From positions 1 through 30,509 of the IMG/VR virus record IMGVR_UViG_3300025910_000026: a stretch of DNA of 30,509 bases. One strand, 5' to 3'. A program made the position numbers and the translations under genes. Shown in pieces: positions 1 to 30,509 of the stretch (positions are counted from its first letter, which is position 1; each line of letters starts with the position of its first letter). This DNA is from a virus. Below the pieces are notes generated by a model. The model searched no databases and was not told the DNA's origin. It worked only from the letters and a program-made list of their open reading frames with translations.

Positions 1-1
1 G

Positions 2-379
2 CTTGAGCATCCTGTCTCTACCCTTTCAAGCTACTGGCGGAAACCAGATTGGAGCTTCGATCCTTGGGAGTACGCCGGTTACCTCGAAGATCCGCAGCTT
101 GAGACGTACACCAAGCGGACCAATTTGTGGGTGGGGGGGGGCTTTTTGCCCCCTCCCCGGCGGCCGGTAGCGCCACTTCCGACGATCAACCAATCAACCG
201 GCGCTCACAATCACGACGAGCATATTGCCCGGCTCAACAAGATCCCGAGCAAGATGCACCTGATGCCGCCGAGTCCGGATCGAGCGAACCTGAGAGCCGC
301 AACACCGCGAGGATTTGCGAAGGCTGTTTTTCAAACCATGGAGCCGATTGTACGCCGTAAGGCGGTGTCGTCTTTCTGA
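2..379 (+). CDS. DNA methyltransferase, C-terminal part (cut by window edge)
   Basis: This is the last 125 residues of a protein whose start lies left of the window; the reading frame is open from base 2 to a TGA at 377-379. The order of motifs (STLSSYWRKPDW, FDPWEYAGYL, YTKRTNLWVGGGF, and near the end ATPRGFAKAVF) matches the C-terminal region of phage DNA methylases usually annotated as cytosine-specific. The N-terminal SAM-binding and catalytic motifs are out of view, although the first residues (LEHPVS) sit where the ENP/ENV-type motif would be ending. It would methylate phage DNA, commonly as protection from host restriction. A run of nine G residues lies in frame within it. Methyltransferase family is fairly sure; target base is inferred. 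Confidence 0.7.
   Translation, partial: LEHPVSTLSSYWRKPDWSFDPWEYAGYLEDPQLETYTKRTNLWVGGGFLPPPRRPVAPLPTINQSTGAHNHDEHIARLNKIPSKMHLMPPSPDRANLRAATPRGFAKAVFQTMEPIVRRKAVSSF
129..158. repeat. G9 homopolymer and GC hairpin inside the methyltransferase gene
   Basis: Nine consecutive G (133-141), then C, a T5 loop (143-147) and a G plus C-rich arm (148-158). Bases 133-142 can pair with 148-157, with one G-T pair, giving about a 10-bp stem. The reading frame passes through it as Val-Gly-Gly-Gly-Phe-Leu-Pro-Pro-Pro, which fits the protein family, so the annotated length is in frame. Such a tract is prone to slippage and also hard to sequence. Confidence 0.6.
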
Positions 380-390
380 CAGAGGGACCC

Positions 391-588
391 GTGAAGAAAG
401 ATAAGGTCAAGGCGTACTGCTGGAAGTGGTTGAGGCCGCCGAAGGGTTGCCTCGTCATCTCCACCATCAATCTCGAGCCCAGCACCACGAAGCAGGGAGT
501 GAGGGAATGGCTCGGGCCTGACGGCATGGACGAGGCGCTCGAGAAGGGCAGCGGCAAGATCGTCAAGATCCTGATTTCCGAGGTCTAG
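391..588 (+). CDS. small hypothetical protein (65 aa)
   Basis: I do not recognise this protein. It begins at GTG 391, four bases after a GAGGG ribosome binding site, and lies 11 bases downstream of the methyltransferase stop, so it is probably in the same transcript. It is a mixed-charge protein with a Lys-rich start, a central section around EPSTTKQGVREWLG and a C-terminal beta-like stretch (KIVKILISEV). There is no signal peptide, membrane segment or metal-binding motif. Its place in a run of early-type phage genes is all that can be said of its role. Confidence 0.6.
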   Translation: MKKDKVKAYCWKWLRPPKGCLVISTINLEPSTTKQGVREWLGPDGMDEALEKGSGKIVKILISEV

Positions 589-604
589 GACCTTCGAGAG
601 ACTG

Positions 605-769
605 ATGGGCCGCAAAAAGACCGACTGGGAGCGATGGGAAAAGGAACGCGAAGGTATGGTCCACCTCTTCAAGCTGGGGACGACCATCCGGGAGATCGCC
701 GTTCTGTGCGGCACGGAGCCCTGGATCATTGAGAACGTCATCCGAGAATTCATGAAGCGGAAATCTTAG
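605..769 (+). CDS. mini helix-turn-helix protein (54 aa)
   Basis: A 54-residue ORF from ATG 605 to TAG 767-769. Residues 1-18 are strongly basic and acidic (KKTDWERWEKERE). Residues about 23-50 read as a helix-turn-helix of the sigma/transposase type: KLGTTIREIAVLCGTEPWII followed by ENVIREFM, with the usual small residue and hydrophobic spacing. Such short phage proteins are likely DNA-binding, possibly transcriptional regulators. A weak GAGAG lies upstream of the start. It is tightly packed between its neighbours (16 and 2 bases). A second protein of the same kind is encoded at 29367-29495 on the other strand. Confidence 0.65.
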   Translation: MGRKKTDWERWEKEREGMVHLFKLGTTIREIAVLCGTEPWIIENVIREFMKRKS

Positions 770-771
770 CA

Positions 772-921
772 ATGAAGAAATCCGGGATGAAGTGCCAGCG
801 GTGCAAGAAGAGCGTGGATGACGTCTGCGTGATGATCCTGTCCTTCAAGCTGCCTTGCGTCGGAATGAAGTTCTGCACGAAGTGTGCGCTGTGGTTTTTG
901 AAGGCGACGGGAAAGAGGTAA
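772..921 (+). CDS. small Cys4 zinc-knuckle protein (49 aa)
   Basis: The ORF runs from ATG 772 to TAA 919-921 and begins 2 bases after the previous stop. The protein carries C-x2-C at residues 8 and 11 and a second C-x2-C at residues 35 and 38, the spacing of a zinc ribbon, plus single Cys at 19 and 29. It is basic (Lys/Arg rich), which suits nucleic-acid or protein binding, but nothing identifies a specific role. It overlaps the HNH-like gene downstream. It is the first of a group of small cysteine-rich proteins in this block. Confidence 0.55.
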   Translation: MKKSGMKCQRCKKSVDDVCVMILSFKLPCVGMKFCTKCALWFLKATGKR

Positions 922-1097
922 AGGAACCGTGCCGAATCTGTGCCCGACCGGCCCACGCAAGTATCACCACGACTGCCGCGCACCTGGACGGCGATCATCT
1001 ATGCAGGGTCAGACGTTGCGTGAATCCGAATCACATCGAAGCCGTGACCCGGAAGGAAAATATCAGGCGAATGAGGGCCGTGTCACACACGGAATAA
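882..1097 (+). CDS. small HNH-like endonuclease domain protein
   Basis: The C-terminal half carries a clear HNH-type signature: CRICARPA, then HLDGDHLCRVRRCVNPNHIE and AVTRKENIRR, which matches the end of phage HNH nucleases, where a zinc-binding Cys pair frames CVNP-x-H-x-E. The usual longer N-terminal region of phage HNH proteins is missing, so this is either a minimal form or a remnant. The start is uncertain: in-frame candidates are TTG 855, GTG 882 and GTG 891, none with a good ribosome binding site, and all overlap the 772-921 gene. HNH proteins nick or cut DNA and are often mobile or part of packaging. Activity here is not assured. Confidence 0.6.
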   Translation: MCAVVFEGDGKEVKEPCRICARPAHASITTTAAHLDGDHLCRVRRCVNPNHIEAVTRKENIRRMRAVSHTE

Positions 1098-1107
1098 AGA
1101 GGACAGC

Positions 1108-1281
1108 ATGAAAGTGGAAATGCGGAACGACAAGACGCTGATTATCACCCCTGAGAGCACGGCCGAGATGATCGCGCTCCACGGGTTTGAGGGCGCGAAG
1201 CTCTCCATAGAAAAGCCGCAACCGTTCACGATGAACGTTGAGGCGCTGAAGATTGAGCGGTCTGAGCCGCCGAAGTCCTAG
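1108..1281 (+). CDS. small hypothetical protein (57 aa)
   Basis: The ORF runs from ATG 1108, preceded by AGAGGA at good spacing, to TAG 1279-1281. The 57-residue protein begins with a beta-hairpin-like section (MKVEMRNDKTLIITPEST), then AEMIALHGFEGAKLSIEKP and a charged tail. The pattern of short strand, helix, strand is common in small early phage proteins, but I do not recognise a family. It has no cysteines, membrane segments or signal peptide. It sits 10 bases after the HNH-like gene and 17 before the coiled-coil gene. Confidence 0.55.
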   Translation: MKVEMRNDKTLIITPESTAEMIALHGFEGAKLSIEKPQPFTMNVEALKIERSEPPKS

Positions 1282-1298
1282 AAGAAAGCATTGAGGAG

Positions 1299-1805
1299 AT
1301 GATGGAGATAACCGAGGAACGCCTGAAGCTGCTCGAGGCGTCGAGTAACCCAATGTGGCACCCCGACGTTTACGAGCTGTGCCTGAAGGTGCGCCAGCAG
1401 CAGCATGAAATTGCACTGCTCCATGATGCCATCGACAAAAGCAATGCGGCGCTCGCGGAGGCGGTGAAGACGAAGGAGGAACGGGACAGGCTCCTTCTTC
1501 AGAAGAGCGATTTGGAAAAGATCCTGACCGAGCTCCTGGACTGTCTCGAAACGACGGGCAACTGGACTGAGAGTGGCGATTCGGTCGCCCTTTGGCTCAC
1601 CCTGAAGGAGGAGCAGCGGTTGGACGAGATTGAAGAGCGGGCTCGTCAGATCCTCAGCGGAGTCCCGGAAAAGCCAAACGATCTAGGGCTCGACTTCGCC
1701 ACCTACGAGGCCGCGAAGAAGGAACAGGCCGAGGGGAAGCGCGTCCCCATTGAGGACGCGATCAAGGACATCGAAAAGCAGAAGGGCGAAAATGAAGACC
1801 GTTGA
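1299..1805 (+). CDS. coiled-coil hypothetical protein (168 aa)
   Basis: Two adjacent ATG codons (1299 and 1302) follow GAGGAG. The protein is strongly helical: residues about 25-95 form a heptad-rich coiled coil (QQQHEIALLHDAIDKSNAAL, then EERDRLLLQKSDLEKILTEL). A central section with a Trp (ETTGNWTESGDSVALWL) and a second charged helix follow. The C-terminus is Lys/Glu rich. This make-up is common in early phage proteins of unknown role (often labelled as Ead/Ea22-like), but no specific family can be claimed. It overlaps the next gene by 14 bases. Confidence 0.6.
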   Translation: MMEITEERLKLLEASSNPMWHPDVYELCLKVRQQQHEIALLHDAIDKSNAALAEAVKTKEERDRLLLQKSDLEKILTELLDCLETTGNWTESGDSVALWLTLKEEQRLDEIEERARQILSGVPEKPNDLGLDFATYEAAKKEQAEGKRVPIEDAIKDIEKQKGENEDR

Positions 1806-1974
1806 AGTCGGGTTTGGAGACTGGCGGCCGTCTCCCAGAGGTGCCTTCTACCACTACGGGCACGGGCCGGTCGCGCTCTGCGGTAGCCCGCGCTCTACCA
1901 ACGATTCTGGATTCCCGAAGTCGAAATGCCTACGTTGCGTGAGAATCCTTCACCCCCTGAAGGTGAAGAAGTAG
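1792..1974 (+). CDS. small hypothetical protein with Cys pair (60 aa)
   Basis: It starts at ATG 1792 inside the end of the previous gene, behind AGAAGGGCG. The 60-residue protein is rich in aromatic residues, Gly and Pro at its N-terminal half (FYHYGHGP) and has Cys at 30, 46 and 49, with the last two as C-x2-C (KCLRCVRI). A third or fourth metal ligand could be one of the His residues at 21, 24 or 54. The layout resembles tiny phage zinc-binding proteins of unknown role. The start was chosen for its ribosome binding site and coupling to the upstream gene. Confidence 0.5.
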   Translation: MKTVEVGFGDWRPSPRGAFYHYGHGPVALCGSPRSTNDSGFPKSKCLRCVRILHPLKVKK

Positions 1975-1987
1975 ACGGAAGAGCTAT

Positions 1988-2230
1988 ATGGCGAAACTGC
2001 CTGACCACTTGGAAGTACGGATCGGAAGATACGGGGACATCCTGCTGGTGTATTGCGTTCCCTGCTCCGACTACTGGTGCATTCCGGGCTATCGGATGAA
2101 TCAGGTGTTGGACTCCATCGAAGAGTTTTCCAAGGTTCACAAGGACTGTACTCCTGGTGACAACGTACTCCTCCGGGCTCAACGGGCTGACCGCGCCCGC
2201 ATGGAGGCAAAGGCGAAGGGGGTTTCGTGA
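1988..2230 (+). CDS. small hypothetical protein with Cys/His motif (80 aa)
   Basis: The ORF runs from ATG 1988 to TGA 2228-2230, with GGAAGAG upstream. Residues 19-31 form a hydrophobic strand ending in C-x2-C (LLVYCVPCSDYWC), and H51-x2-C54 follows a helix, which could complete a C2HC zinc site. The C-terminal third is a basic helix (RAQRADRARMEAKAKG). I do not recognise the family; a zinc-stabilised small fold is an inference from residue spacing. Its stop overlaps the next start as GTGA, so the two are probably translated together. Confidence 0.55.
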   Translation: MAKLPDHLEVRIGRYGDILLVYCVPCSDYWCIPGYRMNQVLDSIEEFSKVHKDCTPGDNVLLRAQRADRARMEAKAKGVS

Positions 2231-2451
2231 CAACGATGACCCAGCGTTTCAATGGCGAATCACAGATTAAAAAGTGCTGCGGTTGCCACGTAGAAGGGTT
2301 TGATGGTACATGTAAGTGCCGCTGCCATCCTAAATTTGTTAGAGTTTGCAAGGCTGGACATCGCATCTATTCAAACCGTCGCGCTGTCGAGACTTCGAGG
2401 GAATGCGGGGTCTGCCGTGTCTTTGATGGCTCTGCCTATTCATTTATGTAA
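2227..2451 (+). CDS. small cysteine-rich protein (74 aa)
   Basis: GTG 2227 overlaps the previous stop in a GTGA junction; ATG 2236 is an alternative start. The protein has nine cysteines in 74 residues (17, 18, 20, 29, 31, 33, 41, 60, 63), including KKCCGC, CKCRC and ECGVC, with C41-x3-H45 between. This is enough for two zinc sites. Members of this kind are common between phage replication and structural genes, but their targets are unknown. It is followed directly, without a gap, by the next cysteine-rich gene. Confidence 0.55.
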   Translation: MTTMTQRFNGESQIKKCCGCHVEGFDGTCKCRCHPKFVRVCKAGHRIYSNRRAVETSRECGVCRVFDGSAYSFM

Positions 2452-2652
2452 ATGACTCTCATGACATTCGTATGCGACAGATGCGGCGCGGAGGCGGCCT
2501 TCATCTGTACCGTCTGCCGGGCTCCGTTCTGCACCGTCAAAGGGTGCGCGGCGGATGGATCTCACCATCCGTGCTTGCCGTACCCGGAGGCGATCCCCGA
2601 TGACGGGCCTCCTGAGTTCCATCGTAAATCCAACGGAGACGAGCAAGCATGA
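2452..2652 (+). CDS. small cysteine-rich zinc-finger-like protein (66 aa)
   Basis: It begins at ATG 2452, directly after the previous TAA (an in-frame ATG at 2461 is an alternative). Cys residues at 8, 11, 19, 22, 27, 32 and 41 plus H38/H39 give the order C-x2-C, C-x2-C, C-x4-C, HH, which resembles B-box or AN1-like treble-clef fingers in miniature. The C-terminus is Pro/Asp rich and probably disordered. No catalytic residues are seen. It overlaps the next gene in an ATGA junction, so the three Cys-rich genes from 2227 to 2783 probably form one translation-coupled set. Confidence 0.55.
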   Translation: MTLMTFVCDRCGAEAAFICTVCRAPFCTVKGCAADGSHHPCLPYPEAIPDDGPPEFHRKSNGDEQA

Positions 2653-2783
2653 CAAAGGTGCTTCGGTGCGGGCGCTGCGGACGCCTCTTGAAATGGTGTA
2701 CGACGTGTCGTCGGTGGAAGTGCGATATCGACTTCCATTCCTGTGACCATTCCAGCGAAAGGACTAAGGCGAATGAATCTTGA
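2649..2783 (+). CDS. tiny cysteine-rich zinc-ribbon protein (44 aa)
   Basis: The ORF runs from ATG 2649 to TGA 2781-2783, with ATGA overlap at its start and an 11-base overlap with the next gene. Cys at 7 and 10 (RCGRC), 17 and 20 (WCTTC), 25 and 32 give a compact C-x2-C...C-x2-C ribbon. The first half is very basic. The frame, start coupling and cysteine spacing make it a likely real gene although it is only 44 residues. Its function is unknown; a nucleic-acid or partner-binding role would be a guess. Confidence 0.5.
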   Translation: MTKVLRCGRCGRLLKWCTTCRRWKCDIDFHSCDHSSERTKANES

Positions 2784-3507
2784 TCGAGTGACTATCACTG
2801 GGGCAGACGACAGCATCGCTCCGGCGGATCTTATACCCCTGACGAGGCAATACCCGTTCGTTGAGTGGGGAATCCTGTTCAGCGGAAGCCGCCAAGGGAC
2901 GCCGCGCTATCCAAGCGGTACGTGGCTTGGCGCTCTCGGGGACTACGCATTCAAGGAAAAGCTGGATCTGTCGGCGCACCTGTGCGGTTGGTGGGTTCGC
3001 GATCTCGTCCTGCATGGCGACCTCACCTTCAAGGACGAATACAACTCGCTTTGGCCGATCTTCCAGCGTCTCCAACTGAACTTTCACGGGCAGTTTCACA
3101 AAGCGGTCCTTGGGTTCCGCCAGCAGATCGCCCTCTGTCGCGACAAGGAATTCATCCTTCAGCACGACGGGGTGAACGACGCGACGATCCTGACTCTCGG
3201 CGCGGAGCTTCCGGTGGTGCCGCTCTTTGACCGTTCTGGTGGGGCTGGCATCGTCCCGGCGGACTGGCCGAAGCCGATCTGGAAGTACCAGGGCTACGCC
3301 GGGGGGCTTGGCCCAGAGAACATCGAGGAGGAACTGCGACGGATCGCGGATGCGGCTGGCGAGAGCCGAATCTGGATCGACATGGAGACCAAGGTGCGGT
3401 CGGCTGATGACCTGAAGTTCGACCTTGAGAAGGTGGAGACGTGCCTCCGGTTGGCCGCTCCATTCGTGAAGCCTCAAACAACCGATTCGAGGAGGTCCGA
3501 TGCTTAG
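2773..3507 (+). CDS. TrpF-like (phosphoribosylanthranilate isomerase-like) TIM-barrel protein
   Basis: This 244-residue protein shows the end-of-barrel signatures of phosphoribosylanthranilate isomerase: PLFDRSGGAGIVPADW at 150-165 (compare the family's D-x-x-x-GGTG...W) and the phosphate-binding YAGGLGPENI at 175-184. The N-terminal strand VTITGADDS at 6-14 is where the family has K-I-C-G; the catalytic Cys is replaced by Thr, whereas the Asp at 153 is kept. ATG 2773 is preferred to GTG 2743, with AAAGGA upstream. Related stand-alone proteins occur in phages and bacteria outside trp operons. A role in tryptophan synthesis is unlikely, as no other trp gene is present and the key Cys is missing; the substrate is unknown. 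Confidence 0.7.
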   Translation: MNLDRVTITGADDSIAPADLIPLTRQYPFVEWGILFSGSRQGTPRYPSGTWLGALGDYAFKEKLDLSAHLCGWWVRDLVLHGDLTFKDEYNSLWPIFQRLQLNFHGQFHKAVLGFRQQIALCRDKEFILQHDGVNDATILTLGAELPVVPLFDRSGGAGIVPADWPKPIWKYQGYAGGLGPENIEEELRRIADAAGESRIWIDMETKVRSADDLKFDLEKVETCLRLAAPFVKPQTTDSRRSDA

Positions 3508-3709
3508 GAAGTTCTGCGATTGTTGCGGAGAGGAAACCCAAGGGGCCGCTTTGATTGGGGAGCGGGATGTCGTGCTTGGGGAGCGGGACACGGTGCATTA
3601 TCTGGTCAAATGGAGCGTCGAGATTAAGTCCAGCGACGGGCGGAAGACGCCAGACGCCCACACTTGCACCGAGTGTATCCGCAAGGCCATCAAGTTGGTA
3701 CTGCACTAA
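3500..3709 (+). CDS. small zinc-binding protein (69 aa)
   Basis: ATG 3500 lies inside the end of the TIM-barrel gene (8-base overlap). The protein opens with KFCDCCGEE (Cys 6, 8, 9) and closes with HTCTECIRKA (Cys 56, 59), flanking a beta-rich middle (LVKWSVEIKSS). Four cysteines in two knuckles around two strands is the usual plan of a zinc ribbon of the treble-clef or rubredoxin-like type. It is the last well-supported gene of the rightward block. Its partner or function cannot be read from the sequence. Confidence 0.6.
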   Translation: MLRKFCDCCGEETQGAALIGERDVVLGERDTVHYLVKWSVEIKSSDGRKTPDAHTCTECIRKAIKLVLH

Positions 3710-3726
3710 TCAGCGGAAGCGTCAAA

Positions 3727-3792
3727 ATGAAAGCCCTTACGGACTCAGCGGGAGAGCTTGGTCCGCAAGGGCCATCGGGGGAAACAGGCTAG
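3727..3792 (+). CDS. possible 21-aa micropeptide with collagen-like triplets
   Basis: A short ORF from ATG 3727 to TAG 3790-3792 with GCGGAAG eight or so bases upstream. It encodes Gly-X-Y triplets at its end (GELGPQGPSGETG), like the collagen-like parts of phage fibre proteins. Its stop overlaps the stop of the opposing lipoprotein gene in a CTAG palindrome. It could be a real micropeptide, a leftover of a longer collagen-like gene, or chance. Low confidence because of its length. Confidence 0.22.
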   Translation: MKALTDSAGELGPQGPSGETG

Positions 3793-4103
3793 GTTGTTTT
3801 CGTTGTTGTGGTTGTAGTCGTTTCTATCGCGTCATCAACGCCGTTGTTGTTGTCATCCTTCTTTCCAGCCTTGATGAGATCGTAATGGGCCTTCTCAACC
3901 CATGCCCACCTAGCCATTCCAAGGCCAGCAGCAACCGCCGTACCGATTCCAGGGATCGTCTGTAGGAATCCGATCACGGAATTGATGGGCGGGGCATCTT
4001 TCGTCTCAGGGGTTGTGCCCATGATTGCCGCCATAAGCCCGCAGCCCGTGAGCGTAAGGCAGCACCAACAGACAAGGATCAGAAGCCAAACGAATCGTCG
4101 CAT
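3789..4103 (-). CDS. small lipoprotein with EF-hand-like loop, terminal late gene
   Basis: The start ATG 4103 follows AGGAGGG. Residues 1-21 are a signal peptide ending in the lipobox L-T-G-C (Cys 21), so the protein is probably lipidated and membrane-attached. Residues about 41-62 form a second hydrophobic Gly/Ala-rich segment (IGFLQTIPGIGTAVAAGLG). Residues 83-94 (DDNNNGVDDAIE) fit a calcium-binding loop pattern D-x-N-x-N-G-x-x-D-x-x-E, and the tail is almost all Thr. It is the last gene of the leftward block, where lysis or superinfection-exclusion genes are often found; an outer spanin-like or host-envelope role is possible but unproven. Confidence 0.6.
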   Translation of the reverse strand: MRRFVWLLILVCWCCLTLTGCGLMAAIMGTTPETKDAPPINSVIGFLQTIPGIGTAVAAGLGMARWAWVEKAHYDLIKAGKKDDNNNGVDDAIETTTTTTTKTT

Positions 4104-4111
4104 AAACCCTC

Positions 4112-4723
4112 CTATGGCGTTTTCTTAATCTGCTGCTCAGACCTGATTTGCTCCAACATCGTTCTGGCGTTCTTGCTTTCCAAGTAATTCGTATACCAAG
4201 CGACAGCGAAGGCTATAGCACCGGTAATAATGAGGCCCCAGCGCCAGAGCCGCCGCGTTTCTTCCTGCTCCTCCCGCTTCTGCTCTCGCTCCATGCGCTC
4301 CTTTTCAAGTCTCGCAATAGCGACAAGCTTGTCATTTTCAAGCGTGGCTTTCTGGGCTTCGGTGCGAATACGTCGTTCGGAATCCTCCTTACGTAGAACA
4401 TCCGACTCATCCATCTTTTCGCGGATCTGCGCCGCTGTGAGTTTCGCTTCGGTAAAGCTCTTGGCATCCTCAACGATGTGAGCGTTGAATTGCTGGTTAG
4501 CGACATCCAACTTGGTCGATACTTCCGCTGTGCCCCTGCTGACCCGATCCGCGATATCCTGTACGGTCTTGGAGATGATTGGAATTTGCGAAGCGTGGGC
4601 GGTAACTTCCTGTATGACATCGCCTAGATCATGGACGCGCAGGCGTTGAATCTTCAACTCCTCGTCCATGCGGGCGAGTTCACGGCGGTCCCTCTCGTCC
4701 AAGTCCTTGTCCACCCTTTCCAC
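4112..4723 (-). CDS. coiled-coil protein with C-terminal membrane anchor
   Basis: It starts at GTG 4723; another GTG at 4714 is possible. Of its 203 residues, about 1-35 and 95-158 are highly charged helices with heptad character, and 159-180 (LWRWGLIITGAIAFAVAWYT) is a single membrane segment, followed by a short charged tail. This is the reverse of a type II spanin (N-terminal anchor then coiled coil), so it could be tail-anchored on the inner face. It lies 8 bases upstream of the lipoprotein gene, and the pair may act together at the envelope during lysis. I do not recognise a named family. Confidence 0.6.
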   Translation of the reverse strand: MERVDKDLDERDRRELARMDEELKIQRLRVHDLGDVIQEVTAHASQIPIISKTVQDIADRVSRGTAEVSTKLDVANQQFNAHIVEDAKSFTEAKLTAAQIREKMDESDVLRKEDSERRIRTEAQKATLENDKLVAIARLEKERMEREQKREEQEETRRLWRWGLIITGAIAFAVAWYTNYLESKNARTMLEQIRSEQQIKKTP

Positions 4724-4738
4724 CCCGGTCTTTAGAGA

Positions 4739-5335
4739 TTATACAACTTCCCTGTAAGGACTCGTCGGATGCAGGAAAACTTCCCGCTTATCGCTGCCTT
4801 CCCCGGCTCCTAAGTGATGAATGATCGGCACGGCTCCCGGGAATCTAGGCTTCATGTACTCCATCCAGCCGTAAGCGGGAGGCAACGTTTTTACGATCAA
4901 CCCTTGCCGCTTGAATTCAAGGATGGTGTATTCCAAGAGCGTTTCATCCAGCTTGATCCCTGGGTATAGGTCGAACATTTCAAGCCATCGCTTTTGTAGC
5001 GCCTTGACCTTTACGTTATTCCTGAAGAACATGGCGCAGCCATGAGGATGCCCTGGAAGGACATATCCCATGCCGATATCGAAATCTCCGGGAGTTAATA
5101 GAACGTCAGGCCGCCGCTCTACCCATGTGTCTGCATCTAGATAGAGAATGTCTTCGGTCTGAGAGTTCAGCATTTCGCCGATGAAGACGACCTTGATCCT
5201 AAGCGCAGCGGACCATGCTGGAACTTCAGGATATTCCTTGAGATGAACGGACAATCCCAGCGCCTCAGCGGACGCTTTCATACGCTCCGCTAGGCGTTTA
5301 TACTTGTCGTTGGTATAGAACGCACAGACCTTCAT
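4739..5335 (-). CDS. glycosyltransferase, GT-A fold (GT8-like), outside the main island
   Basis: The 198-residue protein has the usual plan of a small nucleotide-sugar transferase. An N-terminal strand (KVCAFYTND) is followed by a helix and a DxD motif at 67-69 in ILYLDADTWVERRPDVLL, which would bind Mn2+ and the sugar nucleotide. Later features are HGCAMFFRNN and a C-terminal HH (IIHHLGAG), where GT8-type enzymes have a metal-binding His. The start ATG 5335 overlaps the stop of the upstream gene as ATGA. It lies between tail and terminal genes, 18 kb from the island at 23.8-30.5 kb, so it may modify a tail or envelope component. The acceptor is unknown. Confidence 0.75.
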   Translation of the reverse strand: MKVCAFYTNDKYKRLAERMKASAEALGLSVHLKEYPEVPAWSAALRIKVVFIGEMLNSQTEDILYLDADTWVERRPDVLLTPGDFDIGMGYVLPGHPHGCAMFFRNNVKVKALQKRWLEMFDLYPGIKLDETLLEYTILEFKRQGLIVKTLPPAYGWMEYMKPRFPGAVPIIHHLGAGEGSDKREVFLHPTSPYREVV

Positions 5336-5565
5336 CGTGGAATGATCCCCGCACGGGCCGAAGTCCTGCCGTCATCGGTGATGAATGCTTGAGCGCCGAT
5401 CACGCAATTGTACTTCTTGAGAATGACTTCCACTTCGGCATTGCACTTCTCAGCCCTAGCGGATATCTCGGCTCTCATCGCGTCCGTCAGTTCCTTGCGC
5501 TTGGCCTGCGGATCCTCCCCGTTGGACTTCCGTTCGTTCTTCAGCATGGGTTCCTTGGTTGCCAT
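5332..5565 (-). CDS. small conserved phage protein (77 aa)
   Basis: The start is ATG 5565, because AAGGAG lies eight bases upstream; the in-frame TTG at 5583 would place this ribosome binding site inside the gene. The first 30 residues are charged and probably flexible, residues 25-50 form a helix with alternating Ala/Glu, and the end is a beta hairpin (YNCVIGAQAFITDDGR, then SARAGIIPR). This plan, a helix followed by KKYNC and a short strand pair, is seen in many small uncharacterised phage proteins near tail or lysis genes. Function is unknown. It is coupled to the glycosyltransferase by a 4-base overlap. Confidence 0.6.
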   Translation of the reverse strand: MATKEPMLKNERKSNGEDPQAKRKELTDAMRAEISARAEKCNAEVEVILKKYNCVIGAQAFITDDGRTSARAGIIPR

Positions 5566-5609
5566 CTGCTCATCTCCTTTCAAGAATCATAAGTCACACA
5601 ATGACTAAA

Positions 5610-5981
5610 CTATGGCGTATGGATATCCGCGATAAATCGAACTCGCCAATTGATTGTCGTGAGCGCAATTCCCGTCGCCTGCACAATGATATCGTTCCCG
5701 CTGTTCGTCATGATCGCGACGACCGTCGCAAGCGCCACATCACCCTGCGCAGTGATGAGGGATTGAAGCGTTCCAACCAAAGACACCGCCGCACCACTCA
5801 CGCGCTTGGAAGTGAGGGCCATCTCCCACGCCTTGACGTTCCCGGAGCCGTCGTAGGCTGTGACGAACGCCTTGGAATACTGCGCCGAGTTGTCGGGGTG
5901 TGAGTAGGTCAAGATCGTCGTCGCAACGGCGTTTGTCGTTTGCGCGAGGGTCGTAACCTGATCGGTGATATTACCGGCCAA
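5610..5981 (-). CDS. small virion/tail-fibre-associated beta-sandwich-like protein
   Basis: I place the start at TTG 5981, since AGAAGG lies six bases upstream and the start overlaps the end of the fibre gene by 11 bases; the ATG at 6026 would lie deep inside the fibre gene and give residues that do not fit. The 124-residue protein has the pattern of small phage structural proteins: TTDxATT-like opening (QVTTLAQTTNAVATTILTYS), a strand-rich middle (KAWEMALTSKRV) and an end with ATGIALTTINWRVRFIAD. Its place right after the fibre suggests a fibre tip, attachment or accessory structural role. Confidence 0.6.
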   Translation of the reverse strand: MAGNITDQVTTLAQTTNAVATTILTYSHPDNSAQYSKAFVTAYDGSGNVKAWEMALTSKRVSGAAVSLVGTLQSLITAQGDVALATVVAIMTNSGNDIIVQATGIALTTINWRVRFIADIHTP

Positions 5982-8900
5982 CAGACACCTTCTTTCGTAG
6001 GATCCACGGCCGATCCCCGATCTCATCCGTCAGACACTTCATGCAGACCGCGAGGTATTGCTGCTTGTACTTCACGTTCTCCCACTCGTGGATGTAGTCG
6101 TAGCCGCATTTCGGACAATGCGGTTCGCTGGGAGCCCACGTAGTCACCGTACCCCCACCACCACGAGCCTTGCCCGCACCGCCCTCCGACCATATGAAGA
6201 TTCCCGCGCTTGGATTTCCAGAGGGCGCGTTGGAGGTGTCCCCAAGGAAGAGCCCCCGATCCATTGTCTGCCAGTTCGGCGCGGCAGTCGTAACTAGCGC
6301 GATGTTTTCGGTAGTAGCCGTTGCGTCGAGAAACAGCATGTGGGAGATCGAATCTCCCTCAAAGCGGTGGTCGATATCCGCCTGCTGTTCGTTGAAAACA
6401 CTTTCTGTAGTGGCGGTTCCGCTGAGTCGATTGATAACGGAGGTTGATGTCTGATGAACGAGATTGGTGCAGTTGATCGTAAAGGGTTTGATCGCGGTGC
6501 CGGAATGTACGGAGTAGATGAAGCCGGAGTCCAACGTAGCGTCATAACCCAGGTTGATGAGCTTGTTAGGGCTGGTGGAGGCGTTGACGATGGAGAGCCC
6601 GGTGTTCTCATTGGTGTACGTGCTGGTGTCGTAGACCTGCACCACCCCGAATCCCGTGACGGGCTGCGACAGGAAGCCTACCTTATCGAGCCCGGCATCC
6701 CACCACGTCAAGCTGGTGTTGGTGTCACCTTCGATACGGGTATCGCAATCCGCGCCGTCTTCATTCAGGACAACCGACGTAGGTACGGCGCCGGAGCGAT
6801 AGACATTCAGGATGTTCGTTGCGGCGCTTCCGGCATCGTTGACGGTACGGAAGTTCCATTGACCACCGTTAGCGTAGAAGTCCCACGTCTTCGCGTTGGA
6901 TCCCGCTGCTGTGTCGTAGGCCGACAAGCCGGGGGAAGTCCCCTCTACGTGGAAGGACTTGGTGAGCGCGGCTGAGAAGCTCCCGTTGACGCTGGTCCGC
7001 ACTTGGCTATTAGCGGCGTCGATGACGATGCGGGTGAGCACCGACGAATCGTAGTATTCCCACGCATAGTTGGCGGCAATCATGCGAGCTACAAGCGCGT
7101 CGGTAGAAGTCCGCTTCCACTGGTAGTCATCCGACCCGAAATAGGTCGTCATGAAGTTGCTGCCGTCGTTGTTCACGTTGAACATGAACGGGCGCGTCAA
7201 CTCCGCGCCGCCGCCGATGGGCCAGTATTGGAAGTAGCCCTCTGTCAGGATATGCCCAACGTCAGGTCTGTAGTAAGACTCGAAAGCCACGCAGATACCA
7301 GGATCGGTCGTGTCCTCAGCTCCAGTGGACGTGCGGCTGATGTTGTAGCCGTACTTCAAATGGGTATTGTTGCGAATCCCGAAGCCGTTGCCGAACTGCT
7401 TCAAGGTCATCCCATAGTTTTTGTTCCCGGGGGCGATTGCCGGATCCGGCGTGATTTTAAGGATGTACTCTCCGCTCGCAGCGGATCCGCCTGCTACTGG
7501 AAATGCTAGCCGTGCGTAGTCTGAAGCAGTAAGGGACGGTTGGGCAATTCGCAGACTGACATTCGGGTTATCCCAGAGAAATGAAGCGTTGTTCTCACTC
7601 AATTCGCCGATTGCATCGGCAAAGATGACTGAACCGGGAGTAAAGATCCCGGACCCGGAAGTCAACGCTACCGTGCCGCTGATGTTGGGAAACGTGTATG
7701 TGCGATCCGCTGTGTTGGCGTGGTCTAGGATTCCTTGGAAGCTTGTATTCGAGTACCAAGAAACATTCTGTGTAGCGACGTTGAAGCGAACGGCATTGGA
7801 AGGCGCGCCGCTTGAAACGTGGCTCCTATAGATCAAGTCTCCCGTTGCGCTGTCCCATCCCCATGAGAAACCGTCTTTGATGCGGCCGTTGACAAGTTCA
7901 GGGATACCCGCTGAGAAGAATGCCCCAGGTCCGACGTCTACATAGCACGTAGACAGACTGACGTTAGGCGGGACCATGCCATAGCTGGCGACGTCTCGGA
8001 GGTCGGTTTCAGGGGGATGATAGACGATGCCGCCGGAAGCTGTGCCGCCGATGTACTTGCTAGTTTGCTTTCCAGCAGAGACGGTGCCTTTTGGAACGCT
8101 TGTAAAGACCCAAGGATCGCCCTCGCCGCCGGTATACGTTCCGGTCGGATAAGTCCCGATCTGCCCGCCTTGAGCGCCAAAGGCTGACGTCCCTAGTGTG
8201 ATAGGGTTGTTATCAGCTTTCTTCTGCTTTTTGGCGGCGTCTGTAGCTCCCCCAGCGGGCTTAGGGTTCTCAAATAGATCGGGAAACAGACCTGTGTTGA
8301 TCTGTCCAGCAGAATAGTTTTGAGGACGATAGACAATTGCTGGCGTAGCAAGAGCCGTTAACATCGCAACGATATTGAAAGCCGTCGTCAATGAATCCTG
8401 CGGAATCAGTCCAGGTGTTCTATCCAGCGTCGGAACTGGTGGCCTAGTGGGATCAAAAGGCGCAAACTCCAAGGGCTTCGGTTGCGGGAGTGGTAATGGT
8501 TTAGGATCTAAAGTCGGCACGTAAAGCGCCGAAGTCGTCCACCATCCCCAGTCTTTTGCTGTCTGATCGAATCCGAAATGTACCGGGACTCTATGGTTTA
8601 GGTCCGCATCAGGCGGTTGATACGTCTCGATCTTGAGCGGCCCATCCTCAGTGTTATCCTTATGCAATAGGAAAGTATGCTTCCAATGCAGTGCACCGAC
8701 AGGATTCCCGTCTGCATCTTTCCCGTGATTGTGGGAATCCTTTTCATCGCCGCAGTAGAAAGGCCCCGTCTCGGTATAGTTTCCTTGACCGACGTACAGT
8801 TTTCCTTTCCGGAAGTCTGAGAAATAGCCGCCTTGAGTATCCAGCAATCCAGATTGCCCGAGCTGCAAGGCAATGGCATTGTTCTTTAATCCCAGCGGGA

Positions 8901-9528
8901 CTTTCAGAACGCGGAAGGCCGACTGTAGCCTTGCGCCTCTGTCTTTGTCGTACTCTCCATCTTCATTCAGGTCATAGACGATGGAGCCCATTTCATAGTC
9001 GCCATCGAAGTTCGCGGCGACTAGGCGACTATCGCACGGGAAGAAAATGTCCGTTTGATCTCGCTCGTAGGTGCCGGTATGAACGATCCCGATAGTTCCT
9101 ACAGGATGCTTGCCCCATGAAGCCTTGTCTAGTTCGCTGATGGTCTTAGTACGAAACCTGTTGTCCAGCGTGTAGCGGTCGTCATAGACCGGCAGAAGCG
9201 CGGTAGAGAGTTTCTTGCCTTTGCCGCCCGTAGCTACGCCTTTAGCTCCACCACCTTTGACGACTCGCGCACCCCACCCGAAGGAGTGCCCGGACACTTT
9301 CCGCTGCTGGAAGTCCGCAAGCCAGAAGTTGGAGCCCAGCCAATCGGCTCTGTAGTCGTGATCCTCAATCCAATGGCCTAACCCGTCTTCGGTATCCATG
9401 CGTCCCGTGACACGGACGCATTGCTGGCCTGCCCGCTGGATGAGATCAAAGCCTTGAAGGTCATACCCTTGATGCTGCATGACCCAGAAGCCGGTATCCG
9501 GCCTGCCGTGAGTTTTCAGCTTGCTCAC
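5971..9528 (-). CDS. large tail fibre / receptor-binding protein with C-terminal zinc ribbon
   Basis: A 1185-residue structural protein. Residues 1-335 form a Trp/Tyr-rich globular part; 338-376 is a Pro-rich hinge (DPKPLPLPQPKPLEFAPF); the rest is fibre-like, beta-rich and Ser/Thr/Asn-rich. Recognisable fibre elements are the TADRTYTFPNISGTVAL motif of phage tail proteins and two copies of an NE-x3-AD-x2-xR-x-EGD repeat at about 918-953 and 1043-1078. The last 50 residues hold C1138-x2-C1141 and C1162-x2-C1165, a zinc ribbon, instead of a common intramolecular chaperone domain. It would bind the host surface. Fibre assignment is firm in type; the receptor is unknown. Confidence 0.8.
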   Translation of the reverse strand: MSKLKTHGRPDTGFWVMQHQGYDLQGFDLIQRAGQQCVRVTGRMDTEDGLGHWIEDHDYRADWLGSNFWLADFQQRKVSGHSFGWGARVVKGGGAKGVATGGKGKKLSTALLPVYDDRYTLDNRFRTKTISELDKASWGKHPVGTIGIVHTGTYERDQTDIFFPCDSRLVAANFDGDYEMGSIVYDLNEDGEYDKDRGARLQSAFRVLKVPLGLKNNAIALQLGQSGLLDTQGGYFSDFRKGKLYVGQGNYTETGPFYCGDEKDSHNHGKDADGNPVGALHWKHTFLLHKDNTEDGPLKIETYQPPDADLNHRVPVHFGFDQTAKDWGWWTTSALYVPTLDPKPLPLPQPKPLEFAPFDPTRPPVPTLDRTPGLIPQDSLTTAFNIVAMLTALATPAIVYRPQNYSAGQINTGLFPDLFENPKPAGGATDAAKKQKKADNNPITLGTSAFGAQGGQIGTYPTGTYTGGEGDPWVFTSVPKGTVSAGKQTSKYIGGTASGGIVYHPPETDLRDVASYGMVPPNVSLSTCYVDVGPGAFFSAGIPELVNGRIKDGFSWGWDSATGDLIYRSHVSSGAPSNAVRFNVATQNVSWYSNTSFQGILDHANTADRTYTFPNISGTVALTSGSGIFTPGSVIFADAIGELSENNASFLWDNPNVSLRIAQPSLTASDYARLAFPVAGGSAASGEYILKITPDPAIAPGNKNYGMTLKQFGNGFGIRNNTHLKYGYNISRTSTGAEDTTDPGICVAFESYYRPDVGHILTEGYFQYWPIGGGAELTRPFMFNVNNDGSNFMTTYFGSDDYQWKRTSTDALVARMIAANYAWEYYDSSVLTRIVIDAANSQVRTSVNGSFSAALTKSFHVEGTSPGLSAYDTAAGSNAKTWDFYANGGQWNFRTVNDAGSAATNILNVYRSGAVPTSVVLNEDGADCDTRIEGDTNTSLTWWDAGLDKVGFLSQPVTGFGVVQVYDTSTYTNENTGLSIVNASTSPNKLINLGYDATLDSGFIYSVHSGTAIKPFTINCTNLVHQTSTSVINRLSGTATTESVFNEQQADIDHRFEGDSISHMLFLDATATTENIALVTTAAPNWQTMDRGLFLGDTSNAPSGNPSAGIFIWSEGGAGKARGGGGTVTTWAPSEPHCPKCGYDYIHEWENVKYKQQYLAVCMKCLTDEIGDRPWILRKKVSVGR

Positions 9529-11727
9529 TTACTGCGGCCTCGCCAAATGCATGATCGCCATTCTAGAGGCGCTGTCTAGGAATGCAAACAAGTTGAATTG
9601 CGGGATTTGACTGGGAAGCGATAGCGTGGTCATCGCCACGCCGTCAGGCTGAAGAACGTGGGTGACTTCACTGGCCCATCCCGCAGGCCTGATTTGACCG
9701 TTCATGTATCCGGCCATGCTACCTTCAAAGCGGTCCACAAGCGAAGCGTAGAGCCTCGCGGATACCGCTTTGGCTATCGCGTTCAGCGATGCTCCATTTT
9801 GCAAATCTGACGGTGCGCCTTCGTTGATGACGAGTCCCGTCAGATTTGGTTCCCCATCTCCAAGGCCAAAGCATTTGTCAATCTCTGCGGCAGAACTATC
9901 AAGCCACTGTACGCGGGCGACTTCAATCTGTGGCCCTACCCGGATCTGCATAATCGGGCCCTGAGCGTCGTCCAGCCCTGCCGTTTGCGAGTTAGGCAGC
10001 ATGTCGGCGATGTCGCTGGGATTCACGCGGATCCTATGAAGTTGCTGGATCGTATTAGGTGCAGCGGGCACAGCGGACAGAATGACTTTCAATTTGAAAC
10101 TGGGCGACAAGCTAGGCGCAATCCGGCTGCTCGTCACGCTGTCAAAGCTGATCGGTCGGGTACGATTCGAGATATCGGCAGTAGGCAACGTCCCGACCGT
10201 CATTTGACTAGGCAGAATGGTTTCGTTCATGCCGAAGATCGGATTCGGCATGTAGTCGATATGGATGACGCCTTGATCCGAATCCAAGATCGTCACAGTA
10301 GCAGGGCTGACTTCAGCGTTAGCATCCAGCGTGCCGCTGTCGGGATAGGCGGTTTTGTTCGTGATCCAATCAGGCGAACCGTCTTGAGTGTTCCCGAATC
10401 TAGATTGCTTCAGCAATGTCTGTTGCGTGTAGAGAACGCAGTAATCCCCGTAGGCCGCAGCGGGCGCACGCTGTCCGCTCTGCGGGTCTATCGTGGCCAC
10501 CCGGTAAGCTCTGATCTGTAGAGTACGGTCCATGTACTTCGGGGATAGTCTAAACGTCGTGCGATAGTGCGCTTGACAGGCGGCGAACCTCGCCATCCAC
10601 GCCTTAGTCACGCCACTGTTATCCGGCTGATTCCCGGCGATCCTGAGCATCCCCCAACCGTCCATTCCTGGGACAAAACATTTCTGTAGGATGTCATGGC
10701 CAAGATAAACTCCCTGACCGTTGCGGGAGATGTTTGGCAACGGTCCCCACGCAAGGAACGCCTGATCGAAAGTGATCCAAGTACCCTGAGGAATGACCTG
10801 CCCATTAATCGTAATCTGATAATCGGGAGATGGTAGGACATTTTCCATGACCCGAGTATCAGTAGCCGCAACAGGCCACGTCACTGTATCGCCTGAAGTG
10901 ATCGACGTTGAGCCGGATTCCGTAAAGTCCCATACCGTTTCGCATTCGCGCGTATATAGGATCTCAGTTCCGCTAGGACGAATCAGATTGTTTTTGACGA
11001 GATCAACGTGCCCTTCGCCTTCGATCTCAGGCATGAGAGCCGCGATGATGTCGCGCTCCTTGCCGCTGGCTTTCGACGTGACTACGAATGTCCCGTCGTA
11101 GTCCACATAGAACATACCTTCCTGAACATAGGACAACGCCCGTGCTAGCGCCTGATCCCCTGGATCGTCCAGCACGAAATCCTCAAGTGGAAATGTCCTA
11201 ACCTTGCTGCCGATTTCATCCTCGATCTTGACGGGAGGACGCTGGCCGTTCATTGAGAACTCAGCATCCCCAGCGGCTTTCATCACGTCGTTCAGCATGT
11301 CCAAGCCGGTCCAGATAACCGTGCCGTTCAAGCTCCACGGCCAATAGGAAACCTGAAAGGCTGTAGGATTGACGGCGGCGACTTGGTTGTTGGCGATCAG
11401 CCGCTTCGTCCCGACATTCCGCCGCATGTTCATCCGGCGAATGATGTGGGTGTATGAGATCCAGATACGACGATCCGCTACCGTCACTTTCGATATAAAC
11501 GGATCATCCCCGGGAGTAAGATTGATCGGCCAAAGATTCGTGACCTTGACGGGATTCCCTTGATCCGGCGTGATCTCAAGGGTAATCGGCCCGCCACCTG
11601 AAATGACAGCCTTCGCGTCGTCTGGCGTCATCTCAAAGGATTGAATAACCGGCTTCGTTCCCTCTCTCAATGGCCAGCTTACGAGAGCGTCTAGAAGTGG
11701 CTTGCCACCGAGTAGGGCTCTTGTCAT
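9529..11727 (-). CDS. large tail structural protein (baseplate/hub candidate)
   Basis: A 732-residue protein directly adjacent to the fibre gene and overlapping the upstream gene by 4 bases. It begins TRALLGGKPLLDALVSWPLR and contains strand-rich segments (GPITLEITPDQGNPVKVTNL), a middle with an Asp/Gly-rich strand set, and a C-terminal part with GLVINEGAPSDLQNGASL and RLYASLVDRFEGSMAGYMNG, typical of hub-like proteins that end a tail. Its place between tail and fibre genes supports a baseplate or hub role that connects the tail tube to the fibre. I see no lysozyme or peptidase motif. The precise family is not recognised. Confidence 0.6.
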   Translation of the reverse strand: MTRALLGGKPLLDALVSWPLREGTKPVIQSFEMTPDDAKAVISGGGPITLEITPDQGNPVKVTNLWPINLTPGDDPFISKVTVADRRIWISYTHIIRRMNMRRNVGTKRLIANNQVAAVNPTAFQVSYWPWSLNGTVIWTGLDMLNDVMKAAGDAEFSMNGQRPPVKIEDEIGSKVRTFPLEDFVLDDPGDQALARALSYVQEGMFYVDYDGTFVVTSKASGKERDIIAALMPEIEGEGHVDLVKNNLIRPSGTEILYTRECETVWDFTESGSTSITSGDTVTWPVAATDTRVMENVLPSPDYQITINGQVIPQGTWITFDQAFLAWGPLPNISRNGQGVYLGHDILQKCFVPGMDGWGMLRIAGNQPDNSGVTKAWMARFAACQAHYRTTFRLSPKYMDRTLQIRAYRVATIDPQSGQRAPAAAYGDYCVLYTQQTLLKQSRFGNTQDGSPDWITNKTAYPDSGTLDANAEVSPATVTILDSDQGVIHIDYMPNPIFGMNETILPSQMTVGTLPTADISNRTRPISFDSVTSSRIAPSLSPSFKLKVILSAVPAAPNTIQQLHRIRVNPSDIADMLPNSQTAGLDDAQGPIMQIRVGPQIEVARVQWLDSSAAEIDKCFGLGDGEPNLTGLVINEGAPSDLQNGASLNAIAKAVSARLYASLVDRFEGSMAGYMNGQIRPAGWASEVTHVLQPDGVAMTTLSLPSQIPQFNLFAFLDSASRMAIMHLARPQ

Positions 11728-13244
11728 GTCGCTATAGCCCCGCCGACGTTGCTGGACAACCCTCCCGCGTTAGCCACACTGGGAGAACGCTTCTTGCGGT
11801 ACTGCATTACTGTAGTGATTGTGATTTCACCGATAAATAGCTGCACCCCTCCAGCCAAGCCACGGCGAAGCGTAGCGCCTTTAGGCTCCCGGCTCAGTAC
11901 CGTCCATTTGTCGGAGTTAGGAATCCCCGTAGGAACCGGATTACTTCTGACCTGAGCTTCAACGTAAGCGTTGACGTCGGTTAGATTCGTCGTCTCTTCC
12001 CGCTCCTCAGTGATCGTCTTGATTCTGATCCTGCCAGCTTTATACTCATAGTATTCGTCCTGATCGCCAGACCAGACATACCGAAGTTTCTTGCCTTCGT
12101 TTGTGGCGTCAGAGATCGTCACGCGCTGGCTGAGAATGTTCGACGTGTAGCTGTGAAAGACCATCGTAGCGCTGAACTTGAAGGCGTAGAGGTCACCATA
12201 GTTGGGAGCGTCCTCTACCAGCACCACGCCATTACCAGCGATGTTTTGAACCTGCTGGATAATGAACGGACGGATAGCCCCTGTCCATTTCGAGACGATT
12301 CCGGCCAAGCCACCGACAAGGGTATTGTCGATTCCAACGGTGTAATTGACAGAGATGACGATAGGACGCTGAGGGCCAATACCGGTCTGTCCGACATTGG
12401 GCGGGCTTCCCATGACTTGCGTGACGTCACCAAATCCGCCCGTAGTATTTCCGCTGGGTCCAGCGCTGCCAGAAGCGCCTCCAGCAAACCCGATTCCCGT
12501 ACCGAAGCTGTCCCCTGGAGCCGTGCTGTCAACCGTGATAACCAGCGTCGGGTCAATCAAATCCACGTCATCGACATTGGAGATGGACTGATTGAAGATG
12601 ATCTCTTTGTAGACCACCGTAAAGTTCGTGATCTTGTCGGTTTCGTTTCGCTCTACTTGAGGCTCTCCAATCTTGTCCCAACTTGACGTTGCACTGATCG
12701 TCGTCAGCACCGACAGGAAATAAGCGGGAGCGTTGGCGAGATAGGTAGCAAAGCTGCCCGTCGAGCCATTCGTGGAGTTCGCGGTATAGGTCCCGCTGAT
12801 CGTCACGGTACGCTGACGTTCAGGGCTATACTCGACGTTGACAGTAGAGAAGCGCCGGAAGCTGGTAGCGACATTATCAGCGGGAAGTCCGAACTCGATA
12901 CGGACGTGATAGAACCGGCTGCGTCCGGTATCTCCAACGTCGCCCTGTTTGATGATAGTCGGATTGGCATCAAAGCCGGTGTTGTTGGATTGCTTGAGGC
13001 TGAGAAGAGTAGCCGATCCCTGACTGACGACGAGATCCCCTCTCGGAGTCCTGAACGCCGCCTCCACAGCAGCGCATTCCGTGGCGAACGCCGCTTCGGT
13101 TGTAGCCGAGGTAATGAAGCTGAACTCAAACGCCGCAGTGGTGTAGTCCTTCTCAACGATGGTATAGCCGTCGATCTGGCGAGCTGTTGAGCCGCCGAAC
13201 GTCAGCGATGCGTAAGTTACACTTAGCTCCCTGGAGATTGGCAT
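11724..13244 (-). CDS. tail-associated structural protein (506 aa)
   Basis: The protein begins at ATG 13244, overlapping the stop of the tape-measure candidate. It has two strand-rich halves separated by a Gly/Ser/Pro-rich linker around residues 245-290 (GIGFAGGASGSAGPSGNT). The first half includes TVNVEYSPERQRTVTISGTY; the second includes ISVNYTVGIDNTL and ends with EITITTVMQYRKKRSPS. The two halves may be distant repeats, but this is only an impression. Position between the tape measure and hub candidates suggests a distal tail or baseplate protein. No enzymatic motif is visible. Confidence 0.6.
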   Translation of the reverse strand: MPISRELSVTYASLTFGGSTARQIDGYTIVEKDYTTAAFEFSFITSATTEAAFATECAAVEAAFRTPRGDLVVSQGSATLLSLKQSNNTGFDANPTIIKQGDVGDTGRSRFYHVRIEFGLPADNVATSFRRFSTVNVEYSPERQRTVTISGTYTANSTNGSTGSFATYLANAPAYFLSVLTTISATSSWDKIGEPQVERNETDKITNFTVVYKEIIFNQSISNVDDVDLIDPTLVITVDSTAPGDSFGTGIGFAGGASGSAGPSGNTTGGFGDVTQVMGSPPNVGQTGIGPQRPIVISVNYTVGIDNTLVGGLAGIVSKWTGAIRPFIIQQVQNIAGNGVVLVEDAPNYGDLYAFKFSATMVFHSYTSNILSQRVTISDATNEGKKLRYVWSGDQDEYYEYKAGRIRIKTITEEREETTNLTDVNAYVEAQVRSNPVPTGIPNSDKWTVLSREPKGATLRRGLAGGVQLFIGEITITTVMQYRKKRSPSVANAGGLSSNVGGAIAT

Positions 13245-14008
13245 TACTTATTCATCCCTTGCTTCATCATCTCATGCAGCGAACGCCCGACAGCACCGGC
13301 TAGATTATCGCTTTTAAAGTTTCCGAGCCTTTTATTTAATTGGTCTTCGTACAATTCACTCTTCCTTTGATACTGATAAACCAGCCCTAGATTAGGAATC
13401 TCTCCGGTAATGTACGCCTGAGCCTCAGCGACTTCATGGGTTTTGCTAAAGCCGCTAATCAGCGATGTTACAAACGATTCAAGATATTGAACCCTTGAAC
13501 GCACAAAGTCCAGTTGATCCAGCAACGCTTTAGGAGTCACACCAGCCAATGCCGCCGCTCCTGTAGCCACAACGGGCGCAGCTTTCAATGCCGTACTTGC
13601 AGCTAGATAGGCGGCTCCGGTTGCAAGGATCGGCGCAGCAGCATCCTTGATGACATTGGCGGCGTTCCCAATCTTACCGGTAATGCTGTTGGCTTTCGTT
13701 GCCTCCTGCATGTGGATCCTGGCAAACTTCCGCATCCGTTCGATGCGCTGAAGCTTGGTGACGTCATCAAACAGTCCGCTTGCAATGTCCTTTTGCTCTT
13801 TGAGGGAAACAAGCGTCGTGCCGCCTGAGATGGAATTGCTTTGGCCTGTGACGCGGCCGGAAGGAGAGCGGCCGTAGCCGGGCGCCGTGCCTCTGGCTTC
13901 TGCCTTAGCTGTCCGATCCGCCTTTCGCTCAAGCTCGTCAAGCTTGCGTTCCGCTTGGCGGGTATCGAGATCAACCGGGATAGAAACTCCCTGAAGCCTA
14001 GTTCCCAC
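13244..14008 (-). CDS. short tape-measure-like tail protein
   Basis: GTG 14008 follows the previous TAG by one base. The N-terminus has the layout of tape-measure proteins: a short strand (VSIPVDLDTRQAERKLDELE) leading into a charged coiled coil to residue 40. A flexible Gly/Ser linker follows, then helices, and a long hydrophobic Ala/Val-rich stretch at about 112-155 (APILATGAAYLAASTALKAA) of the kind tape measures use to cross the membrane. At 254 residues it is far shorter than siphovirus tape measures (usually over 600). Either the tail is very short or this is another interior tail protein. Gene position after tube and terminator-like genes supports the tape-measure reading. Confidence 0.5.
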   Translation of the reverse strand: MGTRLQGVSIPVDLDTRQAERKLDELERKADRTAKAEARGTAPGYGRSPSGRVTGQSNSISGGTTLVSLKEQKDIASGLFDDVTKLQRIERMRKFARIHMQEATKANSITGKIGNAANVIKDAAAPILATGAAYLAASTALKAAPVVATGAAALAGVTPKALLDQLDFVRSRVQYLESFVTSLISGFSKTHEVAEAQAYITGEIPNLGLVYQYQRKSELYEDQLNKRLGNFKSDNLAGAVGRSLHEMMKQGMNK

Positions 14009-14009
14009 G

Positions 14010-14516
14010 CTACACCAGCGTCCCTTTCGCAGTAAAACGGAAGTCTCTCCACGCTACATACGTCTTGTCATCCACAATAGCAGCGTTAGCCGCACCGCTC
14101 TGAGTATTCTGAAGCTGCAAGCTTTCGTTGTCGTTCAATTGGCCAATGGCGTTGAAGAGTTCCTGGGAGACTTCAAAGAGCCCACGGCCTTCACTGGCTG
14201 TCGAGCCCCCCGTCTTGTTCCCGCCGATGATGGCGTTCTCTCCCACTGCATCGCCGGGAACCATGACGACGATACGAATATTGACGTTCAGGAAAGTAAG
14301 CCTAGGATCCTCGCCGAAGTCCGGATCGCTTGTCGAGTCCAGAGGTTGAATGAGACAAATCGGAGTCCGCATCGTCTTGAGCGCGGATTCCATGGCAAGG
14401 TCTACGTTTGCCGTGATATAGACGCATCCGGTGGGGAATACGACAGAGCCGCCACCCGTCCAGACCTGGGCGATCAGCTTGGTCTTGAGCGTCGTGAGTA
14501 GGGTTAACTCGTTCAC
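14010..14516 (-). CDS. tail terminator/neck-like protein (168 aa)
   Basis: The gene starts at GTG 14516, overlapping the previous stop as GTGA. The protein has an N-terminal helix (ELTLLTTLKTKLIAQVW), a strand set with AMESALKTMRTPICLIQPLD, a long strand (LTFLNVNIRIVVMVPGD), a Gly-rich loop (NAIIGGNKTGGSTASEGR), a helix (LFEVSQELFNAIGQL) and a C-terminal strand with FRFTAKGTLV. This helix-strand-loop-helix plan is typical of tail terminator or tail-completion proteins that cap the tail tube. The role is inferred from this plan and position; no family signature is certain. Confidence 0.5.
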   Translation of the reverse strand: MNELTLLTTLKTKLIAQVWTGGGSVVFPTGCVYITANVDLAMESALKTMRTPICLIQPLDSTSDPDFGEDPRLTFLNVNIRIVVMVPGDAVGENAIIGGNKTGGSTASEGRGLFEVSQELFNAIGQLNDNESLQLQNTQSGAANAAIVDDKTYVAWRDFRFTAKGTLV

Positions 14517-14734
14517 TTACCTGGCTCCGGGTTCTTCATTTTCGTTTCCGCCGCCTCGAACGCAAGCCGCGAAGCGTCTGAGAGCAGGGAGTACTTCTCC
14601 CATGTAAGCGTCCCGCCCGAACGCTTGTACTGAATCGCCGCTTCAATCAAAGCCCCCATGAGTTCGGGAGTAACGTCTATCTCGACGTTGGTAACGTCAC
14701 CAATAAACCAATCCAAGCGAACCTTGTCGGCCAT
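14513..14734 (-). CDS. small hypothetical protein between tail genes (73 aa)
   Basis: The protein begins at ATG 14734, three bases after the tube-like gene. It starts with strand-like VRLDWFIGDVTNVEIDVTPE, then a helix (LMGALIEAAIQYKRSGG) and a second helix (SDASRLAFEAAETKMKN). Its small size and position between the tube-like gene and the tape-measure candidate are those of a tail assembly chaperone, but no frameshifted partner is evident. I do not recognise the family. Its stop overlaps the next start as GTGA. Confidence 0.55.
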   Translation of the reverse strand: MADKVRLDWFIGDVTNVEIDVTPELMGALIEAAIQYKRSGGTLTWEKYSLLSDASRLAFEAAETKMKNPEPGK

Positions 14735-14737
14735 CCG

Positions 14738-15220
14738 TTAGCCCACCTTGTAGACGTTGGCGCTTCCGTCAATCGTACCCGTGGCGTAGCACTCAAGCCC
14801 CCACTCTTTGTTCCAAGCGTAGAGCAACGCCGCCGCTTCGCTGATAATCAGCATGGCTTGATGGATGCGAATCGGCGGGTGGGAAGCCGCTCGAGGAGTT
14901 ACAAGCAGGATTCCGGAACTTGCATACCTTGACAGTCCAGCCCTTGCGGATCCCGTGGCGTTGTAAGTCCACGTCGCGGCAGAAGCCCCGGGACACACAG
15001 CGGAGAGCGCGTCACTGTCGGGGTAGCGGAGAGTGAACCTGAGTTCCACGTCAGCGCCGCAGTAGAACATGTCGGCATTGACGCCTAGCTCCTCAGCCCA
15101 GACTTTACGGATCTTGGGATTCGGCCTGAACTCGATAGCCCGGGTTTCTCCAAGCGTGGTTCCGGCGAATGAAACTGTACTAGGGCAATGGATTATACTG
15201 CTTGTGCTGGGCGCCGCCAT
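14738..15220 (-). CDS. tail tube-like (major tail) protein candidate
   Basis: The 160-residue protein starts at ATG 15220, directly after the TAG of the upstream gene. It opens with strands around SFAGTTLGETRAIEFRPNPK, includes ADVELRFTLRYPDSDALSA and a flexible ATWTYNATGSARAGL, then a hydrophobic LIISEAAALLYAWNKEW, and ends with a strand (YATGTIDGSANVYKVG). This is the kind of compact beta-barrel with an extended loop found in tail tube subunits, and the gene follows a tail-completion gene and precedes terminator and tape-measure candidates. Assignment is by order and general make-up rather than a strict motif. Confidence 0.45.
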   Translation of the reverse strand: MAAPSTSSIIHCPSTVSFAGTTLGETRAIEFRPNPKIRKVWAEELGVNADMFYCGADVELRFTLRYPDSDALSAVCPGASAATWTYNATGSARAGLSRYASSGILLVTPRAASHPPIRIHQAMLIISEAAALLYAWNKEWGLECYATGTIDGSANVYKVG

Positions 15221-15916
15221 CTAACCCTGCCTCCGTTGAATCCGTTCAAAGTATAGCTTAATGGCTGAGTTGATGTCCTTCTCAAGCTCGTCGGTGATCC
15301 CTACAAAGGGCCGCTTCATGACCCTTTGGGACCAAACCCCGCTATAGAGCAGGGGCCTTAGATGCTTCTCGTATTCGACACGGGTACGCCTAGGCCCCAG
15401 TCCAGCCTTGACCGTGGACGTCCGCACCCCGCCGGTAGGCTTGTACAGCCATTCCTTGATCCGCTGGCGAGTGGCATCGTCATACCGGATGGACACCCTT
15501 CCGCCTTCCTGATGGATGCGGGCATAGCTCTTATTCGTTCCCCACGCGACGGATAGCGGGCCGGTGACGTCGAGTGTCAGGCTACCCCACATTCCACCCC
15601 TTTGGCCCTCGTCAATCAATGCAGGGCGATCCTGAAAGCGATTGGGCTTGGGAGCCTTCCTGCCGCTCTTGAAGTCCATGAGCGCCCCGGCAATGTTCAG
15701 CTTGGGCTCTACTTGGCTGGGATACCGGGCGGGCCATTTGAGATCCCCTAGACCCTGCTCACGGAAGGCTTTCTGGGATGCAGCTACGCCCAAGGCTCCA
15801 ATCTGCTTCATTAGCCCCCGGCCTTGAAAGACAGCCTGATCCGGGTTCTTGAGGCTCTTTCTCAGGTTCTCGATCTGCTTCTTGATCGAGGCTAGAGCAT
15901 CCGGCGGGAGCGGCAT
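15221..15916 (-). CDS. tail completion / virion morphogenesis protein (P2 S / Mu G-like)
   Basis: The start is ATG 15916, four bases after GGAGG and 10 bases after the previous stop; longer in-frame starts overlap the previous gene heavily. The N-terminal half is helical (LASIKKQIENLRKSLKNPDQ) and residues about 201-215 carry KRPFVGITDELEKDI, which matches the family end signature R-P-F-x-G-(L/I)-(S/T) of phage virion morphogenesis proteins (Mu gpG, P2 gpS). These proteins finish the tail or its joining to the head. At 231 residues it is somewhat longer than the usual 150-180. Confidence 0.65.
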   Translation of the reverse strand: MPLPPDALASIKKQIENLRKSLKNPDQAVFQGRGLMKQIGALGVAASQKAFREQGLGDLKWPARYPSQVEPKLNIAGALMDFKSGRKAPKPNRFQDRPALIDEGQRGGMWGSLTLDVTGPLSVAWGTNKSYARIHQEGGRVSIRYDDATRQRIKEWLYKPTGGVRTSTVKAGLGPRRTRVEYEKHLRPLLYSGVWSQRVMKRPFVGITDELEKDINSAIKLYFERIQRRQG

Positions 15917-15926
15917 GGATCCTCCA

Positions 15927-16370
15927 TCATGGGTTCTGCGGCGTCGGTCCTGTTGGAGGATTGGGCGTATAGTTCTGGAAGTTCTCAGGATCAAACGGCG
16001 GGAGTGCGTTTACCGTGTCGTAGCTGGGAGCGAGATAGCTGTCATTGGTCGGGACGATGCGATCACGGGAAGTGGTTTCGGCCAGCAGCTTGACGTCCTT
16101 CTGGAATCCTTCCCATGCGGTTTCCCATCCAGGGGCTTGAGTATAGAACATCAAGCGGGCAATGACCCCGCTCATCGCCGTAGTAACGTGCGTGTCTATG
16201 GTGCTGTCGGGAGTGATTCCGCGTTTCTTGAATTCGCCCTGCACGTCGGTATCTGCCAAGCCCTCAAGCGTGGTGTCAGGTGTGGTTGCAGAGCTGTTCT
16301 GGGGCCTGCTCCAGTTTGTACGAAGCTGCGTGCTGAAGCGGCTCTGATAGGCTGATAGAAAGACAGCCAT
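15927..16370 (-). CDS. head-tail connector-type protein candidate (147 aa)
   Basis: The protein starts at ATG 16370, two bases after the stop of the upstream gene. It is helical at its N-terminus (MAVFLSAYQSRFSTQLRTNW), then has a charged middle (EGLADTDVQGEFKKRG), a helix with THVTTAMSGVIARLMFYTQA, and a Pro-rich disordered tail (NYTPNPPTGPTPQNP). Gene order, after decoration-type proteins and before the tail-completion gene, is where head-completion or neck adaptors are normally found. I do not recognise a family. Role is inferred from order alone. Confidence 0.5.
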   Translation of the reverse strand: MAVFLSAYQSRFSTQLRTNWSRPQNSSATTPDTTLEGLADTDVQGEFKKRGITPDSTIDTHVTTAMSGVIARLMFYTQAPGWETAWEGFQKDVKLLAETTSRDRIVPTNDSYLAPSYDTVNALPPFDPENFQNYTPNPPTGPTPQNP

Positions 16371-16372
16371 AG

Positions 16373-16717
16373 TTACCTGTAAAGAGCCACAACCGACCTA
16401 GCACCACCTTCATTGGACGCGCTCACGATTTTGATGTATCTCCACGGTTGAAGGCAGGAGCGGATGTCCTGCTTGAAGCCGTAAGACTTGCTCGCCGTCA
16501 CAGTAATGCTGACAGCGGCATTGGACGAATCGTTGAGCGCCTGATAGGTCACGTCATCAACGCTGACTTGAAACGAAATGCTTGCTCCGGTGAAGGCTGA
16601 GGGAATGACGAAGCCCGCCAGCCCACCGAATGCATCCGGTGAAACTCCCATATCAAGCGCATCGGAAGTTGCCGCGCCGCTTGTAATCGTCCAGGCGGGG
16701 CCTTTGGTTGCAGCCAT
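16373..16717 (-). CDS. small beta-rich virion protein (114 aa)
   Basis: The gene starts at ATG 16717 behind GAGGT. The protein has the pattern of small phage surface proteins with a galactose-binding-like or jelly-roll fold: LDMGVSPDAFGGLAGFVIPS, then FTGASISFQVSVDDVTYQAL and an end with RYIKIVSASNEGGARSVVAL. The chain I-P-S-A-(F)-T-x-A-x-I-(S/T)-F-Q-x-S-x-D is found in many small phage structural proteins. It is probably a decoration or head-surface protein, though the exact location on the particle cannot be read from sequence. Confidence 0.55.
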   Translation of the reverse strand: MAATKGPAWTITSGAATSDALDMGVSPDAFGGLAGFVIPSAFTGASISFQVSVDDVTYQALNDSSNAAVSITVTASKSYGFKQDIRSCLQPWRYIKIVSASNEGGARSVVALYR

Positions 16718-16729
16718 GTCAGGTTACCT

Positions 16730-18061
16730 CTAGGGGTCCGACAAAGTTATCGAGGACGTGACCGAGTGCGGAAGATAGGCGTTGAACGCCCACCACCACC
16801 ACTTGTTGATTTTCGAATCACTGACCGCCAAGTCAGCCCAAGTGTAAGCATCCAGAAACTTGTTAGGCACCCAAGCGGAAGTGCTGGCAGGGATGGCCCA
16901 ATAGAAACATCCGTCCGCAGGCTGGCCTTCAAGGAACAGCACGTCGTCAATCAGGAGACTTCCGGAGCTGCGGGTATAGTCGATGCTGATCGACATGTCA
17001 TCCTGCTCAAACAAGCGCGGCCAGCAGGACTGCTGGGCGAAGCTGGATACGGGCAGCGGCACAAGCGTCACGTTCCACCCAGTAGCGCCTGTCACCGTCA
17101 CGGTACGATTGCTCTTGCCCATGCGGAACGTCGCTGTACCGACAGCAGTTCCGACAGCGGCATTCCAGATGACGGCGAGCAAGTAAGGCCGATCCGCTCT
17201 CAGCTTCGTTCCGCGCACGGATAGCTTCTGACTAAGGCGGCAGGAGGCTACAAGGTTGATCGCATAAGGGCTTGAGCCTTCGCTAGGCGCAGCCCTGAAG
17301 TAGTTCGTGCCGTCGAACGTGCAGAACGAACTCGATACCGTCTGAGCGGCCCCGGCGAGATTGGTAAGGGTCCAGTTCGTGATGGCTGTAGGAGCCGCCG
17401 CCGTGCCTGAGAAGTTAAACCACGTCGAGTTAAACAGTAGCGAGTCATCGGCGGTACGGGCGTTGATGATGGTATTTAGCCCGGATCCAGACCGCTCGAG
17501 GTCATCCCTTGCCGGGGTCTGCCCCTGTAGCTGGAACGTCTCGCCGCCTCGCTGGGTGCCCGTCTGATAGTCCGCGATGCACAGCAGCCGCTTCTGATCG
17601 AGGAAGACGTTCTCGGCGTTGAAGTTGTACTGATCCTTCACCAGCCGAACGATCTGGTTATTGCCAGTGTTCGCAGCGGCGGCCACGGGAAGGCCATAGG
17701 TGATATTGCGGCTCTGTACCCGCTGGCCGTTGTCGATGAAGTACTTGTACATTTCAAAGTTCATCGACGCATCGGAGTTGAGATCGCCACGGCCGATCAC
17801 GCTCTTGCACATGTCCTTAATGAGCGGACGGAGCAGCCCAGCGGCAAGAGCAGGGCTTACGGTGTTCGCCATGCTGGAGCGCATGGCCTGAGCGGCGTTT
17901 TCAATCTCATCCGTGTAATCGCCGCGATAGGCTTGCTGGAGCGTGTCCAGCATCGAAATCACGTTCTTTGCGTTGACGCGCCCGTACTTACGGTTCTCCT
18001 CCAGCCAGTCTACGGCATCCTGGATCTGGGTATAAATCTGGGCGCGGGTAGGCGTTCCGAT
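16730..18061 (-). CDS. virion structural protein, probable ATC start
   Basis: The frame is open from 18073, just after the stop of the upstream gene. A strong GGAGG (18072-18068) stands six bases before ATC 18061, and the 33 codons between ATC and the first ordinary start (GTG 17962, without a ribosome binding site) read as a normal helical protein end (RAQIYTQIQDAVDWLEENRK). I therefore favour ATC as start, giving 443 residues. The N-terminal third is helical (TLQQAYRGDYTDEIENAAQA), the rest is a beta-rich jelly-roll-like region with FRMGKSNRTVTVTGATGW and DDMSISIDYTRSSGS. Near the end are four consecutive Trp (KINKWWWWAF). It is likely a virion protein near the head; the family is not recognised. 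Confidence 0.6.
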   Translation of the reverse strand: MGTPTRAQIYTQIQDAVDWLEENRKYGRVNAKNVISMLDTLQQAYRGDYTDEIENAAQAMRSSMANTVSPALAAGLLRPLIKDMCKSVIGRGDLNSDASMNFEMYKYFIDNGQRVQSRNITYGLPVAAAANTGNNQIVRLVKDQYNFNAENVFLDQKRLLCIADYQTGTQRGGETFQLQGQTPARDDLERSGSGLNTIINARTADDSLLFNSTWFNFSGTAAAPTAITNWTLTNLAGAAQTVSSSFCTFDGTNYFRAAPSEGSSPYAINLVASCRLSQKLSVRGTKLRADRPYLLAVIWNAAVGTAVGTATFRMGKSNRTVTVTGATGWNVTLVPLPVSSFAQQSCWPRLFEQDDMSISIDYTRSSGSLLIDDVLFLEGQPADGCFYWAIPASTSAWVPNKFLDAYTWADLAVSDSKINKWWWWAFNAYLPHSVTSSITLSDP

Positions 18062-18067
18062 GGGGCA

Positions 18068-18072
18068 CCTCC
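18068..18072 (-). promoter_or_regulatory. ribosome binding site GGAGG for the ATC-started gene
   Basis: A perfect GGAGG core on the - strand, directly after the TAA at 18076-18074 and six bases before ATC 18061. No ATG, GTG or TTG in frame lies within normal range, which decides in favour of ATC or else a sequence error. Confidence 0.6.
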
Positions 18073-18073
18073 G

Positions 18074-18787
18074 TTATGGCGCGGGAGGCTTCCCCGCTTC
18101 TTTCTTTTCCAGCGGATACAGTTCCGCCACGCTCTTGGGCGGATCAATGAAGAACTCGTTCCACGGCATCGCAAGGCTGTAGTAGCTGCTCCGATCGTAC
18201 TTCCTGGGATCCGCCTCTAGCTTCACGATGTAGACGTAATGCGCGAAGTAGGTATCGGTCCTGGGATTGAACTGTTCCTTGGTGGACTTCTCCACCCCGC
18301 TGTCGAGCATCATGTACGTCCCGCGCTTGGGACCGTTCAGGTTGATGTCCTTCCCGACGTTATCTTCCATGCGGATGACGTTCTGATAGCACTGGCCGAT
18401 GACGTGCTTGAAGCGGTCTTCCTCAAGCTCCGTGATGGCTCCGGGCCATGAAATCTTGTTGAGCGTCGAAGCGTCCTGACCGACTGCCCGCAGGCGCGTC
18501 TCGGTGAACGCATCAAATGAAAGCCCGCTCACGGAAAGCGATTGCTTCCACGGGCATTTCCCAACCCACTGATTGACTTCGCCTTCCCAGAGCTGCTGGG
18601 AAGTCACGTCAACGTAGGTAAAGTAGTCGTTGGTCTGCGAATCCTTTTCGCGGGTGCTTTGCTTCTGCTTGAAGGTGCCGGTTGCGGGAAGCATCCCGAA
18701 CCAATAGAGCGACGTCGCGGTTACGTCAAACGACGTAGCTTCCGGAGTGAGTTCCTGAACGGTAGGCGTCTTGGCTGTCCGACCCAT
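18074..18787 (-). CDS. hypothetical structural protein downstream of capsid gene (237 aa)
   Basis: The start ATG 18787 is preceded by AAGGAG. The 237-residue protein has no recognised family. It opens with TPTVQELTPEATSFDV, has aromatic-rich strands (FTYVDVTSQQLWEGEVNQWV), a helix with RLRAVGQDASTLNKI, an acidic helix (ELEEDRFKHVIGQCYQNVIR) and ends with a Pro-rich tail (EAGKPPAP). The position right after the major capsid gene and the strong ribosome binding site suggest a well-expressed virion protein, perhaps an inner or neck protein. No enzymatic motif or membrane segment is seen. Confidence 0.55.
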   Translation of the reverse strand: MGRTAKTPTVQELTPEATSFDVTATSLYWFGMLPATGTFKQKQSTREKDSQTNDYFTYVDVTSQQLWEGEVNQWVGKCPWKQSLSVSGLSFDAFTETRLRAVGQDASTLNKISWPGAITELEEDRFKHVIGQCYQNVIRMEDNVGKDINLNGPKRGTYMMLDSGVEKSTKEQFNPRTDTYFAHYVYIVKLEADPRKYDRSSYYSLAMPWNEFFIDPPKSVAELYPLEKKEAGKPPAP

Positions 18788-18823
18788 CGCGCATCTCCTT
18801 CCCGAATATCGTTTCTCGAATCA

Positions 18824-19816
18824 TCACACAATCTTGACCGCACTCTGGAAGAGGAAGCTGAAGATCGTCTCGCGGTTGTCGTACTGGACGTAAGGCTGTC
18901 CCGTATTCCGCGTGTGATCGCTCGTCTCCCAGTTGCCCACGGCTTCGTTCAGACCCTTGCGGAGCTGACGAGCCACCGCGCGGGTTTCATTCGGGATCCC
19001 CGTCAGGAACGTGTAGATAGCCGTGTTCGTGATCCTCTGGGACATCTGGGTGCTGTACTGCTTCCCGGAAACCATGATGGTGTTCCCGGTCCCGGCGGCC
19101 GTCGAAATGTCGGTCGTGGACGTCCCGGCGATCTTGGACATCACCGCCATCTGCTTGAACGCCTGCTGCATCACAAGGTTGATGCTCGTGCCGTAGAAGA
19201 TCGTGTAGTGCTGAAGATCCGACTCGTCCCAGAACGGCTGGGATTCCGAGTTCTGAAGGTCGTAGTACCGGGTATCCGCGGAGAAGATGTCCGTGATGAT
19301 CTGCTGGACCGTCGCGAATCCCGTCTGCGTCACGATGTTGCCGCTCGTCGCGCCTTCCCGGGCCGACGCCGAGAACAGCGCCGTGCCGTCGTAGGAAGTC
19401 GTCAGGATCGGCAGGAGGTCCGCATCCGTGCCCGCCGTGATGAACTGATACCAAAGACGCTCCGGGAGGGTAGCCCAGTTCTGCCCAAGGCCACGGGCAA
19501 CCTGCCAAGCGGTCTTCGTCTGATCGTCTTCCCAGTTGCGCGGGAGATAGACCCGGCGGCCCCAGTCCAGATTGGTGACGGAGATCTGGATCGAAAGGAC
19601 GTCCTTCGACGGCATCTGCTTTCCCGCATCCCAGCGGATGGGATAGATCGGCGCCTTGAGAGCGCCGTAGATCTCGGTCAGTTTGTCGGACGTGACTTCG
19701 CCGACAACGGAGCCGATGCGGGCCATGACGCCCTTGTATCTAGGGGAGAATGCGGAACTGTATTCGGCGCGAAGCCCGGCCGTAAGAAGGGCTCCAATGT
19801 TGACGGGGCTGGGCAT
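18824..19816 (-). CDS. major capsid protein (Mu gpT-like)
   Basis: The 330-residue protein starts at ATG 19816 behind AAGGAG. The N-terminal region (NIGALLTAGLRAEYSSAFSP, then ARIGSVVGEVTSDKLTEIYG) and the conserved middle (VYLPRNWEDDQTKTAW, followed by ARGLGQNWATLPERLWYQF and SYDGTALFSA at about 141-150) match the Mu-like major head subunit family, in which a D-D-Q near 97-99 and the YDGxxLF motif are usual. It would form the HK97-fold shell. Its place after the protease/scaffold and a decoration-type gene is as in Mu-like heads. Confidence 0.85.
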   Translation of the reverse strand: MPSPVNIGALLTAGLRAEYSSAFSPRYKGVMARIGSVVGEVTSDKLTEIYGALKAPIYPIRWDAGKQMPSKDVLSIQISVTNLDWGRRVYLPRNWEDDQTKTAWQVARGLGQNWATLPERLWYQFITAGTDADLLPILTTSYDGTALFSASAREGATSGNIVTQTGFATVQQIITDIFSADTRYYDLQNSESQPFWDESDLQHYTIFYGTSINLVMQQAFKQMAVMSKIAGTSTTDISTAAGTGNTIMVSGKQYSTQMSQRITNTAIYTFLTGIPNETRAVARQLRKGLNEAVGNWETSDHTRNTGQPYVQYDNRETIFSFLFQSAVKIV

Positions 19817-19841
19817 CTGTTATCTCCTTCTTAATTCCAAG

Positions 19842-20333
19842 CTAGATGACTTCGCACGCCAAGTTGCCGTACACAAAGACAGCGCCCGTGGTGCTCGTGG
19901 ACCAGTACTCCACCCGGCCGATACGCGGGGCGAGAACCTGGGTGATGTTCATGTCGTTGTCGTTCCGGAGGTAGACTTGACGGAAGACGTCCGTGTAGGC
20001 GCTCAGGCCGGTCACGGTGTAGCCATTGAGGATGCCGGGGCCAGCCTCCACGGTCACTTCCGGAATCGGCGTGGTCGTCGCGTTCGTGTTGCCCGTCACG
20101 CTCAGACTGGTGGACAGGTTGAACGGCGAGCCGATAGCAAGCCCGAGGTACTTGATATTGTTCTGATCGGCGTAGGCTTTCGCATAGCCGCGCTGCGCGG
20201 TCGAAGTCCCGTTCAGCGAGCCAACAAAGGAGCCAACCCAGATGACCCCGGCATTCAGAACGCGGTAGTTCTGAACCCAGCTATGGACGGAAGCCCAGCT
20301 TCTATTGGAAACAGCAGCGGTCAGTGCGGCCAT
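19842..20333 (-). CDS. head decoration-type structural protein (163 aa)
   Basis: The gene starts at ATG 20333, preceded by a strong AGGAGGT, which suggests high expression. The protein begins with a helix (AALTAAVSNRSWASVHSWVQ), then beta-rich regions (VIWVGSFVGSLNGTSTAQRG, IPEVTVEAGPGILNGYTV) and ends with strands (AVFVYGNLACEVI). Its place between protease/scaffold and major capsid genes is where head decoration proteins are usually found in Mu-like and lambda-like phages. The assignment rests on position, size and beta content, not on a specific motif. Confidence 0.55.
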   Translation of the reverse strand: MAALTAAVSNRSWASVHSWVQNYRVLNAGVIWVGSFVGSLNGTSTAQRGYAKAYADQNNIKYLGLAIGSPFNLSTSLSVTGNTNATTTPIPEVTVEAGPGILNGYTVTGLSAYTDVFRQVYLRNDNDMNITQVLAPRIGRVEYWSTSTTGAVFVYGNLACEVI

Positions 20334-20352
20334 CTGAATCTACCTCCTAGAA

Positions 20353-20967
20353 CTAGTTCTTGGTCCCGATGCTGATATCCCAATGGCGCTCGTTACCTTC
20401 GGCCTGCTCCATCTGGAAGCGGACGTACTCCTCTTCCTTGATGGTCATGCCTCGGCCTGCGCCATGGCTCTTGAGCGTGCGGTACTCGCTGGCAAACCTC
20501 GCGGCCATCTCGAGCTTTTCCGGTCCCTGCTGGGAGAACTTCGCAAGCGCCGGATCGTTGATCGCAACGGAAGAGGCAGCCTCAGCCGCCGCGAACGTGC
20601 GAGGAGAATCCTTGGGGGTAACTTCCTTCAGCGTCTCGATGAAGGCGTTGAGCTGGGCCTCGCCTTCCTGGGCGAACTTGGCAATCTGGGCCTTGGCGCG
20701 ATCACCGATCTGATAGCCCCTCATGCTTTCCAGAGCCTTCGCCGTAAGCTCCTTCGCTTTGTCAGCGGCATCCCGCTCACTCAGGCGCTTTTCAGCGGCA
20801 GCAACCCGGTCCTCCATGGCTGCAAACCGGGCGGCATCCCGGGCTTCCTGTTCCATCTTCGCTCCAGCCTGAGCGACGGCGGGCTTGGCGCCGGGAGGCT
20901 GCTCGACGGGGGCGGCATTGGGCTTGCCGTGCTGCTCATCCTGAACGGGCTTCTTTTCGTCGGCCAT
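20353..20967 (-). CDS. nested scaffold protein (in-frame internal start of protease gene)
   Basis: ATG 20967, at codon 215 of the protease/scaffold gene, has TGGAGG eight bases upstream, a better ribosome binding site than that of the full-length gene. The 204-residue product begins MADEKKPVQD, has an Ala/Pro-rich linker and then long helices (DRVAAAEKRLSERDAADKAK and later EYRTLKSHGAG), the make-up of a scaffold. In Mu (I/Z) and lambda (C/Nu3), the scaffold is made in the same way from inside the protease gene. The internal start is a reading of the sequence; production of the short form is inferred. Confidence 0.7.
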   Translation of the reverse strand: MADEKKPVQDEQHGKPNAAPVEQPPGAKPAVAQAGAKMEQEARDAARFAAMEDRVAAAEKRLSERDAADKAKELTAKALESMRGYQIGDRAKAQIAKFAQEGEAQLNAFIETLKEVTPKDSPRTFAAAEAASSVAINDPALAKFSQQGPEKLEMAARFASEYRTLKSHGAGRGMTIKEEEYVRFQMEQAEGNERHWDISIGTKN

Positions 20968-21609
20968 GGGCTTTGCCTCCAGCTTGGATTTCTCAGACTC
21001 CTTATCGTCCTCTCGGGGATCGAACGTCACGCGCTCGAATCCATCCGAGAATCTAGCGATGGCGCATTCGGCGGGAAGTTCCGCCTCGAATTTTGCTGCG
21101 GGATCGGTGACAACTTTCCCGATAGTCATGAGCGGGAAAGGGTTGTGCGGCGGGATGCTGTCAAGAAGGGCGACCGAGGAGATACGGCCCTTTCTCCAGC
21201 TTCTAACCTCAGGAGAAACGTAGCCAAGCTCCCCAGACTCCATCTTGTCGAAGACCTTTTTCTTGATCTTGAAGTCGCTGTGGACAACCGGAACGTTGCC
21301 GAGATCCGGAAGATCCATCTCCTTTACTTTCGTCGGCACGAAATAGCCGCCGAACTCAGGGTTATGGATTCCCTGATCGTCCGTATGGGTCAGATGAATC
21401 GGATAGGCGATCTTGCTTTTGTTGTAAGCTTCCTGCCCAAACTTGATCGCGCCGTTGAACCAATCTGTGCTGATGTCTTCCGGCGCGTACATCTGGCCCT
21501 TTTTGACAGGGGCCAGAGTGGGGATGTCCTTCAGTACATACCAACCGTCACCGGTATCGTAGGCGGTATAGTCGCCGCCCTTGATATTCGGTTTGGTTGC
21601 GGATGCCAT
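20353..21609 (-). CDS. prohead protease with C-terminal scaffold domain (Mu I/Z-like)
   Basis: This 418-residue protein combines an N-terminal protease region (about 1-170) and a helical scaffold (about 215-410). In the first, the order YPIHLTHTDDQG (His 72 and 75), GYVSPEVRSW (Ser 132, S-x-E type) and ISSVALLDSIPPHNP fits phage head-maturation proteases with a His/Ser pair, including Mu gpI. It should cleave scaffold or capsid proteins inside the procapsid. The start ATG 21609 is the first after a 61-base gap and has only a modest AGG upstream. The nearby minor head and capsid genes support the role. The protease residues are inferred from pattern. Confidence 0.75.
   Translation of the reverse strand: MASATKPNIKGGDYTAYDTGDGWYVLKDIPTLAPVKKGQMYAPEDISTDWFNGAIKFGQEAYNKSKIAYPIHLTHTDDQGIHNPEFGGYFVPTKVKEMDLPDLGNVPVVHSDFKIKKKVFDKMESGELGYVSPEVRSWRKGRISSVALLDSIPPHNPFPLMTIGKVVTDPAAKFEAELPAECAIARFSDGFERVTFDPREDDKESEKSKLEAKPMADEKKPVQDEQHGKPNAAPVEQPPGAKPAVAQAGAKMEQEARDAARFAAMEDRVAAAEKRLSERDAADKAKELTAKALESMRGYQIGDRAKAQIAKFAQEGEAQLNAFIETLKEVTPKDSPRTFAAAEAASSVAINDPALAKFSQQGPEKLEMAARFASEYRTLKSHGAGRGMTIKEEEYVRFQMEQAEGNERHWDISIGTKN
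20976..20981 (-). promoter_or_regulatory. internal ribosome binding site for the nested scaffold
   Basis: TGGAGG on the - strand within the protease gene, eight bases before ATG 20967. It is stronger than the site before the full gene at 21609, as expected where scaffold must be made in larger amounts than protease. Confidence 0.65.
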
Positions 21610-21670
21610 TGATGCCTAGATTACGACCTATCTTTTGTGGGTCTATGGATGCGGATGATTTGACCGTGAA
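21610..21670 (-). other. 61-base gap before the protease gene
   Basis: The largest gap in the head and tail gene run. I see no clear hairpin or consensus promoter. Because it directly follows the RHH gene it is a possible operator or promoter region, but this is inference from position. Confidence 0.3.
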
Positions 21671-21850
21671 TTACTGCGTTTTGACGCCAGAAGGACGTAA
21701 GCTTTTCTTCTCTCTGAGATAAACAATGAGGAGCGTTCGCATGAAACCGCTATAGGTCTGACCTTGAGAATCGGCCTCAGCTTCTGCCTGCTCCCGCAAA
21801 GATAGACTCATGCGTACTGTGGTGTTGATGATCTTCGCGGGGATCTTCAT
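21671..21850 (-). CDS. ribbon-helix-helix (Arc/CopG-like) protein (59 aa)
   Basis: The start ATG 21850 overlaps the stop of the Mu F-like gene (TAATG), and the ORF ends at TAA 21673-21671. Residues 9-48 have the plan of a ribbon-helix-helix domain: a short strand with alternating residues (TTVRMSLSLRE), helix 1 (EQAEAEADSQG), a turn with Tyr-Ser, and helix 2 (GFMRTLLIVYLREKK). These dimers bind DNA by the strand pair and act as repressors or antitoxins. It lies within the head operon and could regulate late transcription. It is the last gene before a 61-base gap ahead of the protease gene. Confidence 0.65.
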   Translation of the reverse strand: MKIPAKIINTTVRMSLSLREQAEAEADSQGQTYSGFMRTLLIVYLREKKSLRPSGVKTQ

Positions 21851-22704
21851 TAGAGAGCCCCATCCTTAAACCCAGCATCCGCATGGAACGCCTGCCCGCC
21901 GACATAATGCGGAGCAAGCTTTTCATTCTTCCAGAGTCCAAGCCTTTCCGCCTCGAATCTCGAAACGAATTCCAGCCCGCAACGGCAATTATATCCGAGG
22001 GGCGGCTTGTGAGTATTCCAGATAGGATCGTCCGTTGCGGCTATCGTTCCGAATCCCGCTTGATGATTGGGCCGCGTGAAGTTGTCGGCAATCCCTGTGT
22101 ATCTGAAACCTACGATCACGTCGGCGATGTCAGGGTCTTCCGCTTGCTCCATGCGGCCTTCGTTATAAGCCGTCGCAACGTTTGTGCGGTAAACAGTATT
22201 CGCGTAAGCCTCAGAGAAAGGCCCGATCTCCTGAATCGTTTTCGAGATGGCTTGAGCTGGCTCGCCACCCATGAGCCATTTCGAGATTTCTTCCTGCGCT
22301 CTCTTGGTAATGACCATCTCGGCAGAGCGAGCCATCGCAAAGACTTTACTGGTGTTGTACAGCTTGGTTACTTCTGCGGCACTCTTGGCAAGCCTCGGCT
22401 CACGAATCAGCAAATCCTCTACCGCTTCCTCAAAGCTCAAGTTAGGCGCGATAGGCGACGTATCCGGCACGTCGGCAAACTTGGCAGACTTCGCTTTCGA
22501 TGCGTCGTACTCCATGAGCAATCGCTTACGGCCATTGAGATCCGCAAGGATCATGGTCCGCTGGATCGTCTCGGCGAGATCCTTCCTGGCTCCCTGGAGA
22601 TCCCCGCCGGTAAACTTCTCATGGGCGAGATTCATAACGGCTTGATAGAAAACCGTCGCCTTGCGGTCTAGAAACCTATCCAGTTCCGTATGCGCTTGGA
22701 TCAC
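21850..22704 (-). CDS. minor head protein, Mu gpF / SPP1 gp7-like
   Basis: The start GTG 22704 overlaps the stop of the upstream gene (GTGA). The protein is helical for its first 160 residues (QAVMNLAHEKFTGGDLQGAR) and carries the family core ANTVYRTNVATAYNEGR at 168-184, then GFRYTGIADNFTRPNHQAG and the C-terminal PPLGYNCRCGLEFVS at 234-248, which is the Cys-containing end typical of Mu F-like proteins. These proteins sit next to the portal and act in head assembly or DNA entry. The portal gene, usually adjacent upstream, is absent here; instead the GroES-like and sugar genes lie upstream. Confidence 0.8.
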   Translation of the reverse strand: MIQAHTELDRFLDRKATVFYQAVMNLAHEKFTGGDLQGARKDLAETIQRTMILADLNGRKRLLMEYDASKAKSAKFADVPDTSPIAPNLSFEEAVEDLLIREPRLAKSAAEVTKLYNTSKVFAMARSAEMVITKRAQEEISKWLMGGEPAQAISKTIQEIGPFSEAYANTVYRTNVATAYNEGRMEQAEDPDIADVIVGFRYTGIADNFTRPNHQAGFGTIAATDDPIWNTHKPPLGYNCRCGLEFVSRFEAERLGLWKNEKLAPHYVGGQAFHADAGFKDGAL

Positions 22705-22985
22705 AGTGCCAGCCTAGGCCCTTTCCCGTTTACCGGCACGATCACATTCCCGAACATCCCTTTGAGCTTGCTCGTGCCTACCTCATCCACTTCGTACAGC
22801 GTCATGTTGGAGACTTGGTAGGATTTCGGTTTGCACATACCGTCAAGCGACGGGATCCACTTCACAAGGCCCATCCCGCCGTCAGGTGTCAGCATCGCAA
22901 AGGCAACGCGACAGCAGTTCCCTTGCTCGTCAATCTCGACGGCACCACCGTAGGTGCCGATATCTGGAGTGAAGTACCATTTCAC
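22701..22985 (-). CDS. hypothetical protein between co-chaperonin and minor head genes (94 aa)
   Basis: It starts at GTG 22985, which shares one base with the stop of the GroES-like gene (TAGTG), and GGAGG lies at good spacing upstream. The protein is strand-rich (GGAVEIDEQGNCCRVAFAML, SYQVSNMTLYEVDEVG) and ends GNVIVPVNGKGPRLAL. No family is recognised. It is tightly linked to the Mu F-like gene by a GTGA overlap and so is probably made with head proteins. Two adjacent Cys at 24-25 are notable but no metal site is complete. Confidence 0.55.
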   Translation of the reverse strand: MKWYFTPDIGTYGGAVEIDEQGNCCRVAFAMLTPDGGMGLVKWIPSLDGMCKPKSYQVSNMTLYEVDEVGTSKLKGMFGNVIVPVNGKGPRLAL

Positions 22986-23767
22986 TAGTTGCCTCCTGAA
23001 TCCACCAGCGTCTTCTGGTTCAACTCGTCAAGGTGACTTTCCGGGATGACTTCGTAATCGTCTACAGGCTTGGCTAGTTTGTCCTGTCCTGCGATCACGT
23101 CCACGATTCCGCCTTCAATCACCGCTTCGATATCTTCCTCGCTGACAAGGCGGTATTCAATCCCTTTCACGCGCACGATGCATCCGGCATAGCGCATACA
23201 GATAGCTTTGTCTCCCGGCTTGACGGATACCGGCGTCGGCTTGTCGGCCTTCTGTTTCCTCGCTCCAGGGCCAATCGAAACGACTTCAGCCACCCGGTAC
23301 ATCGCCTGTGGATTGCTCGGCATGAATAGGTGACCTTTCAGCGTCTTTTCCTCGCTGTCCATCTTGACCAGAATGTGATCCCGGTAGGGGAATAGCTCTG
23401 CGATCTCCCAATCCATTTCACTCTTCATGCTGAGGATCAGCCTCGCCCAAATCCCATGATCCCGAATCAGCTTGTACTTCTTGCCTACCGCCTGAACCTT
23501 CTCCCCCATGTACTGCACCGACATGATGATATCGCCTTCTTTGAGCGCGATGGGATAAACCTTGCCGGATTCAGGGTTGAACTCGCCTTGCCCTAGACGC
23601 ACTACCCGACCATACAAGCATTCGCTTTTCTCGTTGCCGGGAATGATTAGTCCAGACTTGGAATAGCTACGGTCTAGAACTTCGACCAGAATGTAATCCG
23701 CCAAGGGTGCAATCTCCTTAGGGTCGGGGAGCTTGTAGGCGACGTCACTAATCAGGGAACGGGGCAT
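22985..23767 (-). CDS. tandem GroES-domain co-chaperonin (Cpn20-like architecture)
   Basis: ATG 23767 follows GGAGG at five bases and overlaps the previous stop (TGATG). The 260-residue protein has two GroES domains. Domain 1 (about 21-112) shows PLADYILVEVLDRSYSKSGL, then LYGRVVRLGQG, LKEGDIIMSVQYMGEKVQAV and KYKLIRDHGI; domain 2 (about 128-220) shows PYRDHILVKMD, KGHLFMP, AEVVSIGPGAR, VKPGDKAICMRYAGCIVRVK and EYRLVSEEDIEAVI. Each keeps the mobile-loop hydrophobic triplet that GroES uses to bind GroEL (LII at 40-42; LFM at 147-149). Phage GroES-like proteins such as T4 gp31 help fold capsid protein with host GroEL, and the place just before head genes agrees. The chain ends in a 40-residue acidic tail. 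Confidence 0.85.
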   Translation of the reverse strand: MPRSLISDVAYKLPDPKEIAPLADYILVEVLDRSYSKSGLIIPGNEKSECLYGRVVRLGQGEFNPESGKVYPIALKEGDIIMSVQYMGEKVQAVGKKYKLIRDHGIWARLILSMKSEMDWEIAELFPYRDHILVKMDSEEKTLKGHLFMPSNPQAMYRVAEVVSIGPGARKQKADKPTPVSVKPGDKAICMRYAGCIVRVKGIEYRLVSEEDIEAVIEGGIVDVIAGQDKLAKPVDDYEVIPESHLDELNQKTLVDSGGN

Positions 23768-24612
23768 CAGGGCCTCCAACCGAATAGATCAAGATCCTTG
23801 AATCTCTCCGCACCATACTCCCGCACCATGCGCTTGCATTCCCGCTCATACCACACGGGCGCATTCAGGTTGATCTTGCTCTTGGGATAGTCGCCCCACC
23901 AGCTTTCAGGAATTTTCAGCAAGTCATTCCCATGGGGCGGCTTCAAAGCCCAATGGTATTTCTCGGTAATCTCACTTGCTGGATAACTCCAGCGGACTAA
24001 CTCGCTCATCATGTAATGACGATGCTTCCAGATGAATCGGTTCCATGCCGCAAACTGCAAGTGCATGACCCCGCCAGCGGCATCAACTACAGGCGTGCGG
24101 ATTCCGCAATGCGGCGGTCTGTTGTGATGGTGGTATTTCTCTTCTCCCCGTGGAGCGAAGCCCAAGCCGGGAGCATCCTTGAATCCAAGCGTGATGATCC
24201 CGCGAGTATGAGGCGAATACCAATCCAGCGACTTCCAAGGCGCGATCATCGGCACGTCTAGGACTTCGCCGTCTTTGAGCGCGCCGAACCAGTTACGAAC
24301 ATTGCCTAGATTGTTGTGGGTCAGAATCTCATCAGCGTCTGTAATGGAACAATGAGTAGCACCAAGACTTCTAGCGTCCTCAAGATTCTTCTGCCTGTGA
24401 TCCATTTCATCCCAGTGTTCTCCATCCACGTTCTCGGACGTGATGAAGTCTTTATCGGATGATTTGGCGATTTCCTTTACGATTTCTACCGTGTAGTCCG
24501 TGCAGCGGTCGAAGAAGATGGCGGCACCGTCACACCAGCGCATAGCGGCCCTGAGAGATGCGCCGAGGATCCATTCCTCATTGCGTAGGACGCAAAGGGC
24601 GATGATTCTCAT
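23767..24612 (-). CDS. glycosyltransferase, family 2-like
   Basis: The 281-residue protein begins with the GT2-type strand and first loop RIIALCVLRNEEWILGASLR, then AAIFFDRCTDYTVEIVKEI and the DxD motif at 92-94 in CSITDADEILTHNN, which binds the metal and sugar nucleotide. The C-terminal half has WNRFIWKHRHYMMSELVRWS and ALKPPHGND, as in short soluble GT2-like enzymes. There is no membrane segment, so it acts in the cytoplasm. ATG 24612 overlaps the stop of the epimerase gene (ATGA). Substrate and acceptor are unknown. Confidence 0.8.
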   Translation of the reverse strand: MRIIALCVLRNEEWILGASLRAAMRWCDGAAIFFDRCTDYTVEIVKEIAKSSDKDFITSENVDGEHWDEMDHRQKNLEDARSLGATHCSITDADEILTHNNLGNVRNWFGALKDGEVLDVPMIAPWKSLDWYSPHTRGIITLGFKDAPGLGFAPRGEEKYHHHNRPPHCGIRTPVVDAAGGVMHLQFAAWNRFIWKHRHYMMSELVRWSYPASEITEKYHWALKPPHGNDLLKIPESWWGDYPKSKINLNAPVWYERECKRMVREYGAERFKDLDLFGWRP

Positions 24613-25526
24613 GCTTTAGAAAAATAGTTTGTATACCACCCGATGCACTTCGCCAAGCCTTCTTCCAGCGAATGGCTAGGCTTCCATCCCAGCTTCTCAC
24701 GGGCGAGCCCTGCGTTAGTCCACTGGTCTACGATCTCTCCATGCCTATCGACTTCATCAACAGGAATGAGATCCGATCCCATGAGTTGCAGGAGAGTATC
24801 CACGATGTACTTGACCGTCACACCTTGACCGCTGCCGAAGTTCATAGGGCCGGTGTAGTCGCTGGCGGCAAGCTTGAGATAGGCGTCTATCGCATCGTCA
24901 ATGTAAAGCCAGTCCCGCCGCATCTTCCCGCCGTTGCGGATCATCGGACGAATCCCTTGCAGGATTCGCCGGATCGTGTTAGGCACCAGCGTAGACAGGC
25001 TCAGGCATCCAGGGCCGTAGAGATTGACGCACCGAGTCGTAGCGATGCTCATGCCGTAACTGGACGTGTAGGTACGGGCGATAAGATCGACGCAAGCCTT
25101 GGACGTCTCATAAGGACGATCCGGGGATAGCGGCAAGTCTTCATGATAAGGCGGCGCTGTACGGCCATAAGCCTTGTCTGAGCTGCTGACTACCACACGC
25201 CTGATCTTCTGTCTACGGCACGCTTCAAGGATATTCCAAGTCCCCTTGATGTTGGTTTCAAACGTGCCGGTAGGATCCGTCAAGCCTACCGCTATTTCTG
25301 TAATAGCTGCCAAGTGGAACACAGTATCTATCTGATGGCGGGCTAGAACGGCATCCCACATAGCCCCATCGGACAAATCGCTGAACACGGCGTTATCGAA
25401 ATCTTTGTGATCCGACTTGTGGAGATGATGGAAGATGGCCGTTACCACGACGCCTTGCTTGCGTAGCGCGGCACAGAGATGACGGCCTAGAAAGCCGTTG
25501 GAGCCTGTAACGAGAGCCCGCTTCAA
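24609..25526 (-). CDS. NAD-dependent nucleotide-sugar epimerase/dehydratase (extended SDR)
   Basis: The 305-residue protein has the SDR plan: G-x2-G-x2-G in TGSNGFLGRHL (7-17), an Asp after strand 3, HLAAI at 71-75, catalytic Ser in VVVSSSDKAYG (111-121), Y139-x3-K143 in RPYETSKACVD, CVNLYGPG, and RRDWLYIDDAIDAYL near 210-225. The SSDKAYG segment is reminiscent of CDP-glucose 4,6-dehydratase and GDP-mannose dehydratase relatives, but the substrate cannot be fixed. The start is TTG 25526, overlapping the FkbM stop (TTGA), with AAAGG upstream. It would make a modified sugar nucleotide for the neighbouring transferases. Confidence 0.85.
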   Translation of the reverse strand: MKRALVTGSNGFLGRHLCAALRKQGVVVTAIFHHLHKSDHKDFDNAVFSDLSDGAMWDAVLARHQIDTVFHLAAITEIAVGLTDPTGTFETNIKGTWNILEACRRQKIRRVVVSSSDKAYGRTAPPYHEDLPLSPDRPYETSKACVDLIARTYTSSYGMSIATTRCVNLYGPGCLSLSTLVPNTIRRILQGIRPMIRNGGKMRRDWLYIDDAIDAYLKLAASDYTGPMNFGSGQGVTVKYIVDTLLQLMGSDLIPVDEVDRHGEIVDQWTNAGLAREKLGWKPSHSLEEGLAKCIGWYTNYFSKA

Positions 25527-26113
25527 GCTAGACCTTTCTCAATGGCTAGGACATCCCAATAGTTCTCAATGCACCCGTATCGCTTTTCCCACACCTGATT
25601 TTGAATAACATACCACCGCCTGAGTTTATCTATGATCCTGTCACACTCTGCGCGGCCTCTGGCTCGGTCGGTATGTTCGTGGAAACTGAAGACGATCTGG
25701 CGAGCAATGGGGCCGTCAATCTCGTCTAGGATGTCGTACTCACTGCCTTCGATATTGAGTTTGATGAGATCCCACTGAACGCCAGCCATCGGAAGTGCAT
25801 TAAGTGAAACAGCCTCAACCGGCACAGAATAGGCGTCCTTATCCACTTGGGTATGCCAAGCGTTAGGATCAGAGCTTAGATGAAGATGCATTCCGCGTGG
25901 ATACTTCTTTCCAACTAGAGCCGCCTCATAAAGAGTGACACCCTTTGGAGCTTCTCCGATATCCGGACTTGGATCAAATGCGTAGACATGATGCCCCCGA
26001 TCAGCAAACCATTTCGCAAAGACAAAGCCCCTAGCCCCAGCGTCAAGGACAGGCCCCTTCGTGAGCAAGTCTTCCCTGAACGAATGGTTGTCTACAGTCA
26101 ATAGGTTTTGCAT
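25523..26113 (-). CDS. FkbM-family SAM-dependent methyltransferase
   Basis: ATG 26113 is chosen, which overlaps the upstream gene by 16 bases; longer versions overlap more. The 196-residue protein has the SAM-binding loop PVLDAGARGFVFAKWF at 21-36, an acidic end of strand 2 (YAFDPSPD) and the family signature DLIKLNIEGSEYDIL at 115-129, matching FkbM domains. FkbM proteins commonly O-methylate sugars of glycolipids, polysaccharides or glycosylated surface proteins. The lengths and neighbours (sugar epimerase, transferases) agree with methylation of a glycan. It is coupled to the epimerase gene. Confidence 0.8.
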   Translation of the reverse strand: MQNLLTVDNHSFREDLLTKGPVLDAGARGFVFAKWFADRGHHVYAFDPSPDIGEAPKGVTLYEAALVGKKYPRGMHLHLSSDPNAWHTQVDKDAYSVPVEAVSLNALPMAGVQWDLIKLNIEGSEYDILDEIDGPIARQIVFSFHEHTDRARGRAECDRIIDKLRRWYVIQNQVWEKRYGCIENYWDVLAIEKGLA

Positions 26114-26802
26114 ACCGTCTGCCAATCCGTATAACTCAGCGGCTCCATTCCAAGCTGCTCGATCATGAGAGTAAAGCAACTCTCATCCGATCTGTGGCCC
26201 TCTACTCTTGGGTCAAGCGAGATGATCGAACTGTCCGCATCGGCTAGAAGCAGCGAGCGCATGACGTTGTTCCCATCCAGCCCCAGCCGCCGATTAGCTC
26301 CCGTCATGAGCGTTTTTACTTTAGCGATTTCTCCCCACTTCTCAAAGAACTTCATAGCTATAGGGTTATCCCGATCCAGGGCCACGATACAGCCCCCGCA
26401 CAGCGTCTTCGTGAACGCCTCTTCCCGGGTCACTCCGAAGTACTTGAGCGCCTCATCACTGATCCATTTCCCGAGATTGTCGGCCCCCCTCAGGATGATA
26501 TGCCCCATGGACTTCAGGCGATCCCATAGCGGAGTCAGTGGGGCAAGCGCCTGAGTCCCGGCGTCAAGCCACATGACGTAGCGATAGCCTTGGTCGAACA
26601 TAGCCTTAACCGCCCACCATTTGAACGAGTAGGTACTCTCTTGGTGTGACGGCGAGCCCGGAGGCCAGAACTTGCGGTAGATATGGACGTCAGCGCCCAT
26701 GCCGTACTGACCTAGACTCGCTTCCAGCCTGTCCGCGAACTTGGCGTAGTACTCCGGGTTATGCGGAGCAAAGCAGCAGCTAACAATTACACGGTCGTTC
26801 AT
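26098..26802 (-). CDS. glycosyltransferase-like protein (GT-A type)
   Basis: ATG 26802 overlaps the stop of the upstream gene (ATGA), so a longer frame upstream is not used. The 234-residue protein begins VIVSCCFAPHNPEYYAKFAD, then has KWWAVKAMFDQGYRYVMWLD with Asp 80 and D-A-G in place of the usual D-x-D, followed by LCGGCIVALDRDN and a C-terminal VEGHRSDESCFTLM. This is the plan of small nucleotide-sugar transferases of the GT-A type with an altered metal motif. Its acceptor is unknown. The single-Asp motif and lack of close family make this a slightly less certain transferase. Confidence 0.65.
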   Translation of the reverse strand: MNDRVIVSCCFAPHNPEYYAKFADRLEASLGQYGMGADVHIYRKFWPPGSPSHQESTYSFKWWAVKAMFDQGYRYVMWLDAGTQALAPLTPLWDRLKSMGHIILRGADNLGKWISDEALKYFGVTREEAFTKTLCGGCIVALDRDNPIAMKFFEKWGEIAKVKTLMTGANRRLGLDGNNVMRSLLLADADSSIISLDPRVEGHRSDESCFTLMIEQLGMEPLSYTDWQTVCKTY

Positions 26803-27302
26803 TGAATGATTGCCGTCTCTTCGTCGGTAAGCCCGAACGCTTCCACATCGCTTAAGATCAAAGTATGAGGGCGAAGCATCCGGTACGTTTCGTTGTGCTT
26901 GAATTGGCCGATGATGTACTCGTAGTAGTAAGCCGCCGCTGGGCCTGCTTCGTGATCGTGAAGGATAATAAAGCGAGCGCGGCCCTTGAGCTTCATCGCA
27001 AGGTGACGGCGTTCCTCTCCAGGGGCGCAATCAATGAAGGCAACGCCGTAATGCTTCTGCTTTGGCTCCCACTTTGACCAGTTCTCTACTAGTGGCACGT
27101 TGAAGATCTTAGCCCACTCTGGATTGCTATCGTAAGATTCAAGGATGCGCGGGATTGGCAACCCTGCCGTACGCGTGCACATCAACCGCAACATTGGTGT
27201 TGAAGTCCACCCGCAACCAAGCTCAAGAACTGGCCCAAGGCTGCGAGCCACAGCAGCAGCTAACACTGGGAAGTGACTCCCATAACCAATGTCAGGGCGC
27301 AT
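26799..27302 (-). CDS. class I SAM-dependent methyltransferase-like protein
   Basis: ATG 27302 overlaps the upstream stop by one base (TAATG) with GGAG nine bases upstream; ATG 27317 is an alternative. The protein has a motif I loop PVLELGCGWTSTPML at 24-38, a strand-2 end ESYDSNPEW (55-63), YGVAFIDCAPGEERRHLA at 85-102 and FIILHDHEAG at 111-120. These are the expected strands 1, 2, 4 and 5 of a Rossmann-type methyltransferase. The substrate is unknown; the location between sugar genes suggests a glycan or sugar donor. It ends in ATGA overlap with the transferase gene. Confidence 0.7.
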   Translation of the reverse strand: MRPDIGYGSHFPVLAAAVARSLGPVLELGCGWTSTPMLRLMCTRTAGLPIPRILESYDSNPEWAKIFNVPLVENWSKWEPKQKHYGVAFIDCAPGEERRHLAMKLKGRARFIILHDHEAGPAAAYYYEYIIGQFKHNETYRMLRPHTLILSDVEAFGLTDEETAIIQ

Positions 27303-27541
27303 TAGCGTTCGCTCCATTCGCCCAAGCCCGCACCATGCCTCACCAGAGGAACGAACGTCACCTTGACGTTAGCATCCTGCAAGACGTTGAGATCAACGCT
27401 TGGAAGGACTTGGAGATCAACTACCGCGTCCCAGACTTTGACTACCACGGCGGGGAGTTCTGGCCGATGGCCTTTGTCGTGGAATAGCGGATCGTCAATG
27501 CGAGGATGGTACAACACAATCGACCCGACGCTAACAGTCAT
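27302..27541 (-). CDS. small conserved phage protein, SH3-like barrel candidate (79 aa)
   Basis: The gene starts at ATG 27541, 10 bases inside the end of the upstream gene. The sequence VGSIVLYHPRIDD, HRPELPAVVVKVWDAVVDLQ and a final GLGEWSER follows a recurring pattern of small phage proteins (opening G-x-I-V-x-Y, then P-A-x-V-V-x-V-W, ending G-x-W-x-x-x-R), thought to be a small beta-barrel. Its function is unknown. Its presence within a sugar-gene cluster may be incidental or may mark a fixed phage gene around which island genes were added. Confidence 0.6.
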   Translation of the reverse strand: MTVSVGSIVLYHPRIDDPLFHDKGHRPELPAVVVKVWDAVVDLQVLPSVDLNVLQDANVKVTFVPLVRHGAGLGEWSER

Positions 27542-28379
27542 ATCCCCTCGCTTTCGAGTAAGCCTCGCGGTACTTGTCCACCCAATCCATTTTCTCAGGA
27601 ATGTAATGCTCGATGATCGGTCTGATCTTGGGCCAGTTCTCTCGAGTAGCTCCAGGCCTGATCAAATGAGTATCGACGTACTTCTTTGACCAGTCGAATT
27701 CCGCAGGCCAGCAGCCTCGGTCAATCCGGTCATGCGGCGGGCATCCTTCCCGTGTGATCATCTGCACTCGATCAGGATAGCCGCCCCACGCTTTCAGCTT
27801 GGAATTGAAGTAGAGTTCATCCTGCCACCACGCCATCCAGCTATCGTGATAGCGGCCTAGAGTCCTGTCGAAGTTGGCCTGCATCTGACTGAGGATCTCG
27901 CCGCGCACTTCAAGCTGCATGACTTCACGCCATTTTTTGACGGTGGCTTGTATGTACGGCGTGGGATGGAACGGCGGATAGGGCCAGCCGTAAGCGTTGG
28001 CGTACCAGCTTGTGAAATCCCACCTAACCGGATCATGCTGGCGGAACCAGTCCCCGTCCAAACTCCACATGTCGATATCGCCCGTGACGAGTTGATCATC
28101 TTCGGGGATATCCAATGCAGCGGCGTGTTGTCTTGAAGATTGAGCAGCCTGAGCGTCTCTGTAGCCTTCAAGCTTGCCGATATGCTCTACTTTTGCGCCA
28201 GCCTCAATAGTGGCGTTCTTGACTACTTGAGCAACCGGATTCTCCCATTCCTTGGAAGTGTCAGTAAAGAAACAGAGCGTCCGGTAGCCTACAATGTGCT
28301 TCCAGAAAAGCGTCGTGATCGGTGCGAAGAAGTCATAGCTTCCGGATTGATTTGTAGCGATGACGGCGTAAGTGGTCAT
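27531..28379 (-). CDS. glycosyltransferase-like protein (GT-A type)
   Basis: The 282-residue protein begins TTYAVIATNQSGSYDFFAPI, has TLCFFTDTSKEW (strand 2), and the DxD motif at 101-103 in QLVTGDIDMWSLDG. The central part (DFTSWYANAYGWPYPPFHPT) and MAWWQDELYFNSKLKAWGG probably form the acceptor pocket, as DE and WW are typical near the active site. The C-terminal HYIPEKMDWVDKYREAYSKA is helical. It is cytoplasmic, without membrane segments. ATG 28379 lies two bases after the upstream stop. Sugar donor and acceptor are unknown. Confidence 0.7.
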   Translation of the reverse strand: MTTYAVIATNQSGSYDFFAPITTLFWKHIVGYRTLCFFTDTSKEWENPVAQVVKNATIEAGAKVEHIGKLEGYRDAQAAQSSRQHAAALDIPEDDQLVTGDIDMWSLDGDWFRQHDPVRWDFTSWYANAYGWPYPPFHPTPYIQATVKKWREVMQLEVRGEILSQMQANFDRTLGRYHDSWMAWWQDELYFNSKLKAWGGYPDRVQMITREGCPPHDRIDRGCWPAEFDWSKKYVDTHLIRPGATRENWPKIRPIIEHYIPEKMDWVDKYREAYSKARGYDC

Positions 28380-28381
28380 GA

Positions 28382-28567
28382 TTAACGTTCTACAATCGAG
28401 TATTTTCCTTTAGATCCCAGCTTGCGTTCCGCATCGTCAATTTCGCTAATGCAGATACGTATCTTTTGCTTTGACGCCTCAGTCAACCGTTCTCTGGTTA
28501 GATCAACAGCTAGGATCTGCCTAATAACTTCCGCAACGCCAGCGTCAAGCTCAATGTACTTACTCAT
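28382..28567 (-). CDS. small helical hypothetical protein (61 aa)
   Basis: It starts at ATG 28567, overlapping the upstream stop as ATGA. It is all-helical and charged: ELDAGVAEVIRQILAVDLTR, then LTEASKQKIRICISEIDDAE and a basic tail. No family is recognised. It might be an assembly or regulatory partner, but nothing in the sequence shows this. The size, start coupling and clean frame support a true gene. Confidence 0.55.
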   Translation of the reverse strand: MSKYIELDAGVAEVIRQILAVDLTRERLTEASKQKIRICISEIDDAERKLGSKGKYSIVER

Positions 28568-29370
28568 ATCCTCGAAATCCTTTCATTCGATTCCACCCCA
28601 GCCCAACCTTTCTCGCACTCTTCGATCTCTGCAAGCTTTGGACAATGGCCGCGATTGCGTGAGAACCAGCCTACCAGCGGATCCACATGATAGGCGCCGC
28701 CAATGTGATTCGTTAGCTGATCAATGTAGCTGTCTTTCGCTCCCAGCGTCGTGCGATCCTCATAAGCAATCTGACCCCCAGCATGAGGCAGGATCGCAGC
28801 ATTCAGCAATCGTTGATCCGCCCCGTGCTGATTCATGTCGATCCCGAACTGATCCGCCAGGGCCATGAAGGACGCCCAGCTAGAAAACCGATCCAGCATC
28901 CAGTCGGCCTTAAAGCCGACCATTCCACCCATCAACGCCGTGGAACTATGGGACTCGCTATCGTGAAGGGCCGAGATAGCACGATCAGAAGCAATCCACT
29001 TCTCGATAGCTCTCCGCTCCCGTGGAGTCGAGAGCGAATCTACATCCCTGCACAGCACACGCTTGACGCTAAGATTCCAAATCGGCAGGAGCCGCCAGCA
29101 CATCGCACCGCAGAGCTTGGTAGCCTCGCCCATGGGAATCAGCTTGAGCAATCCGCGTTCGTGCATTCGCTCCATGACCGGCCAATAGCTGTACTCCCTG
29201 ACTCGATTATCGTGGTACAGCCACAGCGACCAATCGGGATAGACAGCCCAGTGACCACGCACGATGGCACGGATGTAGTTACAGAAGAAAACGCCACGGC
29301 CAGCGCCAGCGCGTTCAGATTCGTATGCGCTGTTGGCGTGGCGATAGAAACTGTAGGCGATGACATTCAT
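28564..29370 (-). CDS. glycosyltransferase-like protein with DxD motif
   Basis: The 268-residue protein begins NVIAYSFYRHANSAYESERA, then has PDWSLWLYHDNRV, a strand with KRVLCRDVDSLSTPRERRAI carrying DVD at 109-111 and a later GGMVGFKADWMLDRF and QHGADQRLLNAAILPHAGG with a conserved-type D-Q-x-L-L-N. This is the order expected for a GT-A nucleotide-sugar transferase (donor loop, DxD, acceptor site). ATG 29370 overlaps the mini-HTH stop (ATGA). Role in glycan synthesis is likely from motif and neighbours; specificity is unknown. Confidence 0.7.
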   Translation of the reverse strand: MNVIAYSFYRHANSAYESERAGAGRGVFFCNYIRAIVRGHWAVYPDWSLWLYHDNRVREYSYWPVMERMHERGLLKLIPMGEATKLCGAMCWRLLPIWNLSVKRVLCRDVDSLSTPRERRAIEKWIASDRAISALHDSESHSSTALMGGMVGFKADWMLDRFSSWASFMALADQFGIDMNQHGADQRLLNAAILPHAGGQIAYEDRTTLGAKDSYIDQLTNHIGGAYHVDPLVGWFSRNRGHCPKLAEIEECEKGWAGVESNERISRI

Positions 29371-29495
29371 CTAACGTAGGCCCTAAGGATCTGTTCCACT
29401 GTAACGCGCTTTACCTTCCACAGCTTTGCGAGCATAGACATGGACATCCCAAAGCGGAACTGATCTGCAATCGTATCCTTAGTGCGTTTGCTCAT
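29367..29495 (-). CDS. mini helix-turn-helix protein (42 aa) within the sugar island
   Basis: The ORF runs from ATG 29495 to TGA 29369-29367, with ATGA overlaps at both ends with its neighbours. The sequence is MSKRTKDTIADQFRFG followed by MSMSMLAKLWKVKRVTVEQI and LRAYVR: helix 1, a turn after KLWKVK and a recognition helix (RVTVEQILRAYV). It resembles the second half of phage mini-HTH proteins such as the one at 605-769 (G-x-T/M-I/S-x-x-I/L-A...V-E-x-I-I/L-R). It probably binds DNA. The double coupling argues strongly for a true gene. Confidence 0.65.
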   Translation of the reverse strand: MSKRTKDTIADQFRFGMSMSMLAKLWKVKRVTVEQILRAYVR

Positions 29496-29983
29496 AGCTG
29501 CGCCACCATGATATCTTCCGGCACTACCCCATCCTCAAAGCTGATCTTGTAATCCGCAATCGCCTTGAGATGGGAGATGATGATTTCTTTCGAGAGGCCC
29601 CAGCCTTCCATGCAGCGCATGTCGTCGATGAGGATGACGCGAGGCGATAGATTCCATCTTGCTATTGAATCCAGCTCATGCAGCACGGGGCTATGGGTTT
29701 CTGTATGAGCGTCCAAGAACACAACAGAAGGTACCGCATATCCATCATGCCTTAGATAGAGGGTTGACGGCTCGCACATTACTGACGCATTCCCCCTCGG
29801 GCACGCCTCCCTTAGATGGGCGCTTGCAAGACTGGCATACAAGGCATCATTCTCACAACCAAAAGCACTTACGGCTCCACACTCAATTGCGCGTATGAGA
29901 GTGTCACCCCAACGGCTGCCGCACTCGACAAAGATCATTCCCGGCTTCACATACTTCGCCAGCACTTCGCGGGAGATACTCAC
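29492..29983 (-). CDS. class I SAM-dependent methyltransferase-like protein (163 aa)
   Basis: GTG 29983 is preferred because it overlaps the upstream stop (GTGA) with GAGGG 10 bases before it; TTG 29992 is an alternative. Motif I is MIFVECGSRWGDTLIRAIE at 16-34, then FGCENDALYASLASAH (strand 2 acidic residue), VPSVVFLDAHTETHSPVLHE with Asp 91 and VILIDDMRCMEGWG at 117-130. The strands and acidic residues at their ends fit a small Rossmann methyltransferase. A sugar or lipid-glycan substrate is suggested only by its neighbours. Confidence 0.65.
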   Translation of the reverse strand: MSISREVLAKYVKPGMIFVECGSRWGDTLIRAIECGAVSAFGCENDALYASLASAHLREACPRGNASVMCEPSTLYLRHDGYAVPSVVFLDAHTETHSPVLHELDSIARWNLSPRVILIDDMRCMEGWGLSKEIIISHLKAIADYKISFEDGVVPEDIMVAQL

Positions 29984-30509
29984 AGCGGGCAAGCCCTCAT
30001 GAAAGCGTCAGCCACTTGCGAGACATCCGGCACAAAGCTGATTGCGGGCGGCAAAGTCGGATCGTCTCTCAGGTCTACAGGATGCGGTACGTCCATTCCT
30101 ACGGAAGCAAAGTAGTCCCTGAACTTCGCCCCATCGCCTCCAAGCGAATCACTGATCTTGACCCAAGTAGCGGGAATCCCATAGGCGTGAGCCACGATGA
30201 TCCCATGCAGCGAACTCGAATAGATCATCTTGCAGGAGGCGATATCCTCGATCACTTCCTCGATAGGCTTAAACACGTCGATGAAGTCGCGGTATCTGTC
30301 GAAGGCTCTGTAGGCGTCAACGTAGTGGCTGACTACCCCAAACGGCTTACTCGGCTTGCTCTTGGGGGTGTAAAACCTCGGCAACAGCATCCCAGGATCA
30401 CCATATACCGCTGGGCAATCCCGGCCCGTTGACAGCACTCTAGCCCGCGTGAGCGGCCCACGTACCGCCATGATCTTGCACTTGGGATTTACGCCATCGG
30501 TAATGGTCC
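29980..30509 (-). CDS. polysaccharide pyruvyl transferase-like protein, C-terminal part (cut by window edge)
   Basis: The reading frame is open to the right edge, so the true start lies beyond 30509. The visible 176 or so residues contain the order typical of the pyruvyl transferase family: KIMAVRGPLTRARVLSTG, then CPAVYGDPGMLLPRFYTP, GVVSHYVDAYRAF, VIEDIASCKMIYSSSLHGII and VAHAYGIPATWVKIS. The S-S-L-H-G-I-I/V-A motif and the V-R-G-P-L-T-R motif are the best markers. Enzymes of this family transfer pyruvate from phosphoenolpyruvate to a sugar hydroxyl, adding negative charge to surface polysaccharides. It is coupled to the methyltransferase gene by a 4-base overlap. Confidence 0.8.
   Translation of the reverse strand, partial: TITDGVNPKCKIMAVRGPLTRARVLSTGRDCPAVYGDPGMLLPRFYTPKSKPSKPFGVVSHYVDAYRAFDRYRDFIDVFKPIEEVIEDIASCKMIYSSSLHGIIVAHAYGIPATWVKISDSLGGDGAKFRDYFASVGMDVPHPVDLRDDPTLPPAISFVPDVSQVADAFMRACPL

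Follow-up and report, generated by a model that had tools for sequence, protein, structure and literature searches.

Genome context of the tandem GroES gene

The window, by which we mean the whole stretch of DNA that was analysed (30,509 nucleotides), carries on its minus strand a gene for a co-chaperonin with two GroES domains in one chain, which in the direction of transcription follows a set of sugar-related genes and precedes the genes for the phage head. The features of this region are:

23767..24612, minus strand, putative glycosyltransferase (upstream gene; weak Glyco_tranf_2_4 match below the Pfam cut-off), overlapping the tandem gene by 1 nt
23773..23777, minus strand, GGAGG, ribosome-binding-like sequence 5 nt ahead of the ATG
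22985..23767, minus strand, tandem GroES co-chaperonin gene, 260 aa (open reading frame with two PF00166 domains)
22701..22985, minus strand, downstream gene, 94 aa, no assigned function; its GTG start overlaps the TAG of the tandem gene (TAGTG)
21850..22704, minus strand, Phage Mu F-like head morphogenesis protein (MuF; PF04233, E 5.2e-21; PHROG 220)
18824..19816, minus strand, major head protein, 330 aa (PHROG 371, E 4.3e-7; Mu-like gpT just under the Pfam cut-off)

The tandem gene is a single frame of 260 aa that starts with ATG at 23767 and ends with TAG at 22987-22985, and its ATG is overlapped by the TGA of the upstream gene (TGATG). Considering that it shares one-base overlaps with both of its neighbours, and that a GGAGG precedes each of the two stop/start overlaps, it is most likely co-translated with the head operon. 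In the order of transcription the genes run from a sugar/methyltransferase island through the tandem GroES gene, the 94-aa gene, MuF, a 418-aa and a 163-aa gene to the major head protein, with a tail-completion/neck protein among the later genes. Both the phage origin proposed in the preliminary description and its claim that the gene lies just before the head genes are supported, and the position is conserved in relatives. The order sugar genes, tandem GroES, MuF and head genes is kept in two related contigs (L009 and L135) and in part in a third (L134), and in the relatives G001 and G004 the terminase and portal genes lie upstream of the sugar/methyltransferase island.

The island itself (window 23767-30509) is sugar-modifying and methyltransferase-like, with an epimerase, an FkbM methyltransferase and weak glycosyltransferase matches, and several of its encoded proteins have no Pfam match. 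Long antisense frames run over the head genes, both in the window (18542-19834, plus strand, 430 aa; 20383-21612, plus strand, 409 aa) and in L134 (12085-15810, minus strand, 1241 aa); they probably arise as a side effect of the codon usage of the coding strand.

Two GroES domains in one reading frame

Within the tandem gene we distinguish the following parts:

23444..23713, minus strand, GroES domain 1 (Pfam Cpn10; DNA-level scan 58.1 bits, profile positions 2-91 of 93)
23627..23668, minus strand, predicted mobile loop of domain 1, residues 34-47, triplet LII (the only part of domain 1 with pLDDT <50)
23387..23452, minus strand, domain junction, residues 106-127 (predicted secondary structure: last strand of domain 1 at 106-116, turn, first strand of domain 2 at 119-127)
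23117..23389, minus strand, GroES domain 2 (Pfam Cpn10; DNA-level scan 59.9 bits, profile positions 4-93 of 93)
23306..23350, minus strand, predicted mobile loop of domain 2, residues 140-154, triplet LFM (the only part of domain 2 with pLDDT <50)
22988..23116, minus strand, C-terminal tail outside both domains, 43 aa, residues 218-260, with a predicted helix at 243-256

Pfam PF00166 (Cpn10) matches the 260-aa protein twice in one unbroken frame, at 113.5 bits for the whole protein and against a curated cut-off of 21.1 bits. Scanned alone, half 1 scored 57.9 bits (E 1.1e-15, profile positions 2-91 of 93) and half 2 scored 59.1 bits (E 4.4e-16, positions 4-93 of 93), and with E near 1e-15 for each half a chance match is excluded. 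The preliminary description had argued for two true GroES domains, and this was borne out: rather than one half only being recognised by the profile, both match near full length. The DNA-level PF00166 scan of the 30,509-base record found no stops within either domain. Compared with each other the two halves share 29% identity over 92 aa.

Both halves thus belong to the Cpn10/GroES family by their PF00166 score over the complete domain, and both also have the mobile loop with a hydrophobic triplet, read in the window protein as GLIIP in domain 1 and GHLFMP in domain 2. As its single chain joins two Cpn10 domains head to tail, the protein has the domain arrangement of Cpn20-type co-chaperonins and not that of T4 gp31, which has a single domain per chain. 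The 43-aa tail is present in the window protein and its three closest relatives and absent from two shorter relatives (G007 and G008), and the Pfam scan reported no known domain in it. Across the four members that have it (window 22988-23116) the tail is conserved, with the pattern DDYEV...DSGG.

Predicted structure

A single-chain AlphaFold2 model built on an alignment of six rows was of moderate overall confidence, with a mean pLDDT of 69.5 and a pTM of 0.67. Most strand blocks reached 75-91, and pLDDT fell below 50 at residues 34-47 and 140-154 (the two loops), at the N terminus and in parts of the tail. Its best PDB match was chain 7ekq_Q, Chlamydomonas Cpn23, with Z 14.8 and an rmsd of 3.5 for 188 residues over both domains, and Cpn20 and Cpn23 chains also ranked top in a PDB profile search. 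GroES/Cpn10 chains align to the model one domain at a time (Z 9.6-12.3), as the Cpn10 fold would have it. The Cpn20-like arrangement that had been proposed from the sequence therefore reappears in the model, whose predicted inter-domain arrangement matches that of the solved Cpn20/Cpn23 chains.

In GroES rings the C-terminal strand and the N-terminal strand of neighbouring subunits pair, and a fusion of two subunits would thus place domain 2 at the site of the next ring subunit. We infer that the strand pair 106-116/119-127 of the model is what fused neighbouring ring subunits would be expected to look like.

Relatives and constraint

Scans of IMG/VR and of bacterial genome contigs with the window protein gave no matches, and relatives were reached by way of the head protein and the terminase. 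The head-protein scan led to four contigs at 82-85% identity, and all three that cover the region carry the tandem gene. The terminase alignment led to 79 viral loci; a Cpn10 search covering 48 viral records from this list and two bacterial genomes found the tandem form in two of the 48 (G007 and G008, with terminases at 72% identity and tandem proteins about 216-221 aa long), and a few distant terminase relatives had one diverged Cpn10 domain (frames read in G014, G032, G044 and G052). In all, the tandem gene is found in six related tailed-phage contigs from different metagenome data sets, at 34-65% protein identity. Although the window taken alone is one metagenomic contig, and might as such be an assembly chimera or a frame artefact fusing two neighbouring genes, the same single open frame without an internal stop recurs in the six contigs; this refutes the artefact, whose probability we regard as practically nil.

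Both domains are under purifying selection, with dN of 0.18-0.44 against dS of at least 1.3, and often saturated, among the four closest members. Domain 1 is slightly more conserved than domain 2 (65% versus 57% mean pairwise identity). The preliminary description had singled out the mobile-loop triplets LII and LFM, and in the alignment the triplet proved to be hydrophobic in 12/12 domains of the six phages (LII, LII, III, LIL, IFL and ILI in domain 1; LFM, VYL, LFL, LFL, LYL and VLL in domain 2).

An Isosphaeraceae MAG contig (L036:9941-11953) has a terminase 43% identical with a single-domain GroES adjoining it. This single-domain GroES may be related to the tandem form, and the contig gives a hint of planctomycete hosts for related phages. 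Among the matches listed for 392 genomes of the same phylum the length was roughly that of one domain, and these are most likely normal GroES. A head-protein screen of 47 genomes from the class of a Ktedonobacteria genome, run without a positive control, gave no match.

Origin of the doubling

In our trees the domain 1 sequences of all six phages group together (100/95), as do those of domain 2 (84/83). Since the two domains group separately, the sequences indicate that the doubling is most likely older than the divergence of these phages. The two phage groups join each other (84/93) before they join single GroES and chloroplast Cpn20, which in a small taxon sample favours, without being decisive, a phage-line doubling independent of the one in Cpn20. 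A domain-by-domain grouping with Cpn20 is missing from the best tree, but the trees constrained to it, with AU p values of 0.115 and 0.054, are not firmly rejected. On these trees the phage tandem GroES is probably of independent origin from chloroplast Cpn20. A conserved phage tandem of separate origin would make the fusion of two lid subunits a solution that can be reached repeatedly.

Comparison with known co-chaperonins

Similar to the Cpn20/Cpn23 proteins of chloroplasts and apicoplasts (PDB 7ekq, chains Q and R), the phage protein has two Cpn10 domains head to tail with a short linker and both mobile loops. However, its gene adjoins head genes, its chains may carry a C-terminal tail, and its two domains group together (84/93) instead of pairing domain by domain with those of Cpn20, a difference that favours a separate duplication without being decisive. 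With T4 gp31 it shares being a phage co-chaperonin with the GroES fold, and the gp31 structure 1g31 matches one domain of the model (Z 8.8) at about 12% identity in the fold alignment; unlike the window protein, gp31 has only one domain, and it assembles as a heptamer (PMC6318259). The single-domain GroES proteins of phages such as Achromobacter phage Motura and Escherichia phage 121Q (phrog_3188) are of the same Pfam family, and phrog_3188 matches both halves of the window protein, but proteins of this type have one domain and about 90-100 aa.

The preliminary description had seen a puzzle in how a tandem form could cap GroEL. The puzzle is not new, as it has been answered in principle for Cpn20. 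Seven-fold symmetry can be reached by three tandem chains and one single domain, or by eight domains of which one is excluded, as documented for Cpn20 or for GroES concatemers (PMC5780408, PMC3542282), and double-domain co-chaperonins work with GroEL (PMC3542282, PMC5780408).

A proposed lid on host GroEL

We propose that the gene encodes a phage co-chaperonin whose two GroES domains per chain act in a lid on host GroEL during head assembly, and give this reading a probability of about 0.78. No GroEL/Cpn60 family match was found in the window or in three related contigs (G001, G003 and G004), all of them linear and perhaps incomplete, and from these sequences the chaperonin partner is thus probably the GroEL of the host. 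Each chain would supply two adjacent lid subunits. The contact by which separate GroES subunits are ordinarily linked would here be made within the chain, between the last strand of domain 1 and the first of domain 2, and the mobile loops of both domains would dock on GroEL. The ring might be closed by four chains, giving eight domains with one unbound to GroEL, or by three chains and one host GroES subunit, giving seven. GroEL binding, the composition of the ring and the phage proteins that would be folded are all our reading of the sequence and the model; the position of the gene makes it plausible that head proteins are among them. T4 gp23 is larger than 330 aa, the length of the major head protein in the window, so that the cage-size argument made for gp31 is not directly transferable. 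Tentatively, and at clearly less than even odds, we suggest that the lid is asymmetric, with two kinds of domain kept distinct since before the phages diverged, that it either recruits one host GroES to reach seven domains or has one GroEL site or one lid domain without a partner, and that its cage differs from that of the host. A conserved phage tandem of separate origin would extend the gp31 theme of phages that replace GroES and keep the host GroEL, and would offer a natural prokaryotic system for an even-domained lid on a seven-fold chaperonin.

As a sub-case of the lid reading that differs in ring composition, three tandem chains might combine with one host GroES into a phage-specific seven-domain lid. 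In Arabidopsis, Cpn20 and Cpn10 have been reported to combine 3:1, and the Cpn10, Cpn20 and Cpn23 of Chlamydomonas function only as hetero-oligomers (PMC3542282, PMC5780408). Moreover, neither the window nor five related contigs (G001, G003, G004, G007 and G008; linear, perhaps incomplete) showed a single-domain GroES, so that the single subunit would have to be that of the host. Mixing is however not required, as Plasmodium Cpn20 works as a sole co-chaperonin (PMC3542282), and the phage domains are only about 29-38% identical to bacterial GroES, a divergence that may weaken mixed contacts; we regard this composition as possible but on the unlikely side.

Two further readings dispense with a working lid. 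The protein might serve in the virion or in its assembly, for instance as a head accessory protein, reusing the GroES fold without any partnership with GroEL. This would suit the place of the gene, immediately ahead of MuF and the head operon and overlapping its neighbours at start and stop codons, and a tail conserved in four members. A structural protein has, however, no evident need of a hydrophobic loop triplet, which is kept in every domain of the six phages, and the predicted fold is that of a full Cpn10, making this an improbable account. Even less credible is a decoy or inhibitor whose loops bind GroEL without a lid that can close, thereby blocking or redirecting folding in the host: chains with an even number of domains do lack a simple fit to a seven-fold ring, but other tandem co-chaperonins are fully functional (PMC5780408, PMC3542282), the Cpn10 profile is kept in both domains of six phages, and the gene adjoins late head genes and not early takeover genes.

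Other viral candidates

In the literature tandem GroES is placed in plastids and their relics only (PMC3542282), and our literature search, which was weak on subscription journals, found no published description of one in a phage. On the other hand, a fold search of BFVD returned about four other viral proteins that align over both domains, and the tandem GroES of the six phages is perhaps not the sole viral one. In a tblastn search of INPHARED (50,697 phage records; queries the window protein, L009, G007, G008 and Cpn20) there was no confirmed same-frame tandem. The high coverages obtained with Cpn20 and in one case with G007 were artefacts, both halves of the query matching the same approximately 300 bases, and one candidate (H114) was ruled out as a single GroES followed by a separate gene. 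Several unannotated matches are probably bacterial contigs, with one clear case among the annotated records. The record L006 (CAKLQH020000021.1), labelled Acinetobacter phage, has groES-groEL amid bacterial housekeeping neighbours and looks bacterial.

The proteins from the fold search, Cellulophaga phage phi18:3 gp096 and BFVD entries A0A516LTQ1, A0A516L046 and A0A516LJK4, are 180-300 aa long, with models that align with both domains at TM 0.34-0.47 by query length. In gp096, unlike the window protein, Cpn10 is recognised by sequence in the second half only; hhalign gave no support for its first half, and we found no close sequence relation to the six-phage family. The gp096 gene lies just before the terminase and portal genes. 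In the phi18:3 genome this 200-aa protein annotated as GroES (L034:41458-42057) may be a diverged tandem, and a separate 84-aa GroES (L034:31108-31362) would make with it a possible 2+1 domain set.

Follow-up and report, generated by a model that had tools for sequence, protein, structure and literature searches.

A terminase-linked glycosyltransferase cassette in the late operon of uncultured phages and its possible role in virion glycosylation

Virion glycosylation in mycobacteriophages (Che8, Corndog/cluster O) was reportedly described by Freeman et al. 2023. Glycosyltransferases (GTs) of phages in metagenomes are frequently classed as auxiliary genes whose target is the host surface. In the mycobacteriophage work (PMC11600133, PMC11256854, PMC12619734), tandem GTs and an O-methyltransferase of cluster O phages modify the capsid and the tail tube (PMC11600133). 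Chloroviruses make their capsid glycans in the cytoplasm with enzymes of their own, among them a GT/methyltransferase (PMC5408694), and the GTs of pelagimyophages have been read as modifiers of the host O-chain (PMC7029224). Here we describe a glycan-modification island in the late operon of an uncultured virus (30,509 nucleotides, the whole stretch analysed, hereafter the window) and compare it with these systems.

The likeness to the mycobacteriophages lies in a soluble machinery that joins GTs encoded by the phage to a sugar methyltransferase, which in the window are P1, P7 and P9 together with P3 in one run (genes listed below). There, glycans have been demonstrated on capsid and tail tube, whereas here a virion glycan is predicted; about three tandem GTs compare with 8 or more in the terminase-linked cassette here, and the dehydratase and the putative pyruvyltransferase present here are not reported in the available text of those papers. 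A tblastn search of P1, P4, P7 and P9 against 50,697 phage records gave zero matches in Mycobacterium phages and, since sequence homology was not found, we say that the cassette works like the mycobacteriophage system and not that it is a member of it. PBCV-1 also relies on GT-A enzymes that the virus encodes, that lack a signal peptide and that work in the cytoplasm; it has GT and methyltransferase domains linked to each other and sugar synthesis of the GDP-mannose dehydratase type, with the product on the major capsid protein (PMC5408694). However, it is a eukaryotic algal virus whose GT genes are expressed early, and our comparison makes no claim of homology.

Phage gtrABC seroconversion cassettes likewise consist of phage-borne GTs that alter glycans, but in the window cassette neither a GtrA flippase nor a membrane GT was found, and it sits in a late operon. 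Cyanophage and pelagiphage clusters (S-SRM01, P-SSM2, pelagimyophages) share GT, FkbM and GMD/fucose synthase genes with it; S-SRM01 has a P9 homologue within its glycan cluster (E=2e-35), on the strand opposite to its neighbours, and P-SSM2 a P1-like GT2. These clusters lie among the auxiliary genes of 240-250-kb myophages and not in a terminase-linked ordered cassette. A cultured counterpart for part of the cassette occurs in the Stanwilliamsviridae Streptomyces phages Gilson and EGole (genomes of 120-135 kb), which have a tandem GT pair with a homologue of the cassette gene gA (E=6e-37 and 7e-36), located in Gilson on the terminase strand about 4.3 kb upstream of the terminase; P9, P7 and P5 were not found in the 17-19 kb regions tested.

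Layout and gene content of the island

The genes are as follows, from the contig end of the island through the head genes to the distal part of the late operon.

29980..30507, minus: P11, polysaccharide pyruvyltransferase-like (PF04230, E=6.6e-13), N-terminus lost at the contig end
29492..29992, minus: P10, small methyltransferase-like protein (Rossmann), assigned by its GSRWGDT motif alone
29366..29494, minus: 42-aa ORF with helix-turn-helix likeness by eye, overlapping both neighbours
28564..29370, minus: P9, GT-A glycosyltransferase family and cassette marker (CRDVDS motif; without a Pfam model; 50 loci)
28382..28567, minus: P8, 61-aa ORF
27531..28379, minus: P7, GT-A glycosyltransferase (invariant TGDIDM, DxD motif; 45 loci)
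27302..27541, minus: P6, 79-aa protein (weak phrog_2293; 67-68% conservation in G001/G002)
26799..27317, minus: P5, methyltransferase-like, conserved cassette member (GxGxGST motif; 36 loci, one cluster)
26098..26802, minus: P4, glycosyltransferase-like (DxG motif, WLDAG; 17 loci; start probably the ATG at 26802)
25523..26179, minus: P3, FkbM-family methyltransferase (PF05050, E=5.4e-8; phrog_8156)
24609..25526, minus: P2, SDR nucleotide-sugar 4,6-dehydratase/epimerase (PF01370, Epimerase, E=1.9e-56)
23767..24612, minus: P1, GT2-type glycosyltransferase (PF13704, Glyco_tranf_2_4, E=1.6e-5, slightly below the curated cutoff)
22985..23779, minus: tandem Cpn10, 2 GroES domains per chain (PF00166 in two stretches, E=5e-33), overlapping P1
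21850..22704, minus: Mu gpF-like minor head protein (PF04233, E=5e-21)
20353..21609, minus: protein in protease/scaffold position, named by position only; conserved in G001/G002, without family match
18824..19816, minus: Mu gpT-like major capsid protein (phrog_371, E=4e-7; PF10124, E=6e-4)
4739..5335, minus: extra GT8-like gene (weak PF03407), outside the island and at the opposite end of the late operon

A reading made from the sequence alone had described a tight leftward run of sugar genes that leads into GroES-like, minor head and capsid genes, and both parts of that description hold. We found 13 minus-strand ORFs between 23767 and 30509 in a single leftward run, with families assigned by Pfam, fold or motif: four GTs, a nucleotide-sugar dehydratase/epimerase, an FkbM methyltransferase, two other methyltransferase-like proteins and a truncated pyruvyltransferase. 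Most junctions are overlaps of 3-16 bp, with a single 2-bp gap; the apparent 82-bp overlap between P3 and P4 becomes 16 bp if P3 starts at an internal ATG (about 26113), likely its true start. Island and head genes are joined by a 13-bp overlap between the final island gene and GroES, which in turn overlaps the next gene by 1 bp; the gpF-like gene, the gene in protease/scaffold position and the gpT-like capsid gene follow. A pattern scan of the window gave no terminator-like or promoter-like enrichment between island and head genes, shuffled sequences having more promoter-like sites than the scan counted, and the base composition of the island is similar to that of the remaining contig. The island may be co-transcribed with the late genes.

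With regard to the individual proteins, P1 shares 28% identity with a cyanophage GT2 across 98% of its length. P2 carries YETSK and SSSDK motifs and scored under the cutoff of the NCBIfam dTDP-/CDP-glucose 4,6-dehydratase models. P3 reached 33.6 bits against PF05050, above the gathering score of 22.7, and 33.0 against NCBIfam TIGR01444, under its cutoff of 37.7. P11 scored 49.6 bits against PF04230 (gathering score 25.3) and has orthologues in two longer relatives of the window, G001 (65% identity) and G002 (64%); its window copy is truncated, the ketal activity is putative, and phmmer returned no PDB homologue. Pfam gave no informative match for P4, P7, P9, P5 or P10. P5 is methyltransferase-like by its aligned motif only, with weak profile support; the profile support of P10 is also weak, and its orthologue was matched in G001 (48%) and not in G002. 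The PDB matches of P4 were to UGGT and insignificant (E about 0.2).

That P7 and P9 are glycosyltransferases is supported by structure prediction. Their AF2 models (pLDDT 88.7 and 85.1, respectively) have GT-A folds with GT8/GT24 enzymes as best PDB matches: Foldseek paired P7 with UGGT (GT24, E=8e-7) and GT8 3tzt (E=8.5e-7), and P9 with GT8 3tzt (E=2e-5) and also with glycogenin and UGGT. TGDIDM is invariant across 14 P7 sequences, and RD.DS is conserved in P9. On these models, both are GT-A, GT8/GT24-like enzymes with a DxD-type motif, and mutual homology between them was undetectable by profile.

Recurrence of the cassette in other phages

In G001 and G002 the entire island lies between the portal and the GroES-gpF-capsid genes. 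Gene content differs among relatives (an extra methyltransferase, a second epimerase, a phosphatase-like gene), P1 identity is 38% in G001 vs 57% in G002, and homologues of the GT8-like gene at 4739-5335 adjoin the cassette in G001. This relative also has a tyrosine-recombinase-like gene; the relatives could be temperate.

Beyond this group, P9 was found in 50 and P7 in 45 viral loci of about 15 lineages, with a common partner set in conserved order (P9 50/51, P7 45/51, gA 41/51, gB 40/51 and P5 36/51 loci). P7 shares the strand of P9 and lies downstream of it in 43 of 44 cases, and in all 35 loci with a recognised terminase this gene is on the cassette strand, 2-7.5 kb off. Pairwise agreement in cassette gene order across lineages reached 601/760 vs 380 +/- 19 in shuffled data (about 12 SD), so the order is not due to chance. 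In the distant HK97-type contig L061 the arrangement is portal-gpF-[gA gB P9 .. P7]-S78 protease-PF05065 capsid-GT4-connector. In other phages the cassette lies closest to terminase and tail genes rather than to capsid genes. The earlier proposal of an island fused to a head operon is partly borne out: co-orientation and tight late-gene overlap are kept in G001, G002 and L061. It is too narrow, however, in that the neighbours shared across phages are terminase and late genes, with the cassette recurring as an ordered module.

A conserved-motif scan did not find P7 in GTDB genomes, and an alignment scan found no relatives of the major capsid protein there. By tblastn against INPHARED, searched for cultured relatives, the capsid protein, P7, P4 and P5 had no matches, while P9 had only partial ones, in jumbo/uncultured, Acinetobacter and Synechococcus phages. 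We found no description of the cassette in the open-licence literature, and this set of unrelated GT families linked to terminase appears to be undescribed. The P9-P7 pair can serve as a marker for finding phages that bear it.

Possible acceptors of the glycan

We consider it rather probable that the island encodes a virus-specific assembly line, expressed late, which builds an oligosaccharide in the cytoplasm and has a virion protein as its target. P2 would provide an activated sugar, probably a 6-deoxy one, to which the soluble GT-A enzymes P1, P4, P7 and P9 would add further sugars sequentially in the cytoplasm, and the FkbM and other methyltransferase-like proteins, perhaps with the PF04230 protein, would cap or modify them. 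Three points favour a virion protein of capsid, decoration or tail as the most likely acceptor: the genes lie inside a terminase/head operon, they are conserved there across phages of different capsid types, and none of the membrane steps for glycan export or lipid-linking was found in the tested records.

This last point bears on modification of the host surface, where a lipid-linked O-unit or other surface glycan would be remodelled during infection or lysogeny with superinfection block or serotype change as outcome. Surface polysaccharide clusters typically contain FkbM, epimerase and PF04230 families. Pelagimyophage GT clusters have been so interpreted (PMC7029224), and in two other architectures the cassette ends in a small membrane protein (c17/c21 clusters), which may denote a surface role there. 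Nevertheless, we regard this explanation as unlikely for the window. Homologues are not confined to seroconversion genes, given that P7 was not found among bacterial genomes in the GTDB motif scan and that GtrA, an initiating sugar-phosphate transferase, a flippase and a Wzy polymerase/ligase were not found in the tested records: GtrA (PF04138) in 0/33, with positive controls matched in 7, PF02397 and PF13440 (initiating transferase/flippase tests) in 0/51, and PF00953 and PF04932 (Glycos_transf_4, Wzy_C tests) in 0/33. Positive controls of these searches gave matches. Also, all cassette proteins of the window are soluble by hydropathy, no cassette family is membrane-bound (maximum KD19 >=1.8 in 0 members except one P3 call), and the genes lie within the late operon instead of a lysogenic operon of their own.

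Terminase being the most constant neighbour, the GTs might instead glycosylate phage DNA bases before packaging, and a Tet_JBP dioxygenase is indeed encoded between cassette and terminase in L044/G017, while 6/33 records have a C5 DNA methylase. However, this was the sole TET dioxygenase (PF12851) among 51 records, outside the window's group; thymidylate synthase family genes (PF00303) occurred in 0/51, and a C5 DNA methylase in none of G000, G001, G002 and G005. A base hydroxyl would then come without a recognised supplying enzyme, and nucleotide-sugar dehydratase, pyruvyl- and O-methyl-type genes better suit an elaborate glycan, all of which makes DNA hypermodification quite improbable, with the reservation that the contigs may be incomplete. 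Equally improbable is a random accretion of morons, sugar genes piled up at a permissive spot without a common product, since variable gene content and the uneven P1 identity among relatives are outweighed by gene order conserved over about 15 lineages, which argues strongly against it, by motif-level conservation of P7 and P9, by vertical conservation within the window's group and by the matching base composition.

Returning to glycosylation of the virion, dozens of other uncultured phages share this gene set and its order, so that it probably represents a widespread virion-sugar system. More tentatively, we propose that a portable, order-conserved, terminase-linked cassette of virus-restricted GT families (DUF115/Maf-like - GT2s - P9 - P7 - P4 - FkbM - P5 - GT2) coats virions in many uncultured phages that differ in capsid type; its caps would vary from one close relative to the next, so that the particle surface evolves. 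Conserved order, the lock to terminase and late genes and the missing export steps argue that many phage GTs act on the particle. If so, self-made variable glycan coats would be common in uncultured phages and would bear on receptor access, particle stability, grazing and immune recognition.

Head genes and the tandem Cpn10

We found no description of a phage tandem Cpn10 in the open-licence literature. In an alignment scan its matches were confined to the window's own group; a single-sequence scan was empty because exact window peptides were used. The best PDB match covering both domains is the chloroplast Chaperonin 23. As regards composition, serine plus threonine make up 10-22% of the window structural proteins and 31.5% of one G002 protein, which as a clue to the acceptor is suggestive only.

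The glycan island and its enzymes

In the window, a viral record of 30,509 bp from IMG/VR, nearly all genes between 30,507 and about 3,800 lie on the minus strand, and the island (23767-30509) constitutes the first 6.7 kb of this leftward run. Nearly every junction between its genes is an overlap of a few bases. The run continues with the tandem Cpn10 and gpF, then the protease-position, decoration-position and capsid genes. Order, overlaps and families confirm the sequence-only reading, which had described a single leftward run of glycan genes leading into GroES-like and head genes. From the contig end, the island contains:

P11, right end (29980-30507), minus strand, PF04230 match
P10, minus strand, methyltransferase-like
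42-aa ORF, 29366-29494, minus strand, helix-turn-helix-like by eye, overlapping its neighbours on both sides
P9, minus strand, glycosyltransferase (GT)
P8, minus strand, between P9 and P7
P7, minus strand, GT
P6, minus strand, between P7 and P5
P5, minus strand, methyltransferase-like
P4, minus strand, GT-like
P3, minus strand, FkbM
P2, minus strand, nucleotide-sugar dehydratase/epimerase
P1, 23767-24612, minus strand, GT2

A pattern scan of the island/head-gene region detected fewer promoter-like sites than in shuffled sequence, and no terminator-like or promoter-like feature stood out at the boundary. The G+C of the island (52-55%) is similar to that of the remaining contig. The other end of this operon of late genes carries a GT8-like gene (4739-5335, minus strand), homologous to a GT inside the island of the relative G001; genes for the glycan may be distributed over the operon.

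AlphaFold2 models of P7 and P9 were confident (pLDDT 88.7 and 85.1). Foldseek against the PDB matched P7 with UDP-glucose:glycoprotein glucosyltransferase (GT24), GT8 and glycogenin (E about 1e-6), and P9 with GT8 members (E about 2e-5). Structure prediction, proposed earlier as a check on the transferases, thus supports a predicted GT-A fold class for both proteins and, the TM-scores being low (about 0.5), does not extend to donor and acceptor. In the alignments P7 holds an invariant TGDIDM motif and P9 keeps RD.DS. P2 carries the YxxxK motif of SDR enzymes and, in the active site, an SSSDK segment that resembles the one of CDP-glucose 4,6-dehydratase; its product would be a 6-deoxysugar. P3 is assigned to FkbM by Pfam, while P5 and P10 are putative methyltransferases by motif.

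Also in the operon, 22985-23779 (minus strand) encodes a co-chaperonin with two Cpn10 domains in a single chain, the halves being 29% identical. The top PDB match covering both domains is chloroplast Chaperonin 23 (E=4e-16). The tandem is kept in four relatives, and no phage tandem Cpn10 was found in the literature searched.

Relatives and distribution of the cassette

A capsid protein search of IMG/VR returned four further contigs (82-85% identical). Two of these are long (G001, 51.7 kb; G002, 48 kb) and share the order terminase small and large subunits, Mu-type portal (PF06074), island, tandem Cpn10 and gpF, followed by protease-position, decoration, capsid and tail genes. Upstream of the point matching the window's right end, their islands hold additional genes, including a GT8-like one and a DUF115/Maf-like protein matching phrog_4603 'alpha-2,3-sialyltransferase'; G002 also has a second SDR enzyme, closest to GDP-L-fucose synthase, and another GT-like gene. 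Identity to the relatives is 38-76% for island genes versus 31-79% for head and tail genes without the capsid, and this overlap marks the island as inherited within the group rather than recently inserted. Its content differs among relatives (an extra methyltransferase, a phosphatase-like gene), and P10 has no match in G002. From G002:38234 onwards (L013/L014), an 872-aa protein with 31.5% Ser+Thr adjoins decoration/tail genes and is a possible glycan acceptor.

Alignment searches yielded 13 further viral contigs for P7 (22-27% identity) and 48 loci for P9. ORFs were called and clustered in 51 loci including the window, these contigs being fragments and related ones not fully independent. P9 occurs in 50 loci, P7 in 45 and P5 in 36. 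Of two GT-like families, gA occurs in 41 and gB in 40. P4 and P3 each reach 17 loci; a DUF115-like family was counted in 14 plus 4, and terminase (large subunit) in 32 plus 4. Loci lacking terminase mostly have short flanks or belong to very large phages (L045, L053, L066). Clustered at 50% identity, the P9 sequences split into 17 groups, which come from about 15 different lineages of phages. P9 then P7 on the same strand was found in 43/44 loci scored for both. Terminase and cassette share a strand in all 35 loci where both were recognised, at 2 to 7.5 kb, with terminase lying upstream of the cassette in 19 of them and downstream of it in 16; since P9 was the sole criterion for choosing contigs, this linkage is not a selection effect. 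With one representative per lineage, pairwise gene order agreed in 601/760 cases versus 380 +/- 19 when shuffled, so the neighbourhood search suggested earlier did recover the same order in other phages, across about 15 lineages. We distinguished at least four arrangements:

Arrangements of the cassette among phages
1, window's group: portal, cassette, Cpn10, gpF, gpT capsid
2: terminase, cassette, small membrane protein, tape measure (tape-measure match)
3: cassette, small membrane protein, terminase (PF03237, E=7e-21)
4, L061: portal (PF04860), gpF, cassette (gA, gB, P9, two unknown, P7), S78 protease, HK97 capsid (PF05065), GT4, connector

In L061 the head operon encloses the cassette, and the phage's capsid family differs from the window's; in L070, likewise with a PF05065 capsid, the cassette is placed after the head-tail genes. 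Cyanophage S-SRM01 has a P9 homologue inside a fucose/GT/FkbM cluster, and cultured Streptomyces phages encode a gA homologue, 4.3 kb upstream of terminase in Gilson. In two other architectures, short hydrophobic proteins with paired cysteines (clusters c17/c21, e.g. L059:15486-15779) lie at the cassette end. L033:15228-16865 encodes a gpF-like minor head protein with an intein-splicing domain match (PF14890, E=4e-8; the score narrowly exceeds a threshold set 2 bits below the curated cutoff).

Virion glycosylation as such is already known; a terminase-linked, order-conserved cassette based on GT families without Pfam models appears to be undescribed, as far as the searched collections and open-licence papers go. 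A scan of GTDB genomes that relied on one conserved motif did not detect P7, which gave one weak match among 50,697 phage records.

Probable acceptor of the glycan

The cassette proteins are soluble, and no initiating sugar-phosphate transferase, flippase, polymerase/ligase or GtrA was found in 33 to 51 records, control genomes being positive. Soluble GTs would act sequentially, together with sugar synthesis and methylation, and would be produced alongside late proteins; such a set, without lipid-linking or export, points to an acceptor in the cytoplasm that exits the cell as part of the particle, which would be a virion protein. Modification of a virion protein best explains the cassette, where acceptor, timing and chemistry are what we infer. 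As precedents, tandem GTs and an O-methyltransferase produce the glycans on the capsid and tail tube of mycobacteriophages (PMC11600133), and chlorovirus capsid glycans are synthesized in the cytoplasm by virus enzymes (PMC5408694).

Modification of host surface glycans seems unlikely to us, since no gene of the lipid-linking or export types sought turned up in the 33 to 51 records; in its favour, the host provides flippases and lipid carriers, and in other phages the cassette ends with a small membrane protein. That the cassette modifies phage DNA, as its linkage to terminase and a single TET dioxygenase gene could suggest, is less probable still, given that no thymidylate-synthase-family enzyme occurred among the records searched and the TET gene, present in one record, lies outside the window's group. 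This Tet_JBP dioxygenase (L044:9381-10169) lies between cassette and terminase beside an ORF that looks ParB-like by eye, and is the single hint that DNA may be a target of some cassettes.
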